From Candidatus Obscuribacter phosphatis (GTDB taxonomy: Bacteria > Cyanobacteriota > Vampirovibrionia > Obscuribacterales > Obscuribacteraceae), in assembly GCA_001899315.1 (NCBI GenBank), contig MOYA01000001.1:559105-623104 (forward strand): a DNA stretch of 64,000 nucleotides, read 5' to 3'. The notes under the pieces are model-generated. The model ran no database searches. It was given only the letters and a program-made list of their open reading frames with translations, and was not told the origin of the DNA. Position numbers and translations under genes: made by a program. Shown here piece after piece: positions 1 through 64,000 of the stretch. The stretch's first letter is position 1. Each line of letters opens with the position of its first letter.

Positions 1-46
1 CTGCTTTGGGAGCAGTAGGTCGCAGGTTCAAATCCTGTCGTCCCGA
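1..46 (+). tRNA. tRNA-Pro(UGG), 3' part only
   Basis: The window opens inside a tRNA gene. Bases 1-16 form the 3' part of an anticodon arm: CTGC pairs with GCAG around the loop TTTGGGA, which places anticodon TGG (proline). A five-base variable loop follows. The T arm has stem GCAGG/CCTGT around loop TTCAAAT. The 3' acceptor strand CGTCCCG and discriminator A end at 46. No CCA is encoded. The 5' half lies outside the window. Confidence 0.9.
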
Positions 47-164
47 TACTTTCAGTTTGTGCTAAGTGCTTGGTATCAATTCTAGTCAGAAAAGATTTGC
101 TGCTGACTTTTGGTTCCGTTTATGTAAGCTCGCCACTTCCCGAGTATTTAACCAGTAGAGCCGA

Positions 165-1757
165 TTAGAATTCCAGGTTATTTTCAAGACCTAGACTTCT
201 TAGGCGCTCCTTTCTATTTTGTGAGACCGACTCGAGCAGCGACTTGTCATTATTGCCAAGATAGTACTGTCTAACCTTTAAGTAGGCTTGGTCAGATTTA
301 TTCAAAAGGCGGTCTGCTTCCTCTTTCTTTCCTTGTTTATGTAAGCTTGCCGCTTCTTCCATCTCGCCTAACATTAGGTCTTGCAGCACACATAATTCTG
401 CGTAAGTTCCTGGCTCTTGTGCTTGCCTGAACAGTTCTAACAGTGCTTCGGCTTTAGACCACTGCCCACGTTCTTCATACTTTGTCTTCAATTGCCGATA
501 AGAATCTGGTAGATAACAGAACTCTGTTCTTTTGAATTGATTGCATTTGATTTTGGCTATCGCTCTTAAGAACTCATCTGCTTTTTCAATCTCGTTGCGT
601 TCTAAATATGCTTCAGAGATTAGATATAGTCTATCGAGAATACAGTTTCCTTCTTCTGCCGCGGCTAGCTTAAGCGCTTGCTCTGCCAGTTTATCCCCTT
701 TCGACCGATCATCATATCTTATGTAGAAACCACTCAAATGAGCCATTGGTTCAATCAAGATCGCTCGGTCTTCTGCATGGTGCTTTTTGGCTGCATCAAG
801 CACTTTTATCCAGGCTTGCTCGACTTCCTTTATTCGCTTCGCAGCTGCAGGCATCCTATTCAGACTATTGATTCTCTCAAACTCATAACTGGCGGCACAT
901 AAGTTTTCGTTGTCGGCTGGTTTGTTCTTTAGGATCATTGCAAGCACGCAATCTAATAAGTCAATCGCGTTCATTCTTCGTCCACTACCGACAAAATACT
1001 CGGCTACTCTGGATGCGCCAGAAACATAGGGCACGGCGCCCGGTCTGTCCGAAGCCTTCAATATTCTGTGGATGGCTTCCCTTTCCTCGCTCTCGCGAAC
1101 TGTAGTCTTTAGATAGTTGAGTAGTAATTGCCAGAGTGGGCCTTCAGTATTTTGGCTGTCTGCTCTGCCTGCGCTGTCAGTACTTTGGAATTGCTTTAGA
1201 GACCTTACTGCTTCTTTGTAGAGACTATAGGCAGAGTATGTATCTCCGCATGCTAGGTATAGATTGCCGCGATTTGCCGCTTCTTGAATAAAGGTAACCG
1301 GATCTAAATCTCTTCTTCGCCAGGTTTCAAGAAACGATTTGGAATCAAGTTTCAATAGTTCCTTTATTCGTGCAACATTCTCTTCTTCAAGTTTCTTTTG
1401 ATGTGCTCTCTGCAGTAACTTGATTTCATAGTAATTTTGTTGAGGATTGGCTTTTGAGTGCTGCGTATTTTGGCTCGGTTTCTGCGCATCTTGGCTCGGT
1501 TTCTGCGCATCTTGGCTCGATTGCGCTAGTGCTGACGGTACGGCAAGCAGCAGTAGCTCTGCCAAATTTTGCACTGCAAGTTTTGGGGCTTTCAACTTCG
1601 AGACAGCTATTGTTGAGACAGCTGTTTTAAAGACAGCTGCGGTCTCAGACTCATCTGTTTCGCTAATGAAGCATACGTGGTGGCTCTGCCAAGACAAGAG
1701 CAAGGCAAAGCTCACAAATAGAGCTTCGGGAAGTTTGCTCTTCAACTTCTTAGTCAA
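165..1757 (-). CDS. Secreted/membrane-anchored TPR-like repeat protein
   Basis: A 530-residue protein of unknown function. The N-terminus (LPEALFVSFALLLSW) is a signal peptide or anchor. A low-complexity Ser/Gln linker with a repeated SQDAQKP heptad (about residues 80-100) follows. The rest is alpha-helical with TPR-like pairs (for example YLACGDTYSAYSLYKEAVR and KADEFLRAIAKI), so a periplasmic scaffold role is likely. The start is TTG; a TAA lies in frame just upstream and no ATG precedes the hydrophobic segment. It begins 36 bases after the DUF2252 gene on the same strand, so co-transcription is plausible. No enzymatic motif was seen. Confidence 0.8.
   Translation of the reverse strand: MTKKLKSKLPEALFVSFALLLSWQSHHVCFISETDESETAAVFKTAVSTIAVSKLKAPKLAVQNLAELLLLAVPSALAQSSQDAQKPSQDAQKPSQNTQHSKANPQQNYYEIKLLQRAHQKKLEEENVARIKELLKLDSKSFLETWRRRDLDPVTFIQEAANRGNLYLACGDTYSAYSLYKEAVRSLKQFQSTDSAGRADSQNTEGPLWQLLLNYLKTTVRESEEREAIHRILKASDRPGAVPYVSGASRVAEYFVGSGRRMNAIDLLDCVLAMILKNKPADNENLCAASYEFERINSLNRMPAAAKRIKEVEQAWIKVLDAAKKHHAEDRAILIEPMAHLSGFYIRYDDRSKGDKLAEQALKLAAAEEGNCILDRLYLISEAYLERNEIEKADEFLRAIAKIKCNQFKRTEFCYLPDSYRQLKTKYEERGQWSKAEALLELFRQAQEPGTYAELCVLQDLMLGEMEEAASLHKQGKKEEADRLLNKSDQAYLKVRQYYLGNNDKSLLESVSQNRKERLRSLGLENNLEF
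1470..1511. repeat. 21-bp tandem repeat, two full copies
   Basis: Two identical 21-bp copies (1470-1490 and 1491-1511) with a partial third lie inside the reading frame above. They encode the SQDAQKP heptad of the linker. The period is a multiple of three, so copy number can change without a frameshift. Confidence 0.9.
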
Positions 1758-1793
1758 GGTGACACCAAAATCACTTGCTGCTTATGACACTAT

Positions 1794-3359
1794 CTAACCG
1801 GTCATTACTTCAATTAGCCCCTCTCTCACCGCCTCGACAAGCCTTGTATGATCTTCTTTATTCTGTTCGGCGTATTTCACCGAAAACTCTCCGATTGCCT
1901 CGGCGAAGACGTCTCCCTTGCCTATATAGCCGGCAATAATCGAAGCATCGCCTGAACGGGCATGGGCCCGGGCTAGCGCCCATCCGCAATTGCGTGCATA
2001 GCCAAGCATGTTTTCTGGAGTAAAGATCTCGACCAAGGGTTTCACTTTGACATCGCGTAGCTGTCTTACATAGTAGTGCTTTTCGGTGACGCTGACATAG
2101 TGACCAAGGAACATGTCGCTAGCCGCCTGCATTAGCCGTTGCCCGGTGACTACTCTCTGACCGTTTGTTGTTTCGTTTTTGAAGTGTGAGTATCTCTCAA
2201 GCACAGACTTTCTGGCTTCTTTTACTTGCAAAAACAACGGATCATCTTCTGCTGCAAATAAGAGTGCGATTCCGCAGACTGTGCCGACCGAGCCTACGCC
2301 GACAACTTTGATGGCGTTATCAACCATTTCATAGCGGTCAAACAACACTCGTTTATCCATCGAAAGTGATTCACGATAACGGGCAATTGATTCTTCAATA
2401 CGTTCTACTTGGGCTGCCGATCCATAGTCTTCAACGTGAAAAATCAACGGCGGCTGATCTTTGATACGAGGCTTGCCGTCTACCACATGACCAAGTTTGA
2501 CGAACTCTTCAAAAGAATCCCTCTTTAGAGCTTTCTCCAAGACCTTTTTCCTCAGCTTCTTAAGTTGCTTGTCAGAGGTGAGTTCAATAAGGTCTTTATA
2601 GTCTAGATAGGAATACCATGCATCAAGTGTGCTTAATTCCGATAGTTCCTTCATTCTGTCTCGATAACACTGAACGACTCGCATAGCCGCTTTTCGTCCG
2701 TCCGAAAGCTTGTGTCCATTATTGAGAGAGGCAATGACAAAGCTTGCTGTTAACCTCTTCAGGTCCCATTCCCATGATGCCGGAAATGTTTCGTCAAAGT
2801 CATTTATATCGAAAATGATATTTCGCTCTGGTGTCGCAAAGGCGCCAAAGTTCATCAAATGACAGTCACCGCAAGATTGCACTGCATAGTCGGTAGCGGC
2901 GGTATCAGCTAAGTCTGAAGCCATTATGTTGGCAGCGCCCCGGAAAAAGGCAAAGGGAGAGGTGAGCATTCGTCCATATCGAATCGGTACGAGATGTTCC
3001 AACCGTCCTTCGCTCGATTCGACCAAGAGTTCTACTGGATTTTCTCGCCCGGATTTGTTTACAGTAAATTCGGCGTGAGCCTCTCTAGAGCATTTTAGTC
3101 TCATGGCCCGACCAAACTCATAGCGCTCTTTTCTGGTCTGCATATGGGTCGGTTTATTCAGATACTCGGCTTCAATGGGCTCTGGTCTGAACTTCGGCAC
3201 TACTGACTTGGCTTCTTGCGGGGAAACATGCTCAGCTAGATGCGGCGCTTGGGTATTTTGAGTTTCAGCCTTTTGAGTTTCAACCTTTTGAGTTTCAACC
3301 TGAGGTCTCTCGGTCAACTCTTGTACGGCCGCTCTAGCCTTGTCTTTCTTATTTCCCAT
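1794..3359 (-). CDS. DUF2252 family protein
   Basis: The body matches DUF2252: PIRYGRMLTSPFAFFRGAA, then CGDCHLMNFGAFATPERN, then IIFDINDFDETFPASWEWD, the arrangement that gives this family its distant kinase/phosphotransferase resemblance (conserved CGDxHxxNFG and DFDE). The biochemical role of the family is not known to me. An open frame extends to 3461, but the ATG at 3359 (MGNKKDKARAAVQ) has GGAG six bases upstream while the earlier starts have no clear site, so I place the start here (521 aa). The N-terminal region has a QKVET repeat. The gene lies upstream of the TPR-like gene on the same strand. Confidence 0.85.
   Translation of the reverse strand: MGNKKDKARAAVQELTERPQVETQKVETQKAETQNTQAPHLAEHVSPQEAKSVVPKFRPEPIEAEYLNKPTHMQTRKERYEFGRAMRLKCSREAHAEFTVNKSGRENPVELLVESSEGRLEHLVPIRYGRMLTSPFAFFRGAANIMASDLADTAATDYAVQSCGDCHLMNFGAFATPERNIIFDINDFDETFPASWEWDLKRLTASFVIASLNNGHKLSDGRKAAMRVVQCYRDRMKELSELSTLDAWYSYLDYKDLIELTSDKQLKKLRKKVLEKALKRDSFEEFVKLGHVVDGKPRIKDQPPLIFHVEDYGSAAQVERIEESIARYRESLSMDKRVLFDRYEMVDNAIKVVGVGSVGTVCGIALLFAAEDDPLFLQVKEARKSVLERYSHFKNETTNGQRVVTGQRLMQAASDMFLGHYVSVTEKHYYVRQLRDVKVKPLVEIFTPENMLGYARNCGWALARAHARSGDASIIAGYIGKGDVFAEAIGEFSVKYAEQNKEDHTRLVEAVREGLIEVMTG
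3256..3300. repeat. 15-bp tandem repeat, three copies
   Basis: Three 15-bp units (3256-3270, 3271-3285, 3286-3300), differing at one base, lie in the DUF2252 gene and encode the VETQK pentapeptide repeats near the N-terminus, outside the conserved domain. Confidence 0.9.
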
Positions 3360-3646
3360 TGCCAACTCCATATGGTCGCCCGTACCTAAAGAGGTCTTAC
3401 CCACATAGAGGTGTCTAATAAATCTGTTTGAGCCTTTAGATTCTAAAACTAATGATGTCACTGAAAGCAGGGAGTTGCTGTTCTGATCTTCAAGTCTAAG
3501 ATTAAGGAGGGTGGTTTTGATTAATGTTGATTTGTGAATATACGGGGCTTTTAAAAATTTACCGTCAGCCCCAAATGTATCAAACGCTCATTCCGTCACT
3601 CAAAAAATTAAGCGACATACAGTCTATCCAAATGTCACTTAAAACC

Positions 3647-4828
3647 TCAAAGCGGCTCGGGCTCACCTTGTTCTCTTGGCATTGTGTTGATTTCCAAGAC
3701 CACGCGGGTGCCTTTCTGTGGTTTGGAATCGAACCAAACTTTGGCGGGAAAAATTCTATCAATTAGTTCGGTTCTCTCTCTGATGATGCCTGTGCCGCTG
3801 CCACCAGCTGTGGTGCGTCCGCCGCGATTTTGACTGCTTTCACTTAAGCTAAAGCCTTTGCCGTCATCGCTTATACTCATGATGAAAAGATTGTGGTCTA
3901 CACCAATAATCACATTTGTCATTGATGCATCGGCGTGTTTCGCCACGTTGTTTAGGCATTCCTGAGCGATTCTGTATATATGCAGTTCAACCTCGCTGGG
4001 GAATGTTGGCAGTTCTTCAGGGCATTCGAATTGACATGGGCAGCCTAAATGTTTCGAAGCAGAGTTGCAAAGTTCGGAGAGTAGGGGGCGCAGACCGCAG
4101 TCTCTGAGGTCTCTCGGATAAAGGTCTTGGCAGATTTCTCGCAGCTTGACTGAGATTTCGTCCACGAGGTCATGCAGTTCTTCGTTGCTATTTTTAGCCG
4201 ATAAAGAACGTTTCAAAAGCATGACATTGCCGAGCACAACATCGTGAATCTCGCGAGCCAGCGAGCTTAAGATTACTTCTTGCTGGTCGACAATTTTTTG
4301 CACCAGGGCGTGCTTCTCGTCTACAAGCGCTCTGACCACTCCGGCAAAGCTATAACCGGCGGCGATAAGTCTTAGCGGCTCGGGCATGCCGTCTATGTCA
4401 CTGCGAGTGCGGCTGACTACGTCTTTAAACAGACCGCGCATAAGGGCATTCATTTCGTCGCCTGTGACTACGACATCGCTTACGGTCCAGGCGCCGAGAT
4501 CGCGGTCGTGCACTTTAAGAGTTAGTTTGTTGCGAGAGGGCAGCTCGCTATCTGGCAGGGTCATTATTTCGGTGGCGGGAATGATGAAGCAGTCGACGCT
4601 TTCTTCTCTTCCTCTGACGGTAATAGCCCACTGCGAAGTGGCGACGATTAGACGTTTGTCGCCGTTTGGGTGGGTCGTCTTTTGCACCGACATGTGCAGC
4701 AATTCGTCTTCAACTGTCGAGTTATAGCGCCGCACTAAAAGAGTAAAGAACTCTTCCAACGAAAGCAAGAGAGCTTCAAAAGGTTGCTCTCGCTCTTTGC
4801 CTTCTTCTAGTTGCTGGTTGACTTTCAT
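3647..4828 (-). CDS. Cytoplasmic NarL-type sensor histidine kinase
   Basis: A 393-residue histidine kinase of the HisKA_3 class. About 180 N-terminal residues have no recognisable sensor domain and no membrane segment. The phosphoacceptor box is LAREIHDVVLGNV (His near residue 195). The ATPase domain shows the N box CLNNVAKHADA, the D box SDDGKGFSL and the late glycine box GSGTGIIRERTELI, so it should be active. Its ATG overlaps the stop of the response regulator gene by one base (TGATG), which implies translational coupling and a cognate pair. Being soluble, it probably senses an internal signal. A PP2C phosphatase heads the operon, so Ser/Thr dephosphorylation may be part of the same pathway (inference). 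Confidence 0.93.
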   Translation of the reverse strand: MKVNQQLEEGKEREQPFEALLLSLEEFFTLLVRRYNSTVEDELLHMSVQKTTHPNGDKRLIVATSQWAITVRGREESVDCFIIPATEIMTLPDSELPSRNKLTLKVHDRDLGAWTVSDVVVTGDEMNALMRGLFKDVVSRTRSDIDGMPEPLRLIAAGYSFAGVVRALVDEKHALVQKIVDQQEVILSSLAREIHDVVLGNVMLLKRSLSAKNSNEELHDLVDEISVKLREICQDLYPRDLRDCGLRPLLSELCNSASKHLGCPCQFECPEELPTFPSEVELHIYRIAQECLNNVAKHADASMTNVIIGVDHNLFIMSISDDGKGFSLSESSQNRGGRTTAGGSGTGIIRERTELIDRIFPAKVWFDSKPQKGTRVVLEINTMPREQGEPEPL

Positions 4829-5484
4829 CAGTCTGACTCTAGCTTGCCAAAACCGCTATCGACCGCCCAGGCAATCAGCGACTCGCGCCCGTCTAATTTG
4901 AGCTTGTCTATAAGGGCTTCAACTTGCTTTCTCACGGTTTCAGGTGATGTTTGTCTCTGGGCGCCGATGTCTTGATACTTAAGCCCCCTGGCTAAAAGGG
5001 TGAGCAGATGTCTTTCGGCGCTGGTCAAATGAGGTTGGTTTTGTCGAGTTAGATCGGCTGAAATTACCGGCGTTCTGCCGTGATGAACATCTCTTATAGC
5101 CTCGGCTATTTTGGCGAGCGGCTCTGATTTGAGCAAAAAGCCATCGACGCCGGCTTGCATGACAATTTGCATAATTGCCGGTCGAGTCTCTCCTGAAAAT
5201 ACCAATACTCTAGATGACTTCAAGCTGCAAAAGGTCTCACTAAGAGTCTTGGGTCCGCTCGAGTCAGGAAGATGCAGGTCGAGCAGTATCACATGTGGTG
5301 CGTGTTCTTGGGCTAGTTTAAGGGCCGCGCTCTTACTAGTTGCGGTGCCAACTACTTCCAGGTCGGGCTCTTCAGTCAACTGCATCTTCAGACCCTTGAG
5401 AGTGGCCTCGTGGTCTTCCACCAGCAGCACTTTTATTTTTTCCGCTTTCTTATCTGTACTGATGACCGTCCCTGCCTTAATCAA
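4828..5484 (-). CDS. NarL/LuxR-family response regulator
   Basis: A 218-residue regulator: receiver domain at about 18-135 with acidic pair ED (KVLLVEDHEATLKG), phosphoacceptor Asp69 in VILLDLHLPDSSG, and switch lysine in LLKSEP. A LuxR-type helix-turn-helix follows at about 150-215 (LTSAERHLLTLLARGLKYQD, then SPETVRKQVEALIDKL). It probably activates or represses transcription when phosphorylated by the adjacent kinase. The start is TTG at 5484, nine bases past the PP2C stop; no ATG precedes the receiver domain in frame. The site upstream is weak, so translation may depend on coupling to the PP2C gene. Confidence 0.92.
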   Translation of the reverse strand: MIKAGTVISTDKKAEKIKVLLVEDHEATLKGLKMQLTEEPDLEVVGTATSKSAALKLAQEHAPHVILLDLHLPDSSGPKTLSETFCSLKSSRVLVFSGETRPAIMQIVMQAGVDGFLLKSEPLAKIAEAIRDVHHGRTPVISADLTRQNQPHLTSAERHLLTLLARGLKYQDIGAQRQTSPETVRKQVEALIDKLKLDGRESLIAWAVDSGFGKLESD

Positions 5485-5492
5485 TCGCCCAA

Positions 5493-6302
5493 TTATTTCT
5501 CAGCTGTGACCTGGGGCATGCTTACTGTGGCTTTGCCGGGCACGTCTTTCTTTGATACTAGTTTGGCTGAGAGTATGGTGACATTATCTGGAGCATTGCG
5601 ACTCAAAACCATCTCAAGCAATGTAGCGCAGGCTTCTTCCGGGCACTCGAACTTTTCCACGGTTTCTTTGATTTCTTCTTCTTGCACGACTTCAGATAGC
5701 CCGTCGCTGGCTAGCACCAGCCAGTCGCCGAAGTTCATTACCTTCAAGCAATAGTCGGCAGAGACGTTCTCGTCGTGACCGAGGCATCGGGTGATTATGC
5801 TGCGAAAGGGACTGACTCGGCATTGCTCTTTGGTGAGCTGGCCGCGTCTAAACATTTCCATAACCACCGAATGATCTGAAGTGAGACCTTCCACCGAACT
5901 GGCTACTGTACTTATATATGTGGCGCGGCTGTCGCCTACGTGACCGATATGGGCATGACCGTTCTCAGACAGAACTGCCATAACAAGGGTGGTTCCCATA
6001 TTTGGCGAGTCCCGACTTTCAAGGGCGGCGGTGCGCACCGAGGTATTGGCCGCGGCAACAGCGTTTTGAATCCAGGCTTCGACCGACTTGGCATTATTGA
6101 TATCGGGCTTGTCTTCTTCCCACAGTCTTTCAATAGTTTCCACCGCTAGCTTGCTTGCTCGTTCGCCACCGCTGGCGCCGCCCATACCATCTGCCACCAC
6201 CAAAAGCGCTCTATCTTGGCTAATAAAGAAATTGTCTTGGTTATCTTTCCTTTTTAGACCCCGGTCGGTGAGACCAGCGGTCACCCAGGTTAGGTTTTGC
6301 AT
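5493..6302 (-). CDS. PP2C-family protein Ser/Thr phosphatase
   Basis: A 269-residue PPM/PP2C phosphatase. The metal-binding motifs are intact: RKDNQDNF (residues 18-25), VVADGMGGASGG (about 36-47), HIGHVGDSRATYI and LASDGLSEVV, with the final Asp in NAPDNVT. It should remove phosphate from Ser/Thr residues of cytosolic targets. There is no signal peptide or membrane segment. The ATG at 6302 has GGAG eight bases upstream. It is the first gene of a three-gene operon with a response regulator and histidine kinase. A candidate partner is the Ser/Thr kinase encoded at 14.6-16.6 kb, but nothing in the sequence links them directly. Confidence 0.95.
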   Translation of the reverse strand: MQNLTWVTAGLTDRGLKRKDNQDNFFISQDRALLVVADGMGGASGGERASKLAVETIERLWEEDKPDINNAKSVEAWIQNAVAAANTSVRTAALESRDSPNMGTTLVMAVLSENGHAHIGHVGDSRATYISTVASSVEGLTSDHSVVMEMFRRGQLTKEQCRVSPFRSIITRCLGHDENVSADYCLKVMNFGDWLVLASDGLSEVVQEEEIKETVEKFECPEEACATLLEMVLSRNAPDNVTILSAKLVSKKDVPGKATVSMPQVTAEK

Positions 6303-6447
6303 GGTGGTGCTCCAGATTCTTGCCAGTTAGCGGTCACTACTTTGCAGCGATGCCTTTATTAAGTGCTTCCCTTATCCCATAATAGGGGCTCATTAAGTCA
6401 GACGTAATTCCCGATTCCGGGTATTTGCGTATATGAGGTGAGACGGC

Positions 6448-7206
6448 TTGAGCCTGAGAAAGTTGCAAAGCTTGGTTTCCAGACCAATTTTACTCAAAAT
6501 TGCTTACTTGTTCTTTACATATATCTACCTGGTTCTCCTTATTGCTGGTTCGGTCTTGGCTGCTCCCCCGACAGACTTTGACTCCAAAGGACCATTTCAG
6601 GCTGAAATGGTCGATGGTGCAGGGCTTATAGAGAAAATGGTGAAAGAAGCCGACTCTTTGAAAGACTATTCTTTGGTTTTCGAGACTATTACTTTCAAAG
6701 GGAAAGAGACAATAAATGAAAGGGGCAAGCTTTCGTTCAAGAAGCCTAAGCTTATGCGTCTAGAAGAGATTGGTGACTATAAAAAAGGTTCTCTGGCTGT
6801 TCTCTGCAAAGATGGCATGGTGCGCGCCCATGCCGGTGGTCTGATAAAGTTTGTCACCCTGACAATGCGTCCCGATGACAAACAGCTTGATGCTGCCAAT
6901 GGCGATAAAATGGAAGACTCTGACTTGGCATCTCTGGCCAATTTGCTCGCCCGTAGAATCAAGGAAGGAATTCTCTCCCGTGCCACTGCCAAGCCGGTCC
7001 CCTGCAATCTTGGTAACGGAACTGCCTATGTGCTTGAACTATTTCATAAGAGCAATCCGACAGTTTGTCTCAAGAGAGTATATGTAGATCCCGTAAGCCA
7101 CTTGCCGCTGCGCTGGGATGACTATGATTACAAGACCCCCTGCACCAGCAAATGGTTTGATATTCGCACCAATATAGGACTTTCCGATGACTTGTTCAAA
7201 ATCTAG
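6448..7206 (+). CDS. Secreted DUF1571/LolA-like protein
   Basis: A 252-residue exported protein. After a signal/anchor (IAYLFFTYIYLVLLIAGSV) it has the pattern of the DUF1571 and lipoprotein-sorting folds: LKDYSLVFETITFKGKE, then KLSFKKPKLMRLEE, and near the C-terminus YVDPVSHLPLRWDDYD. Such half-barrel proteins bind lipid or lipoprotein in the periplasm; the specific role is unknown. The start is TTG at 6448 with GAGGTGA about seven bases upstream. It overlaps the next gene by 20 bases, so the two are almost certainly co-transcribed. Confidence 0.85.
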   Translation: MSLRKLQSLVSRPILLKIAYLFFTYIYLVLLIAGSVLAAPPTDFDSKGPFQAEMVDGAGLIEKMVKEADSLKDYSLVFETITFKGKETINERGKLSFKKPKLMRLEEIGDYKKGSLAVLCKDGMVRAHAGGLIKFVTLTMRPDDKQLDAANGDKMEDSDLASLANLLARRIKEGILSRATAKPVPCNLGNGTAYVLELFHKSNPTVCLKRVYVDPVSHLPLRWDDYDYKTPCTSKWFDIRTNIGLSDDLFKI

Positions 7207-8158
7207 ACAGAGTTTTTCTTTTGCAGTAGCTGTTCAGGCGGCGATTGCCCTCTCTTGCTTGACAGTAAATGCGGCGCAGGCCCAAAAGCCGGTTAAGTTT
7301 TCTGATGCCATTCCCGAATTAAGTAAGCTGCGTAAAGATGCTTTTCGTACTCCTGATGCCAAACCAGGTATGCGAGTGCTCAAGCCCTATTCAGAGGCTA
7401 GCTTGAGCAAAATCTTGAACGAGCGGGTGGAAACAATTGAAGGTGTCGATCGCCTCAGCTTTGATGCTTTTGCCGACAAAGTTTTAGCCGGCACTTCAGC
7501 TGATCTTTCAGCTGGAATTTATATGACCACGAATAACGCCGAGATCAAAAGGCATATTCTCTTTCCGGCCTATCCAAAGAAGTATTGGCCGACCGTAAAG
7601 GAATATCTTGATCTGATCGCTTTGCAGTGCGGCGCTCGCTGGTCTTACGATCGCAATAATCAGTATGTGCCTGATAATCAGGCTTTTAGACAACTAGCCG
7701 ATCAGTATGCGCGCTTCGACTTTGTGCCTGGTGCGGCGGCGCCGTCTTACACCATAACTTTGCCCAGCGGCTGGTTAGCCGCCCCGAAAAGCTATGGTAT
7801 TAGCTATGGTGGCAAAGACTATATGCAGGCTTTGGAAATATACGAACTAGGTGCTATGTCGCCTGAGAATGCTAAAGATGCCGCCTATGTAAAAGGAGAC
7901 TTTGCCAAAGACGTCCTTGCTCTCTGGACTGAAGGGCTGAAGCCTCTCTCTGTAGTGAAACGCGTGAGAGTCGGCGCTTATGACGGCTATGTTTTTGAAA
8001 CAATCATAGATGCGCGTTCCGGCAAGGTGTATTACAAGCAGTGGCTGTTCGTCGCCGGCAATAAGGCCTATACAGCCATTTCGCGCATGCCTGAGGCGAG
8101 CAAAGCGGCAGTTTTGCCGGGGGCTGAAAGAGCTTTGTCGAGCTTCAAACTAAAGTAA
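7187..8158 (+). CDS. Secreted protein with PsbP/LpqN-like C-terminal half
   Basis: A 323-residue exported protein with a clear signal peptide (FAVAVQAAIALSCLTVNAAQA). The C-terminal half reads like the Mog1p/PsbP/LpqN alpha-beta sandwich: YTITLPSGWLAAPKSYG at the start, then VRVGAYDGYVFETIIDAR, then KAYTAISRMPE and the final SFKLK strand. I assign the fold by pattern only. The N-terminal half (about 35-190) is unrecognised. The gene begins inside the preceding gene (20-base overlap, different frame). Function unknown; probably periplasmic. Confidence 0.85.
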   Translation: MTCSKSRQSFSFAVAVQAAIALSCLTVNAAQAQKPVKFSDAIPELSKLRKDAFRTPDAKPGMRVLKPYSEASLSKILNERVETIEGVDRLSFDAFADKVLAGTSADLSAGIYMTTNNAEIKRHILFPAYPKKYWPTVKEYLDLIALQCGARWSYDRNNQYVPDNQAFRQLADQYARFDFVPGAAAPSYTITLPSGWLAAPKSYGISYGGKDYMQALEIYELGAMSPENAKDAAYVKGDFAKDVLALWTEGLKPLSVVKRVRVGAYDGYVFETIIDARSGKVYYKQWLFVAGNKAYTAISRMPEASKAAVLPGAERALSSFKLK

Positions 8159-8189
8159 GCAAGCTGATTTGACAATGATGATAATGAGA

Positions 8190-8241
8190 GCAGTTAAGCA
8201 GAGCAATTGAGCAGAGCAGTTAAGCAGAGCAATTAAGCAGG
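8190..8241. repeat. 13-bp tandem repeat, four copies
   Basis: Four 13-bp units (GCAGTTAAGCAGA, GCAATTGAGCAGA, GCAGTTAAGCAGA, GCAATTAAGCAGG) lie in the spacer between two convergent genes. Alternating GTTAA and ATTRA variants suggest that a 26-bp pair was duplicated. No terminator with a T-run was seen in this spacer. Confidence 0.93.
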
Positions 8242-8319
8242 TTAGCTAAATAAGCCTAGCTGACCATTCGCTCTCAAATTCACTCTCACTTTCACTCCCA
8301 CTGAAAGATCGGCCTGGCT

Positions 8320-9972
8320 CTATACAGCCAAGGCGCTCTGGGCGCCGACCTTGCTTAGTTCGACAGAGGGGTTCAATTCCTGAAATCTGGATATGTCCCA
8401 CTTGGTTTTGAATAAGAGTACCGGTTCTTCAAATTTATCGGTGGCTACATTCAGTCTGCTTGTATTTTCTAGAGCCTTCAGAACCGGCCAGCCTCCCACC
8501 ACCCAGAGTGCTGCTTGTATGTCGTAGTTGTTGAGCAAGGTGGTGACACCGTACTCCGACTGCAGTCTAAACTGCACCACTTCAAATTGCAGCGGACCGA
8601 CCGCTGCCAAAAGCGGAGTGCGGGTGTCTCGCTGGGTCATCCAGAAAATTTGGATGGCGCCTTCATCTTGCAGGGCGGTGATGCCTTTATGAAACTGCTT
8701 GTATTTGCTTGGCTCACGATTTTCTAAGAAGGCAAAGAGCTCGGGGGCAAAAGTGGGGATGCCCGGATACTTGAGGGGCTTGCCACTAGTGATGGTGTCA
8801 CCTATGGCAAAGCCGCCTGGGTTGGTGAAGCCGACTATATCGCCTGGAAAGGCTTTATCGATAGTCTGTCTTTCTTGGGCGAAAAGCCGTTTCGGTTGAC
8901 TGAGTTGGATTGGTTTATTGGTGCGACAATTGGTCACAGTCATGTCTTTTTCGAAGGCGCCTGAGCAGATGCGCACAAAGGCGATACGGTCTCTGTGGCG
9001 TGGGTCCATATTGGCTTGCAGCTTAAAGACAAAGCCTGTGAAGTCTGGATATGTAGGCGCTATTTCGCCAACCGATGATGTGAAAGAACCGGGCGAGAGG
9101 GCTAGCTTGATGAAGGAGCGCAGGAATAGCTCTACCCCGAAGTTGTTCATGGCGCTGCCGAAATAAATCGGGCTCAGCTCTCCGCAGTCGATAAGCTCAG
9201 GGTCAAGCGGTGCCGAGATGGCATCTAATATTTCCAGCTCTTCGTGCAATTCTTTGAGCAGACGGTCCGGGATCAGTTCTTTTAGTTTTTCGTCGTCTAG
9301 CTTGTAAGAGCTGACCGCTCCAATTGACCGGCCGCCGATGGTGCGTTCAAAGAGATGAACTGTGCCGGTGGCTCTTTCTACTACGCCTTTGAATTCGTCG
9401 CCGGTGCCGATTGGCCAATTGACCGGGTGCACAGCCAAGCCCAGTTCTTTCTCGATTTCGTCGATAAGTTCGAGCGGAGTGCGGCTGGGGCGGTCTAATT
9501 TGTTGACAAAGGTGAATAGGGGCAGATGTCTCATGCGGCAGACTTCAAAGAGCCTTCTGGTTTGCGGCTCTAGACCTTTGGCGGCGTCAATGAGCATGAC
9601 TGCATTGTCGGCCGCGGCTAAGGTGCGATATGTGTCTTCACTAAAGTCTTGGTGACCCGGTGTGTCGAGCAGATTGAGACAGCTGTCTTCGTATTCGAAC
9701 TGCAAGACTGTGGAGCTAATTGAGATGCCGCGCTGCTTCTCCAATTCCATCCAGTCTGAAGTGGCTTGCCTTTGCGCTTTTCTTGCTTGGACCGAACCAG
9801 CCTCGGCAATGGCACCCCCAAAGAGCAGCAGTTTTTCGGTGAGAGTTGTCTTACCGGCATCGGGGTGCGAAATAATGGCAAAGGTGCGACGTCTTGCTGC
9901 TTCTTGCGCAACCGGGCTTTTTTCTTCCAGGCTCGGCTCAAGTTTCAATTCGCTGCTTTCAGCGGTCATCAT
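8320..9972 (-). CDS. prfC: Peptide chain release factor 3 (RF3)
   Basis: A 550-residue translational GTPase that recycles RF1/RF2 from the ribosome after peptide release. G1 is [16 protein letters not shown], then switch [20 protein letters not shown]3 [17 protein letters not shown], and G4 [20 protein letters not shown]. The RF3-specific [13 protein letters not shown] and the C-terminal domain ([18 protein letters not shown]) separate it from EF-G. Length is close to the usual 525-535 plus a short N-terminal extension. AGGA lies just upstream of the ATG at 9972. It is convergent with the preceding gene and appears monocistronic. Confidence 0.97.
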
Positions 9973-10148
9973 AGGGTCCTATAGTGTTGTCTTAGGGCTT
10001 CGGGAAATGCACCGAAAGGCTTGATTTTACCGTAAATAGCCTCTGTCGGGCTGCACCGGCGGCACTTCCTAGATATCTTCTTAATAATGGCTTCTTGAGT
10101 GCCGGCATTTCCTCCCAAATAGGGGCCGGTTTGTGATTAAATTCTGAT

Positions 10149-11450
10149 ATGAAAAAATTGAAGTTTTTTACTGGTTCTTTGTTGACCACCCTATCGGCTC
10201 TCAGTTTCAGTGCCGTCGCTTATGCTGACGAAAATCCCGACTGGCAAAAACTAGAAGAGGAAGCCGAGCAGAGCTTTCTTTCTGGCGAAAAAGTGAAGAG
10301 TGAGCGGCTTTTTCAAGAGGCGCTTGCTTTGACCCGGGGCACGTCGACGTCGAGTCAGTCTGGCAGCCCAGCCGCGAACCAGAGTGCCAATCAAGGTGCT
10401 AACGAGCTTGCAGAGGCTGAGATTCTTAACCAGATGACCCATCTTTATTTGAGCGAGAAGCGCTACAGCGAAGCGCGGCAAGCTTTGGACAAGGCTCTCA
10501 AAATAAGAAGAGAGAAGTTGGGGGCACAGTCTGAGAAAGTGGCAGAAAGCCTGGGCAATCTGGCTTTGATTGAACACCGCGATGGCAAGGATGCCTTGGC
10601 TGAAAAATACTATAAAGAAGCAATTGCTATCAAAACTGCCGCCAAATCAAGCTCTTTAGCGGTGACTTTGACCAATCTAGCCAATTTGTACAGCGACAAA
10701 AAACGCTTTGATGAGGCTAAGCCCCTCTATGAGCAGGCTCTCGCTCTCGATAAGAAAGAGTTTGGCGAAAATCATATCGAGGTGGCAAGAGACCTCTTTA
10801 ATTTAGGCGGTATGTACTATCACCACAATTATTTTAAAGAGGCTCTCGCTTATTTTGAGCAGGCTTTATCGGCATATAAAAAGCTAGACAATGTCGGTGG
10901 TCAGGTGAAGTGCCATCATTACATTGGGCTTTGTTTATTCGCCGACAATCAGCACGAAAAGGCCGGGCAGTCTTATGCCGAAGCTCTCGGCTTACAAGAA
11001 TCGCAGAAAGGCAAGAACCATCCAGATACTTTTGTGCACAAGCTCAATATGGCTAAATCTTTCGATTTTGCCGGCAAGTCTGACCGAGCCGAAGAGATCT
11101 ATCGCCAGTCTCTGCAATCTGCCGGTGAAGTACAGAAAGAGGCGAAACTCAAATTTGTCGAGTGTTCTATTGAGTATGCGCATTTTTTGAGACGTCATAA
11201 CCGCCCTAATGAGGCAGAGAAAATACTGGAGGCGGCTCTCACCAGTTATGAAACCTTGAATAGCGAAGAGCGCCGCAAACTCTACGAATTGCCTAGAGTT
11301 TACAGCGACCTGCTTCGAGAACTTAAGAAAGACGAAGCGGCTCATGAGATGGCACATCGACATTTGCATGTTTATGGGCAGTCTCATAAGAAGACCGCCC
11401 CAGCTGCCAACAAAACGAGCACCTCTAAGTCAGATAGGAAGGTGCCTTAG
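10149..11450 (+). CDS. Exported tetratricopeptide repeat protein
   Basis: A 433-residue protein with signal peptide (FFTGSLLTTLSALSFSAVAYA) and at least seven TPR units of the kinesin-light-chain type, for example AEILNQMTHLYLSEKRYSEA, then KVAESLGNLALIEHRDGKDA, then IEVARDLFNLGGMYYHHNYF. The C-terminus is a short Ser/Thr/Lys tail. It probably acts as a periplasmic or outer-surface scaffold. The next gene follows after two bases, and a third overlaps that one, forming a three-gene operon of exported or unknown proteins. Confidence 0.88.
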   Translation: MKKLKFFTGSLLTTLSALSFSAVAYADENPDWQKLEEEAEQSFLSGEKVKSERLFQEALALTRGTSTSSQSGSPAANQSANQGANELAEAEILNQMTHLYLSEKRYSEARQALDKALKIRREKLGAQSEKVAESLGNLALIEHRDGKDALAEKYYKEAIAIKTAAKSSSLAVTLTNLANLYSDKKRFDEAKPLYEQALALDKKEFGENHIEVARDLFNLGGMYYHHNYFKEALAYFEQALSAYKKLDNVGGQVKCHHYIGLCLFADNQHEKAGQSYAEALGLQESQKGKNHPDTFVHKLNMAKSFDFAGKSDRAEEIYRQSLQSAGEVQKEAKLKFVECSIEYAHFLRRHNRPNEAEKILEAALTSYETLNSEERRKLYELPRVYSDLLRELKKDEAAHEMAHRHLHVYGQSHKKTAPAANKTSTSKSDRKVP

Positions 11451-11452
11451 TT

Positions 11453-12145
11453 ATGCAATTACAAGCTGAAGTAAAGTATGACGGCTATGACGATCTGCCC
11501 AAGCAGCAGGAAGTAAAATATGCTGATTCAAATGCTTCTTATTTGAAAGCTGATGTTTCGACCGGAAAGCACTATTACGATCTCAATGCTGCTTCCAAGA
11601 CCTATAGCGGCCCTTGGTTGTTTGGCAAGCAGAAAGTAGAAGTGAATTTGCGCGGTATGCGCGGTCAGTGGATTCAGTGGTGCCCGGTGCCGGCCGATGT
11701 CAAAGACGGCGTCCTATTGCGGGGCAATGTCATTTACCAAAACGGTGACGGTAGCTATAGACTCAGCCCCGATGTTTATGAGGGTGTGATTGAGTCTGAA
11801 CATGGCTTTGAAGGCGGGCGCTATTTTGTCGGGCGCACCCAGCATACTTTTGTTTCCAACAATCTGCCAGGCGGGCAACTGCGGGTGGTGGCAAATCTAC
11901 GTATTCATTTAGATCAGCGACTTGCCTATAACCCGATGACCGGTGCCGGTAATAATAGTGGCGGCGGGCAAAATTATCAGAACAGTCAGAACAATCAGAA
12001 CAGTAATTACAACAAGTACCAAGAGCCGAACAATACTCAGCCGGCAGCCAATAGTTATGATTCTTCTTCTCTTCAAAGTCCTGAAGGGGCAGCAGTGACC
12101 CCCTCTTTCTCGCAGAGTGCCTCTGAAAGTGATAGCGGATTTTAG
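11453..12145 (+). CDS. Hypothetical protein with Asn/Gln-rich tail
   Basis: A 230-residue protein I do not recognise. Residues 1-165 are compositionally normal, probably beta-rich (KQKVEVNLRGMRGQWIQWCP, then GQLRVVANLRIHLDQRL). From about 165 to the end it is a disordered Asn/Gln/Ser tail with NNQNSQNN-type runs. There is no signal peptide or membrane segment. It starts two bases after the TPR gene and ends 29 bases inside the next gene, so it belongs to that operon and may work with those exported proteins. Confidence 0.8.
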   Translation: MQLQAEVKYDGYDDLPKQQEVKYADSNASYLKADVSTGKHYYDLNAASKTYSGPWLFGKQKVEVNLRGMRGQWIQWCPVPADVKDGVLLRGNVIYQNGDGSYRLSPDVYEGVIESEHGFEGGRYFVGRTQHTFVSNNLPGGQLRVVANLRIHLDQRLAYNPMTGAGNNSGGGQNYQNSQNNQNSNYNKYQEPNNTQPAANSYDSSSLQSPEGAAVTPSFSQSASESDSGF

Positions 12146-13052
12146 ATTGTTTCTTGATAGAAGTGCCAGGGGCTTGTTGCTTGCTTTGGCTTTTGTATTG
12201 GCTTTGGGCGGCGCTTTACCGCCTGTCTACTGCGCCGAAGCTGAATTGACCGACCGTGCCAGTATTGATCTAGCCCGTTCATATCAAATGGCTTTGACCG
12301 TCTATACAATGCACCGCCGGCTCTATCAGCGCAATTTGGCTCAGGCTGCTGCGGCAAGCGGCTCAAGCGGTTATTCTCTGGCTGATTCTTTGTTGCGTTT
12401 GCAGGACGAGCCGCGCCCCGATTTGAAGATGCCGCCCATTCAGGTAGCCGATGACAGTCCCTTTATCGAGGCAGCGCAACGTGATTTTGAGATTACCCGC
12501 ATGCAGGTTTCGCTCAAGCAGCTCTTGCCCGCACTTTTAGCCATACGTTTCAAAATTTCGCGATCTGAGTATGAAGCTACCTGGAAAGATTTAATGGATA
12601 GAGTTCTTAAGGTAGAGCAAGCTGTAATTGACCAGGACCACAGACTGTCGTCTTTGCATGCCAGCACCAATAGTAGTATCACAGATATGATTCATGCCGC
12701 CGAAAGAGATTGCGATCAAAAAGAGTATCTCTCTACTTACCGAACTTTTAAAGAGACTGGCGGCATCAGTAATCTGCTCTTTGCTCATGCCGATAAGCAT
12801 GCCAAGCTCACCCTCGATTTGAAGAATACTTTGCTGGCTAATCCGCCCGATGGCATGGACGCTAGAACCGCCTTGATGTCTGTGCTAACGCCTGGTCTTT
12901 TGCCTGCCATGAGCAGACCTCCTAAAGATGGTCCTAATATGGCTGATCCGCCTGATGATCCTTCATTTAGCGAAAAGTCTTTACCCGAGCAAGAAAAACA
13001 ACTTGATCGCGAATATCAAATGGTCAATAGTCTGTTTCTAAGGCTTAAGTAA
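12117..13052 (+). CDS. Exported hypothetical protein
   Basis: A 311-residue protein with a signal peptide (GLLLALAFVLALGGALPPVYC). The mature part is mainly helical (DLARSYQMALTVYTMHRRLY and a long helix near residues 150-190), with no domain I recognise. The annotated GTG start at 12117 overlaps the preceding gene by 29 bases. A TTG at 12147, just before the hydrophobic segment, would remove the overlap, and neither start has a convincing ribosome binding site. Its 3' end overlaps the convergent channel gene by 15 bases. Confidence 0.75.
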   Translation: MPLKVIADFRLFLDRSARGLLLALAFVLALGGALPPVYCAEAELTDRASIDLARSYQMALTVYTMHRRLYQRNLAQAAAASGSSGYSLADSLLRLQDEPRPDLKMPPIQVADDSPFIEAAQRDFEITRMQVSLKQLLPALLAIRFKISRSEYEATWKDLMDRVLKVEQAVIDQDHRLSSLHASTNSSITDMIHAAERDCDQKEYLSTYRTFKETGGISNLLFAHADKHAKLTLDLKNTLLANPPDGMDARTALMSVLTPGLLPAMSRPPKDGPNMADPPDDPSFSEKSLPEQEKQLDREYQMVNSLFLRLK

Positions 13053-14144
13053 GCCGTCGAAAGTGACTGTATTGCCTGGGCTGGCTGCGGCATAGCGCAG
13101 TTGTCTCGATTCTAAGACATCGGCATAGTTGAAAACCGGCATTTCGATGAGAAAGAAGCGAGAGAGGGCTGCCACTCCGGCAAAGTAGCGCTGTCTATAG
13201 CCGGCAAAGCGCAAAGCTGCCGCCTGAGCATTAGTGGCTCCGAGATTTTCAAATATCGGCACAAAAGTTTCGGGTGCTTGAATGAGGTCGTCTGCCGCTC
13301 TCGACAAAGAAAGATACTGGCAAAAGACATCTACGGCTCTGACGCCGTTTTCGTAAATAGAAGCAAAGACTGAGGCGCATTCAGATTTTTGCATGGCCAT
13401 GGCGCAGGCGGTGGCATCTAGAACCACGAGCAGCTGTATGAGCCAAGAGGCCCTCGAACTGCGGGAGCGGAAGTAGAGCAAGATTGGATAGGCTGAATGG
13501 CTTTGATATATGTCGGTAAGCCAGTGTTCGCAGAGTTCAAGGGTGCTCATGGCGTTTTCGTCGCGCAAGAGGCGCATATAGAGCACGCAGCCGTTTTTGC
13601 TGTGACCATGCCTGGAAGAAATTATCTGGGCTGAGACTTCACGATTGTGAAAGTGCGACTGCACGGCAAACATAAAGGCAACAGTGATGGCAAGCAAAAC
13701 CAGACCCGAGAGAGCCGCCGCAATTACAGTAACGCGCGAAACCGGCGAACAGGCGATGACATCGCCATAACCTACGGTCAAAACCGAAGTGGCAGCAAAA
13801 TAGAGAGCTTCGCCAAAGTTATTGAGCGGCGGTTTAACACTGCTTCTTTCCGCCCAGAGAATCATGGCATAGCCTGAAGTAAGCAAAGCCAACCAAAAAG
13901 TTAGCATTGAAACAATGGCTGCCGGGGCAAAGAGACTGAGATCTTGTTCGGTGTGTCTGCTGCGTCTGATGAGATGGCCGCGCAAGGGCTGCCAGAGCAG
14001 TTTAGAAATGAAGAGCGGCGACAGTCTCGAACCTTGCGGACGGTAGTGCGGCACGATTATTGACTGAAAGACGTCGGACAGGACCAGGGCGATAATCACC
14101 AGCCCCACCGATAATGAAATAAGGTCTGTTTCGCTGAAACTCAC
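13038..14144 (-). CDS. Two-TM potassium-type ion channel protein
   Basis: A 368-residue membrane protein. Segments near residues 10-30, 78-100 and 130-160 flank the selectivity-filter signature SVLTVGYGDVIA, the K+ channel TVGYGD motif, followed by LVLLAITVAFMFAVQSHF as the inner pore helix. This is the Ion_trans_2 arrangement. The C-terminal 200 residues are cytosolic and helical, without an RCK/TrkA nucleotide-binding motif that I can see. The start is GTG with GAGG eight bases upstream; no ATG is available in frame. Probably passive potassium flux, with an unknown gating ligand. Confidence 0.9.
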   Translation of the reverse strand: MSFSETDLISLSVGLVIIALVLSDVFQSIIVPHYRPQGSRLSPLFISKLLWQPLRGHLIRRSRHTEQDLSLFAPAAIVSMLTFWLALLTSGYAMILWAERSSVKPPLNNFGEALYFAATSVLTVGYGDVIACSPVSRVTVIAAALSGLVLLAITVAFMFAVQSHFHNREVSAQIISSRHGHSKNGCVLYMRLLRDENAMSTLELCEHWLTDIYQSHSAYPILLYFRSRSSRASWLIQLLVVLDATACAMAMQKSECASVFASIYENGVRAVDVFCQYLSLSRAADDLIQAPETFVPIFENLGATNAQAAALRFAGYRQRYFAGVAALSRFFLIEMPVFNYADVLESRQLRYAAASPGNTVTFDGLLKP

Positions 14145-14320
14145 TCTGTCATCCTCGAACCTCGGTTTATGTTACCAAGAGATCGGTCTTTAGGCATTAT
14201 TGGCATTAAAGAATCAAAGCTTTTGGTAAATAATCGAAAAGACTAGAGCCAATTAAGCTGGTTTAAAGGCTAATTGCGCCAGGCTTTGCCACAATCTGAT
14301 TTAGGTGTGGCAGTACTAAC

Positions 14321-14326
14321 TATAAT
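14321..14326 (+). promoter_or_regulatory. -10 element (TATAAT) of a near-leaderless gene
   Basis: A perfect TATAAT ends 12 bases before the ATG at 14339, so transcription would begin about six bases from the start codon. No good -35 hexamer was seen at 16-18 bases, and no Shine-Dalgarno sequence lies before the ATG. Confidence 0.5.
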
Positions 14327-14338
14327 GAGCGCGTTTTT

Positions 14339-14590
14339 ATGAAAGATGCATACATGGTTTTCGTTCTAGTAGTGGTGGTGATGACGCCCTTTTTGCCACT
14401 GCTTTGGAAAAATAAGTGCCCTGCCTGCAACAAACGCAAGTTGGTGGGTGTGGAGCGGACACCTGCACCTGAAGACGAAGGTCGTTATCTCACTTATTTT
14501 GCTTGTCAAAATTGTCAGACTGAGTTTACCCGTGAAAAGAGCGGACCACTCTTTAGGAGTGATGCCAACTCCCCCTCCCAGTTACTCTGA
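14339..14590 (+). CDS. Small membrane protein with zinc ribbon
   Basis: An 83-residue protein: one N-terminal membrane helix (MVFVLVVVVMTPFLPLLW, residues 6-23), then two CxxC knuckles, CPAC and CQNC, about 30 residues apart. This is a zinc-ribbon arrangement on the cytosolic side or in the periplasm depending on topology. Function unknown. The 3' end overlaps the convergent kinase gene by 38 bases. The perfect TATAAT directly upstream supports its being a real gene. Confidence 0.75.
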   Translation: MKDAYMVFVLVVVVMTPFLPLLWKNKCPACNKRKLVGVERTPAPEDEGRYLTYFACQNCQTEFTREKSGPLFRSDANSPSQLL

Positions 14591-16616
14591 GGCTTGCTCC
14601 GGCGGCATTTTTGAGGCCGGCGAATTCGTCTTCAATATGATCTGGACTTTCTGGATTGATAAGCTTGATTGTGGTTATGGTTTTAGAACTTGCCAGAGTT
14701 CTCACCACTTGGTCGTCTAATTTGAAACCACTGATACGCAGTTCGGTAACCGCCGACTGCTTAGCAAAGCCTTTTGCGTCTTCGATATTCCAGGTATGCA
14801 GACCGACTGAAAGCCTTCTGATAGATTTGTTGCCGGCTAGCTTTTGTAATGCTGCTGAAGAGACTGCACAGTCGTCCAGGTCTAGCCTCGAAAGACTAGC
14901 ATTATCTTTGAGCACCTCAACTATCGGGTCGGCATTTATTGGAATCGGATTGGCTTCGGTTGATTTTGCATCCATCAAACCCTTTATGCAGATATTGCTG
15001 GCAGTCTTTAAGTTTGGCAAGGCCGCCACATCTTCCACTTTCACATTCATGTCTTCCAGTGCCAGTCCTTGCAGATGCTCTAGACCTTTAACTTCGCGCA
15101 GGGCAGAGCTTGAGGTCTTGAGCCCTGAAAGAGTCAAGGCGATGAATTTACTATTTGCTCCAAATTTTTGACATATAAACGCTAACTGCGACTTGTCTTT
15201 GATGTTAAAGACTTTGATGCTGTCTATATCGCCGTCCCTAAAATACTTTAGGAAATGCGGGTCTGTCTTACAAGCGTCAAACCTCGCTGATATTGGTCTA
15301 TCAAGCTCGACTATTCCACTGCTGTCAGGCATTGCGTGCTTGCCCTTGCTATCGCCGAATTCCACCTGGCGAAAACCCGGCGCCAGGCTTATTCTGATTT
15401 TGCTGCCGCCGAGATCTGTGGTTTGCACCGGATCTCTTTGCGAACTATCGACTTTCTGTTTTTCGGTAAGGCTGCGGTCATAGTTATAGCCATCATTGAT
15501 TGCGGCAATTGATGCTGACTTGGCGGTGAAATCATTGAGATAGTCTTTCTTGGTTGGAGCAAGCAAAGTCAAGGCTTCCAAACCCACAGTGAGCAAAAGA
15601 GCCAAGATAACAAAGGACCACAATAGAACACCTTTTTTCTTACCGGCAGAAACTTGCTCATACTCGACAAGCTCATCATCATAATCTTCTGCTTGTATGC
15701 AGCTTTCTGCATCGTAGTCATATTCATAGCCGCGACCGACCGGTTTTCCATCTAAAATGCGCTCTAGGTCGTGCTTGAAGCTGTCTATCGATGGATAGCG
15801 CTCTCTGGTATTTTTGGCCAGGCTGCGACCAATGCAATAGTCTAGTTCTTCTGGAAAGGACAGCTTGCACTTATCGCTCAGCTTGGGAATGGGCGCACCT
15901 AAATGCATTTGAAAGGTCTGGACGGCTGTTTCTCCGGCAAAAGGCACTGTGCCGGTCAAGCATTGAAAAAGCGTGCAGCCAAGGGCATAAATGTCGCATG
16001 ATTGACTGACTTCGCCGCGGCATTGTTCAGGGCTCATATAATAGGGCGAGCCGAAAACTGTGCCCTTTTCAGTCATTTGTTGTTTGACCAGCTTTTCGTT
16101 GCGACTATCTAAGAGCCGCTCTGCCTCTACCGATTTGGCTAGTCCGAAATCTACCAGCTTTACCACGGCATCTTCTGCTATGACAATATTAGCCGGTTTT
16201 ATATCTCTATGGACGATGCCTTGGCGATGCGCTTTGGCAAGAGCGTCGGCTACGGCAATGGTTATCTTGAGGCTGTCTTGCCAGACAATTGGTCCGCTAC
16301 CTGTAATTACTTCATCTAAGGAAGAACCGTTCAAAAGTTCCATAACATAGTAAGGGTTGCCGTTTTTGTCTAAACCCATGTTAAAGACTTGGACGATATT
16401 TGGATGATTGAGAGTCGCTAAGATTCTCGCTTCTCTCTGAAAGCGCAGCCAGGTTTCTTCATTGATTAAACTGGCTTTGATTACCTTGAGGGCATAAACT
16501 TGTCCGATAAAGCGATGCTTGGCTCTATAGACCTGACCCATGCCGCCCTCACCGAGAAAGCTCTCGATGATATAGTCTTTGTCAATGGTATCGCCGGCGG
16601 TGTAAAGTTGGCTCAC
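14553..16616 (-). CDS. Transmembrane Ser/Thr protein kinase with LRR ectodomain
   Basis: A 687-residue Hanks-type kinase. Residues 15-285 are the catalytic domain: glycine loop GEGGMG (22-27), Lys44, HRDIKPAN from 136, DFG 156-158, and MSPEQCRGEVSQSCDIYALG. All catalytic residues are present. A single membrane helix lies at about 329-350, and the outer part (about 400-687) has leucine-rich-repeat-like units (LQGLALEDMNVKVEDVAALP, SLSRLDLDDCAVSSAALQKL). A protein-binding ectodomain that controls the kinase is a reasonable inference. The start is GTG. A TPR protein gene lies 49 bases upstream on the same strand. The PP2C at 5.5 kb could oppose it. Confidence 0.93.
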   Translation of the reverse strand: MSQLYTAGDTIDKDYIIESFLGEGGMGQVYRAKHRFIGQVYALKVIKASLINEETWLRFQREARILATLNHPNIVQVFNMGLDKNGNPYYVMELLNGSSLDEVITGSGPIVWQDSLKITIAVADALAKAHRQGIVHRDIKPANIVIAEDAVVKLVDFGLAKSVEAERLLDSRNEKLVKQQMTEKGTVFGSPYYMSPEQCRGEVSQSCDIYALGCTLFQCLTGTVPFAGETAVQTFQMHLGAPIPKLSDKCKLSFPEELDYCIGRSLAKNTRERYPSIDSFKHDLERILDGKPVGRGYEYDYDAESCIQAEDYDDELVEYEQVSAGKKKGVLLWSFVILALLLTVGLEALTLLAPTKKDYLNDFTAKSASIAAINDGYNYDRSLTEKQKVDSSQRDPVQTTDLGGSKIRISLAPGFRQVEFGDSKGKHAMPDSSGIVELDRPISARFDACKTDPHFLKYFRDGDIDSIKVFNIKDKSQLAFICQKFGANSKFIALTLSGLKTSSSALREVKGLEHLQGLALEDMNVKVEDVAALPNLKTASNICIKGLMDAKSTEANPIPINADPIVEVLKDNASLSRLDLDDCAVSSAALQKLAGNKSIRRLSVGLHTWNIEDAKGFAKQSAVTELRISGFKLDDQVVRTLASSKTITTIKLINPESPDHIEDEFAGLKNAAGASLRVTGRGSWHHS

Positions 16617-16624
16617 TTAGTCAT

Positions 16625-16678
16625 TTGACTTAAAGATTCGGGTTGACTTAAATTTTCGGTTCGTCCTAAAGATTCAAT
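16625..16678. repeat. 18-bp imperfect tandem repeat, three copies
   Basis: Units at 16625-16642, 16643-16660 and 16661-16678 follow TTGACTTAAAGATTCGGG with increasing divergence. The array spans the short spacer between the kinase gene and the TPR gene and runs over the last codons of the latter. One unit begins with TTGACT, but no matching -10 was seen. Confidence 0.75.
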
Positions 16679-17298
16679 TTGTGTTGAGCGATCACTTGCT
16701 CTAGATATTGAGCCGATTTTTGATCTAATTTCAGATCGTTGGCCTTAAGAGTCTTGATCAGCTCTTCTGCCTTATCTTTCTTACCACTGCTCAAATAAAT
16801 TCTCACCAGAGCCAGACGTGCTCTTTCGCCCAAAACACAGCTATCTAGGCTGGCTGCCTTTTCATAAAATTTGTAAGCATTTGATTTGCCCATTTTTTCA
16901 GCACATTGACCTCTCAAATAGGCTAGCTGTGCCAGCAGAACAGGGGCGAATTGACCCTTGTCGGGGCGGGCATTGATATAGCTTTCTAGCCGCTTCAGCA
17001 CTCTGGCGGCAGCGTGAGGCTGGTTTCTCTTCAATCGCTTGTGGCAATAGCCCATGGTGTCGAGCAGCCAGGCTTGGTCATCAGAAAATTCGCTGACAGC
17101 CAAAAGTTTAGCTTGGTTGCCCGAGCCCATGCTTCCGTGCAAATAAAGCCAGACACCCTGGCAGTAAAGCTCCTTCCTGAACTTAAGTTCTCTCACAGTC
17201 TCTTTCGGCATCGCCGACCTAAATAGAATGAAAGAGCTAAGCAGAGCTAGAAAAGCGGCAGACAGCCGTGGTTTGTACCACTCTACATTGGCGTGCAT
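16666..17298 (-). CDS. TPR-like exported or anchored protein
   Basis: A 210-residue protein with an N-terminal hydrophobic segment (LSAAFLALLSSFILF, residues 12-26) and TPR-like helical pairs (VLLAQLAYLRGQCAEKMGKS, ALVRIYLSSGKKDKAEELIK). No enzymatic motif. It lies 49 bases upstream of the membrane kinase gene on the same strand and may be a protein partner of its ectodomain; this is inference from position. The upstream region holds a 12-bp tandem repeat. Confidence 0.82.
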   Translation of the reverse strand: MHANVEWYKPRLSAAFLALLSSFILFRSAMPKETVRELKFRKELYCQGVWLYLHGSMGSGNQAKLLAVSEFSDDQAWLLDTMGYCHKRLKRNQPHAAARVLKRLESYINARPDKGQFAPVLLAQLAYLRGQCAEKMGKSNAYKFYEKAASLDSCVLGERARLALVRIYLSSGKKDKAEELIKTLKANDLKLDQKSAQYLEQVIAQHKLNL

Positions 17299-17323
17299 AG
17301 TCTAGCCCTCATCTTATATTGAT

Positions 17324-17371
17324 CTTTATAGGGGTCTTTATATGGACCTTTATATGGGTCTTTATATCGAA
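17324..17371. repeat. 12-bp tandem repeat, four copies
   Basis: Four 12-bp units of the form CTTTATATGGGT (variants CTTTATAGGGGT, CTTTATATGGAC, CTTTATATCGAA) sit 26 bases upstream of the TPR gene start, in the likely 5' leader or promoter of that gene. The core CTTTATA is invariant, so copy number could change spacing or binding sites. Confidence 0.9.
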
Positions 17372-17448
17372 CAAGGTAGCATTGTTTCGCCCTGCTTAAA
17401 AGAAGCTAGGCAACACTTTTGCTAAGAATAGGTTGCCTGCTCTTTAAA

Positions 17449-18246
17449 TTAGTTTCGCATCTCGATGAGATTGCCCGATTGGTACGATCTCAATCCAAAG
17501 TTGAAAATGCCTATGCCGGCTGCCAATATGGCCAGAGCCCCCAAAAAGGATAGCCCGATAAGATCGGCTCTCAACTCTTTCATGCCCAAAGCCTCAACCG
17601 GCAGACCCGAGACCAGACCGGCGGGAATGAGTGTAAAGAGAATGAGCTTGACCAAGCCTTCGAAAAGGCAGCTCGGATAGGTGGAGAAAGTGATCATGGC
17701 GAAGAACCACTGCTCTGATATAGCTTCAGCCTGGGCAAAGTAGAAGCCGAGACTGCCTCGCATCAAGTTGAAGCCGATAAAGACCAGAGCAATGTTTATT
17801 GTCAGGACTATAAAGGCAAGCAGGTGTGCGGCATCGGGCCTTACCAAGGCCAGATAGACTATATAACCAAAGCAGAGATCACCTAGGGCGGTCGGGCTCA
17901 TCTTGGCCAAAGCCAGGTGCGCGACGGCATTTCTGGGATAGGTGAGCCAGACATCCAACTCTCCTCTGGCAATCAAGAGTGCCAGATTGTGCAGGTTGTA
18001 GAAGCATGCTGTCGACAGACCGAAACCTGCCGAGGTGAGGCTCCACAAGGTGAGAATGTCTTGCCTGCCCCAGCCTTTGATGATTGGAAATCTTTCGAAG
18101 AAGATTAGCCAGAAGGCTAGCCAGGTGCAGTTATTCAAGACCATGGCCAGAAACTGCCAGGCAAATGCTGCTTTGTATTGGCTGTGAATACCGACATTGA
18201 GCTTGAAATAGGCTAGAGCCAGCTTCAAATAACTGAATAGTTTCAT
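17449..18246 (-). CDS. ABC-2 type transporter permease (second permease)
   Basis: A 265-residue membrane protein with six predicted hydrophobic segments, of the ABC-2 permease type paired with an NatA-like ATPase (AFAWQFLAMVLNNCTWLAFW, then ELDVWLTYPRNAVAHL, which contains the usual RGELDxxLxxP feature). The open frame reaches 18294, but the ATG at 18246 has GGAGG five bases upstream and follows the stop of the previous permease gene by one base (TGAGATG), so I start it here. It forms a heteromeric export complex with the next two genes; substrate not determinable. Confidence 0.92.
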   Translation of the reverse strand: MKLFSYLKLALAYFKLNVGIHSQYKAAFAWQFLAMVLNNCTWLAFWLIFFERFPIIKGWGRQDILTLWSLTSAGFGLSTACFYNLHNLALLIARGELDVWLTYPRNAVAHLALAKMSPTALGDLCFGYIVYLALVRPDAAHLLAFIVLTINIALVFIGFNLMRGSLGFYFAQAEAISEQWFFAMITFSTYPSCLFEGLVKLILFTLIPAGLVSGLPVEALGMKELRADLIGLSFLGALAILAAGIGIFNFGLRSYQSGNLIEMRN

Positions 18247-18247
18247 C

Positions 18248-19096
18248 TCAACCTCCATTGGTCGAAATCTTACTGAGGGCATGTCTATAGACAAGTGCCA
18301 CTAGAGTGGTGAGAACGATAGCCGACAAGCTTTGTCCGCCCAGCACTTTGAGATATTCCTGCCAGTCTGGTCTGGCAAAGAGCTTGACCGGTTCGTACAT
18401 CATGTAAGGAAAGGGCAGAAACTTGACCAAGCTTCTCAGCCAATCCGGAAAGAGTTCGATCGGTATGAGCATACCGCCCAAGATCATCGTCAGCCTTGTG
18501 TAAATCAAGGTAAGACCGGAAGTATCTTGAAAGTAGATAGCCGTAAGCCCGATAAGAATGTGTGCCAGCCCATCTAGAATGAAAGCAGCCAGGATGGCTG
18601 TGCCAGTCATGATGGCGCCCTCTGCGCACAGCTTGACCGGACCAACCAAAAGCAAAGCCAGGCTGAAGCTGATCAGCAGATTGAAGAGAAAGCGTGTGCT
18701 TCGCTCACCTAAGTTGCTCATCAAGCAATAAAGCGGATAAGCCATGGGTCTGAGCAGCAAAACCGAAAGATTGCCGGAGCGCACGTCTTGGTCGATTTGT
18801 TGAGATAGACGCGGCGCCGACATCCACATTGCTTCGGTGATGCTCAAGTACCAGATCATATCGGGCAGACTGAGACCAGCTAGTTTGTCGCTGCCGCTTT
18901 GTTCGTAGGTGGTTTGCCAGAGCCTCAAGAAAATATAGAGTATGACGGCAAGAAAGCCGGCTCTACCTAATACTTCCAAGGGATAGGCTAAATTGGCCCG
19001 GGCTGCCACCCAGGCAACCGCCAGGGTCTGACGCCTGAGGCATCCTAGATTACTGTCCATAATAGTCAGTTCCTTATGATTTCTCGAAATATCCAA
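18248..19096 (-). CDS. ABC-2 type transporter permease (first permease)
   Basis: A 282-residue integral membrane protein with about six hydrophobic segments. The sequence SQQIDQDVRSGNLSVLLLRP is the typical intracellular loop of this permease family, and the last segment ends in LALVYRHALSKI. It lies between the ATPase gene (eight bases upstream) and the second permease gene (one base downstream). The three genes make a complete exporter of two different permeases and one ATPase, as in multidrug or lipid exporters of this class. Confidence 0.93.
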   Translation of the reverse strand: MDISRNHKELTIMDSNLGCLRRQTLAVAWVAARANLAYPLEVLGRAGFLAVILYIFLRLWQTTYEQSGSDKLAGLSLPDMIWYLSITEAMWMSAPRLSQQIDQDVRSGNLSVLLLRPMAYPLYCLMSNLGERSTRFLFNLLISFSLALLLVGPVKLCAEGAIMTGTAILAAFILDGLAHILIGLTAIYFQDTSGLTLIYTRLTMILGGMLIPIELFPDWLRSLVKFLPFPYMMYEPVKLFARPDWQEYLKVLGGQSLSAIVLTTLVALVYRHALSKISTNGG

Positions 19097-19104
19097 AAGG
19101 CTCT

Positions 19105-19863
19105 TCAGCCGAAGAGTTTACAGATTGTGCTCTCTAGACCGTCAGCCTGACCATGCGCTGCTCTTAGTCCGTCGATGGTATCGTCGACGGTGATACGTCC
19201 ATGGTTTATCATGATCAGTCGTGAAGCTACACTCTCTATGTCGCCGGTATCGTGGCTGGTGAGAAAGATAGTCATTCCTTCTTCTTTGTGCCATTTGCTG
19301 ATGAGCTCGCGCAGGCGCATGCGGGCAACCACATCTACACCGATAGTGGGCTCATCCAAAAGCAAAAGCCTGGGCTTATGCAATAGACTGGCCGCTATTT
19401 CGGCTCTCATCCTCTCTCCAAGCGAAAGTTTGCGAACCGGCGTATCAAAGAAAGCATGCAAGTCGAAGCAGTCGACGAGCATATCTCTTTGCTTTTTGAA
19501 GTCGGCTTTGTTGAGGTCATAGATCTCGCCCAGGAGGTCAAAGCTGGCTCTGGCAGGCAGATGCAACCAGAGCTGTGATCTCTGTCCGAAAACAGCGCCT
19601 ATCTGGCGAACCAGCTTGGCCCTTTCTCTGAAGGGATCTAAACCTAGAACCCGGGCTTTACCGCTGCTTGGTTTGAGTATGCCGGTCAACATCTTGATCG
19701 TGGTCGACTTACCCGCACCATTTGGTCCGATGAACGCAACTGCCTCACCTTCTTTGATGTGCAGGTCGATGTCGCATACGGCTCTCACCAAACGTGACTT
19801 TTGAAATAATCCACTAGAGACTAAAAAGTCTTTTCTTAGTTTTTCAGCTTGAACAGCAAACAT
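19105..19863 (-). CDS. ABC-2 exporter ATP-binding protein
   Basis: A 252-residue NatA-like ATPase. Walker A is GPNGAGKSTTIKML, the Q-loop lies in GAVFGQRSQLWLHL, the signature is LSLGERMRAEIAASLL, Walker B is RLLLLDEPTIGVD, and the switch histidine is in FLTSHDTGD. All catalytic residues are intact. It heads the exporter operon on the minus strand. A terminator of the preceding small gene lies 33 bases upstream, so the operon probably has its own promoter in the short spacer, which I could not identify. Confidence 0.96.
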   Translation of the reverse strand: MFAVQAEKLRKDFLVSSGLFQKSRLVRAVCDIDLHIKEGEAVAFIGPNGAGKSTTIKMLTGILKPSSGKARVLGLDPFRERAKLVRQIGAVFGQRSQLWLHLPARASFDLLGEIYDLNKADFKKQRDMLVDCFDLHAFFDTPVRKLSLGERMRAEIAASLLHKPRLLLLDEPTIGVDVVARMRLRELISKWHKEEGMTIFLTSHDTGDIESVASRLIMINHGRITVDDTIDGLRAAHGQADGLESTICKLFG

Positions 19864-19895
19864 AAAATCTCCTAGCGCCCCTTTAGAGAGGGACG

Positions 19896-19927
19896 AAAAA
19901 AATAGAGCGACTCTTTGGAGCCGCTCT
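19896..19927 (-). terminator. Intrinsic terminator
   Basis: The stem AGAGCG plus CTC (19904-19913) pairs with GAG plus CGCTCT (19918-19927), with one A/C mismatch and a TTTG loop. On the minus strand it is followed by a run of seven T (A at 19896-19902 on plus). It lies 25 bases past the stop of the small gene at 19952-20269, which supports that gene being transcribed, and it separates it from the ABC exporter operon. Confidence 0.8.
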
Positions 19928-19951
19928 CAGACATCTAATTTGTTTCGCCTC

Positions 19952-20269
19952 TTATCGAGGTCGAGCACCATAATTGTCTTGAGTGAGGCTATCTGTCACG
20001 ACATAAACAGGCTTTTGCACCATAGCTTGAGGCTGGAAGAATTCTCTTGCCGCTTGCACTGCCGCTTGTACTGTCACTGCCACTTGTACTGTCACTGGCA
20101 CTGGCTTTGCTACTTGCTCTGCTAATTGCTTTGCTACTTGCTCTGCGTTAGTTCCGCAAATGAGCATGGCGGTATATTCCTGCATTTTCTGCAAAGAAGA
20201 GATGACTAGTTGGAAGAGCTTGTGCATTTTTTTTGTTTCCAGTAAATCACTGCGCCTTAATAATTCCAT
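19952..20269 (-). CDS. Small hypothetical protein with VQA/VAK repeats
   Basis: A 105-residue protein I do not recognise. Its middle is a low-complexity Ala/Val/Gln segment (QVAKQLAEQVAKPVPVTVQ, then VAVTVQAAVQAAREF), likely helical, followed by a polar tail. The start could be the ATG at 20269 or the in-frame ATG at 20227, which has GGA about ten bases upstream. The terminator directly downstream on the same strand is the best evidence that it is expressed. No homology claim is made. Confidence 0.55.
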   Translation of the reverse strand: MELLRRSDLLETKKMHKLFQLVISSLQKMQEYTAMLICGTNAEQVAKQLAEQVAKPVPVTVQVAVTVQAAVQAAREFFQPQAMVQKPVYVVTDSLTQDNYGARPR

Positions 20270-20388
20270 TATGTTGATATATGGACCAAGGTCAATGAAT
20301 TGTAAATTAATCTGCAGAGCTTTTCTTGGCTCCGCAATTTTAGAGTCAAGATTTCTGGTGCCGAAACTGCAAGAGCTTATAAATTCGC

Positions 20389-21321
20389 CTAGCCGACCGG
20401 TGCCGCCGCTCTTCTGCGCCGACCGCTCAGTAAGTAAATTGCCGCTCTAAGCTCAAAGAGCGGGTCGTCTGAGGCTTCCAGTCCATCGATGCGCGGAATA
20501 GGATCAAAGATAATCTGCTGCTGTTTGGCGGAATTGTCTTCCACCGGCTCGGTCAGTTCAATGGCGCCGAGCTCAACTAGGGGGCGGTCTTCGGGCCAGC
20601 GCACTGTGGCATCGTTGGTGATATCACCTTCTTGAGCCAGCTGCACCATCAGTTTGAAGCGAACCGGTTTGTCTTTAAGCCTTTCCAGTATTTCAGCAAG
20701 CAAGAAATCTTGATCTTTCTTCGCCGCTTCTTCCTGGCTGAGATACTCTTCGCTTTCGGGCAAGATGCGAAAACGTCCATATTGTTCTGCGCCTTGAGCG
20801 TTGATAAATTTGAATGCCAGAACAGCAAAGTACTTTTCGGTGGCAAAACTTGCCGGGGTAGGTTTTGGCGCCTTGATAAAGCTTTCAGTGGCCGGATGGG
20901 CAGCGATGAATTTGTCTAAAGCCCCTGACTGGCTATCTATAGATGCTTTGAGAAAGTCTAAGAACTCAGCACCGTCTCGATTTGGAAAGGAATCGATTGA
21001 ATGCCCAACTATATCGGTGTGACGATGTTCGGCCAGGAAAAAGCGCAGGGCAAAGCCGCGTGGATTGGCGGCAGGATCGTTGTCAGGCAATTGTGGTAAG
21101 CCCGTGGAATTGGAAAAGCGCACGAAAACTGGAAGTTCTCTGCTGAAGTGTTCGGCACGACTGAGTTTTACCGCTTGGGGGCTAGGTTTAAAGGTGCCCT
21201 TGAGCATGATTCCTTTGGCATGCGCGGCTCGATAACCTGGATGCAGTCCAAAGATCTGGTCGAATATAGCCAGCAGGTCGTTGGCTAAGGCAACTACTTT
21301 GGCATCGTCGGGAAGAGGCAT
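20389..21321 (-). CDS. Catalase-related heme peroxidase (SrpA/mini-catalase type)
   Basis: A 310-residue member of the small catalase-related family, lacking the extra domains of full catalases (about 500 aa). The distal heme histidine is in RAAHAKGIMLKGTF, the heme-pocket segment is VRFSNSTGLPQLPDNDPAAN, followed by RGFALRFF. The proximal ligand Tyr is in DPLFELRAAIYLLSGRRRR, matching the catalase R..Y..S..RR pattern. It would use heme to remove hydrogen peroxide or organic peroxides. No signal peptide, so cytosolic. The ATG at 21321 has AAGG about seven bases upstream. It appears monocistronic. Confidence 0.93.
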   Translation of the reverse strand: MPLPDDAKVVALANDLLAIFDQIFGLHPGYRAAHAKGIMLKGTFKPSPQAVKLSRAEHFSRELPVFVRFSNSTGLPQLPDNDPAANPRGFALRFFLAEHRHTDIVGHSIDSFPNRDGAEFLDFLKASIDSQSGALDKFIAAHPATESFIKAPKPTPASFATEKYFAVLAFKFINAQGAEQYGRFRILPESEEYLSQEEAAKKDQDFLLAEILERLKDKPVRFKLMVQLAQEGDITNDATVRWPEDRPLVELGAIELTEPVEDNSAKQQQIIFDPIPRIDGLEASDDPLFELRAAIYLLSGRRRRAAAPVG

Positions 21322-21442
21322 GATGGGACCTTTTTTGAGAAGAAGTCGGAAAATCCCATTAATTTAGCACATCCAAATTAAGTAGCCCGTATTGACGCGC
21401 CTCAATACGCCCGTCAAGAAGCTCCTTGGGCGACACTCTAAT

Positions 21443-21470
21443 TTGCGCATAAGTAAGTAAGAATGCGCAA
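21443..21470 (-). terminator. Possible hairpin terminator
   Basis: TTGCGCAT (21443-21450) pairs perfectly with ATGCGCAA (21463-21470) around a 12-base loop, 18 bases past the stop of the LRR gene on the minus strand. There is no strong T-run, so the termination role is tentative. Confidence 0.35.
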
Positions 21471-21488
21471 GTCCGGCAAGCAGTGAAC

Positions 21489-22511
21489 TCACTCAACCAG
21501 CTCTTTGTAAATCGAAAAGGCGTTCTTTGTTTCGGTATAGGTAGTTATTTTGGTGGGTGAAAGTTTAGCTTTTAGTTCTGCGCCGACTTTGCCTTCGGCT
21601 AGACTGGGATCGATTTTGACATAAATAAGTTTGAGTGGCTTCAAGGAAAGCACCCCGTCTTTGGTAAATTTGGTGCCATGCAGGCGCAGTTCTTTCAGAT
21701 TGGGCATTGCTCTTAGATAGGGCGCGCTGCGGTCGGTTATAGACTGGTTGTCGCTGATAAAAAGAGTGCGGATTGATTTGGCATTTGCTAGTTCTTTCAC
21801 GTGTTCATCAGTGAGCTTGCACTTTTCAATTTCAAGGGTGATTAGTTGTGGGCACTTGGCTATTTCTGCAATAAACTGCGGCTTCAGTTGATTGCCGTCC
21901 AGGCGCAGACCTTTGAGATTCTTCAGTGTCTTCAAATAGGGCAGACAAGAGCCATCAATCTCTGTATGACCAAGGGCCAGCCATTCTAAGTTGGGCATGG
22001 CCTTTATAAAGCGAGCCACACTTTTGTCAGTTAGATCTGTCCCTTCAACTGAAAGCCGCCTGAGATTTTTGAAGTCGGCAATAATATCAGCATTGCTGTC
22101 GTCTATGGTTGCTCCGTCCACTGTCAGAGATGAAATTCTTTCGTGAGGCAAGAGTTTCAGAGCGGAAATGTCAGGCAGGAAATCTGAAGTCTTGACACAA
22201 TAGCAGACATTGTTTTGAAAGGTGACGAGTCCCTTCAGTTCTGCCGATTTGATGCCTGGCGCTTGCTTTTCATAGTATTTGCTGTCTGGCAGACAGAGAA
22301 AAACAGTGCCTTGCGAAATTGGATATTTAAAGTCTATTTGTATTCTCTCTTTTGCTTGGGCTAGAACAGGCGCGCAAGGCAAGTATGCTCCTAAACAGAT
22401 AAAACAGAAAAAGCAGATAAGTAAGTAAGAAAAAAGAAAAGATAGAAGTGAACATCTCGGCTTATTAACTTTGGCTTTCAAGTTCTTAACTTTCAAGTTC
22501 TTAACTTTCAT
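21489..22511 (-). CDS. Exported leucine-rich repeat protein
   Basis: A 340-residue exported protein. A Lys-rich start precedes a signal peptide (LLSFLFSYLLICFFCFICLG). Residues 130-310 form about seven leucine-rich repeats of the bacterial/RNI type (NLRRLSVEGTDLTDKSVARF, NLEWLALGHTEIDGSCLPYL, NLKGLRLDGNQLKPQFIAEI), usually protein-binding. The first 11 bases overlap the amine oxidase gene, so translation is probably coupled. The N-terminal KVKNL repeat comes from a 15-bp tandem duplication at the gene junction. The repeats resemble the ectodomain of the kinase at 14.6 kb. Confidence 0.88.
   Translation of the reverse strand: MKVKNLKVKNLKAKVNKPRCSLLSFLFSYLLICFFCFICLGAYLPCAPVLAQAKERIQIDFKYPISQGTVFLCLPDSKYYEKQAPGIKSAELKGLVTFQNNVCYCVKTSDFLPDISALKLLPHERISSLTVDGATIDDSNADIIADFKNLRRLSVEGTDLTDKSVARFIKAMPNLEWLALGHTEIDGSCLPYLKTLKNLKGLRLDGNQLKPQFIAEIAKCPQLITLEIEKCKLTDEHVKELANAKSIRTLFISDNQSITDRSAPYLRAMPNLKELRLHGTKFTKDGVLSLKPLKLIYVKIDPSLAEGKVGAELKAKLSPTKITTYTETKNAFSIYKELVE
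22476..22505. repeat. 15-bp tandem duplication at a gene junction
   Basis: Two identical 15-bp units (22476-22490 and 22491-22505) encode the KVKNL repeats at the start of the LRR protein. The second unit also covers part of the last codons of the upstream oxidase gene, so the duplication arose at the overlap of two genes. Confidence 0.85.
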
Positions 22512-23691
22512 GCTCTTGCTTCGCCTCTAATTTGTCGAAGCCGAAGCTCGATAAATCTATTTTACTCTCGCCGCACAAAGCTATCTGCCCCAGTGCTTCT
22601 CCGACAGCGAAGGAATGCTTAAAGCCATGTCCAGAGCAGGCGGAAGCATAGATTATTGCATCGCTTTCCCCCTCCAGGCTGCCTATGCCGAAGCGCGAGT
22701 GGCGAGCATCGGTGTAAAGGCAAACCGCCGACTTGAGGCACCTGCCACCAATGCCCTTAAAAAAGGGCTTGACCTGCTCTTGGTACATTTGCTCGCTTTC
22801 CTTGGCGCTCACAGTTCTGTCGACCGTCTCGGCTGTGGTCTCTGGGTCATAGCGAGGGCTGGCAATCTTTATGCCGCCGTCTCTTCCGTCTAGAGCCGGA
22901 AAACCATAACGTGATTCTAGACTGGGGCGACCGTCCCAAATAAAAATGGGGAATTTATCTGGCAGATAAGCTTGGTAGTGATCTTCGATTTCAAACCAAT
23001 AAAGTACTTGCCTCAAGACCGAAAAATACTTGGCAAAATCTGGTCTGAGATTGAGAAGCCAGGGACCGGCTGTGACTAGCACTTTAGCAGCCAAATAGGT
23101 CTTTGCCGCTGTTTCCACTTTCACTTTGCCGTTATCTAGGGCTTGCAGACTTTTGACAGTGGTATTGCGGGCGATGGCGGCGCCGTATTCTTCAGCTAAG
23201 TCTAATTGTACTGAGATGGCAATTTCAGGTTTGATTATGCCGGCATCAGTTTCGAAATAGGCATACTCGTCGTCGGCAATATTTAAGGTGGGAAAGCGCT
23301 TTCTAATATCGGCGGCGTCTAGTAGTTGATAATCGATATTGTAAGTTTGAGCAGCCTCTATAGTTGTTTTGAAAAAGTTTTCAACATGATGTATTGCGAT
23401 TGAGTTCTCATTTGAGATCATAAGACCGCCAGTCTTTTGGTAAATCATGCGGCCGCTTAATTTCTCTAGTTCATCGACTATTTCGAAAGAGCGCAAGACT
23501 AAGGGCGTGTATTCACCGCCCTCGCCGATGGCTTTGCGTGTAATGCGACTTTCGCCGTGGCTGGAGCCCATTTTGTGCGGCGGCGAAAAACTGTCGATGC
23601 CAAGCACCTTTGCACCAGAGCGGGCAAGTTGGTAAAGGGCGGCGCTGCCGGCGGCCCCTAGACCCACTATGATTGTGTCGAAAGACTGCAT
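22501..23691 (-). CDS. FAD-dependent amine oxidase (sarcosine/N-methyltryptophan oxidase family)
   Basis: A 396-residue flavoprotein. The FAD-binding Rossmann motif is IIVGLGAAGSAALYQLARSG, followed by DSFSPPHKMGSSHGESRITR, the MSOX/SolA signature. The covalent FAD cysteine is in SAVCLYTDARHSRFG (near residue 324), as in monomeric sarcosine oxidases (CMYT/CLYT). It would oxidise an N-methyl amino acid and release formaldehyde and H2O2. The mini-catalase at 20.4 kb could remove the peroxide, but a separate promoter lies in between. The ATG at 23691 has a TATAAT ending seven bases upstream, so it may be translated from a leaderless mRNA. Confidence 0.92.
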   Translation of the reverse strand: MQSFDTIIVGLGAAGSAALYQLARSGAKVLGIDSFSPPHKMGSSHGESRITRKAIGEGGEYTPLVLRSFEIVDELEKLSGRMIYQKTGGLMISNENSIAIHHVENFFKTTIEAAQTYNIDYQLLDAADIRKRFPTLNIADDEYAYFETDAGIIKPEIAISVQLDLAEEYGAAIARNTTVKSLQALDNGKVKVETAAKTYLAAKVLVTAGPWLLNLRPDFAKYFSVLRQVLYWFEIEDHYQAYLPDKFPIFIWDGRPSLESRYGFPALDGRDGGIKIASPRYDPETTAETVDRTVSAKESEQMYQEQVKPFFKGIGGRCLKSAVCLYTDARHSRFGIGSLEGESDAIIYASACSGHGFKHSFAVGEALGQIALCGESKIDLSSFGFDKLEAKQEHES

Positions 23692-23698
23692 GGACGCT

Positions 23699-23704
23699 AT
23701 TATA
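23699..23704 (-). promoter_or_regulatory. -10 element (TATAAT) for a leaderless oxidase mRNA
   Basis: On the minus strand a perfect TATAAT (23704 to 23699) ends seven bases before the ATG at 23691, so the predicted first transcribed base is at or next to the start codon. No Shine-Dalgarno sequence fits in between. A -35 at the standard spacing was not obvious. Confidence 0.5.
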
Positions 23705-23790
23705 ACCCAGTTAAATTGGCAAATTGTGCAACCGGCTATGAGCGACTCAGGTCCAGATCAACATAAAGACCCGCAAGAAAGTCTTCGCAA

Positions 23791-23820
23791 GAAATTCTTC
23801 GTCTGAAAATTCTTCGTCTG
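23791..23820. repeat. 15-bp tandem repeat, two copies
   Basis: The unit AAATTCTTCGTCTG occurs twice in tandem with one extra A, then a partial third copy begins. It lies downstream of the minus-strand paralogue gene and upstream of the oxidase promoter. No terminator was recognised here. Confidence 0.8.
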
Positions 23821-23849
23821 AAATTTCTTTATGACAGGCTCTAGAAGAA

Positions 23850-24791
23850 TTATTTGTTGCCAAAGCCCTTTCCGAGGTCGTCCACAATGTCATTGATTAA
23901 ATCGTTGCCGAGCATGACCTGGTCTTCGCTTTTTACTGCTTGTAAGCCGGGGGGCGGATCAAATACCGAAATAGGTAGTTCCAGCTTTTCCACTTTGACA
24001 GTTTCAATTTTGGTCTTTTGACGGCCGGCATAATCCCAGGTGACTATGCGCAAACTCTGTCTTTTGCAGAGCTCTGGTGTCCAGGTCTGTCCGAAATAAT
24101 CGGTCATTTGGGGTGCCATCGGAATTTCATCCGATATGTAAAAAGCCGAGCGTTCTACATCAGTTTTCTGTTGTGTCTTTCCAATATTCTTGTCGGCGAC
24201 GCAAAAAATGCTGCTGCACTTTTGTCCGGCTATGGTTTGCTTAGGACCATCTTCTAAGTGATATTTGGCTGGAAAAAAAGATTCTTTGGCAAAACGAGAG
24301 CGCAGTCCGAAGTTTTTCTTTGATTGGGCGATGGTGGTGCTATAGATGGTTTTACGGGTGGTGTTGTAAAAGGTTATTTTCCATTCTGGCGTTCTTGATG
24401 TTATTGTGTATTTTGCCTTGGTATAGACTGCCATATAGCCGTCTTTGCTGACATATAATTCGCGATCGCCCATGAAGTCGCCCTTTTGATAGAGCTTCCA
24501 AACTGTGGTCGTCTTTTCTTTTTTGGGTAATTCAGTTTTGCCTAATTGACCCTGCTTGCTATTTTCTAGTTTGCGAGCTTCTATTTTGCTTGCTGAACTG
24601 GACGAGGGCGAGAGCAACGCAGTGAAAACTGCAAGAATTGTGGCAAGCGAAAGAATGTGGAAAGAGTAGCTGTTTGCGCCGGGAAAATTCAAACCATGGT
24701 TTTTATCGAATTTTCTTGCTTCTTTTTGGGAGAACTGGGCGAGTTCACTATTTGTGGTTTCTATCCTTTCTATAGCTTCGATCGCTTTCAT
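23850..24791 (-). CDS. Secreted/anchored protein, paralogue B of a tandem pair
   Basis: A 313-residue protein with one N-terminal hydrophobic segment (SFHILSLATILAVFTALL, about residues 43-60). The mature part shares a pattern with the next gene: VWKLYQKGDFMGDRELYVS, then PEWKITFYNTTRKTIYSTTI, then a conserved Cys pair and a C-terminal LINDIVDDLGKGFG. I do not recognise the family. Its start overlaps the end of the paralogue by 44 bases; GAGGT about ten bases before the ATG supports the start. It probably acts outside the membrane. The pair arose by duplication. Confidence 0.85.
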   Translation of the reverse strand: MKAIEAIERIETTNSELAQFSQKEARKFDKNHGLNFPGANSYSFHILSLATILAVFTALLSPSSSSASKIEARKLENSKQGQLGKTELPKKEKTTTVWKLYQKGDFMGDRELYVSKDGYMAVYTKAKYTITSRTPEWKITFYNTTRKTIYSTTIAQSKKNFGLRSRFAKESFFPAKYHLEDGPKQTIAGQKCSSIFCVADKNIGKTQQKTDVERSAFYISDEIPMAPQMTDYFGQTWTPELCKRQSLRIVTWDYAGRQKTKIETVKVEKLELPISVFDPPPGLQAVKSEDQVMLGNDLINDIVDDLGKGFGNK

Positions 24792-25746
24792 CGCTGCCCA
24801 ACCTCTTACCTAAGTCTCCGATTATGTCATTTATTATGCCATCTCCGATAAGCACTTCTTCCTCACTCTGTGTTTTTTTATAGCCGGAAGGAGGCTCGAA
24901 GAACTTGCGGGGCAAGAGTTCAAGAACAATACTTTTAGTATCGAGTTTATTCGACCTTCTACCATCGCCCAGTTCAAGATCGATTCGCAAGGGTTGGTTC
25001 TTGCACATCGCCGCTCCCCAGCTTGGTTTGAAGAATTCTTGCATACGCGGCGGCAGGGCGATTCTCTCCGCTAAATAGAAATCACTTCTTTTTACTGCGT
25101 CTTTATTGGCAGGCTCTGTGCTCTGGCAGGTCAAGCAATAGGTTTTCTCGCCGGCAATGAGCTTTGGCTTGCCCGGCACAATTTTGTACTTGTAGGGGTA
25201 GAAAGACTGAGCATTGGCTCTAGCCCTCAGAGAAAGCCTTTTGTTGAAGCTTTCTATGGTGGTGCTAAATATGGTCCGTCGGTCTATGTTGTAAAAGTGA
25301 ATCTTCCAGTCCGGAGCCGATGCTGATATGGCATAGTGGGCTTTAGGATAAAAGGCTTTGAAAGAATCGGCACTAATATAAAGAAAGCGTTCACCTAAAA
25401 CATCGCCGCTTTGATGAACTTTCCAAACTTTGACTTTGGCTTCATCTTCTTTTCTCTCTTGTTCTTTTTTCTCTTGCTCTTTTTTTTCTTGTTCTTTTTT
25501 TCTTTGCTCTTGCTTTTCTTGCTCTTGCTTGTTCGGTTCCTTGCTTTTGCTAATTGCCGGCTTTTCAGCCTGGGCCGGCGATTGACAAAATATGGCGAGA
25601 GAAGTCGGCAGCAAAATATAGCTTGCAAGCAAAGCAAGAACTGACATAGGCCGACTAGAAACAGCAGAAATTTTCTTTGTCTTTCTCAAGACAAAGTCGG
25701 CTCGCTTCAATTCGAGATCGGCTCTAGCAGCAGCGCATGGGGGCAT
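24748..25746 (-). CDS. Secreted/anchored protein, paralogue A of a tandem pair
   Basis: A 332-residue paralogue of the following gene: [19 protein letters not shown], then [19 protein letters not shown], then [16 protein letters not shown] membrane segment ([20 protein letters not shown]) begins at residue 34, and a highly charged Glu/Lys/Gln linker ([14 protein letters not shown] repeats, about 70-100) precedes the domain. GGAG eight bases before the ATG at 25746 supports this start despite a 23-base overlap with cstA. Unknown family. The overlaps with cstA and with paralogue B imply one transcript. Confidence 0.86.
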
Positions 25747-27886
25747 TAAAGCTCTCCATATTTGAGGTTTTCAATTCTTGGCTTTGTAGATTGCACGCAT
25801 CTGTATCTGTATTTACTGCCCTTTGACCTGGCGGACGGAACCAGCTGCGCACTGCTTCAAAGACTATGACCAAGACTAGTGTGATGAATAGTCCGCCTAG
25901 GGCGGCATCGAGATAATCATTGAAGATCAAGACCGGCGCAGATGATGCTTCGCTCTCTGGCATTGACCCGGCTGCCAGCTTGGCTTGCAGCATATGGGCA
26001 TGGGCGAGAAAACCCAGTTTCGGGTCGGCGGCAAAAATTTTGAGATACCCAGCGCTGAGAGTGACTGTCAAAAGCCAGGCTAGCGGTGCCAGTGTGATAA
26101 AGGCGTACTTGCCTTTGCCTGAGCTGATTATGCAAGAAGTGCCGACACAAAGAGCGACCACGGCCAAGAGTTGATTGGAGATACCGAAGAGAGGCCAGAG
26201 GCTGTTGATGCCTCCCAAGGGATCGACTACGCCTTGATAGAGAAAATAACCCCAACCTGCCACCACCATTAGTGAACTGAGGCAGACCGCCGGATACCAG
26301 TCGGTTCTGCCCAAGGGTTTCCAGGCAAGACCAAGGAAGTCTTGCAAGAGGAAGCGTCCCACCCGGGTGCCGGCATCAAGACAAGTGAGAATGAAGAGGG
26401 CTTCAAACATAATGGCAAAGTGATACCAAAATGAAATGGTGGCATCAGATAGACCTGGCACAGGCAAATTGGCTAAAACCTGCGAAAAGATATGAGCCAT
26501 ACCAACCGCCAAGGTTGGTCCGCCGCCGGTTCTTCCCCAGAGGCTCTCTTCGCCGACATTGGCGGCCAGTGTGCTCATGTCCCCGGCTGTCACGGCGTAG
26601 CCCCAAGATGTAATCATGGCTGCAGCTTGGGCTGGGTCTGCGCCCACTAGTCCTTTGGGGCTGTTTATGGCGAAATAAGTGCCCGGTGCAAGCACACAGG
26701 CCGAGATAATGGCCATGATTGCCACCGCCGCCTCACAGAGCATGCTGGCATAACCAATTGGGCGAGCATGGGTTTCGCGCCAGATCATCTTAGGTGTGGT
26801 GCCGGAAGAAACCAGGGCATGGAAGCCGGAAATAGCACCACAAGCAATAGTGATAAAGCAGAATGGAAAGATATTGCCGGTGAAGAGCGGCCCCTTGCCA
26901 TTAACAAAACAAGTGAGGGCGGGCATTTCTAAAGATGGGTTGAGAAAGACTATGCCGAGGGCAAGTAAGGCGATTATGCCTATCTTGAGAAAGGCCGAGA
27001 GATAGTCGCGGGGGGCAAGCAAAAGCCAGACCGGTAGAACCGAGGCGACAAAACCATAGATCATCACCGAAATAGCCAGTTGGGTGCCATTTAAGGTAAA
27101 TATCGGTGCCAGGGTAGGGTCTTGTCCCACCCATTTGCCTGCCACTACTGCCAGTATCGTGAGAATGACGCCGATGATCGAGCCTTCCATCACTTTATGC
27201 GGACGTATGGCTTTCATATAGATGCCGACAAGCATGGCTATTGGGATAGTGGCTGCCAAAGTAAAGGTGCCCCAGGGACTGGCTTGCAAAGCTTTTACTA
27301 TGACCAGAGCCAGTACCGCCATTAGTATCATCATGATAAGCAGAATAGCAATCAAGGCTACGATGCCTGCCAGGGGGCTGATTTCATCTTTGGCCATTTG
27401 GCCAAGCGACTTGCCGCCGCGGCGCATCGAGGCGCACAGTATGACAAAGTCTTGCACAGCACCGGCCAAGACGACACCGATAATTATCCAGAGCGTGCCC
27501 GGCAGGTAGCCGAATTGTGAGGCGAGAATCGGCCCTACCAAAGGTCCGGCACCTGCTATGGCAGCAAAGTGGTGCCCAAAAAGCACCCATTTATGGGTGG
27601 GAACGAAATCTTTGCCGTCGTCGATTTTCTCAGCGGGGGTTTGTGCTTGGTCCGAAAGTTCGAATACTTTCTCGGCAATGAACTTGCTATAGACTCGGTA
27701 GGCAGTAGTGAAGGTGCAAAAGGCGGCGACAATCAGCCAGGCGGCATTTATCTTTTCACCGTGATTGAAGGCGATGGTGATAAGCGCATAGAGTCCGATT
27801 AGACCGAGAACAACCGTTACGGCTAAGGTGGTGAGTTCGTTTCTCTTCTTTTCTGGTGCTTTGGGTGCCATCTGTGCGCTCTGCAA
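25724..27886 (-). CDS. cstA: Carbon starvation protein CstA (peptide/pyruvate transporter)
   Basis: A 720-residue integral membrane protein with about 16 hydrophobic segments. Family-specific sequences include [20 protein letters not shown], then [20 protein letters not shown], then [20 protein letters not shown]. CstA proteins take up peptides or pyruvate under carbon limitation. Length is close to the E. coli protein (about 700). It follows the nupC-type gene by 13 bases and overlaps the gene after it by 23, so it lies mid-operon with nucleoside uptake and two secreted proteins of unknown function, suggesting a scavenging role. Confidence 0.96.
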
Positions 27887-27899
27887 AGTCCTCTCCTAT

Positions 27900-29222
27900 T
27901 TATAGTTGATTGAGTATGCCGGCTAAGCAAGCCGATAGATAACTGGCCATGGTGCCGCAGATAAGTGCCTTAACGCCCAAGCGGGCTAAGTCTTCGCGGC
28001 GGGTGGGGGCGATTTCGCCGATGCCGCCAATTTGCATGGCGATAGAGCTGAGATTAGCAAATCCGCATAGCGCAAAGGTAACAATTGTCTCGGCTTGGGC
28101 AGAAAGAGTGCCCGGATTTTTCAAAATAGCTGAAAGATCTGTATAGGCGACAAATTCGTTTATGACAAATTTTTCGCCCATCAGTTGACCGACGCTGTGG
28201 GCGTCCGCCCATGGCACTCCCAGAACGAAGGCTATGGGAGCAAATATTGTGCCGAAGATATCTTTGAGGCTAAGGTGAGCTAGGTCAAGGCCAAGTCCGT
28301 CTAGGCGCACACCAAAAGCGTACAACTTTGTGCCAAGGAAGCCCAGGGCGGCGTCGCAGAGAGCAATAAGGGCGATGAAGGCGATTAACATGGCCAGGAC
28401 ATTCATGCCTATGCGCATACCGTCTGAAGCGCCGTGGGCTGCTGCATCAATGATGTTAGCCTGGGTGCGTTCAACGGCGATGCTTACTTTACCGCGAGTG
28501 GTTGATTCTTCTGTTTCAGGATAGACTATCTTGCTTATTACAAGTGCCGCTGGGGCTGCCATTATACTGGCAGTAAGCAGATAAGAAGCTTTGATACCGA
28601 TACCTATATAAACTGCAAGTACTCCTCCGGCTACACAAGCCATGCTGCCCGCCATCGAAGCCAGTAGCTCAGAACGTGTCATCGTAGGCACATAGGGTTT
28701 GATCAAGAGCTGCGCTTCCACTTGTCCAACAAAGACTGAGGCAGCATTCGATAGAGCTTCGGCTCCGCTGGCACCCATTACTACTGACACCACCCGCGCT
28801 ACTATCTGTACCACTTTTTGCATGATACCTAAGTAGTAAGAAATACTGACCAAGCTGGACACAAATATGATTGTCGGTACTACTCTAAAGGCAAAAATAA
28901 AGTCGGCGCCCGGTCCAAAAACTTCAACCAGCTTCTTTTGTTGCGTGACGAGGGGACCGAAGACCATTCCTGCCCCTTCATCACTAAAGTGCAGAAGCTC
29001 GGTAATAAAGGCGCCGACATTTTTGAACAGTTCTTGTCCGAAGGGTACTTTTAAGACAAAAATTGCCAGTCCAAGCTGGAGAATCAGACCGGAGACCACC
29101 AGCCGGTAGTTGATCGCCTTTTTATTGTTAGACATGAGAAAGGCCGTGCCAAGTATGAGCACAAAGCCCAGAAGTCCCATCCAGTTGGACGATGTGGGCA
29201 CAAGACCTTCCCCGTTATACAT
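27900..29222 (-). CDS. nupC: NupC/CNT-family nucleoside transporter
   Basis: A 440-residue concentrative nucleoside transporter with about ten hydrophobic segments. Family motifs include FAFRVVPTIIFVSSLVSISY, GASGAEALSNAASVFVGQVE (the CNT GxxxxE-xxxAxxxFxGQxE motif), and the C-terminal GFANLSSIAMQIGGIG. It imports nucleosides with H+ or Na+. It is the first gene of a probable operon with cstA and the two paralogues. The ribosome binding site before the ATG at 29222 is weak. Confidence 0.95.
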   Translation of the reverse strand: MYNGEGLVPTSSNWMGLLGFVLILGTAFLMSNNKKAINYRLVVSGLILQLGLAIFVLKVPFGQELFKNVGAFITELLHFSDEGAGMVFGPLVTQQKKLVEVFGPGADFIFAFRVVPTIIFVSSLVSISYYLGIMQKVVQIVARVVSVVMGASGAEALSNAASVFVGQVEAQLLIKPYVPTMTRSELLASMAGSMACVAGGVLAVYIGIGIKASYLLTASIMAAPAALVISKIVYPETEESTTRGKVSIAVERTQANIIDAAAHGASDGMRIGMNVLAMLIAFIALIALCDAALGFLGTKLYAFGVRLDGLGLDLAHLSLKDIFGTIFAPIAFVLGVPWADAHSVGQLMGEKFVINEFVAYTDLSAILKNPGTLSAQAETIVTFALCGFANLSSIAMQIGGIGEIAPTRREDLARLGVKALICGTMASYLSACLAGILNQL

Positions 29223-29315
29223 CTACCAGGTCAAAATATCACAAGCCGGGGGAGACTGGGTAAGGAATGAGGCAGGGCTTAGGTCGGCGCGCCTAAATTG
29301 TCGTTAATATGGACG

Positions 29316-29636
29316 TCAGCCCGGCAGAGCCGCAAAATAGGTCTTCAAATCATCAATTGAAATACCGATTTCGCCGTTCAGGACCTCGGAGTCATCCTGC
29401 ACTGTTTCGGCAATTTCATTCATGCGCACCAATATAAACTGCAAAAAGGCGGCTTCTTTGATGGTCCTCTCGGGGGCTTGCAGGGCTCGCTCTATCTCGA
29501 AACGAGTCAGGAAGCCATCTTGGTTTAGGTCGAAACTATTGAAGGAAGCAAGAACGAAGTCTAGAAGCTGTTTGAGCACCTGGCCCGCACTCTGAGATGC
29601 GGCACTTTCTTGAAAAGGGTCATCTAGTTCTTGCAT
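29316..29636 (-). CDS. Small EF-hand calcium-binding protein
   Basis: A 106-residue protein with one canonical EF-hand: loop DLNQDGFLTRFE, with ligands at positions 1, 3, 5, 7, 9 and 12 (Asp, Asn, Asp, main-chain, Thr, Glu), flanked by helices (VLASFNSF and IERALQAPER). A second loop near residue 90 (NGEIGISIDDLKTYFA) looks like a degenerate partner. No signal peptide, so probably a cytosolic calcium sensor. AGGA lies eight bases before the ATG at 29636. It is divergent from the degenerate GGDEF gene, with only 74 bases between the two starts, so shared regulation is possible. Confidence 0.85.
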   Translation of the reverse strand: MQELDDPFQESAASQSAGQVLKQLLDFVLASFNSFDLNQDGFLTRFEIERALQAPERTIKEAAFLQFILVRMNEIAETVQDDSEVLNGEIGISIDDLKTYFAALPG

Positions 29637-29668
29637 AGGTCTTTCCTGTTTCTGCCTGGTCTTTGAAT

Positions 29669-29674
29669 TATAAT
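29669..29674 (+). promoter_or_regulatory. -10 element (TATAAT) of the degenerate GGDEF gene
   Basis: A perfect TATAAT lies 36 bases before the ATG at 29711 in the 74-base spacer between two divergent genes. Because it falls inside the longer open frame that begins with TTG at 29663, it argues for the downstream ATG. No consensus -35 was seen. Confidence 0.45.
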
Positions 29675-29710
29675 CTACTGCGTTGGTTAACGGGATGGAA
29701 GATATTCGCT

Positions 29711-31198
29711 ATGCCTTTGCAAAGTACGCCCAGACCCAGTCCCTACAGGGCTCTCGACTTCCTTTCTCGGGTGCCGGCTCTAGCCGACATTGAGCGCTTG
29801 CAGATGGAAGCCCTGACAACTCCAGCTCAGAATGTTCAGCTACCCTGGATAGTTGGTGAACCACCCTGTGGCTATTTTATGATTGCTTCTTATGGCGGCA
29901 CGACGGGGCAGGCGCCCAAGTGGGCTCTATACAAAGATAACGGCAAAGTGCGCGAAATGCTCTGGGTTTACCAAACTCACGACACCGCCCTGATTCATAA
30001 CATGCTGCTTTGCGCATTCGCCGATCAGAATCTTTCGCCCGAATCGCATAACACCTATGCCTATTTCTCCGGGCAAAATCGCAGTGAAGGGGGCGCTCCC
30101 TCACCTAATTATTCAGGCAGTGCTGGTGGGACCGGAGCGGGAAGTGCTGGTGGGACCGGCGATGGAAGTGCAGGTGGGACCGGAGCGGGAAGTGCTGGTG
30201 GGACCGGAGCGGGAAGTTATGCTGGGACCGGCGATGGAAGTGCTGGTGGGACCGGAGCGGGAAGTGCAGGTGCCGAATCGAGACTAGCTGTCTATCAGAG
30301 ACACTTGCGTCAGATTGGTGTAGATGAGCGCACAGTGCTGCAGATCGTGCCGCTCACTGCTCAGGAATATGTGCTTGCTACGCAGGATGCAATTGAAGTG
30401 GATGTAGCCACTCAGTTTCAAATGGGCAAACTGATGGACGGTGTAAATACGCTTCAAGAAATAGTTACCGCACTTAAGCTAGCGCCAGAGGTTTGGATTC
30501 CAATTGTCTATAATGTCTTGCGTTGCGGCATGGCTCAGCGAATTCTGTCCGATGACTCAGGCAAAGCCGCCTCCGCCGGTGGTGCAGAACCTGCCCTCGC
30601 CAGCTCTGGCACAAGCACTAACCCCTCGTCACCGGGCGCCGCTTTTTCTAAAGCTTCCGAAGGCAGTGCCATTAGTCCGAGGAACATTCGAAGCGACGAC
30701 ACAGAAGCAAAAACAATCGAGTCTCTCAAGCGAGCTATTTATAGCAGAGCTACCGGTCTTCTTACTTATCCAGCTTTTCAGATGTTTCTTAATAAGGAAT
30801 TTCAGCGGTTCGAGAGCCATCGCCGACCTTTCTCACTAATTCTTTTGCGCTATGTTGACGAGAGCATCGAACTGGCTAGAGACGGCGGACCTCTTGTAAC
30901 TTGCTTGCAGTCAATCATCAAACATTTGACCCGAGCCGATTACCTCTGTCACTGGGGTAAAAGCGGCTTGGCAATTTTGTTGCCCGAAGTTGAGAAAGAA
31001 GACGCCAAGCAGCTTACTCTTACATTGCTGAATTCCATTAGCCAGTTCTATCTTGCTTCTTTGAAGGGACAGTCGGTACCTCCGCCGAAGTACAAGATCA
31101 AGATTGGCTCTGCCTCGGTGCCGGATGATGGCTTTTCCGCTAGTACGATTCTTTTGTCAGCAATGGAAAACGATGCAGTTGTGCTTGAGTTGGGCTAG
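29711..31198 (+). CDS. Protein with degenerate GGDEF domain and Gly-rich linker
   Basis: A 495-residue protein. The N-terminal 120 residues are unrecognised. A linker of SAGGTGAG octapeptides (about 137-184) comes from a 24-bp repeat. A middle helical domain follows (QFQMGKLMDGVNTLQEIVTA), then a Ser/Ala linker. The last 160 residues have the GGDEF fold (SRATGLLTYPAFQMFLNKEF, FSLILLRYV), but the catalytic signature is replaced: GKSGLAILLP stands where GGDEFAILLP would be. It should not make cyclic-di-GMP and may bind nucleotide or protein instead. The ATG at 29711 is preferred over the TTG at 29663 because a TATAAT lies between them. Confidence 0.83.
   Translation: MPLQSTPRPSPYRALDFLSRVPALADIERLQMEALTTPAQNVQLPWIVGEPPCGYFMIASYGGTTGQAPKWALYKDNGKVREMLWVYQTHDTALIHNMLLCAFADQNLSPESHNTYAYFSGQNRSEGGAPSPNYSGSAGGTGAGSAGGTGDGSAGGTGAGSAGGTGAGSYAGTGDGSAGGTGAGSAGAESRLAVYQRHLRQIGVDERTVLQIVPLTAQEYVLATQDAIEVDVATQFQMGKLMDGVNTLQEIVTALKLAPEVWIPIVYNVLRCGMAQRILSDDSGKAASAGGAEPALASSGTSTNPSSPGAAFSKASEGSAISPRNIRSDDTEAKTIESLKRAIYSRATGLLTYPAFQMFLNKEFQRFESHRRPFSLILLRYVDESIELARDGGPLVTCLQSIIKHLTRADYLCHWGKSGLAILLPEVEKEDAKQLTLTLLNSISQFYLASLKGQSVPPPKYKIKIGSASVPDDGFSASTILLSAMENDAVVLELG
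30119..30262. repeat. 24-bp tandem repeat, six copies
   Basis: Six 24-bp units run from 30119 to 30262, with a partial seventh. They encode the octapeptide SAGG-TG-A/D-G. Units differ mainly at GAGCGG/GCGATG (Ala or Asp), and one has a Tyr-Ala variant. The repeat keeps the frame. Confidence 0.95.
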
Positions 31199-31202
31199 TC
31201 AA

Positions 31203-32606
31203 ATGAGTAGAAATTGTCTTGCTAAAAGATTGCCACTTCTGGCACTGCTATTCACATTCGCTGCCTCAGCTTTGCTTCCTGCCTTCAGTAAGGACGATTC
31301 TAATCTGCTGAATTTAAATATGAAGAGAATAGTAGTTAAGTGCTATTCCGACTCAGATATAGCTGGCAAAGAGCAGATTATTTATCGATGCGGACAAACA
31401 CTTGGACGTGTCGAGTTCACTCGTCCGACAAAGGGTTCTGCTTCTAATTCTGAATGCGAAGTCGAGCGTTTAATCGTCATATCTTGCCCCGATTTGTGGA
31501 TCTGTTCGATGTCAGATGGACTGGCTGAACATATGCTCGATAAGGATACAGACTCACGCTTGCGCTTGCCGATCATGTCAATAAAGCAGAGAGAATTTAT
31601 CGATCTGGAATTTGGCCGAGAAGTTGAGTTTTTCAAGACAAAAAAGGCCAAGCAGACAGAGAATCAAGAAAAGGAGGGCACGCAAACGCGCTCATACAAC
31701 TTCGTTTCCGGTCCTGTGCAGTTTGACCTCGTCACTAGAGCGGCCGACGATATCCCGCTCAAACTCACAATAAATACTCCGCAAGGAAAAAGAAGTTTTG
31801 AATATAAGTCATATGAAATTCAGCCTTGCAATAGTGCCCTCTTCAAGATACCGACTAATCTAAAGGTCGTTGAAGCTAAAAATCGCTCCAGCCGTAAACA
31901 CTACAGCAAGCAAGGTATCGCTACCCACGAGCCGACCGCCCCTGTAGCCGAAATAAAGAACGATACCGACTGGCAACTTTGGCAGACCTACTACTATCTT
32001 TTCCCAGCCAACCCAGACCTTATAGTTGCATCTCTCAAGCGAGCGGAGGATAGCGGCTCTCTAGACAGCATTGGTTCTATACCTCCCATAGCCGCTTTCA
32101 CGAGCCGCATTTTTGCTCAGAATCCTCAGAAAATAAGTTATTGGGTTGAAGCCCTTGGAAGTCTATCTGCTACTCACAAGAACCAGGTTCTTTCAAGCGC
32201 GTTGGTCTGGTCCGGTGTCCCTGCCGCCAAAGATTTGGCGCAAACAATCAGCAAATCTGAGAATGTGATTCTAAAGGAACTCGGCGACACACCGCTAGAC
32301 CCAGCAAATCTCGAAACTTTGAAGATAACTTCTCCTAGTCATTTGGATATGATGTGGGGTTGCTTTATGGCAACTGGTGATAAGCGCTATATTCAGAAGA
32401 TAATCTCGGTTCTTGCCTGGTTTGACCGTAAGTCCTTACAACTTTCAGAGATACTAATTGCCGGGGCTGCCGAATGGTCTCTTTCTTCAAACTGCGTTCA
32501 ACATAAGCTTGTCAGACAGATAGTGGAAGAAGAGAGCAAAACAAATCCTGAGGCGAAAGAAGCCTTGCTGAGAATTCTCAAAACGGCGGATAGCGATTCT
32601 GAGTAA
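31203..32606 (+). CDS. Exported protein of unknown function
   Basis: A 467-residue protein with a signal peptide (RLPLLALLFTFAASALLPAF). The N-terminal half is probably beta-rich (MKRIVVKCYSDSDIAG, then GRVEFTRPTKGSASNSECEV). The C-terminal half (about 250-467) is a helical repeat-like domain containing PSHLDMMWGCFMATGDKRYI. I do not recognise the family. The open frame extends to 31104, but the ATG at 31203 directly precedes the signal peptide and lies four bases past the stop of the degenerate GGDEF gene, so I start it there. The two genes are probably co-transcribed. Confidence 0.82.
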   Translation: MSRNCLAKRLPLLALLFTFAASALLPAFSKDDSNLLNLNMKRIVVKCYSDSDIAGKEQIIYRCGQTLGRVEFTRPTKGSASNSECEVERLIVISCPDLWICSMSDGLAEHMLDKDTDSRLRLPIMSIKQREFIDLEFGREVEFFKTKKAKQTENQEKEGTQTRSYNFVSGPVQFDLVTRAADDIPLKLTINTPQGKRSFEYKSYEIQPCNSALFKIPTNLKVVEAKNRSSRKHYSKQGIATHEPTAPVAEIKNDTDWQLWQTYYYLFPANPDLIVASLKRAEDSGSLDSIGSIPPIAAFTSRIFAQNPQKISYWVEALGSLSATHKNQVLSSALVWSGVPAAKDLAQTISKSENVILKELGDTPLDPANLETLKITSPSHLDMMWGCFMATGDKRYIQKIISVLAWFDRKSLQLSEILIAGAAEWSLSSNCVQHKLVRQIVEEESKTNPEAKEALLRILKTADSDSE

Positions 32607-32637
32607 TACTTGTTGCGATGCTATTGACGAGTCTTCT

Positions 32638-33801
32638 CTATAAGCACTTACTTGAGATCGCAAACTCAAGTAAGTCTGGTGAAACATAGTTTCTCAGTGT
32701 CTTATAGCCTACATATCCAGCAGAGAGGCATCTTTGAAGAAAGCTACCTCTTTTTGCTCCAAGGACAATTTCATTGGCGCAGGAAACAAATAGAGAAAGA
32801 TACTTTCTACTTACTCCTTTCGCCAGATCCATTGTGATTCTCATGAAGATTTTCGCGGCGTCTTGGATGTCTTCGAGACCATTTAACGCTTCTCCAGAGT
32901 GGTTATTCATGCGGTGAAATTCTTTTGGATTGAAGTTCTCCTTTTCAGTTTTGACTAATTTAGAGTTCCTTGCAGCGGGAAGTTGGAATTTGCCTCCCTG
33001 CAGAGGCTCAAGAAGACCGTCGAATTCAAGATCCGTTATCGCAACCAAGATCTCTTTGCTATTTCGCTTTGATTTACCCAAAATCTCATCGAGAGTCATG
33101 GGTCCATTTGCTAGTCTTTTGAGTATGTATTCCTCGCTTGTCGAGGTCTTTCTCTGAATGGCAGAGTCGCTTTTGTCACTTTTCGGTTTTCCTTCTTTGG
33201 CAGTCTTTCTTCGTTGCTCCGTCTCATTTTCTTTTGGATAAGGTTCATTAGTTTTCTCCTCGCAATCTGCTACCTCGTCAACTGGTTTCTTTAGCGCTGG
33301 AGTGAGAATCGATCTTTTGGAAAAAAATAGCCGAAATCTAAATGTCTCAAGCGCAATTGCAGAGCTTTCGAACCTTTCTTTTTCTAGAATTAGCAAAGTC
33401 GACTTTATTATCTGTAGCGCAGAGGACTGTGCCACTCCAACTGCTTCGCCAAGCCATTTTGAACTGACGTAGAAGCTGTTTTCTATGATCCAAATAGCCA
33501 ACAACCAGGCTCTTACTTTTTTGACGCCATGAAATATGGTTCCGGCTGTAACCTGTCTTTTCTTTCTGCAAGAGTTACAAACCAGCTTTCGACCCGACTG
33601 AACTTCAGTTTCATCAGAGTTACACCTGCTACAGCGAAGATGACCAGCGATGCGCATTTCTGAAAAGATGAAAGTCCAACAGCTGGGCTCATCAGGGAAT
33701 GTGGAATTGAATTCTTGCAGTAATTTGCTTCTTTGCTGGCAATAGATTGAAGAGGTGAATTCTTCAAGTCGTTCTTTATGAGTTCTTTCTGCCACTTTCA
33801 T
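32638..33801 (-). CDS. IS1595-like transposase derivative with winged helix in place of the DDE core
   Basis: A 387-residue mosaic. Residues 40-140 are the IS1595/ISXO2-type N-terminus: zinc ribbon (CSRCNSDETEVQSGRKLVC, then NSCRKKRQVTAGTIFHGVKK) and the helical region RAWLLAIWIIENSFYVSSKW. Then comes a charged linker, followed at about 225-280 by a DprA-type winged helix (EYILKRLANGPMTLDEILGK, then LEFDGLLEPLQGGKFQL) where the DDE nuclease would lie. The end (GVSRKYLSLFVSCANEI) resembles the transposase C-terminus. No DDE triad is visible, so it should bind DNA but not transpose. No terminal inverted repeats or target duplication were seen. Confidence 0.85.
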   Translation of the reverse strand: MKVAERTHKERLEEFTSSIYCQQRSKLLQEFNSTFPDEPSCWTFIFSEMRIAGHLRCSRCNSDETEVQSGRKLVCNSCRKKRQVTAGTIFHGVKKVRAWLLAIWIIENSFYVSSKWLGEAVGVAQSSALQIIKSTLLILEKERFESSAIALETFRFRLFFSKRSILTPALKKPVDEVADCEEKTNEPYPKENETEQRRKTAKEGKPKSDKSDSAIQRKTSTSEEYILKRLANGPMTLDEILGKSKRNSKEILVAITDLEFDGLLEPLQGGKFQLPAARNSKLVKTEKENFNPKEFHRMNNHSGEALNGLEDIQDAAKIFMRITMDLAKGVSRKYLSLFVSCANEIVLGAKRGSFLQRCLSAGYVGYKTLRNYVSPDLLEFAISSKCL

Positions 33802-33901
33802 AGAAATCTGCCTCTTAGAGGTGTCTATTTACTTAGACGTAATTTCTTATGAAAAAGTTCAATTCAATTGCCAAAAAAATTTGCGGTTTAATCTCCGATT
33901 G

Positions 33902-33950
33902 AAAATTTGCCGATATCGGTTCGATTACGATCTTGAAATCGGCAAATTTT
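33902..33950 (-). terminator. Intrinsic terminator, 13-bp perfect stem
   Basis: AAAATTTGCCGAT (33902-33914) pairs perfectly with ATCGGCAAATTTT (33938-33950) around a 23-base loop. A/T-rich flanks on both sides give a T-run in either direction. It lies 87 bases past the stop of the minus-strand gene at 34037 and upstream of the transposase-like gene. Confidence 0.75.
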
Positions 33951-34036
33951 TTGCTGCAAACTGTCGCTGGCGGCTATTATGGCTCAGCGCCTGCATCTTT
34001 CTTGTCAAGCCTGTGATTCCTAATTCTCGCTAACAC

Positions 34037-34996
34037 CTAAACTTCTAGCGGAGGCTTAACTGGTTCTCTCGGCGTAGCCATTATCTTGGAAACATTAGCT
34101 TTCCAAACTTCTTCACCTTCCTGCTTTACTCTAAACGATTCCCCAATTCTGCCCGATTGTTGCAATGCTTGGGCGTAGACAAGACGACTTGCGGATTGTT
34201 CCATCGCCGCCTTAAGCAGGGGCTCTTGAGCCTTTGTCAGGCTCTCCTCTGCGCTCTTGCGGCGCTCTTGAAGTTTTGCTGCTGAGTCAGCAAGTGACAA
34301 AAGTTGCGGCTGATCTGCTAGCTTTTCCCGAAGACTAGATTTCGTTTTATCATCTATCTTTTCATCGGCTAGCAAGGTCATAACTGCCATCGCTCTTGCT
34401 CTGTCTTCTGGCGGCATTTGCCTGAGAATTTCGCCAGCTTGTGCGGTCGCCCCCATTAGTTGGGAATTGATCATGCCCAGATCTCGTCTGGCGACTAAAA
34501 CATTCGACCAGTTTTCACCCATTGATTTGCCGAAATCTTTGTCTGATTGATTGATCGCTCCCTCGAAACGGGGTTGCAGCTTTTGCATAGCCTGTTCTTT
34601 ATCAGAATTGGACAGAAATGCTTCAGCTGCAGCTCTTGTCTCCTTCAGTCCCAGTCCGAGTTTATCGGGCGGAACTGAAATAATTCCCTGCAGAATATTC
34701 TTGTCTTTCGGTTCGGGTTGAGCGTCTGATCCCTTTTGTTGAATGAGATCAACTTTTGCTTCTATCTGAGTAGCGTTACCTTCGCCCTCTTTTGGCTTGT
34801 CTTTAAAATGGTCTGGTCTATTTGACATTAGGTCGTTCACCCAAGTCAAATTACTCTCTTTCGTTACCGCAGGAGATTCGGCTTTTTCCCACATCTTGCC
34901 TTCCGCCTTATTTTCAATATGAGTGTTGTCAATATTGCTGCTTGCCGAATTATTATTTGGGGACGGCGAAAATGCTATGGTGAAATTCCCATTCAA
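34037..34996 (-). CDS. Hypothetical helical protein
   Basis: A 319-residue protein of unknown function, without signal peptide or membrane segment. The N-terminal 100 residues are polar and probably disordered; residues 110-300 are helical and rich in Ala/Glu/Lys/Gln (MPPEDRARAMAVMTLLADEK, then SAAKLQERRKSAEESLTKAQ). The extended frame begins with TTG at 34996, directly against a terminator hairpin. The in-frame ATG at 34894 (MWEKAESP) has GGAAGG a few bases upstream and may be the true start, giving 285 residues. It ends upstream of a strong terminator and seems monocistronic. Confidence 0.7.
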   Translation of the reverse strand: MNGNFTIAFSPSPNNNSASSNIDNTHIENKAEGKMWEKAESPAVTKESNLTWVNDLMSNRPDHFKDKPKEGEGNATQIEAKVDLIQQKGSDAQPEPKDKNILQGIISVPPDKLGLGLKETRAAAEAFLSNSDKEQAMQKLQPRFEGAINQSDKDFGKSMGENWSNVLVARRDLGMINSQLMGATAQAGEILRQMPPEDRARAMAVMTLLADEKIDDKTKSSLREKLADQPQLLSLADSAAKLQERRKSAEESLTKAQEPLLKAAMEQSASRLVYAQALQQSGRIGESFRVKQEGEEVWKANVSKIMATPREPVKPPLEV

Positions 34997-35004
34997 TCAT
35001 AGAC

Positions 35005-35037
35005 AAAGAGCCCTCTTGGACTGCAAGAGGGCTCTTT
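35005..35037 (-). terminator. Strong hairpin terminator, 14-bp perfect stem
   Basis: AAAGAGCCCTCTTG (35005-35018) pairs perfectly with CAAGAGGGCTCTTT (35024-35037) around a five-base loop, 40 bases past the stop of the Rieske oxygenase gene on the minus strand. The minus-strand tail is CTTTGTC rather than a long T-run. Confidence 0.85.
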
Positions 35038-35076
35038 CTGCTCAATCTAAATTCCTGTGCTTTTAATCGTCCCTTA

Positions 35077-36276
35077 TTAGGTTCTCCAGCGAAGAATAGA
35101 TTCCTTTATAGGATTCTTGAAGGGACGTTTCTCTGCCTGGGATGAGTTCCATTCTCTTTTCAGCAAGAAATACCAGTGCCCGGGAGTTCCTGCGTCTTTA
35201 ATCGTCATAATCAGCCGGGGTTTGTATTTATTGATGATGTTCTCTTGCATCAAGGCAAGACTTTGGTCTTGTTTGAGGAAGGTCGTGACGAAGTAATTCA
35301 AGACAGGATCGGCGATGAACTTGGGAATGGGCAAGGTCCAATATGTTGTGTGATTTAGTTCAGTATGAGTTTCGTCGACTGGTGTCAGGGTTGTGATGCC
35401 TGAAAGGAAGGTTCGTCCATTGAAAGTGAGGTATTCTCGTCTGCAGCCCGGCAGCCGGAAGCTGATTTCAGTTTCAATGAATTGGCCAATTAGCTTGAAC
35501 GCAATTGAATGTTTAGAAGGTTGATGCTTGACCATTGTCCAGCCTGTGCCGGATGGAATGTACTTCTTGTTCTTTTCTTTCAAGGCTTTAGCAGAACGCC
35601 ACCACCATGATTTGTGAACATAGGGAACATGGGCTGTGTCAATCAGTGCCGCTACGGCATAGTCGATATGGGTGGGCAGCTGCAGAGTTACCGTATTCTT
35701 GGCGAATTTCAGACCGTCTAGACCAGGTGCATGCGGGACTTCGGGTAGGTCTTGCGAATTGTCTCCGAAGTAGACCCAAATACTTCCCAAAACTTCGGTG
35801 ACTGGGTAGTTTGCTGTCTTGATCTTGCACAGATTCATTTTTTGATCCGAGCAGAGCGAAGGTATATCTGTGCAGACTCCAGATGTATCGAACTTCCAGC
35901 CATGGAACGGGCACATAAGTTCTTTGCCGTCGAAGGGACCGGCTGAAAGTGGTATCGCCTGGTGCGGACAAATATCGCGCAAGGCGAATAGCTTGCCTTC
36001 GTTGTCTCTTCCGATGACGACAGGTTCGCCCAGCATCACCTTTGATTCTATGTCGCCCTTCTTGAGCTTCTCGGAAGGCAGAGCGTAATACCACATGTTG
36101 CGGGTATAGGTTTTGCCGTAAGGCTGCTGACCGCTTTCGCTGGCTTCTGTTTCTATACTGCCGGCTAGACCGTTATCCAGACCTGTTTCGGACGGCGTCC
36201 ACTCTGAAGATTTGGTATTCCGGTTTTCGTCGGCTTTTCCAGAGTCGGTTTTCGGTAGGGTTGTTTGCATGCTCAT
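35077..36276 (-). CDS. Rieske [2Fe-2S] oxygenase, alpha-subunit type
   Basis: A 399-residue non-heme iron oxygenase. The Rieske domain (about 60-160) has CPHQAIPLSAG and CPFHGWKFDTSG, i.e. CxH...CxxH. The catalytic iron site is in LIDTAHVPYVHKSWW, giving the Asp/His/His pattern of the PaO/VanA-like class. Length suits a single-component oxygenase alpha chain; no beta subunit or reductase gene is adjacent. It would insert oxygen into, or demethylate, a ring substrate using outside electrons. Substrate is unknown. The ribosome site before the ATG at 36276 is weak. A strong terminator follows. Confidence 0.93.
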   Translation of the reverse strand: MSMQTTLPKTDSGKADENRNTKSSEWTPSETGLDNGLAGSIETEASESGQQPYGKTYTRNMWYYALPSEKLKKGDIESKVMLGEPVVIGRDNEGKLFALRDICPHQAIPLSAGPFDGKELMCPFHGWKFDTSGVCTDIPSLCSDQKMNLCKIKTANYPVTEVLGSIWVYFGDNSQDLPEVPHAPGLDGLKFAKNTVTLQLPTHIDYAVAALIDTAHVPYVHKSWWWRSAKALKEKNKKYIPSGTGWTMVKHQPSKHSIAFKLIGQFIETEISFRLPGCRREYLTFNGRTFLSGITTLTPVDETHTELNHTTYWTLPIPKFIADPVLNYFVTTFLKQDQSLALMQENIINKYKPRLIMTIKDAGTPGHWYFLLKREWNSSQAEKRPFKNPIKESILRWRT

Positions 36277-36353
36277 AAGTCCCGAAGTTTCGTCTTCAGC
36301 TTACTACGCTAGCGCCTGGAAAGATATCAAGTGTTGCTAATTTGAACAAATTA

Positions 36354-36755
36354 TTAGAGGCCGTTACTGCCTTCAAGCGGTTCGAGATTGACGCCCAAAT
36401 AGTCTTGACCGTTGAATTCGAGCACCCTAGAAAGGGTCTTGAAGCCCGGCTTTCGTACTTCCAGATTGTGTGAACCGTTCTTTAGGTGGCAGGAAAAGGT
36501 GCCGCCTGAAAGTCCTGAATTGTTCGCTATATTGATTCTGCCGATATGGGTGCCATTGAGAAAAATCTCGGCGCCGACCGAATCGGAATCGCCATTTACA
36601 AAGAAGTTGGTATTGCGCCTTCCTGTACCCCTAGTTTCTACGAAGAGAATCATAAGGACCGTGAGTACGATGCTGAACCAAATGGCTGGGGCATTGTTTT
36701 TCTTTGGTTGGAGCATCTTTACCTGGCTGGAGTGTGCGGACTGGCTTGATTGCAT
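36354..36755 (-). CDS. Membrane-anchored PEGA-like domain protein
   Basis: A 133-residue protein: short polar start, one membrane helix (IWFSIVLTVLMILFVE, about residues 25-40), then a PEGA-type beta domain (AEIFLNGTHIGRIN, then HNLEVRKPGFKTLSRVLEFN). PEGA domains are extracytoplasmic and usually bind surface components. The first 13 residues (MQSSQSAHSSQVK) lie in a 50-bp tandem repeat shared with the end of the neighbouring gene. An alternative ATG at 36716 (MLQPKKNN) has AGGT five or six bases upstream, inside the repeat, and may be the ancestral start. It lies downstream of the penicillin-binding protein gene, same strand. Confidence 0.82.
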   Translation of the reverse strand: MQSSQSAHSSQVKMLQPKKNNAPAIWFSIVLTVLMILFVETRGTGRRNTNFFVNGDSDSVGAEIFLNGTHIGRINIANNSGLSGGTFSCHLKNGSHNLEVRKPGFKTLSRVLEFNGQDYLGVNLEPLEGSNGL

Positions 36756-36869
36756 GGTTACAATCTCATTACCTGGCTGGAGTGTTCGGACTGGCTTGAT
36801 TGTATGGATACAATCTCATTACCTGGCTGGAGTGTACGGACTGGCTTGATTGTATGGATACAATCTCAT
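36720..36869. repeat. 50-bp tandem triplication across a gene boundary
   Basis: Three 50-bp units (36720-36769, 36770-36819, 36820-36869) differ at only a few bases. On the minus strand the first unit met encodes the C-terminal MRLYPYNQASPYTPAR of the penicillin-binding protein and its stop; the middle unit is spacer; the last holds the ATG of the PEGA gene, translated in another frame as MQSSQSAHSSQ. Confidence 0.95.
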
Positions 36870-39224
36870 CACTGTGTCCGGGTTGTGGGTCTGAGGACCT
36901 TTGCCTTCATTAGGGGAAGGTGCTGGCTTGGGTTCGCTTTCTTGTGGTGCTGCCGGCGGTGCTAGCGGCGGCATATTTGTTTGGCTGCCCGCACCACCAG
37001 AAGCACTAGAACCATTTGAATTAGACGATCCTGCCGAGCCGGATGCACTGGAAGAACTAGAGCTGCCGCCGGAGCTGTTGCCAATGCCAGAACCGCCGCC
37101 GTTGCTGCCTGGCAGTGGTGCCTTGCCGCTGTCGCCTTCTGTGCCCGCGCCCGAAGCTTCACCGGGCTTGCTTCCCGGCAAGCTCAGTGCTGAAGCGCTA
37201 TCTCCATTGCTCTTGTCCGATTCGCCATTAGCGGAATTGCCGCCTTCGCCGTTTTGAGCAGTGTTATCGCCTTCGGCTCCTTGCTCACCCTTAGCCACTT
37301 GTTCGCCTGCAGGCTTGTTCTCGTCAGGGCTGATGGGCGACGGCACCATAAAATTGCCCGGAGGAGTCGGTCTGGCTTTGTAGTAAGCTTCGTTATAGTC
37401 GTGCCATATCTTGGCCATGATGACGCCGCCTGTAACGTTTTTGCCTTCAATCGGCTTGTTTTCGTCGTTGCCGCCCCAGACTGCCGTGACCATGTCGGGG
37501 GTGAAGCCGATAAACCAGATGTCTCTGCCTTCATCGGCGGTGCCGGTTTTACCGGCAACCGGTCGGTCGGCAAGTTTTGCTTGGGTGCCGGTGCCCCATT
37601 TCACTACGTCCTGCATGCAGTCGACTAGTCTGGCTATGGGCTCTACTTGGAAGGCGCGGTCCACTTTGGGGTCAAAGACTTCTATCACCCGACCGCGGTT
37701 ATCTTCTATTTTTCGAATTACTTGCGGCTTGATCGTCACCCCAAAACGGGCAAAAGTTGAGTAGGCGCCGGCCATTTCTAGGGGAGACGCCGCCGAGCTG
37801 CCTAGAGCAAGCGAAAGGTTGGGATCGAGTTTGGCGGTCAGACCAGCCAGTCTGGCGGTCTCAATCACGCTGTCCATACCCACTTGCTGCCCGACTTTCA
37901 CCGCCGGTACGTTTCGGGAAAGGGCGAGCGCCCTTCTTATGGTGATGCGTCCATAAAACTTGCGATCGAAGTTCTTCGGGGCATAATCGGGCAAACCCCA
38001 GGGTTGATGTATGACTAGGGGCGAGTCGTCGATCATACTGTCGGGGCTGAAGGCGTTCTTGTTGAAGGCGGTCAGATAGACAAAAGGTTTGAAAGATGAG
38101 CCGACCGTATGTGGGTTTGTCGCCCGGTTAAACTGGTTTTTCCAGAAGTCACCGACTCCGCCCACCATTGCCACCACGGCTCCGTCGCTCACCCGCACCG
38201 AAACCAGGGCTCCTTGCGAAACTCCTTTGGGTGCTTTCTTGATGCCGGCGTTGAGAGCGTTCTCGGCAAGTTCTTGGGCTGTGGTATCGAGATTGGTGTA
38301 GACCCGCAAGCCCTGACGGCGCATTTCGGCTTGCGAAAAGCGCTCCCGCAGGCATTCGAGCACATAGCTTATGTAATAGGGGTACTTTTGTAATGGGTTG
38401 ACACCCTTTTTAAAGGAGAGCTTTTGATTTTTGGCTTCTTCGGCTTGCTTTTGGGTGATATAGCCGTATTCGACCATCTTGTCGATGATGTCGCGTTGTC
38501 TAGAGGTAGCTTGACTGCGTCCTTTTACCGTTCCTAGTTCGGAGGGCGCCTTGACCAAGCCAGCCAAGAAGGCTGATTCGGCGATGCTCAGTCGCGTAGC
38601 CGGCTTGTCGAAATAGCGCGAGGCGGCGCGCTCGATGCCATAAGCATTGTTGCCGAAATAGACCTGGTTGAGATACATATTCAAGATGCGCTCTTTCGAA
38701 TAGCGTCTCTCTAATTCCCAGGCCACATAGGCTTCTTTCACCTTGCGGTCGACTGTGCGTCCCGAGTCTGAAAAGAAAAGATTTTTGGCGAGCTGCTGGG
38801 TAATGGTCGAGCCGCCTTCGACAACGTGTCCAGCTTGCATGTTGGCTAAGAAGGCGCGAATAATCGAAAAGAAGTTGATGCCGTTATGCTCGAAGAAATG
38901 GTGGTCTTCCGCCGCCAAAATCGCCTGTTGCATATGGTTTGAAATTTGGTTGAGCGGCACGACGCGCCTGTCTTCGTCGCCTTCTACAGTACAAATGAGG
39001 CGGTCCTGACCGTCGTACAACTGAATTGCTTCGATTGGTTCGAAGCGTTCAACCATTGTCACATCGGGAAAGTCTTGCAGCTGTTTCCAAACTTTAGCGC
39101 CGATATAGCCCAAACCAAGACAACCAATCACCAGGCCAAGAAAGAAAATCTTCTTTGCCGGTCCTGCCAGGTTGCCGAAGAAACCTTTGTTCTTTTTTCT
39201 TGCTTGAGAGCGTCTTCTAGCCAT
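36819..39224 (-). CDS. Class A penicillin-binding protein (PBP1A-type)
   Basis: An 801-residue bifunctional cell-wall enzyme. Membrane anchor about 28-48 (IFFLGLVIGCLGLGYIGAKV). The glycosyltransferase domain has AILAAEDHHFFEHNGINF and GGSTITQQLAKNLFF, with RKVKEAYVAWELERRYSKE. The transpeptidase has SSFKPF (Ser near 377), SRN and the KTGTADEG motif (near 558). All catalytic residues are present, so it should polymerise and crosslink peptidoglycan. From about 628 the tail is low-complexity Gly/Ser/Glu/Pro, ending in residues derived from a 50-bp tandem repeat. It lies downstream of the Xer gene, beyond a terminator. Confidence 0.97.
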   Translation of the reverse strand: MARRRSQARKKNKGFFGNLAGPAKKIFFLGLVIGCLGLGYIGAKVWKQLQDFPDVTMVERFEPIEAIQLYDGQDRLICTVEGDEDRRVVPLNQISNHMQQAILAAEDHHFFEHNGINFFSIIRAFLANMQAGHVVEGGSTITQQLAKNLFFSDSGRTVDRKVKEAYVAWELERRYSKERILNMYLNQVYFGNNAYGIERAASRYFDKPATRLSIAESAFLAGLVKAPSELGTVKGRSQATSRQRDIIDKMVEYGYITQKQAEEAKNQKLSFKKGVNPLQKYPYYISYVLECLRERFSQAEMRRQGLRVYTNLDTTAQELAENALNAGIKKAPKGVSQGALVSVRVSDGAVVAMVGGVGDFWKNQFNRATNPHTVGSSFKPFVYLTAFNKNAFSPDSMIDDSPLVIHQPWGLPDYAPKNFDRKFYGRITIRRALALSRNVPAVKVGQQVGMDSVIETARLAGLTAKLDPNLSLALGSSAASPLEMAGAYSTFARFGVTIKPQVIRKIEDNRGRVIEVFDPKVDRAFQVEPIARLVDCMQDVVKWGTGTQAKLADRPVAGKTGTADEGRDIWFIGFTPDMVTAVWGGNDENKPIEGKNVTGGVIMAKIWHDYNEAYYKARPTPPGNFMVPSPISPDENKPAGEQVAKGEQGAEGDNTAQNGEGGNSANGESDKSNGDSASALSLPGSKPGEASGAGTEGDSGKAPLPGSNGGGSGIGNSSGGSSSSSSASGSAGSSNSNGSSASGGAGSQTNMPPLAPPAAPQESEPKPAPSPNEGKGPQTHNPDTVMRLYPYNQASPYTPAR

Positions 39225-39400
39225 AAGTTCGATTATATCGGGCCTTTGAGCTTGCTCTGTTAGCGCTGCCTCATAGAATTGCCAGGTCTAAGTAAAAATC
39301 AGGCTAAGATTCGGGACAAAATTAGAAATGAGTACAAAACCGGTCCAGCACATGAGTATAGATTTCAGTCCAATTTCAGTCCAAATTTTGCCCTGTTTTG

Positions 39401-39480
39401 CCCATAGCTGCCCAATTTTGCCCATAGCTGCCCAATTTTGCTCATAGCTGCCCAATTTCGCTCATAGCTGCCCATAACCG
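39401..39480. repeat. 20-bp tandem repeat, four copies
   Basis: Four 20-bp units of the form CCCATAGCTGCCCAATTTTG (39401-39420, 39421-39440, 39441-39460, 39461-39480; the last ends differently). They lie in the 333-base spacer upstream of the penicillin-binding protein gene, so they may affect its promoter or leader. The rest of that spacer holds one terminator and no gene that I can support. Confidence 0.95.
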
Positions 39481-39502
39481 ACCGTTAATACCCATAACAA
39501 AG

Positions 39503-39531
39503 AAAGAGGCAGCTCGGGGAGCCACCTCTTT
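39503..39531 (-). terminator. Hairpin terminator of the Xer gene
   Basis: AAAGAGG pairs with CCTCTTT and an inner GCTC with GAGC, with a short loop between. It lies 27 bases past the stop of the recombinase gene on the minus strand, followed by a T-rich tail (TTTCTTTGTTA on that strand). Confidence 0.8.
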
Positions 39532-39557
39532 TCTCTATCTATTTTATTAGCGTTATC

Positions 39558-40637
39558 TCAGGCTCTGGGGTGAGTGTTCATATAAACACGCCGCAATCTT
39601 TCCAGGCTTACATGGGTGTAAATCTGGGTGGTATTGATGGTTGTGTGTCCCAGCAAATCTTGCACCACTCTCAGGTCGGCGCCGCCTTCCAAAAGGTGGG
39701 TGGCAAAGGTGTGCCTGAGTGTATGGGGCGTGATTGTTTTGTTGATGCCGGCTTTCAGGGCGTGCTTCATAACAATTCTGTGCACCGAGCGGGACGACAA
39801 TCTGGTCGCTTGCCTGCTCACAAAGAGGGGCAGTTCGGCTTGGGGCAGTCTGCCTTCGGCAAGTTTGGACCAATATTCGTTGAGATATTTTTTCAGCCAG
39901 CCTTGGGCGCTCTGGTTGAGCAGTACAACTCTTTCCTTACCGCCTTTGCCCAGCACACGCATTTCCATGGCTTCTTGATTGTAATCTTGCACTCTCAGTC
40001 CGCAAAGTTCACTGACCCGCATACCGGTTGCATAGAGAACTTCCATCAAGGCCCGGTCTCTGACACCAAGTATGGTGTTGGTATCGGGGGTCATAAGCAG
40101 TCTCACTACTTCTTCTTTATCGAGGCAAGCAGGCAGTCTTCTCGTTAGCTTAGGACCACGCACCTGTTTAGAAGGGTCTTCTTCAATCAATTGTTCTCTG
40201 CGCAAGTAGCGATAGAAACTTCTGATCGCCGAAATTTTTCTTGCCACAGTCGGTCTTGAATACTGCTCTTGAATTTGTCTGATGTAGGCTCTCAGTCCCT
40301 CGGCTTCCAGCCAGCCACTACCTGGGGTCATAGTGGTACCGCTTACCGACTGCTCTGTGGTCGGCATATTCTGAGGCGGAACACCTTCTATAGTGGCGCT
40401 TTGATTTTCGTTGGGCAGATCGCAACCGATCAGCTGTCGCAGATCATTCATATAAGCCCGAATTGTGTGTGATGAATAGTTTCGCTCTACCTCAAGGTAG
40501 CCTGCGAACTGGTCCAGCCAGATCTGATGACTGTTTGATGCGCCACTATTGATGGCGCCACTCATAGAACCACTTATAGTTCCGTGGGTGGTTTCATTCA
40601 TAGTTCCATCGATTGCGTTGTGCGATTGCGAATTCAC
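39558..40637 (-). CDS. Xer-type tyrosine recombinase
   Basis: A 359-residue tyrosine recombinase. The SAM-like core-binding domain (QFAGYLEVERNYSSHTIRAY) is followed by a catalytic domain with Arg in YATGMRVSELCGL, Lys in LGKGGKERVV, HTLRHTFATHLLEGG, and His/Tyr in LLGHTTINTTQIYTHV. The set RKHRHY is intact. It resembles chromosomal XerC/XerD and probably resolves chromosome dimers. It is longer than the usual 300 residues because of a polar N-terminus (about 33 residues) and a polar insertion of about 35 residues inside the core-binding domain (ENQSATIEGVPPQNMPTTEQ). No phage or integron context surrounds it, so a housekeeping role is most likely. Confidence 0.93.
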   Translation of the reverse strand: MNSQSHNAIDGTMNETTHGTISGSMSGAINSGASNSHQIWLDQFAGYLEVERNYSSHTIRAYMNDLRQLIGCDLPNENQSATIEGVPPQNMPTTEQSVSGTTMTPGSGWLEAEGLRAYIRQIQEQYSRPTVARKISAIRSFYRYLRREQLIEEDPSKQVRGPKLTRRLPACLDKEEVVRLLMTPDTNTILGVRDRALMEVLYATGMRVSELCGLRVQDYNQEAMEMRVLGKGGKERVVLLNQSAQGWLKKYLNEYWSKLAEGRLPQAELPLFVSRQATRLSSRSVHRIVMKHALKAGINKTITPHTLRHTFATHLLEGGADLRVVQDLLGHTTINTTQIYTHVSLERLRRVYMNTHPRA

Positions 40638-40908
40638 TTTTTACCGACCTTTTAGTAATGGGGAAGTGCGCGCCGATAACTCTTAATTATGAGAAGTTTG
40701 CAAGCTTTGTAAAGCCCCCTCCCCGCCTAAAAAAGGAAGTCAGTAGGGTGATAAAGGAATATTATCGGCCGCTCGGGTCTGCCATCTCGGGTGGTGTCAG
40801 ATCGTGGTAACACCGGTGGTGGCACGATCTTGATCGATTCGCAGACGCGATTTTTGGCCGACCCGGTTTATGCGCCGTCCAGATAAAAAGGTCAAATAAT
40901 TAATGAGT

Positions 40909-41004
40909 CGGGGATGCGTGGGAATCGAACCCACCCGGGACTGGATCAGCCAGCCCCACAACGGTTTTGAAGACCGTGCACCACACCAGCAGTGCTCCAT
41001 CCCC
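40909..41004 (-). tRNA. selC: tRNA-Sec(UCA), selenocysteine tRNA
   Basis: Read on the minus strand, this 96-base gene has the features of bacterial tRNA-Sec. The anticodon arm ACGGT-CTTCAAA-ACCGT gives anticodon TCA, reading UGA. The acceptor GGGGATG/CATCCCC has seven clear pairs; the eighth position, usually paired in tRNA-Sec, is a G-G mismatch. The T arm is GTGGG-TTCGATT-CCCAC. The long variable arm (GTGGGGCTGG to CCAGTCCCGG region) and extended D arm fit the class, and the discriminator is G. No CCA is encoded. It implies that SelA, SelB and SelD exist elsewhere in the genome; none is in this window. It lies upstream of rpoB on the opposite strand. Confidence 0.95.
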
Positions 41005-41440
41005 ATCAGTGGCGGTATCAGCAGTGGTGTCGCATCAAGACAAGATTGAATTATCGACTTGCAGGCGAGTCACCACCGGCGATGTCATCCCCGATCCTGC
41101 GGACTTTTTCGAGTTTTGCGCCAGCTTCTCGGGCGCTTCACTCAAGCTCGTTTTGGACGGGGAGACAACGACAAATCTAAGTGTAGTCTCTCTTTGGGCT
41201 GTATATCCGAGAGGTATGCAAAACCTATGTAAAAGATTTGGATGCTTTGCTCTCGGGCGCGGGTTCCATTAAATTTTTCACCTTAGCCAGGTCTAAGAAT
41301 GTTGCGCCAAAATTAGCAGAGTTTTATCGAGTTGTGCAAAAAGCTTGAAACGATACGCTAGTAAAAGAGTTCGGGTCTTTGAGAAAAGTTTAAGAAAAAT
41401 TTGGGGGCTTGACGGCGCGTCATGATTCCCAACATTTTCG
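41005..41440. other. Non-coding region between tRNA-Sec and the rpoB promoter
   Basis: This stretch of about 436 bases has short open frames in both directions but none with a recognisable product or ribosome site. It would contain the tRNA-Sec promoter on the minus strand, which I could not identify. Nothing else was seen. Confidence 0.5.
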
Positions 41441-41470
41441 TTGACAATACTTTAGATATCTACGTATATT
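41441..41470 (+). promoter_or_regulatory. Sigma-70-type promoter of the rpoBC operon
   Basis: A perfect -35 TTGACA (41441-41446) and a -10 TATATT (41465-41470, five of six) are separated by 18 bases. Transcription would start near 41477, giving a leader of about 70 bases before rpoB (ATG 41547). No ribosomal protein genes lie upstream. Confidence 0.65.
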
Positions 41471-41546
41471 TGACCCCCTGTGTCTGCGGTTGCCTGGGCA
41501 ACTGCGTCACTTTTTGCATCCACAGCCATAAATTTCGAGGTAACCG

Positions 41547-45041
<3,495 letters not shown>

Positions 45042-45118
45042 GAAGTCAAAAGTATCGTGGCTCAGGCCACATCCCACTAGGTTAGCCGCATAGCGGCAAT
45101 GGAGGACTGTCAGGTACC

Positions 45119-46918
45119 ATGCCTACAAGTATTGACCGATTTGACTACATCAAAATTGGAATCGCGTCACCGGAGCGTATTCTCAGTTGGTCTCACGGCG
45201 AAGTAACCAAGCCCGAGACAATCAACTATAGAACGCTCAAACCGGAGAAAGACGGACTTTTCTGCGAGCGCATCTTTGGACCTTCTAAGGACTGGGAATG
45301 CTATTGCGGTAAGTACAAGCGCGTTCGTCACCGCGGTATCACTTGCGAACGCTGCGGCGTCGAAGTGACCGATTCAAAAGTACGCCGTCACAGAATGGGT
45401 CATATCAAACTGGCTTCGCCGGTAACCCATATCTGGTTCCTCAAGGGCATCCCGAGCTATATTGGTCTTTTGCTCGACCTGCCCTTGCGTGATTTGGAAC
45501 AGGTTGTCTATTTCAACGCTTATGTCGTAACCAACGCCGGTAACGCGCCTGATTTGCATAAAAATCAGTTGCTCGCCGAAGACGAGTACGAAAAGCTTCT
45601 CGAAGATCCCAACCTGCAGTTCGACGTCGGTATCGGTGCCGAAGCCATCAAGCAACTCTTGCACGATTTGGCCAAGCCCGTCTACGAGCGTCCGGACAAC
45701 AAAGACGACCGTGGTCGCCTCATTGAACTGCCCGGTTTGAGAGAAATCTCGGTTGCTCTCCGTGAAGAACTCGCCGGCTCCGGTGGTTCACAGCAGAAGC
45801 GGGCCAAGATCATCAAGAGACTGAGACTGGTGGAAGCTCTGCTTTCATCACATACCGACCCCACCTGGGTCATTCTCGATAATCTCCCGGTCACCCCGCC
45901 CGACCTGCGCCCCATGGTGCAGCTCGATGGTGGACGCTTCGCCACTTCCGACTTGAACGATCTCTATCGTCGCGTGATCAACAGAAACAATCGTCTGGCC
46001 AGGTTGCTCGAAATGGGCGCTCCTGAAATCATCGTCAGAAACGAAAAGCGTATGTTGCAAGAAGCTGTCGATGCTCTCATCGACAACGGCAGAAGAGGTC
46101 GTGTGGTGGTCGGTCCCAACAACCGTCCGCTCAAATCGCTCTCCAACATCATCGAAGGTAAGCAAGGTCGTTTCCGTCAGAACCTGCTCGGTAAGCGCGT
46201 CGACTACTCAGGTCGTTCGGTTATCGTGGTTGGTCCGACACTCAAACTGCACCAGTGCGGTTTGCCCAGAGAAATGGCTCTTGAACTCTTCAAGCCCTTC
46301 GTGATCAATAAGCTCATCGAGCGCCAGATTGTTCAGAACATCAAATCAGCCAAGAAACAAATCGAGAAAGGCTCAGCCATCGTCTGGGAAATTCTGGAAG
46401 AAGTCATTCAAGGCCACCCGGTACTCCTGAACCGCGCCCCTACGCTCCACCGACTCGGTATTCAGGCTTTCGAGCCGGTACTGGTGGAAGGTCGCGCTAT
46501 CCAACTGCACCCACTTGTTTGCTCAGCCTTCAACGCTGACTTCGACGGTGACCAGATGGCCGTTCACGTACCTCTATCGGTAGAAGCTCAGGCTGAAGCC
46601 CACATGCTCATGTTGGCTTCCAACAACACCCTGCTTCCCGCCACTGGACGCCCCACCATCACTCCTACCCAGGACATGGTGCTCGGCATCTATTACTTGA
46701 CCATCGAAAAACCGGGCAACGACGATCCTTCCATCTGTCGCGGTGCCGGTATGCGTTTCGTTAGCCTCGCCGATGCTCGCTCAGCTTTTGAAGCCGGCAT
46801 TCTCGATCTGCACGCCAAAATCAAAGTTCGTGACTTTGACGGTCAGATGATTGAGACCACTCCTGGTCGCATCATCTTCAACCAGGTCGTGCGCGAAGCG
46901 ATCGCTACGGTCAACTAA
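45119..46918 (+). CDS. rpoC1: RNA polymerase gamma subunit (N-terminal half of beta')
   Basis: A 599-residue protein equal to the N-terminal half of bacterial beta', as in Cyanobacteria where it is called gamma. The zinc site is [20 protein letters not shown]. The catalytic magnesium motif [12 protein letters not shown] is intact, so this subunit holds the active-site aspartates. [18 protein letters not shown] and [16 protein letters not shown] are present. It ends with a true stop and is followed after 53 bases by rpoC2, which continues the beta' sequence; rpoC is thus split rather than frameshifted. The ATG is preceded by GGAGG at about 12 bases and AGG at five. Confidence 0.98.
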
Positions 46919-46971
46919 GCAGTGGATCGAAATTAGCTTTTACTGTCGATGCCATAAAAGACGAGGGACAA

Positions 46972-49900
46972 ATGGTCACAGGCGATAAGAAAGAAACAAT
47001 TGAATTCATCAACACCACAGTTGATAAAAAGAAGCTAGGTGCGCTTCTTTCCGATGTATACGAGCGCTTTGGTACAGCCCGCACAGCTGAGCTGGCCAAC
47101 GCTCTTAAAAACCTCGGTTTTAAATATGCCACCAAGGCCGGCGTCACAATCTCTATTGACGACTTAGATGTACCCGAAGCCAAAAAGGGTCTCATCTCAG
47201 CCGCCGAGAAAGAAATCGAAGCCGCTCAGAAGCGTTATGAACGCGGTGATATCACCGAAGTTGAACGCTACAACAAAGTAATCGATACCTGGTCTGCTAC
47301 AACCGACCAGCTCACAAAAGAAGTAGTCGATAACTTCGATAGACTGAACCCGGTTTACATGATGGCGTTCTCCGGCGCTAGAGGTAACATCTCTCAGGTT
47401 CGTCAGCTTGTCGGTATGAGGGGCTTGATGGCTGACTCTCAAGGTCAGATTATCGACTTGCCCATCAAAGCCAACTTCCGTGAAGGTCTGAACGTTACCG
47501 AGTACATTATCTCCAGCTACGGCGCCAGAAAAGGTCTCGTAGATACAGCGCTCAAGACAGCCGACTCTGGTTATCTGACCAGACGTCTCGTCGACGTTGC
47601 TCAGGACGTAATCGTGCGTGAGCCCGACTGCGGCACCAAGCGTGGTATTGCCATGCAGCCGATCTCGGAAGGCGACAAAGACATGGTCAAGCTTGCTGAG
47701 CGTATCTACGGTCGCACACTGGCTGAAGATGTAGTCGATCCTGAAACTGGTGAAGTAATCGCCAGACTGGGCGAACTTGTCACCCGTAAGCTCTCCACCA
47801 CTATCGACGGCGCACTCAAGAAGCCCAAGAAAGTGAAGGTAAGGTCACCGCTCACTTGCGAAAGCCAGTACGGTGTCTGCCAGAAGTGCTACGGCTGGTC
47901 TCTCACCAACAACAGATTGGTCGATCAGGGTGAAGCAATCGGTATCATCGCTGCTCAGTCAATCGGTGAACCTGGTACACAGCTGACCATGAGAACATTC
48001 CACACCGGTGGTGCGGTCTCAGGCGGCAGCAGCCGTAACCAGGTTAAATCTCCCGCTAAGGGCACAGTCTCCTTCAAGCTGCAGAGCCGTTCCATTCGTA
48101 CCGCTTATGGCGATGTTATGGAACAGACCACCAGAGATGGTGTCATGAAAGTAGTTGCCGGAGAGAAAGAACATTCGGTCAATATCCCTATTGGTTCTTT
48201 CTTGCACGTCAGCAGCGGCGCCGAAGTGACAGCCGGACAGGTGCTCTGTGAGTACGATCCGCCGGGTCAGAAAAAGAACTTGACTGAGCGCGCCACCAAA
48301 GATATCACTGCCGATATCTCCGGTCGTATCATGTTCCAAGGCTTCCAAGCCGACGAAAAACGCGACCGTCAGGGCAACATCTCTAGAACAGCCAACCGCG
48401 CCGGTATCATCTGGGTACTGGAAGGCGACGTTTACAACTTGCCTTCGGGCGCCCATGTGGTCGTCAAAGACGGTCAAGAAGTGAACGCTCTCGATGTTCT
48501 AGCCGAAATTCAAATCACTTCCGAGCATGGTGGTGAAGTGAGATTTGGTCCTGAAATCGAGACCGAAGTGGTAAAAGTTGGTCGCAGCAAAACCCAAACC
48601 AGATTGGTCAAGGGTAAAGAAATCAACGTCATCATCGCCTCGGTCGGTGCAAGCAACGCCAAGCTCGAACCCGGTCAGAAAGGTCATGTTTGGAAAGTAG
48701 CCAAACAGAAAGAATCTTTCGCCATCAAAGTGGTAAACGATGAAGTGGTCGAGAACGGCAAAATCATCGCTGAGCTTGTTGACGATGGTACAAACGTAGT
48801 CAGCTGCGGCGGCGAGATCATCTATGATGGCGTCGAAATCGACGACAGAAGAGTTGTCACCAAGGCCGGTAAAGTGCTCTTCGTTCCCGAAGAAGTACAC
48901 TTTATCTCGAAAGACAGCTCGCTCAAGATGTCTGAAACCGGCGAAACAGTAACAGCCGGTCAAGAAGTGGTCAAAGATGTATTTGCCCATATGGAAGGTG
49001 TTATCGAGATCATCGCTGATAACGACATCATCCACGAAGTAATCATCAGACCCGGCGAACTGGTGCCGATCAACGATCCTTCCGACCTGCGCGTTCCCGA
49101 AGGTCAGATTGTCGAGCCCGGTACCGAGATTATCGATGGTCTTACCTATAAAGAGCGCAAGCTGGTAAGTTTCTTCGAGAAAGAAGACGGTTCCTGCTAT
49201 GCCCTGGTTAGACCGGTGGAAGAGTATTGGATCGAGCCCAGAGAGACCAAGTTCAAGCACAGAGCAACCGACGAGAAAATCTCGCTCCGCTCCGTCACCC
49301 AGTTGCTTTTCCGCGATCGCGAAAAAGTGCGTAACCTGCAAGGCGCCCAGCTGACCAGAACCTCACTGGTTCTGCAGATGCAAGGTCACCTGCAAGGTCT
49401 CAAGGGTATTGTCGAAATGGGCGAAGAGTTGCTCATTGTCGTCCAAGAGAACATTCTCTTGCGCCGTGAGCAAGACCTCAACGTCACCCTGCTCGCCGTC
49501 GAACATGGTCAGGTAATCGAAGCGAAAGAGCCGGTAGCCACCACCCAGGTGCTCACCCGCACTTCCGCCCGCGTACAGCTGTCCAAGAACGACGAGCGCC
49601 GTATTCTTCTAATCACCGAAGAACAGCAGACACATCAGAAAATCAAAGGCACTGCCTCCGTCAAAGACGGTGATTTGATCCGTCTCGGCGATAACCTATC
49701 CAAGTCTTCCACAGCCGGAGTCTCCGGTCAGGTCGTCTCGGTGGACGGTGCCGATGTCGTGATCAGAAAAGGCAGACCTTATCTGATCTCGGTCAACACC
49801 CAATTGCAGTCTGAAGACGGCGCCCTGGTGCAAAGAGGCGACTTGCTCGCTACTCTCATCTTCGAAAGACAGAAAACCGGGGACATCGTTCAGGGTCTTC

Positions 49901-50658
49901 CTCGTGTAGAAGAGCTTCTTGAAGCCAGAAAGCCGAAAGAGAACGCCATTCTCGCTGAGAAAGAAGGACGCGCCCGCATCCTTACCGAAGACGACGTAAC
50001 CAGGCTCTTCTTGGTCTTCGGCGACGGTACCGAAGAAGAAGTGGTGATTCCTCAGGGTCTCAACGTTATCGTTGAAGACGCTGAACAAATCACCCTCGGC
50101 ACCGCCCTCACCGACGGACCGCCCAACCCTCACGACATTGTCAGACTGCGCGGCATCGCTGCTGCTCAGAAATATCTGGTCGATGAAGTGCAGTCCGTTT
50201 ACCGCTCTCAGGGTGTAGACATCGCCGACAAACACATCGAAGTGATTGTTCGTCAGATGACCCGTAAAGTGCGCGTAGATGAACCGAAGGACACCATCTT
50301 GCTCCCCGGTGAGCTGATGGAGCGTTACATCATCGATCAAGAAAATGACAAGATGGGTCAGCAAGGTCTCGAGGGTGCCACCTACACCGACGTACTGCTC
50401 GGTATCACCAAGGCTTCACTCAATACCGAGAGCTTCATCTCAGCCGCTTCCTTCCAGGAAACCACAAGAATCCTCACCGAAGCTGCTGTTGAAGGTAAGA
50501 AAGACTGGCTGCGCGGTCTCAAAGAGAACGTCATCATCGGTCGTCTTATTCCTGCCGGTACTGGCTTCCAGGGTCATTCACAGCCCCAGGAAGAAGAGGA
50601 AGAAGAGGAAGATATCTATCCGCCCATCGGTGAAGGCAGCTTCAACGTTCCGGCCTGA
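46972..50658 (+). CDS. rpoC2: RNA polymerase beta' subunit, C-terminal half (split rpoC)
   Basis: A 1228-residue protein equal to the C-terminal half of beta'. Key blocks: [20 protein letters not shown], the bridge/trigger sequence [16 protein letters not shown], and the zinc knuckle [11 protein letters not shown]. After the trigger-loop block lies a long insertion (about residues 350-800), rich in beta strands and repeated KDGQEV/TAGQ-type turns, comparable to the cyanobacterial SI3 sandwich-barrel insertion but shorter than in most cyanobacteria. The C-terminal parts ([40 protein letters not shown]) are conserved. GAGGGACAA precedes the ATG. The operon ends in a strong terminator. Confidence 0.98.
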   Translation: [1228 protein letters not shown]

Positions 50659-50692
50659 TCAGTATCTAACTCAATTGAGTAAGAACGCATGA

Positions 50693-50725
50693 AAAGAAAG
50701 CTTCCCCTTAGGGGAAGCTTTCTTT
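50693..50725 (+). terminator. Strong terminator of the rpoB-rpoC1-rpoC2 operon
   Basis: AAAGAAAGCTTCCCC (50693-50707) pairs perfectly with GGGGAAGCTTTCTTT (50711-50725): 15 pairs with a three-base loop TTA. It lies 35 bases past the rpoC2 stop. The tail CAATT is weak in T, but the stem is very stable and T-rich at its foot; it may also act on the convergent gene at 50771. Confidence 0.93.
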
Positions 50726-50770
50726 CAATTAGGGGTGGCTGAAGGGCACTGGCTAAAGACTGAGCTTTAA

Positions 50771-51214
50771 TCAGTGCTTGTGTCTTGAGTAGTCGGAACA
50801 AAGTATCTCGTTGGCGTTGAAACGCTTAGAAATACGATGGGCTAGAAAATATGTGCCGGCCTTGCGCGACGGGTTGCAGCGCTGGTCGAGTAGAAGATGG
50901 GTGAGTATAGAAACAGTAATGCCGACTCTATATGGTTGGCGGGTTGGTCCTTTGAAGAAAAGAAAGAAAAGAGCGAGAAGCTCATAGGAATGAAGAGGCA
51001 AGTAAAGCTTACCTGAGTATTTCTCGTGTGCTGCCTCTGAGAACCTTCCCCAGTCCAGTTTCCAGCCATGGGCCCGGACATAATCTACGATATGGTCTAA
51101 ATCAATAAGGAAGCCGGCCAAAAAGCTCGCCACAGCTGCTTTTCTAGATTTGTACACCAGATAGCTGGCGGCTCCGACTCCGGCTGATGTGATAATGTGT
51201 CCAACGGTTCTCAT
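50771..51214 (-). CDS. YdjM/DUF457-like membrane-associated protein
   Basis: A 147-residue protein. Its pattern fits the YdjM (DUF457) family of membrane proteins classed as metal-dependent hydrolases: FLAGFLIDLDHIVDY (conserved DLDH), LPLHSYELLALFFLFF (conserved His) and SILTHLLLDQRCNP (HLLLD). Two or three hydrophobic segments. The Asp/His residues could bind metal, but no activity is established for this family to my knowledge. The ATG is at 51214. It converges with the rpoBC operon. Confidence 0.8.
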   Translation of the reverse strand: MRTVGHIITSAGVGAASYLVYKSRKAAVASFLAGFLIDLDHIVDYVRAHGWKLDWGRFSEAAHEKYSGKLYLPLHSYELLALFFLFFKGPTRQPYRVGITVSILTHLLLDQRCNPSRKAGTYFLAHRISKRFNANEILCSDYSRHKH

Positions 51215-51406
51215 AGAGCTTCCTGTTTAAGATCTTATATAGTGCCTGCAATAAGCCTTTTTGGCTTTCCGCGCCTTATTTTGCGGTTCTCTCTGATAAA
51301 ATCCTCTAGATATCGGTAGGGTTCGCGTTCAAATCTGTCTATTTGTTGTACCCAAGACCGCTACATTTTATGCAGGGTTTCAATTAACCAGTTAAGGGGT
51401 TTGCTA

Positions 51407-52645
51407 ATGTCCAGAAAGTTTTCAGCCGGAAACTGCATCTCTTTCACAGCTAGAAAGATGCTTAAGCTGAGCTGTCTCATTGCCGGTACTGTGATTATTG
51501 CGCTGCCCTCAGCCCACGGACAAAATCAGAACCTGCCCCAGGGCGCCGCCGGTCAACAGAATCATCAGGCGGTGGGCATGTACAACCTCGGACTGCAGGC
51601 CTATCAGCAAGGTTCTTTGGAGTCGGCGATTATCTTCTTTAGAAGAGCCACTGATCTCGATCCCAATTTGGCTGATGCCCAATACAACCTCGGTGTACTT
51701 TATCAAAGCCAGCGCCGGGCTAAAGAGGCCATTCCGCGCTTTCAAGAAGTGCTGCGGGTGAAGCCTTCCGACCCCGATGCCCACTATCAACTTGGTCTTG
51801 CCCTGATGGAAATGGGCAGAGCGGCTGAGGCTAAGACCCATTTCGCTTCGATTGCGCCCAATTCCACACATTTTAACGACGCTCAGAAGCGCAGCCAGAT
51901 GTGCGATGCGCAACTTTCAGGCGCCACCATCGCCACCCCGAGCTATAGTCCTAATCCGCAGCCTCAGCTCAACATGAATAGTCAGTCGCTGAGCACGCCT
52001 CAGGCTCCGATTCAACAGAGCCAGATGCAACAGGCTTCAATGCAGCAGCCGATGCAACAACCGATACAACAGACCATGCAGCAGACGATACAGCAACCCC
52101 AGCCGACCCCACAGACTATGACTGCAAGCTATAGAGAGGCTTATCCTAGTCAAGCTTCAATGGCCCAGACCTCTATCAGTCAGCCGGTCCAGGCTGCTCA
52201 AGTCGCCCAGGCCCCTGTGCCGGCTAAAGCCAGTAATCCGACCGCGGTGATGGCCAACACTTCAGTAAGAGTTATCGCCACTGGTTTCTCCGCCCCATCC
52301 GGCTTGACTTTTGACCGTTCCGGCAATCTTTATGTGGCTAATTATGAAACAAATAGTGTTGATCGCATTTCAGCCGACGGCACCCGCAGCCAGTTTAGTT
52401 CCGGTGCCCATTTGAAAGGACCGATCGGTCTTGTGGCCGATGAGACCGGCAATATCTATGTGGCCAACTATGAATCGAACACTGTGGCGCGCATCACCCC
52501 TGCCGGCATTTCAACCATTATCGGCACTGGTTTCAAGCGTCCCTATTATCTGGCTCTAGATAAAGAGGGTAATCTCTTTGTCAGTCAGCAACAAGACAAT
52601 TCAATCGTGCGCATAACTTTGCCGCGCACTGTAGTGACCCGATAG
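51407..52645 (+). CDS. Exported TPR and NHL-repeat protein
   Basis: A 412-residue exported protein: signal peptide (LSCLIAGTVIIALPSAHG), two to three TPR units (VGMYNLGLQAYQQGSLESAI, ADAQYNLGVLYQSQRRAKEA), then a Gln/Pro/Met-rich linker (SMQQPMQQPIQQTMQQTIQQ), then three NHL-type beta-propeller repeats (SAPSGLTFDRSGNLYVANYE, DETGNIYVANYESNTVARIT). A protein-binding role outside the cytosol is likely. The ATG at 51407 is chosen over the TTG at 51401 because AAGGGG sits about eight bases upstream. plsC follows nine bases later. Confidence 0.9.
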   Translation: MSRKFSAGNCISFTARKMLKLSCLIAGTVIIALPSAHGQNQNLPQGAAGQQNHQAVGMYNLGLQAYQQGSLESAIIFFRRATDLDPNLADAQYNLGVLYQSQRRAKEAIPRFQEVLRVKPSDPDAHYQLGLALMEMGRAAEAKTHFASIAPNSTHFNDAQKRSQMCDAQLSGATIATPSYSPNPQPQLNMNSQSLSTPQAPIQQSQMQQASMQQPMQQPIQQTMQQTIQQPQPTPQTMTASYREAYPSQASMAQTSISQPVQAAQVAQAPVPAKASNPTAVMANTSVRVIATGFSAPSGLTFDRSGNLYVANYETNSVDRISADGTRSQFSSGAHLKGPIGLVADETGNIYVANYESNTVARITPAGISTIIGTGFKRPYYLALDKEGNLFVSQQQDNSIVRITLPRTVVTR

Positions 52646-52654
52646 GAGCCCTTA

Positions 52655-53308
52655 ATGCCCACTGCCCATGACTTGGTCAGGCTCGATTCCGATTATTTTG
52701 ACGAAAAGAGGATCGAGGCCCAAGGCTTTGCTGGAAAATGCTTTGAAATCTATCACCGCATCTTCACTAGAATAAAGATAGAAGGGCGAGAGAACCTGCC
52801 TGCCGATGGACCTCTGGTAATCGTTGGTAATCACCGCTCCTTTTACGATCCGCCTCTTTTTACAGTCTCCACCCAGATGAAGATTGTTTATTTCGCCAAG
52901 CAGGAGCTTTGGGATACTTACTGGCTGGGCCGTTTTCTCACCTGGGTGGGGGCTGTACCGGTGAACAGAAAGCGCCCGGAGATATCGCGCATCAAGTTTT
53001 TGCGCATGATGATGAAGCGAGGCTGGTCGATTGGCATGTTTATTGAGGGCACCCGCTGCAAGATACCGGGCAAGCTCGGCAAACCAAATGTTGGACCGGC
53101 TTATTTTGCCAAAGTGACTGGGGCGCCCATATTGCCTATAGGATTTATCAATACAGATAAGCGTTTTGGTCCGGTCACCGTGCGCATCGGCAAGGTCATG
53201 CAAGGCTCAGACGACTTGGAAGAGACGACCTGGCGCATTATGGAAGCTCTTTCTCAATTGACCGGTTATGAAATTTCAGAGCGAAAATTGGCAAAAGAAG
53301 ACGAATAA
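52655..53308 (+). CDS. plsC: 1-acyl-sn-glycerol-3-phosphate acyltransferase
   Basis: A 217-residue acyltransferase for the second acylation step of phosphatidic acid synthesis. The catalytic HX4D motif is VGNHRSFYDPPLF, followed by the substrate motif FIEGTRCKIPGKLG and GAPILPIGF. Size matches the PlsC family (about 200-250). It acts at the inner face of the membrane. It starts nine bases after the TPR/NHL gene and probably shares its transcript; the selenoprotein gene follows 94 bases later and may have its own promoter. Confidence 0.95.
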   Translation: MPTAHDLVRLDSDYFDEKRIEAQGFAGKCFEIYHRIFTRIKIEGRENLPADGPLVIVGNHRSFYDPPLFTVSTQMKIVYFAKQELWDTYWLGRFLTWVGAVPVNRKRPEISRIKFLRMMMKRGWSIGMFIEGTRCKIPGKLGKPNVGPAYFAKVTGAPILPIGFINTDKRFGPVTVRIGKVMQGSDDLEETTWRIMEALSQLTGYEISERKLAKEDE

Positions 53309-53402
53309 TACGAATTAATCTTTTTTTGCTGTCCAAAATTGAACTTTTTGCTCATGATGATCGTTATAGAGATATGGACATTTCTCTAAACGAGGTCGGC
53401 TT

Positions 53403-54512
53403 ATGTATCAATTTAGATTTCCCAAACGGCTATTAGCTTTAGCTATGCTGGCCGCCTGCACCTTAACCTTGCCGGCCCAAGCTGGTCCCAAGCTTATAAC
53501 CGGCACCGAACAGTGGGAGAATGTCAATTATCTATTGACCGAGATTCCCTGGTATCAGAGTCTTTCGCAGGCCCAAGAAGCGGCTCGCCAGAAAGGCAAG
53601 ATGGTCTTTTATATGCACATATTGGGCAAACTGAACGGGGCCACTTGAAGCGCCGGAAATAGTTTGAGAGCCGTGTCGCTCTCTTCGCCTCAAGTAGTAA
53701 GTGTTCTCAAAGATAATTTTGAATGTGCCACCCGAGATATAACTGGGTCGGAGTATTCGGGTGTTTCCGGCAAGCATGAAGTGACCGGCAAGGCGGTTCG
53801 CACTACAAACGGTGCCGGCCCGCACAATATTCAGATGTTCATGCTGGCCTCAGACGGCACTGTATTGCATTGCCTGCCGGGCTATTGGGCTCCTGCCGAT
53901 TTAGTCCATGAAGTAGATCTGGCTAAAAAGCTCAATACCGTGTGGACAAGCAATATGAGCTATGACCAGAAACGCCGTGAGTTCTACCGGCTGCATTTAG
54001 CTCATGCCTATGCCCATTCAGACGCCACCAAGATGCGCAGCAAAATGCAGGGTTTCGACCAGAAATACGAGGCAAAGCATAGACTTTCCACCTCGGATAC
54101 AATCTTGAACCCCACCCTGGCTGCGCAGATACTTGAGCCGGGTGGCAAGGCTCCCCCTGGAGCCTTCAAGACCACTGACCTAATCATGCATGAAAGAATG
54201 GCAGTACGTCCTTTCCTTCCCTATAATCAGTTCGATGTTGCGGCATACAGCGATTATGGCCGCCCGCTTTATGACAAGAACGAAGACTATCGCACTGCTT
54301 CGGGTGAAGTCGATAAAGATGCCGCCAAGCATGCGCCGCGCATAGGTAATGTCGATGCCATGAAGCAAGCAAAGATGAAAGGCGGCGGCGTTTCTAACGC
54401 TTCCGGTTCCGGCTCCGGCTCCGGCTCGGGCTCTTCTCGTATGGCATCTTATTTGACTAGACGTGGGGTTCGCACCTTTACCCGCATGGGGGTAAGAGCC
54501 CTCACCAACTAA
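53403..54512 (+). CDS. Probable thioredoxin-like selenoprotein (in-frame UGA read as Sec82)
   Basis: A 369-residue protein if the UGA at 53646-53648 is selenocysteine. The 81-codon 5' part and the 3' part are in one frame with no other stop. The N-terminus has a signal peptide with a lipobox (MLAAC, Cys19), or signal peptidase I could cut after AQA. A thioredoxin-like domain spans the [22 protein letters not shown], then NGATU, then [17 protein letters not shown], then DNFECATRD, ending in [19 protein letters not shown]. Sec aligns with the first Cys of CxxC; the partner is absent, so it would be a single-Sec enzyme. A SECIS-like hairpin follows, and a tRNA-Sec is in this window. GAGGT lies seven bases before the ATG; the C-terminus is Gly/Ser-rich. 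Confidence 0.82.
53666..53683 (+). promoter_or_regulatory. Candidate bacterial SECIS hairpin
   Basis: GAGAGC (53666-53671) pairs perfectly with GCTCTC (53678-53683) around the six-base loop CGTGTC. There are 23 bases between the UGA and the loop, within the 16-37 range of the general bacterial SECIS model, and G is the second loop base as that model requires. It lies inside the coding sequence, as bacterial SECIS elements do, where SelB would bind. Confidence 0.65.
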
Positions 54513-54567
54513 CAGGTCAATGGTCTACAGTCCGGCACTATTTCAAGTGCTGCAATTTGATAAAATC

Positions 54568-54600
54568 ATGCACTGAGTCTTAACTCAGTGCATATTTTTT
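54568..54600 (+). terminator. Strong intrinsic terminator of the selenoprotein gene
   Basis: ATGCACTGAGT (54568-54578) pairs perfectly with ACTCAGTGCAT (54583-54593) around CTTA, followed by ATTTTTT. It lies 55 bases past the stop of the full-length frame and directly before the response regulator gene, so the frame ends as one transcription unit. Confidence 0.93.
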
Positions 54601-54616
54601 AGCCGCGAGCCAAGCC

Positions 54617-54988
54617 ATGAAAGTTCTTCTGGTAGATGATGATTCAAACATACGAACAATCGCCTCCATAGGGCTGGAAGACGAGCCCGACTGGGAAATT
54701 GTGGAAGCTTCATCAGGTGATGAAGCTCTCGGTTTGGTCTCTGGTTTTTCGCCCGACGTAATCTTGCTCGACATGATGATGCCTGGTCTCGATGGTTTGG
54801 GAACCTTTGAGCTTTTGCGGCAAAAGAGCAATATGCAGGCAACTCCGATAATCTTTATGACAGCCAAAGTACAGCCGGAAGAGGTGGAACGGTACATTAC
54901 CCTTGGTGCTGCCGGTGTGATTATCAAGCCTTTTGACCCAATCACTCTAGCCTCCGAGATTCAGGGCATACTCAAGCAGGCTGTTTGA
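54617..54988 (+). CDS. CheY-like single-domain response regulator
   Basis: A 123-residue receiver domain without output domain: acidic pair DD in KVLLVDDDSNIRTIA, phosphoacceptor Asp in DVILLDMMMPGLDGLG, conserved Thr in FMTAKV and Lys in IIKPFDPITL. It probably shuttles phosphate in a relay with the hybrid kinase that starts one base after its stop. A terminator lies just upstream, so its promoter must be in the short 5' region, or expression relies on read-through. Confidence 0.95.
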   Translation: MKVLLVDDDSNIRTIASIGLEDEPDWEIVEASSGDEALGLVSGFSPDVILLDMMMPGLDGLGTFELLRQKSNMQATPIIFMTAKVQPEEVERYITLGAAGVIIKPFDPITLASEIQGILKQAV

Positions 54989-54989
54989 A

Positions 54990-57656
54990 TTGATATCACT
55001 GAAGGTCCGATTCTTAGCTTCCTGGGTGGTTACAGCCTTTTCAGTGATTATGGCTGCAGGTTTCATCCTCAATCATAACCAAAGAGTAATCGCTGAAAAA
55101 ACCTGGCTCAATCAAAGGCAGGTTATCTTTCATAATTTGGACGAGGTAGCTTCACTTAATCTAAAAGCAGAGAGTGTTTCACGCTCTTATTTGTTGACAG
55201 GCGACAAATACTATCTCAAGCTGCGTGCTACTTATATTGGTGCTTTGCGCAACAGGCTTATCGCCTTGAGAGAACAACTCAAGAAAGAAGAGCAGGTGGC
55301 AAAGCTCACCGAGAAACTCGGTAGGGCTATATCTGCTCGCATAGACCTTTCTGACCGCTGTATCGCGGCTAGAAATGAGCTTGACAAGCAAGACGCCATG
55401 CTCTTGGTTAAACATGGCGCCACTTTAGACGAAGAAATTGAAGACACTCTTGCTGCATTGGAAGAATGGCAGTCTGAGCTGGTCTCAAAGCGAGAAGCTG
55501 CTTTTCTCAAGATGATTCTCGACACAAATCAATTTGAGTCATTACTGGGCCTGCTCTGTTTGAGTGCTCTGACAATTTCTATTTCGCTCACTTATCGCTA
55601 TATGTCGGCTAAGCGCATGTCTGACCTGCGCTTTCATGCCATATTCGACCAGACATACCAGCTTATCGGTTTGCTCTCTAGCGACGGCAAAATAGTTGAA
55701 GCCAATCGTACTGCCCTAGATATGGTCGGCAAGAAAGCAGAGGAAGTGCGTGGGCTCTTCTTCTGGGAAAGTCCCTGGTGGGAACATTCGAATGTTGAGC
55801 AAGAGAAACTCAAGGACGCCATCAGAAAAGCAGCCGATGGACAGTTTGTTCGCTTTCAAACCGTCCATCGCTCTCTCAACGGCAATGATTTAGCTATCGA
55901 TTTTTCAATCAAGCCAGTGTTTGATGATACAGGTAAGGTGCTTTATCTGTTGCCGGAAGGGCGCGATATGACCGAACAACGGCGCCTGCAAGAGATGACC
56001 AAGGCTAGCGAAGAGCATCTCAAGTCGGTTCTGACCTGCCTGGCTGAAGGGGTTATTCATCTAGATCTCGACGGTACCCTCGTCTATATGAACGGGGCGG
56101 CGGAAAGGCTCTTGCAATATGAAGAGTCTGAACTAAAGGGGCGGCAGGTCTACGATGTCTTGGGTGTGCAAGACCTGGGCAAAAGGCTGAGCGCTAGAGC
56201 GGAGTTGTTTAAACGCAAAGACGGCACCACTTTTCCTGTCGACTATGTGGCATCGCCCTTGGTGCAAGAAGGTGAAACAATTGGTTCGGTGGTTGCCTTT
56301 CAAGACATTACTTTGCGCAAGGAAGCCGAAAAGAGAGTAAGCGAATTCTATTCTACTGTTTCGCATGAGCTGCGCACTCCGTTGACTTCAATTCGCGGCG
56401 CTCTCAGACTTTTGGAAGCAGGCAAGGGCGGCGGCAACAATCTCAATGATCGCGGCAAACATTTGGTGGCGATGGGTTTACTTGAATGCGACCGTCTAAT
56501 TAGACTAATCAACGATATGCTCGACCTGCGCAAAATTGAAGCAGGCAAAATGGCTCTTCGCTATGAAGAACTTGACTCTAGGGAAGAAAATAAGAAAGTG
56601 GCATTGGCTTTGCAGGCTTATGCCGATGAATGCAAAGTGCACCTTGAGACTGCATCTGAGCAGTCATATAAATTTATGGCCGACCCGGATAGGTTTGCAC
56701 AAATATTGACCAATCTAATCTCAAACGCCATTAAGTTTAGCCCCGCCGGTGGTACTGTTAAGGTTTCTGTTCAGCCGGTTTTTGATGAAAACTGCAAGGA
56801 AGAGTTTCTCAAGTTCTCGGTCAGCGACAGCGGTCCCGGTATTGATCAGCAAAGCCAGCGTAAGCTCTTCAAGATATTCCAACAGCTCGATTCAACCGAT
56901 ACTAGAGGAAAAGGCGGCACTGGTCTAGGGCTGGCAATCAGCAAGTCTCTGGTGGAGCAGCATGGCGGCGCCATTGGGCTGGAAAGTGAAGCCGGTAAGG
57001 GTGCCACCTTTTGGTTCTCATTACCCTTAGGTCGGCGTCAGATAATGGCGGCTGGTCAGCTAAGCTCAGGTGTGCAGCCGCGACTGGAGCAGGCGGCGAG
57101 CCAGCCGGGTCACTTAACCAAGGGTAAGGCTGCTGCGAGCGAGAACCTTTACGCCATAGTAGTGGAAGATGACCGATTTACTCGCAATCTACTTGAAATG
57201 GAATTGCGACGACTTGGACTAGAAGTCATTTGTACTGAAACAGGCAAGGGTTGTCTTGGTTATTTTGAGCACCCCGATTCTTTTCAAATAGAGCTTTTGG
57301 TGCTGGACATGGGTTTGCCCGATATGGACGGGCAAGACCTAATTGATGAGCTATTGCGCCGAGGCAAGAATGACCTGCCGCTAATTGTTTACACCGCCCG
57401 CGATCTCAGTGATGAAGCTAGAGCCCGCGCTACTTTGGGCAGCACTATTCATTTGACCAAGTCTATAGATAAGGAAGAAAAAATTGGAGAAGCGGTAAAA
57501 TCGGTATTGGGTGAGCGCGCAGTCAAATTACCGGACCGCGGCGCCACTACCGATAATCGCTTACCATCGCTTTCGCAAGAGGAAGCTTCACGCCTGCTTG
57601 GCAAGGATGCAAACTCGGAAAACAGCCCTAAAGGAGCCGTTAATGACGCGGGATAA
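54990..57656 (+). CDS. Hybrid sensor histidine kinase (CHASE3-PAS-PAS-HisKA-HATPase-REC)
   Basis: An 888-residue membrane sensor. Two membrane helices (about 8-27 and 178-198) flank a CHASE3-type helical periplasmic domain (ASLNLKAESVSRSYLLTGDK). Two PAS domains follow (about 215-330 and 340-450). HisKA is FYSTVSHELRTPLTSIRGAL with His near 459. The ATPase has NLISNAIKFSPAGGTV, DSGPGIDQQSQRKLFKIFQQ and GGTGLGLAISKSLVEQHGG. A receiver domain is at about 718-835, Asp near 773 (LVLDMGLPDMDG). All relay residues are present. The start is TTG, one base after the CheY stop. The next gene starts 14 bases inside its end, so this is one phosphorelay operon. Confidence 0.95.
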   Translation: MISLKVRFLASWVVTAFSVIMAAGFILNHNQRVIAEKTWLNQRQVIFHNLDEVASLNLKAESVSRSYLLTGDKYYLKLRATYIGALRNRLIALREQLKKEEQVAKLTEKLGRAISARIDLSDRCIAARNELDKQDAMLLVKHGATLDEEIEDTLAALEEWQSELVSKREAAFLKMILDTNQFESLLGLLCLSALTISISLTYRYMSAKRMSDLRFHAIFDQTYQLIGLLSSDGKIVEANRTALDMVGKKAEEVRGLFFWESPWWEHSNVEQEKLKDAIRKAADGQFVRFQTVHRSLNGNDLAIDFSIKPVFDDTGKVLYLLPEGRDMTEQRRLQEMTKASEEHLKSVLTCLAEGVIHLDLDGTLVYMNGAAERLLQYEESELKGRQVYDVLGVQDLGKRLSARAELFKRKDGTTFPVDYVASPLVQEGETIGSVVAFQDITLRKEAEKRVSEFYSTVSHELRTPLTSIRGALRLLEAGKGGGNNLNDRGKHLVAMGLLECDRLIRLINDMLDLRKIEAGKMALRYEELDSREENKKVALALQAYADECKVHLETASEQSYKFMADPDRFAQILTNLISNAIKFSPAGGTVKVSVQPVFDENCKEEFLKFSVSDSGPGIDQQSQRKLFKIFQQLDSTDTRGKGGTGLGLAISKSLVEQHGGAIGLESEAGKGATFWFSLPLGRRQIMAAGQLSSGVQPRLEQAASQPGHLTKGKAAASENLYAIVVEDDRFTRNLLEMELRRLGLEVICTETGKGCLGYFEHPDSFQIELLVLDMGLPDMDGQDLIDELLRRGKNDLPLIVYTARDLSDEARARATLGSTIHLTKSIDKEEKIGEAVKSVLGERAVKLPDRGATTDNRLPSLSQEEASRLLGKDANSENSPKGAVNDAG

Positions 57657-59763
57657 ATGTTCAATACTCGTGGTGGATGATGATCCGGCCTTTCGAGCCT
57701 TGGTTGCCACCATTCTCAAGTCTAGAGGATATCGAGTGCGGGAAGCCGGCAGCGCCGATGAGGCTTCGAGCCTCTTTTCTGATCAAGAAACAAAGCTCGC
57801 CATCGTCGACTACAAAATGCCCGGTAAAGACGGACTTTCATGGATAGAGAAACTGCGAGACTCCGGCCGAGCGATTCCAGTAGTATTTGTCTCAGGCAAT
57901 TGGTGCGATCCTAAAACTTTCAACCGACTGCGCAACTTGCTCAAGGTTTCGCTTATCGTCAAAAAGCCGATTGTGCCGGCCGTGTTTCTAGAGCAGGTGG
58001 AGAGTCTGCTTAATGCGGAAACCAGGCTTTCTCTGCAAGACGACGGTATCGCGGGCTTGACCGACGATATCAATCTCTCTGTGCAAGAGGGCTCTGAGAA
58101 GAGCGAGAACATCAGGCAGTTGATGCAGATGCGCTCAAAGCTGGAACTAAAGTCTGCTTTGAAAGTGGCGCAGGCAAGCTATGTGCAAGACCTCTCGCGC
58201 CTTTGGTCAGACCTTGTCAGAACCTGCAATGAGGTCAAGCAATTTCCCGAAAGAGTTGATTTGCAAAGTCATGCCATAAACGAAGCGCATAAAATCAAGG
58301 GTACGGCGGGTTCCCTCAATCTGGTCAAAGTTAGTGAAATAGGCGCCAAAGTCGAGCATCTTATGAAAGTGCTCGACCCTCGCGAGTCGACCGAGATGGA
58401 AGTTATTTGGTCTGAGATAAACCGGGCCCTAGCTCTTGGTGAAACCGAGGTGCGTAAAGCAATCGAGGAATGTTCCAGTCTCACAGAAGAAGCGCAGGCG
58501 GCGGTGCGCATCTTGGTCTTGGGCGACAGTTTTGAAGATTTCGTATCGGAAGACGAAAAGATAACTGTAAGCCATTCTAGAACGGCTTCCAACGCCCAGA
58601 GTCGACTAAAGAAACATCGCTTCGAAGCCTGTGTTTTCGATGTGGTGCAAACCGGGCGTCACGAGCTATTTGAGTTGGCGCGGCAGGCTCGGCTGCCGGT
58701 TGAAGGCACCGTCCCCTTGGCTCTTGTTAAACCAGACGACGAAGCGCATCTGCTCAGTCACAGCGATGAACTTTTTATCGGCGCCTCGGTTTCTTTGCCC
58801 TTTACTGAAGCCCGTGAAAACTTTGCCGGCCTACTTACCCATTTGTTGCAACTGAGGCAGGCTCAAAAGACTCGCATAATGGTCGTCGATGACGACCCCG
58901 TGCTGTTGCATTTTGTTGATACAGTGCTCACAGCCCATGGCTACAATGTACGCACCTTGAATAATCCTCTCAACACCAGTGCTGTTCTTGATCTGTTTAA
59001 GCCGGATCTTTTGATTTTGGACGCTATGATGCCGGGCCTCACCGGTTATGAAGTTTGTCGCATGGTCAGAGAAGATCCCCATTGGACCAAACTGCCTATC
59101 TTGTTTTTGACAGGCAAGACTTCTCCCGAGTCACGCGCTGCCGCTTTCCAAGCCGGGGGCGATGATTTCTTGGCTAAGCCGGTTTTGGTTGATGAATTGC
59201 TCACTAGAGTCGGCGGACAAATAGCTAAGGTGGGTGGCGGTCGTAGTGCTGATTTTGATGCAGGCAGCGGCTTGCTCAAAGAAGACTCGTTTGTCAGGTT
59301 GGCGGCTAAGGTAATTGATGAAAATAGCGCTGAAGGAGGGCTCTTCAGTATCGCTTTGCTGGCCTGCGATGATGTCGAAGGCATTAGACTGGTGCATGGT
59401 ATCGAGCCGCTTAGACGTGCCTTGATCGACTTTGGGCAAGAAGTGCGCCTACGCTTCAAAGCTGAAGACTTAAGAGGCAAGATAGGCTACGATGCCGTGG
59501 CTCTTCTTGTTTCTGGTGAAGAACGCGCCACTGTGGCCGGTGCCATTGCTCTTTTGCAGGAGGAGTTTGTCAGTCGGACTTTCAAGGGTGATCGCGGCAA
59601 TTTCGGCATGACTTTTTCTGCCGGTATTGCAGACTCTGCCGAGGGTTTGAAAGGGCTCAAGCCTTTATTGAAAAAGGCCTATGAGCGAATGCTAACCGCT
59701 CGCCAGACCGGCGTAGGCAGTATCAATTGTGGGGAGATGCTGAAAGATGGAGCAATTTCTTGA
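57643..59763 (+). CDS. Multi-domain relay protein: REC-HPt-REC-degenerate GGDEF
   Basis: A 706-residue protein. REC1 (SILVVDDDPAFRALVAT, then LAIVDYKMPGKDGLSW), an HPt domain with histidine in NEAHKIKGTAGSLNLVKVSE, a second receiver-like stretch lacking clear acidic residues, then REC (TRIMVVDDDPVLLHFVDT, LLILDAMMPGLTGYEV, AKPVLVDEL). The C-terminus has the GGDEF fold, but the signature reads GYDAV in KIGYDAVALLVS, so cyclase activity is unlikely. The ATG at 57643 has GGAG six bases upstream; an open frame extends to 57511 inside the kinase gene but has no support. It is the natural phosphate acceptor for the hybrid kinase. Confidence 0.92.
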   Translation: MTRDKCSILVVDDDPAFRALVATILKSRGYRVREAGSADEASSLFSDQETKLAIVDYKMPGKDGLSWIEKLRDSGRAIPVVFVSGNWCDPKTFNRLRNLLKVSLIVKKPIVPAVFLEQVESLLNAETRLSLQDDGIAGLTDDINLSVQEGSEKSENIRQLMQMRSKLELKSALKVAQASYVQDLSRLWSDLVRTCNEVKQFPERVDLQSHAINEAHKIKGTAGSLNLVKVSEIGAKVEHLMKVLDPRESTEMEVIWSEINRALALGETEVRKAIEECSSLTEEAQAAVRILVLGDSFEDFVSEDEKITVSHSRTASNAQSRLKKHRFEACVFDVVQTGRHELFELARQARLPVEGTVPLALVKPDDEAHLLSHSDELFIGASVSLPFTEARENFAGLLTHLLQLRQAQKTRIMVVDDDPVLLHFVDTVLTAHGYNVRTLNNPLNTSAVLDLFKPDLLILDAMMPGLTGYEVCRMVREDPHWTKLPILFLTGKTSPESRAAAFQAGGDDFLAKPVLVDELLTRVGGQIAKVGGGRSADFDAGSGLLKEDSFVRLAAKVIDENSAEGGLFSIALLACDDVEGIRLVHGIEPLRRALIDFGQEVRLRFKAEDLRGKIGYDAVALLVSGEERATVAGAIALLQEEFVSRTFKGDRGNFGMTFSAGIADSAEGLKGLKPLLKKAYERMLTARQTGVGSINCGEMLKDGAIS

Positions 59764-60731
59764 TGCCAATGCTTGATCGGCATCGCTTCTTTCTGTTTGC
59801 TCTGGCTTTGTGTATTTATTGCTGGTTGTTTTCAAGCACCGAGGCTTTCACCGCGGAAGTCGACAAAGAGACCAAAAGAGTACAGGCTTTTGCCTCGCTG
59901 ATATCTGCCAAAGCCGGTAAAATGGACAGTCGCCAGATTTGGTCGATGATAGATGATTATAAGAGAGGCGGAACGCCCTCTGAGTATTTTTATGTGGAAG
60001 TCGCAAGCCGTCTTTTCAGTCTCAAAAACACAAGCGATGCCTTGAAACTTTGCGATCTGGGCATGAAAGAGATGCCGAACAGTTATCAGGTTCTCAGTCT
60101 CAGAGGGCAGATATGGACGTCTGTGGATGAACTGGACAGAGCCGCAGCAGATCTTAAGAAGGCGGCTCAAATGGGTCAGAAATTTGCCCCCACGTATTAT
60201 CGACTGGCAAATTATTACTTGGCTTCGGAAGACCCCAAAGCAGCCCTCTCTGCTATCGATAAAGCGATTGCCTTAGACGATGAAAGAGGCGGAACATACC
60301 ATCGCTTTAGAGCTGCCATTTTGGCTCAATTGAAGCGTTTTGATGAAGCTGCTGCTGAGCAGCGTTTAGCAATTAAGATGAGTATCTATGACTATGAACG
60401 AGTCTTATTGGTGCATGAGTTGGCCAGGTACCAGTTTGGCGCTGAGAAGTATAACGACTGTATTGCTACTCTATTGTCGCTCGGTGAATCTTCCAAGCTG
60501 GCTCGCAAGAGCCTTGATAATCGAAGTCTCTTGTTAGCGCGCTGTTATGAGCGCCTTGGTAAGAACGTCCAGGCTCAAGCCGCTCTGAAGGGTATTTCGA
60601 TGAGTTCGGAGCATTATCCAATCGCTCAGAAAATGCTGCTTGAGTCATACAAGAAGTGCGGACAGAAGAAAGAGTATCTTGAGCAAGAGCGAAAGAATCG
60701 AGACTTATTCAAGGAGATTAAACCGCTGTGA
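59763..60731 (+). CDS. Exported TPR protein
   Basis: A 322-residue protein with a signal peptide (FFLFALALCIYCWLF) and TPR units (YYRLANYYLASEDPKAALSA, YHRFRAAILAQLKRFDEAAA). The ATG at 59763 overlaps the stop of the relay protein (TGATG), which implies coupling; an ATG at 59769 is an alternative. An open frame to 59727 is rejected because it would precede the signal peptide with unsupported residues. It may provide a periplasmic partner for the CHASE3 sensor (inference from position). Confidence 0.88.
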   Translation: MPMLDRHRFFLFALALCIYCWLFSSTEAFTAEVDKETKRVQAFASLISAKAGKMDSRQIWSMIDDYKRGGTPSEYFYVEVASRLFSLKNTSDALKLCDLGMKEMPNSYQVLSLRGQIWTSVDELDRAAADLKKAAQMGQKFAPTYYRLANYYLASEDPKAALSAIDKAIALDDERGGTYHRFRAAILAQLKRFDEAAAEQRLAIKMSIYDYERVLLVHELARYQFGAEKYNDCIATLLSLGESSKLARKSLDNRSLLLARCYERLGKNVQAQAALKGISMSSEHYPIAQKMLLESYKKCGQKKEYLEQERKNRDLFKEIKPL

Positions 60732-60760
60732 GGCGTTTCTAGATAACCGCGATTCTAGAA

Positions 60761-62002
60761 TCATCTGTCTTCTTTGACCGGCATTCCTTTGGCTAGTCTG
60801 TCTTTCAGATCGGGCATTTTCTCTAAATAGCCGACCAATAGATTGAAAAACTTCTTTCCTCCCGCTGCATTTAGATGCACCGAGTCGACAAAGTCTTCTT
60901 GCGAGAAGCGCTTATCTGTTAGTAGGTCAAGCAGTGGAACCTTGTTTTCAATACAAGTTGAGTTAAGCTTGTTCTCAAACCGGTTGATAAATTCGGGCGG
61001 CAAAAGTTGCAAATTCTCAGTCGTTATCGGCATGTTGATCACTGCTACTTTGATATCTTTCTCTTTTGCAATGTCGAAAATAGCTTTCAACGCATTTAGT
61101 TCGAGATTGAGGCGGGCTTCATCGATTGGCAGATAACGTGCTTTGTACGATTCTAGGTCTTTGATCAAGACTTCAGCTGTGCACGGTTTTTCAACGACTG
61201 GTTGCGGCTTTTCAAAATTGAGAAGTCTTATGCCAGAGGGGACATACTTCTTCTGCGTTTGAGCGAGACTAGGCGCTCTGCCAAAATAATCGCATACTAA
61301 GGCGGTTGCTACTCTGTTATAGTCGCCTCTCAACCGGTAATAGGTCCAGACTCTCTCCAAAAGAGTTTGTGAGTCTTGACCAAAGTTACCGCTCAATCTG
61401 ACCCCGCCGAGATTTCCAGATTGGCTAAAATACTGGTAGACTCTAGAACTCTTGCCATATAGAGAGTGATGGTCAATGAATTCGCGTGGTGCTACAAATA
61501 GCAAAAGTACACGAGGATGTCTTCCTGATTCGAGCGATTTTTCAAGCAAAAGCTTTGCTTCTGAAACCATCAAGCCTGCCAGCGCCAAGTTATAACTATT
61601 AACTGGGGTATTGAAGCGTCCTTGCAAGAGTTGATCAAAGTACCGTGCCTGTGAGTACCAATTTAGGTCTACTTTCGTAAGTTGCAATTTCCAGATTTGA
61701 CTGTCTACTCTTGCTGCTGGATGCAAGATTAGAGAGGATCCTAGAATCAATATTTCGGGTGTCTTAAGCTGGTTGATGTAGTCTGTAAATTTCGCACCGG
61801 TAGCTTGTTGGTCTGTAAGCACAATACCTGGAATCTGCACCAGGAAAAGAGGTCTGAACTTAAGCACGAAGGCGTCAAGACACATGATAAGTATGATGAT
61901 CAGTATAGAAGTGCTTCCAAGTATTGTCTGAAAAAACTTAGTCGCACTAGAACGGACTCTCGCTTTTGAGTCTTGGGTATCACTTTGTTTGGATGCCAAC
62001 AT
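60761..62002 (-). CDS. SGNH-hydrolase-like membrane-anchored protein
   Basis: A 413-residue protein with one N-terminal membrane helix (ILGSTSILIIILIMCLDAFV). It has SGNH-type landmarks: block I EILILGSSLILHP (Gly-Ser-Ser) and block V DFVDSVHLNAAGGKKFF (Asp-x-x-His). These fit the DUF1574/AlgX-like class that often modifies surface polysaccharides. I did not identify blocks II and III with confidence. The ATG is at 62002. It converges with the TPR gene; no adjacent polysaccharide genes are present, so the substrate is unknown. Confidence 0.82.
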   Translation of the reverse strand: MLASKQSDTQDSKARVRSSATKFFQTILGSTSILIIILIMCLDAFVLKFRPLFLVQIPGIVLTDQQATGAKFTDYINQLKTPEILILGSSLILHPAARVDSQIWKLQLTKVDLNWYSQARYFDQLLQGRFNTPVNSYNLALAGLMVSEAKLLLEKSLESGRHPRVLLLFVAPREFIDHHSLYGKSSRVYQYFSQSGNLGGVRLSGNFGQDSQTLLERVWTYYRLRGDYNRVATALVCDYFGRAPSLAQTQKKYVPSGIRLLNFEKPQPVVEKPCTAEVLIKDLESYKARYLPIDEARLNLELNALKAIFDIAKEKDIKVAVINMPITTENLQLLPPEFINRFENKLNSTCIENKVPLLDLLTDKRFSQEDFVDSVHLNAAGGKKFFNLLVGYLEKMPDLKDRLAKGMPVKEDR

Positions 62003-62182
62003 AGTAGCCGACTCTTTGCTTGCTAGCGTCAGTATGCTTTTGAGAGAGGGTTACCGATAGTTCTGTTGATTCAATCAGGCACTATCAAAACGAACTTCTT
62101 TTCGCCTTTGTAAGTCTGCTCGATAGGCTGTGAGCCTAAATTTATAGAGCTTTTGCTTGGCTTATGGTTAGAAGTATCGCGC

Positions 62183-63106
62183 TTAGGTTACGCCTTCAGA
62201 TGTTACCCTTTTTAGGGCCTCTTTTAGGCGCTCGATTAGGGTCTTTAAATAGGTTTGATCAATTTCTAACTCGATTGAATGTGGCATAAGAAATGACTTA
62301 ATCCAAAAGTTGCCTTGCACAGCTAGGCTGCCCAGACTAGTTACCGAAAGTGTAAAGATGGCGCAGGTTGAGTTGCCTAGCTTAATCTCGCAGTTTCCCT
62401 GGAGCTTGCAATAGATTGCTTCTAGGTCATTTAGCCATTTTCTAATCTCTTCTGGATTTAGCTCGCCGCAGATTCGAATTTTGTCTGCATCGCTTCCTCC
62501 TTCGCTGCTTACCTCGAAGTGTAGATTGTTGCTATTAGATGCTTTTCCGACTTTGAAGAGCAGGCTGGCGTCTTGAAATTGAAAGCTTTGTGTTAGGTTT
62601 TCGCCATCAAATGAATTGAGTTTGCACAAATCTTTGTAATGTTCTGTTAGCTCGAACTTGTCGTGTATTTCTCTTAACTTCTCGTCTAAGACTAGGTCTC
62701 CTGTATAAAGGCCAAATGCCGTGGCACTCGCTAAAGCGGTTCTGAGACCGTCTTTATCAATGATGTCTTGCTCTAGAGCCGGCATTACAAGCGCTGCCGA
62801 TGCTTCCAACAGACGTTTCAGCGGGCCGGCGCCGACCGCCGAAGCAACTAGTTTTGAAGGCGACTCGGTGATCTTCAGAATGCAACTATAGGCGTTGAGG
62901 GGCGCCTCTTCGCAAAGTGACTCCAGTTTAGACCAACCCCAACTGTAGGCACTAAGCTTGTTCTCAACATAGAGCGTAAAGGCTTCTGCTATTGCTGCTT
63001 CGATTTTGTCTTGGTCTGTCATGGCGGAGAAGATCTTGTACACTTGCACCGGAGCGACGCAAAATTGCGTATGGTGTTCTTTCAGAATGGAAGGATAGAG
63101 ATCCAA
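62183..63106 (-). CDS. Hypothetical protein
   Basis: A 307-residue protein I do not recognise. The N-terminal half is helical. The C-terminal 110 residues have a beta pattern ending in IELEIDQTYLKTLIERLKEA, and WLNDLEAIYCKLQGNCEI, faintly like WapI/DUF6228-type immunity-related domains; this is weak. No signal peptide. An ATG at 63022 (MTDQDKIEAAI) may be the true start, which would remove 28 residues; neither start has a good ribosome site. It is divergent from the P-type ATPase gene. Confidence 0.7.
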   Translation of the reverse strand: MDLYPSILKEHHTQFCVAPVQVYKIFSAMTDQDKIEAAIAEAFTLYVENKLSAYSWGWSKLESLCEEAPLNAYSCILKITESPSKLVASAVGAGPLKRLLEASAALVMPALEQDIIDKDGLRTALASATAFGLYTGDLVLDEKLREIHDKFELTEHYKDLCKLNSFDGENLTQSFQFQDASLLFKVGKASNSNNLHFEVSSEGGSDADKIRICGELNPEEIRKWLNDLEAIYCKLQGNCEIKLGNSTCAIFTLSVTSLGSLAVQGNFWIKSFLMPHSIELEIDQTYLKTLIERLKEALKRVTSEGVT

Positions 63107-63172
63107 TTTCTTCGTTCAGCAGTTGGATAGTAACACAGCGCGCAAGGTCTTATCTCTTTTGGGGCTCAGGTA

Positions 63173-64000
63173 TTGAGGATACACCATCTATCTGTGCAAG
63201 ACTTGATGCAAAGCCTGCATACTGCAGAAGCCGGACTAGCCAGCGCAGAAGCAGGGCGTCGCCAGTCGGAGTTTGGACCCAATCTAATCAAGCAAGTAAA
63301 GCAGAAGTCTCTCTTCACACGTTTCCTGCAAGGGTTTACTCATTTTTTCGCTTTGATACTTTGGTGTGGTGCGCTACTGGCCCTTTTCGCCGAATGGAAG
63401 GAGCCTGGCGGCGGTATGGGCTTACTGGGTTTTGCCATCCTAGGGGTGATTTTAGTAAATGGGTTTTTTTCCTTTTGGCAGGAGTACCGAGCCGAGGAGT
63501 CAATTGCCGCTCTAAAGCTTATGATTCCGGTAATGGTGAAGGTATATCGTGACGGCGAGTTATGTGAGCTAGAAGCAACCAGTTTGGTGCCTGGTGATTT
63601 GATCCTCCTAGAAGAAGGAGACTCTGTACCTGCTGATTGTCGCCTGATTGAAGCGGTCGGCATTCGAGTCAACAATTCCGCCTTGACTGGAGAGTCGACC
63701 GCAGTCTCTAGACGTGCGGAAGATTCTAGGGAGGAAGATATTCTTCAGAGCGGGAACGTATTGCTCGCCGGTACATCATTATTTGCCGGTCATGGCAAGG
63801 CTTTTGTATTTGCGACTGGTATGGAAACCGAGTTTGGCAAGATCGCCGCTTTGACGTCATCTTCCCCTGAATCATTGTCGCCCCTGCAACTGGAGATTAT
63901 TCGCCTAAGTCGGATAATCGCCTGCATTGCCGTCAGTGTCGGCTTACTTTTCTTCCTTATGGCTCAGTCGTTGGGAATGGCGTTTTGGACGAATATAGTC
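63173..64000 (+). CDS. Cation-transporting P-type ATPase, N-terminal part (runs off window)
   Basis: The first 276 codons of a P-type ATPase; the rest is outside the window. The N-terminus matches the cation ATPase entry region (HHLSVQDLMQSLHTAEAGLA, then RRQSEFGPNLI). Two membrane segments follow (LILWCGALLALFAEW and GLLGFAILGVILVNGFFSFW), then the actuator domain with LVPGDLILLEEGDSVPADCR and TGES in NNSALTGESTAVSRR. Two further membrane segments begin near the end. The phosphorylation site DKTG is not reached. No heavy-metal-binding domain is seen, so a P2/P3-type substrate such as Ca2+, Mg2+ or H+ is likely. The start is TTG at 63173, chosen for position relative to the conserved N-terminus. 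Confidence 0.9.
   Translation, partial: MRIHHLSVQDLMQSLHTAEAGLASAEAGRRQSEFGPNLIKQVKQKSLFTRFLQGFTHFFALILWCGALLALFAEWKEPGGGMGLLGFAILGVILVNGFFSFWQEYRAEESIAALKLMIPVMVKVYRDGELCELEATSLVPGDLILLEEGDSVPADCRLIEAVGIRVNNSALTGESTAVSRRAEDSREEDILQSGNVLLAGTSLFAGHGKAFVFATGMETEFGKIAALTSSSPESLSPLQLEIIRLSRIIACIAVSVGLLFFLMAQSLGMAFWTNIV

What the first reader, a model, noticed from the sequence alone, without database searches (positions are those of the whole stretch)
40909..41004. Selenocysteine tRNA next to rpoB in a Melainabacteria-like genome
The tRNA has anticodon UCA, a long variable arm and the extended D arm of tRNA-Sec. It shows that this lineage decodes UGA as Sec, which is not a general trait of the cyanobacterial relatives I know. 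The acceptor has seven clear pairs and a G-G at the eighth position, which differs from the usual eight-pair acceptor.
Basis: partly seen in the sequence, partly recalled or inferred. Interest (0 to 1): 0.8.

Follow-up and report, generated by a model that had tools for sequence, protein, structure and literature searches.

The report
Selenocysteine tRNA and unrecognised selenoprotein family
This uncultured, non-photosynthetic relative of cyanobacteria really does use the rare 21st amino acid selenocysteine, and 12 kb from the selenocysteine tRNA gene lies a gene of a large exported selenoprotein family that the protein-family libraries I searched do not contain and in which selenocysteine is almost never replaced by cysteine.

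Summary
tRNA-Sec occurs in 42 of 53 genomes of this order (Obscuribacterales, "Melainabacteria"), beside rpoB in 29 of 30 loci, so the trait is old there. The G-G at the eighth acceptor pair is real but not unique: G-G recurs in Planctomycetota, A-A in other groups. A selenocysteine in one "Melainabacteria" protein was already published.

More interesting is a gene in the same window: 53403-54512 (+), with an in-frame UGA at 53646. It belongs to an exported thioredoxin-fold family: 90 of 91 strong matches in 40 genomes have the UGA, as do all 76 loci from a GTDB scan, some from Planctomycetota and Armatimonadota. A SECIS hairpin follows; synonymous codon diversity drops to 25% of expectation exactly there. 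None of 68 members matches Pfam; NCBIfam gives only fragments far below cut-off. One Cys homologue was seen; genomes lacking Sec machinery lack the gene. Sec insertion and function are inferred, not measured.

The parts
40909..41004 (-). tRNA-Sec gene (selC), anticodon UCA at 40968-40970, G73 at 40909, G-G mismatch 40997/40917, CCA not encoded
53403..54512 (+). selenoprotein gene: 369 aa with Sec at residue 82, signal peptide, thioredoxin-fold domain about 44-182, C-terminal helical part 187-330, stop TAA
53646..53648 (+). in-frame UGA read as selenocysteine (Sec82), directly before a helix at the active-site position of the thioredoxin fold
   Evidence: conserved UGA; model
53666..53683 (+). 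SECIS hairpin GAGAGC-CGUGUC-GCUCUC, apical loop starts 23 nt after the UGA
41547..45041 (+). rpoB, conserved neighbour of tRNA-Sec
45119..46918 (+). rpoC1 (split rpoC, first part)
46972..50658 (+). rpoC2 (split rpoC, second part)
39558..40637 (-). Xer-like tyrosine recombinase next to tRNA-Sec (conserved neighbour in 23 of 30 loci)

Best explanation
A complete bacterial selenocysteine system. tRNA-Sec is charged with serine by SerRS, SelA converts it with selenophosphate made by SelD, and SelB delivers Sec-tRNA to UGA codons followed by a SECIS hairpin. One of its substrates lies in this window: an exported thioredoxin-fold protein (53403-54512) whose UGA at codon 82 sits at the active-site position of the fold, directly before a helix. 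It most likely works as an envelope selenol oxidoreductase or peroxidase. Shown by computation: machinery, tRNA, conserved UGA, SECIS constraint, predicted fold. Inferred: actual Sec insertion, export, redox activity; the resolving residue is unknown (Cys157, at least 90% conserved, is a candidate).
For: tRNA-Sec. selA, selB, selD over curated cut-offs. Linkage to rpoB in 29 of 30 relatives. Selenoprotein: of 91 strong matches in 40 genomes, 90 carry the in-frame UGA; 76 of 76 loci of the GTDB scan carry it. Protein conservation continues on both sides. Synonymous codon entropy falls to 0.25 of expectation at codons 88-93, the lowest window of the gene, median 0.96. A SECIS-like hairpin occurs in 76 of 76 distinct sequences against 15% after synonymous randomisation; mean energy -7.8 against -1.6, sd 0.27. 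All published bSECIS limits are met for the window gene (PMC13188914). Co-occurrence with tRNA-Sec in the order: 37 both, 3 and 4 single, 8 neither, Fisher P 8e-5 (the three genomes with family but no tRNA are 65-83% complete). 12 of 12 further carriers have selA, 9 of 9 tested have tRNA-Sec. Fold: model pLDDT 87, best match a DsbD-gamma-like domain, Z 11.
Against: No proteomics or selenium labelling. My ab-initio scan of 1.7 Mb did not by itself separate UGA from control stop codons (3 UGA, 5 TAA, 2 TAG candidates), so the case rests on comparison between genomes. One homologue has Cys (TGT) instead. Four genomes with tRNA-Sec lack the family, so other selenoproteins must exist. Fisher's test ignores relatedness.
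Confidence: 0.93

Rival explanations
1. The UGA at 53646 is an ordinary stop; 53664-54512 is a separate downstream gene and the upstream 81 codons are a small exported peptide.
For: The ORF finder lists 53664-54512 as an ORF of its own. UGA is an ordinary stop for 9 of 39 open frames of at least 250 codons in the window.
Against: The same frame continues across the UGA in about 100 homologues down to 37-45% identity; UGA is invariant at that place, never TAA or TAG; the thioredoxin fold needs both parts; synonymous sites are constrained just where a SECIS should be.
Confidence: 0.03
2. UGA is reassigned to Trp or Gly in this lineage.
For: In-frame UGA in a conserved gene.
Against: UGA terminates other genes and some members of this very family (L101, L107, L109, L120, L124 end in TGA); the one aligned homologue without UGA has Cys; a full Sec system is present.
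Confidence: 0.005
3. The tRNA is a tRNA-Ser or suppressor tRNA with a UCA anticodon and no role in Sec insertion.
For: The acceptor has only seven standard pairs, as in tRNA-Ser.
Against: 6-bp D stem, 4-nt D loop, G73, Rfam tRNA-Sec 73.7 bits, complete machinery, conserved across the order.
Confidence: 0.01
4. The G-G at the eighth acceptor pair adapts the tRNA to this lineage's SelB or away from EF-Tu, since the eighth to tenth pairs are the SelB identity and EF-Tu rejection elements in E. coli (PMC9976931). This concerns the mismatch only and is compatible with the best explanation.
For: G-G in all family f1 tRNAs read except genus g4; purine-purine mismatches recur in Planctomycetota, Armatimonadota and other classes of the phylum.
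Against: Pairing is standard in close relatives (G-C in f2, A-U in g4), and f2 has the same selenoprotein family; no binding data; neutral drift is not excluded.
Confidence: 0.25

Closest known systems
Bacterial tRNA-Sec (Rfam RF01852)
   Same: UCA anticodon, 6/4 D arm, long variable arm, G73, 13-layer acceptor-T branch
   Different: G-G mismatch at the eighth acceptor layer instead of a pair; a variant seen in several phyla here
Bacterial tRNA-Sec with 7/5 fold (PMC5330540; Cloacimonetes type)
   Same: seven standard acceptor pairs
   Different: here the eighth layer is kept as an opposed G-G; the branch is not shortened
VPGUxxT thioredoxin-like selenoprotein (NF041382/NF041383)
   Same: thioredoxin-like selenoprotein; one member of the new family gives a sub-threshold hit, E 0.15
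   Different: no VPGUxxT motif; score 11 against a cut-off of 350
DsbD gamma domain and anterior-gradient (AGR/ERp18) proteins
   Same: thioredoxin fold, exported location
   Different: no CxxC; a lone Sec; long extra C-terminal helical part; no significant sequence match
GrdA, glycine reductase selenoprotein A
   Same: the published example of a selenoprotein without Cys homologues (PMC12013277)
   Different: unrelated protein; here one Cys paralogue was found among 91 matches

Membership tests
Bacterial tRNA-Sec | covariance-model score above gathering cut-off | tested here: met
   73.7 bits, cut-off 47
Bacterial tRNA-Sec | anticodon UCA, G73, 6-bp D stem with 4-nt loop, long variable arm | tested here: met
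   sequence
Bacterial tRNA-Sec | 13-layer acceptor plus T branch (8/5) | tested here: met
   13 layers, of which 12 are standard pairs and one is G-G; bacterial tRNA-Sec with 12 pairs are published (PMC5330540)
Sec-decoding trait | selA, selB, selD in the same genome | tested here: met
Sec-decoding trait | at least one selenoprotein gene | tested here: met
   two in this genome: window 53403-54512 and C3:722228-723094
Bacterial selenoprotein gene | conserved in-frame UGA with conserved protein on both sides | tested here: met
Bacterial selenoprotein gene | bSECIS: 3-9 nt loop, 4-16 bp stem, G in the first two loop bases, 16-37 nt spacing, energy at most -7.5 | tested here: met
   6 nt, 6 bp, loop begins CG, 23 nt, -8.1 for the hairpin alone, -12.2 for the 55-nt stretch; limits from PMC13188914
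Bacterial selenoprotein gene | selenium incorporated at the UGA | not testable with these tools
   needs mass spectrometry or 75Se labelling
Thioredoxin-fold protein | thioredoxin fold | tested here: met
   model pLDDT 87, core above 95; best Z 11.0 over 110 residues, 2.5 A; Foldseek E-values stay above 1e-3
Pfam Thioredoxin_7 or an NCBIfam selenoprotein model | score above curated cut-off | tested here: not met
   0 of 68 members in Pfam at E 0.01; NCBIfam only fragments far under cut-off
Thioredoxin (CxxC-type oxidoreductase) | CxxC, CxxU or UxxC motif | tested here: not met
   motif is G-x-T-U-S-A with no Cys three residues away

The most novel reading that the evidence does not exclude
A near-obligate selenoprotein family: in this exported thioredoxin-fold protein Sec cannot readily be replaced by Cys, so lineages that lose the Sec machinery lose the gene instead of converting it, and the family, amplified to six copies in some genomes, is a main reason why Obscuribacterales keep selenocysteine.
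Probability: 0.35. Interest if true: 0.72.

Novelty: new variant of a known kind. Interest (0 to 1): 0.58.

Why it matters
Selenoprotein finders filter on Cys homologues and their authors state that families without them can be missed (PMC12013277). This family is close to such a case: abundant, paralogous, spread over several phyla, and invisible to the family libraries searched, so a standard ORF finder shows only its downstream part. It names a concrete selenoprotein for a non-photosynthetic lineage of Cyanobacteriota and gives a set of about 100 sequences for testing why Sec, not Cys, is kept.

Tried and rejected
Formate dehydrogenase as the selenoprotein: homologues in 41 of 53 genomes, none of the listed matches with an in-frame stop, none over the curated cut-off. 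SelD is not a selenoprotein here (open frame without stops). Ab-initio UGA/SECIS scan of 1.73 Mb (31% of the genome): found both family members and one false candidate (two abutting genes); control codons TAA and TAG gave as many, so the scan alone is not evidence. RNAalifold on the SECIS region found no compensatory pair because variants shift register (GAGGGA-CGUG-UCCCUC); the synonymous-null test replaced it. Conserved operon partner within 6 kb of the selenoprotein gene: none that looked general. PDB sequence search: nothing significant. Uniqueness of the G-G mismatch: rejected. Tyrosine recombinase at the tRNA as a sign of a mobile element: rejected, it looks like a chromosomal Xer protein kept in place in 23 of 30 relatives. 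tRNA-Sec hits at 48-50 bits in relatives of other families are tRNA-Ser in the two cases checked. Profile searches of genomes without the family were empty, but that search form had no positive control. The groundwater selenoprotein survey cited in PMC13188914 was not readable here and might already list this family.

Full report
Observation. ARAGORN and Rfam both call a tRNA-Sec at 40909-41004 minus.

Machinery. The window lies in a 5.5 Mb, 8-contig genome, 95% complete, G000. It has selB (256.6 bits, cut-off 242.25), selA (502.1, cut-off 267.9) and selD (349.3, cut-off 125). selD is followed by a YedF-like gene, judged only from the start of its translation.

Distribution. selB is over its cut-off in 40 of 240 genomes of the class, all in this genome's own order (families f1 and f2); record titles of close relatives name Obscuribacterales or Candidatus Melainabacteria. 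tRNA-Sec is present in 42 of 53 genomes of the order, next to rpoB in 29 of 30 loci examined, including the second family of the order. So the trait looks ancestral in the order, with several losses. True tRNA-Sec (67-72 bits) also occurs in a few genomes of other classes of the phylum. A selenocysteine in one Candidatus Melainabacteria protein was reported in 2022 (PMC9529120), so Sec use in the lineage is not new.

The mismatch. In 25 of the 30 order tRNAs read, the eighth layer is G-G; in genus g4 it is A-U, in family f2 it is G-C. G-G recurs in Planctomycetota, A-A in Armatimonadota and in other classes of the phylum. The position corresponds to the first of three pairs that govern SelB recognition and EF-Tu rejection in E. 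coli (PMC9976931), so a functional effect is possible but untested.

A selenoprotein in the same window. A scan for UGA inside coding frames pointed to 53646. Read through, 53403-54512 gives 369 aa: signal peptide (by eye), then [29 protein letters not shown]. A protein search of 146 class genomes gave 91 strong matches in 40 genomes, all in the order, up to six copies each; 90 have an in-frame UGA and one has Cys. A scan of one genome per GTDB species gave 76 loci, all with UGA at the same column, although one of the two search patterns would have caught Cys forms; they include Planctomycetota records (54-74% G+C) and Armatimonadota-labelled ones. The two sets overlap in genomes. Some labels such as Proteobacteria or Actinobacteria on single MAGs are probably wrong.

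SECIS. In 78 distinct members the synonymous codon entropy is near expectation over the gene (median ratio 0.96) and falls to 0.25 at codons 88-93, 6 to 11 codons after Sec: GCC for Ala90 in 74 of 74, GTG for Val91 in 77 of 78. A hairpin within the published bacterial limits for stem, loop and spacing, with energy of -4 or below, is found in 76 of 76 distinct sequences against 15% when codons are randomised synonymously; the published energy limit of -7.5 is met by 62% from the apical hairpin alone. Divergent members keep the hairpin in a shifted register. The window gene alone gives P 0.02 against the same null.

Link to the machinery. In the order, family and tRNA-Sec occur together in 37 genomes, singly in 3 and 4, neither in 8 (Fisher P 8e-5; not corrected for relatedness; the three genomes with the family but no tRNA are 65-83% complete). 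Twelve further carrier genomes, mostly with other or odd labels, all have a selA match (one cut by a contig end and under the cut-off) and the nine tested have tRNA-Sec. In eight genomes a family gene lies on the same contig 12-23 kb from tRNA-Sec (coordinates).

Protein. The AlphaFold2 model (pLDDT 87, core above 95) has a thioredoxin fold at about 44-182; Sec82 stands directly before helix 83-92, and Gly-Pro140-His comes just before the next strand, the place of the cis-proline (the cis form itself was not checked). Nearest folds are DsbD-gamma-like and AGR/ERp18 domains, Z 8-11, at 12-19% identity. There is no CxxC, CxxU or UxxC; Cys157 is conserved in at least 90%. None of 68 members matches Pfam at E 0.01; in NCBIfam only fragments far under cut-off appear. 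The 2026 catalogue of 119 prokaryotic selenoprotein families (PMC13188914), most unnamed ones of which are tied to NCBIfam models, lists no family with this motif.

Conclusion. The finding is correct and, taken alone, ordinary for the lineage. What it led to, a large and nearly Cys-free selenoprotein family missed by the family libraries, is a new family within a known kind and deserves experimental work.

Noticed in passing
L211 (G075:C17:124713-124808): A second tRNA-Sec-like gene in a relative: tRNA-Sec body (8/5, Rfam 54.9 bits) but anticodon GCA and discriminator U73, which are Cys identity features; the genome also has a normal tRNA-Sec.
   Followed up: partly
L209 (G062:C80, about 33324-34070): The only Cys (TGT) homologue of the selenoprotein family found; it has also lost the proline of the GPHN motif (GAHN) and sits in a genome with Sec versions.
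   Followed up: partly
window 39558-40637: Xer-like tyrosine recombinase beside tRNA-Sec, kept in place in 23 of 30 relatives.
   Followed up: partly
G000:C3:722228-723094 (L210): Second copy of the selenoprotein family in this genome, also with UGA and the CGUGUC SECIS loop.
   Followed up: yes
window 54207-54308 (residues 269-302): Seven members of the family give a short, weak match (E down to 3e-4) to the selenoneine synthase SenA model near its C-terminus; probably chance, but odd for a selenium protein.
   Followed up: no
G252, G256, G262, G268, G270, G280, G286: True tRNA-Sec with A-A at the eighth acceptor layer in genomes of other classes of the phylum; their selenoproteins are unknown.
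   Followed up: no
G025, G041, G121, G140: Order members with tRNA-Sec but without this selenoprotein family, so other selenoproteins must exist there.
   Followed up: partly

What the first reader, a model, noticed from the sequence alone, without database searches (positions are those of the whole stretch)
53403..54512. Probable undescribed thioredoxin-like selenoprotein with in-frame UGA
Two open frames (53403-53648 and 53649-54512) are in one phase and separated only by a UGA. The combined protein has one signal peptide/lipobox and one thioredoxin-like domain that spans the UGA, with Sec82 at the place of the first redox Cys. A hairpin with the geometry of a bacterial SECIS lies 23 bases after the UGA. 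A single strong terminator follows. The same window carries tRNA-Sec. A normal caller would report a short fragment plus a truncated gene.
Basis: partly seen in the sequence, partly recalled or inferred. Interest (0 to 1): 0.95.

Follow-up and report, generated by a model that had tools for sequence, protein, structure and literature searches.

The report
Undescribed exported thioredoxin-like selenoprotein family
A gene that looks cut in two by a stop codon in a non-photosynthetic relative of cyanobacteria almost certainly encodes one exported selenium-containing redox protein, and it belongs to a large, apparently unnamed family of such proteins in a phylum that a recent review lists as not using this amino acid.

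Summary
Window 53403-54512 is one frame interrupted only by UGA at codon 82. The genome is a Candidatus Obscuribacterales (Melainabacteria, Cyanobacteriota) with tRNA-Sec, selA, selB and selD. Among 60 related genomes, 58 of 59 alignable homologues have UGA at this codon and one has Cys. Photosynthetic cyanobacteria carry Cys orthologues of a sister family. The hairpin after the UGA meets the published bacterial SECIS rules, folds better than synonymous recodings in 92% of 77 sequences, and recurs with different stems in GC-rich Planctomycetota. AlphaFold gives a thioredoxin fold with Sec at the first-Cys position but Gly/Ala at the second (UxxG/A), joined to a C-terminal domain without a detected relative. 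Gene and tRNA-Sec co-occur (27 both, 1 gene only, 3 tRNA only, 29 neither). No Pfam or NCBIfam model reaches its cut-off, and a 2026 list of 119 prokaryotic selenoprotein families shows no matching motif. Corrections: the lipobox is not conserved; the gene is no singleton but has up to six copies per genome, with sister families (Cys-Sec motif) and relatives in Planctomycetota. Substrate unknown; Sec incorporation is not shown experimentally.

The parts
53403..54512 (+). selenoprotein gene, 369 residues with Sec82, stop TAA
   Evidence: translation with TGA=Sec; homologues open through the same TGA
53392..53396 (+). probable ribosome-binding site GAGGT, 6 nt before the ATG
   Evidence: read from the sequence; inference
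53403..53483 (+). signal peptide (residues 1-27, ...LPAQA), export inferred; LAAC lipobox not conserved
   Evidence: read from the sequence; Cys column 4 of 59
53646..53648 (+). UGA codon 82, read as Sec
   Evidence: TGA in 58 of 59 homologues, Cys in one; 57 of 58 in GTDB contigs
53666..53683 (+). bSECIS hairpin GAGAGC-CGUGUC-GCUCUC; loop 53672-53677 begins 23 nt after the UGA
   Evidence: (57.1 bits); published rules in PMC13188914
53523..53948 (+). thioredoxin-fold domain with Sec at the N-terminus of the active-site helix
   Evidence: AlphaFold2 model pLDDT 89.1; VIA-align Z up to 10.9
53952..54386 (+). conserved helical C-terminal domain without a detected relative
   Evidence: alignment A5, model, no fold or Pfam match
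54387..54509 (+). low-confidence Gly/Ser-rich tail
   Evidence: pLDDT under 50 from model residue 300 on
54562..54599 (+). intrinsic terminator hairpin with T tract
   Evidence: (z -5.0)
40909..41004 (-). tRNA-Sec (anticodon TCA)
   Evidence: ARAGORN; Rfam RF01852 73.7 bits

Best explanation
One gene encodes an exported selenoprotein of 369 residues. During translation SelB brings Sec-tRNASec to the UGA at codon 82, guided by the hairpin whose loop begins 23 nt downstream; SelA and SelD make the Sec. Shown: the conserved UGA, the hairpin and the machinery genes. Inferred: incorporation itself. The signal peptide exports the protein (inferred). It folds into a thioredoxin domain (predicted) with Sec at the N-terminus of the active-site helix, in the place of the first, nucleophilic Cys of CxxC. 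The second Cys is replaced by Gly or Ala, so Sec probably works without the usual local partner: the selenolate attacks an oxidised substrate (peroxide, disulfide or sulfenic acid), and the oxidised Sec is released by one of the protein's own conserved cysteines (Cys157 or Cys108) or by an outside thiol donor (inferred). The C-terminal domain may set substrate or partner specificity (inferred).
For: TGA conserved at this codon in 58 of 59 homologues down to 38% identity, Cys in the other (57 of 58 in GTDB contigs). Paralogue in the same genome with TGA. selA 502, selB 257, selD 349 bits and tRNA-Sec. Gene and tRNA-Sec co-occur, Fisher p 2e-12 over 60 genomes and 4e-5 within the family, without correction for relatedness. 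bSECIS rules met, hairpin better than synonymous recodings, kept with different stems in Planctomycetota. dN far below dS on both sides. Thioredoxin fold across the UGA. Cys exactly in the Sec column in cyanobacterial orthologues of the sister family.
Against: No protein or selenium data. The signal peptide was judged by eye. Foldseek E-values to solved structures are weak (best 0.0036). Pair-level covariation inside family 1 is modest, with a register shift in some sequences. The second half of the mechanism (resolving Cys, substrate) is untested, and CxxC chemistry is absent.
Confidence: 0.65

Rival explanations
1. It is a selenoprotein, but Sec serves as a metal or metalloid ligand (binding or detoxification) rather than as a redox nucleophile.
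For: No resolving Cys in the active-site motif (UxxG/A). Conserved His and Asp residues in the C-terminal domain (H201, H205, D219, D259, H263). The 2026 review reports predicted metal binding for part of the known selenoproteins (PMC13188914).
Against: Sec takes the nucleophile position of a thioredoxin fold and two further Cys are conserved. No metal-binding family is detected in the C-terminal domain.
Confidence: 0.25
2. The UGA is a nonsense mutation or sequencing error, so the gene is a pseudogene or misread.
For: Gene callers would split it; one degraded copy with an extra stop exists in a relative (L029).
Against: TGA at this codon in dozens of independent assemblies across genera and two phyla; purifying selection after the TGA.
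Confidence: 0.01
3. UGA is read as Trp or another ordinary amino acid throughout this lineage.
For: An open frame through UGA alone would allow it.
Against: 10 of 42 long ORFs in the window end in TGA and several family members end in TGA themselves. The only alternative residue at the column is Cys. A tRNA-Sec and SelA, SelB, SelD are present.
Confidence: 0.01
4. Two separate proteins: a short exported fragment and a second protein restarting at TTG 53664.
For: A TTG-started frame 53664-54512 exists.
Against: One predicted thioredoxin domain is formed by both halves; residues on both sides of the UGA are among the most conserved (T81, S83, A84).
Confidence: 0.02

Closest known systems
DsbD gamma domain / Thioredoxin_7 (PF13899) / Thioredox_DsbH, DUF255 (PF03190)
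   Same: Thioredoxin fold (3f9u Z 10.9, 2lst Z 10.3, 3ira Z 9.2) and weak profile matches around the active site.
   Different: All Pfam scores are below cut-off; Sec replaces the first Cys, the second Cys is Gly/Ala, and an extra C-terminal domain follows.
Known thioredoxin-like bacterial selenoproteins (thioredoxin UxxC, SaoT, HUIPC, VPGUxxT NF041383, Trx7/PDZ NF041199)
   Same: Thioredoxin-like selenoproteins; the last two give weak sub-cut-off matches to sister families 2 and 3 and to the cyanobacterial orthologue.
   Different: Motif here is TUSA[GA]N (UxxG/A); NCBIfam scores are 12-17 bits against cut-offs of 275-300, and family 1 gives none.
Unnamed ~430-residue thioredoxin-like protein of photosynthetic cyanobacteria (L163-L169)
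   Same: Full-length match to sister family 2 (about 160-180 bits in the intact copies) with Cys exactly in the Sec column.
   Different: Cys, not Sec; only about 73 residues (164 in one genome) match family 1 directly.

Membership tests
Bacterial selenoprotein (UGA-encoded Sec) | In-frame UGA conserved in homologues, or replaced by Cys | tested here: met
   58 of 59 TGA, one Cys; 57 of 58 TGA, one TGT
Bacterial selenoprotein (UGA-encoded Sec) | bSECIS: loop 3-9 nt, stem 4-16 bp, G in the first two loop positions, 16-37 nt from UGA, MFE <= -7.5 | tested here: met
   6 nt, 6 bp, G at loop position 2, 23 nt, -9.3 kcal/mol (rules from PMC13188914)
Bacterial selenoprotein (UGA-encoded Sec) | selA, selB, selD and tRNA-Sec in the genome | tested here: met
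   all above family cut-offs
Bacterial selenoprotein (UGA-encoded Sec) | Selenium or Sec detected in the protein | not testable with these tools
   needs mass spectrometry or a selenium-dependent reporter
Thioredoxin-fold oxidoreductase | Thioredoxin fold | tested here: met
   model pLDDT 89.1, VIA-align Z 8-11 to thioredoxin-fold proteins; Foldseek E-values weak
Thioredoxin-fold oxidoreductase | Two redox residues in a CxxC-type motif | tested here: not met
   first position Sec, second Gly/Ala in all but none with Cys
Thioredoxin-fold oxidoreductase | Redox activity | not testable with these tools
   needs purified protein
Pfam Thioredoxin_7 / Thioredox_DsbH | Score above the curated cut-off | tested here: not met
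   12.2 bits against 27 for Thioredoxin_7; no member above cut-off
Any of the 119 listed prokaryotic selenoprotein families | Matching NCBIfam model or Sec motif | tested here: inconclusive
   no NCBIfam model above cut-off for 39 members; no TUSA[GA]N or CUTNAR motif in the published list, but some families are listed only by a generic or no motif
   Cys near that column in 4 of 59 homologues; absent from the 74% identical relative L004

The most novel reading that the evidence does not exclude
The gene belongs to a previously unrecognised superfamily of Sec-containing thioredoxin-like proteins. At least four subfamilies are seen, with TUSA[GA]N, CUTNAR, CUxGGR and TUGNGH motifs, often several copies per genome, in Obscuribacterales and Planctomycetota. 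It may be a main user of Sec in many of these genomes and may keep the Sec trait alive in Cyanobacteriota, with Cys orthologues in photosynthetic relatives.
Probability: 0.6. Interest if true: 0.82.

Novelty: new variant of a known kind. Interest (0 to 1): 0.74.

Why it matters
It adds a large, multi-copy selenoprotein family that ordinary gene calling would split. It places Sec use inside Cyanobacteriota, which a 2022 review names among lineages that appear to lack it (PMC9312934; that statement rests on older genome sets). Dozens of Sec paralogues, a Sec-to-Cys change within the family and Cys orthologues of a sister family in photosynthetic cyanobacteria form a natural series for testing what Sec gives that Cys does not. 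The UxxG/A site without a local resolving Cys poses a clear mechanistic question.

Tried and rejected
Fdh-alpha-like frames in the own genome contain no stop and the SelD frame has none, so no other Sec protein was found there; this is not proof of absence. Single-sequence folding of 71 nt was not significant. The weak SenA match (18.7 bits against 420) was set aside as below any usable level. Gene neighbourhood: no conserved neighbours (largest cluster 10 of 59 loci). The C-terminal domain alone gave no usable fold or Pfam match, which does not show that its fold is new. A PDB sequence search was empty. Literature searches joining selenoproteins or selenium with Obscuribacter, Melainabacteria, Vampirovibrionia, Obscuribacterales and Planctomycetota found nothing on this family, in an open-licence library only. 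Bin contamination as the source of the Planctomycetota members was judged unlikely: 68-69% GC around L115 and L122 against 50-53% in Obscuribacterales loci, and tRNA-Sec in their genomes (only 49 bits in L122's genome). A profile alignment of the CxxC relative L175 puts its first Cys one residue off; the ungapped downstream alignment supports the Sec column, so the register is likely but not proven. A first attempt to hand in this report was malformed and not accepted.

Full report
1. Observation. Translating 53403-54512 gives one frame of 369 codons with a single internal TGA at codon 82 (53646-53648) and a TAA end. tRNA-Sec at 40909-41004 is confirmed by ARAGORN and by Rfam at 73.7 bits. A terminator hairpin follows at 54562-54599 (z -5.0). 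The window lies in a 5.49 Mb genome. Its nearest public relative, 99% identical over this protein, is a Candidatus Obscuribacterales MAG. The split rpoC1/rpoC2 genes (45119-46918, 46972-50658) fit Cyanobacteriota.

2. The UGA is conserved. The own genome has a second member, 47% identical, also with one TGA. Of 60 genomes searched, 28 carry the family, with up to six matches each. At codon 82, 58 of 59 alignable homologues have TGA and one, L059, has Cys; L029 is a degraded copy that could not be scored. In the GTDB contig collection 57 of 58 loci have TGA and the same Cys gene, TGT, is the exception. The two sets overlap. A tree nests the Cys gene inside a Sec clade (99/88), so it is most likely a later Sec-to-Cys change; its branch is long and the place could be refined. 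dN is far below dS on both sides of the UGA: against L004, 0.27 and 1.8 before it, 0.14 and 2.1 after it.

3. UGA is not simply a sense codon here. Of 42 long ORFs in the window, 10 end in TGA, and several family members end in TGA themselves. No Trp occurs at the column.

4. The machinery is present and co-occurs. selA (502 bits), selB (257 bits) and selD (349 bits) pass their cut-offs in the own genome. Taking tRNA-Sec matches above 60 bits as real, gene and tRNA-Sec are together in 27 of 60 genomes, the gene alone in 1 (65% complete, with selB), tRNA alone in 3, neither in 29 (Fisher p 2e-12; 4e-5 within the taxonomic family). The genomes are related, so these p values are too small, but the pattern holds inside the family too. 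In six genomes (G000, G001, G002, G006, G013, G027) a family gene lies within about 25 kb of tRNA-Sec on one contig.

5. The SECIS. The hairpin GAGAGC-CGUGUC-GCUCUC meets the four published rules (PMC13188914 Fig. 2A): loop 6 nt, stem 6 bp, G at loop position 2, 23 nt from UGA to loop, -9.3 kcal/mol. Because the region also codes for protein, it was compared with synonymous recodings: 92% of 77 distinct sequences have p below 0.05, mean z -3.2. On 42 sequences 92.5% of pair cells are standard, against 39-65% when the strands are slid, and one pair changes from G-C to A-U in eight sequences of the sister family. Within family 1 the pair-level covariation is modest and some sequences keep the hairpin in a shifted register. 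Further support comes from Planctomycetota, where the same position holds other stems such as GAGGAC-GGAC-GUCCUC; 9 of 10 have p below 0.05 against synonymous recodings. A covariance model finds this site at 57.1 bits and nothing else above 12.3 in the window. The model was built partly from this sequence.

6. The protein. AlphaFold2 gives pLDDT 89.1 and pTM 0.84. The N-terminal half is a thioredoxin fold; the best VIA-align matches are a DsbD-like C-terminal domain (3f9u, Z 10.9, 2.2 A over 109 residues), a Thermus thioredoxin (2lst, Z 10.3) and DUF255-type proteins. Foldseek E-values alone are weak (best 0.0036). Sec is the residue just before the active-site helix. A canonical WCGFC relative (L175) lines up without gaps downstream when its first Cys is placed on the Sec. 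The second Cys position is Gly or Ala. Cys157 (55 of 59) and Cys108 (51 of 59) are candidates for a resolving role, by inference only. The C-terminal domain has conserved His, Asp and Arg residues and no recognised relative. The signal peptide is judged by eye; the lipobox is not conserved.

7. Relatives. Family 2 (L061-L069 and others) has adjacent Cys-Sec, FCUTNAR, with TGA in all nine genes first fetched. Photosynthetic cyanobacteria carry orthologues of family 2 of about 430 residues, with LSCANSR and Cys in the Sec column. Families 3 (CUxGGR, or GUMASR) and 4 (TUGNGH) have TGA at the same place in five genes of four genomes; their hairpins are less clear. In the class of the Planctomycetota genome of L115, 11 of 23 genomes match, nearly always with one TGA, and all ten members read have it in the Sec column.

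8. Known or new. No Pfam or NCBIfam model passes its cut-off for any member scanned. A 2026 review lists 119 prokaryotic selenoprotein families and none shows these motifs, though families listed with a generic or no motif cannot be fully excluded. A 2022 review states that Cyanobacteria appear to lack Sec use. I call it a new family of a known kind, thioredoxin-fold selenoproteins. That it is a selenoprotein: 0.95. That it also works as an exported selenol oxidoreductase as described: 0.65. The substrate is unknown.

Noticed in passing
L061-L069; genomes G001, G005, G007, G012, G024, G028, G029, G034, G035: Sister family 2 with adjacent Cys-Sec (FCUTNARLARTVLF), TGA conserved, same hairpin position; cyanobacterial orthologues have Cys in the Sec column.
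   Followed up: partly
L170, L171, L172, L173 (family 3) and L174 (family 4): Further thioredoxin-like genes with one TGA at the same place (CUIGGR, CULGGR, GUMASR, CUPGGR; TUGNGH); hairpins less clear than in families 1 and 2.
   Followed up: partly
L181-L190; genomes G435, G436, G454-G458: Planctomycetota carry many related genes with TGA in the Sec column, up to nine matches in one genome (G436).
   Followed up: partly
L059 / L129 (G001:C80): The only Cys member of family 1 is nested among Sec members; its 6-bp SECIS stem is broken, with a different 5-bp hairpin left.
   Followed up: partly
G010, G018, G023 (and G032 with selB only): Relatives with tRNA-Sec but no family-1 gene; what uses Sec there is unknown. 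Fdh-alpha-like frames in G010, G023 and G032 contain no stop, and none was found in G018.
   Followed up: no
window 41547-50658: rpoB with split rpoC1 and rpoC2, a cyanobacterial signature, close to tRNA-Sec (40909-41004) and a phage-type integrase gene (39558-40637, minus strand).
   Followed up: no
L167 (G434): A cyanobacterial copy of the Cys orthologue looks decayed, with two in-frame TGA codons and many changed conserved residues.
   Followed up: no
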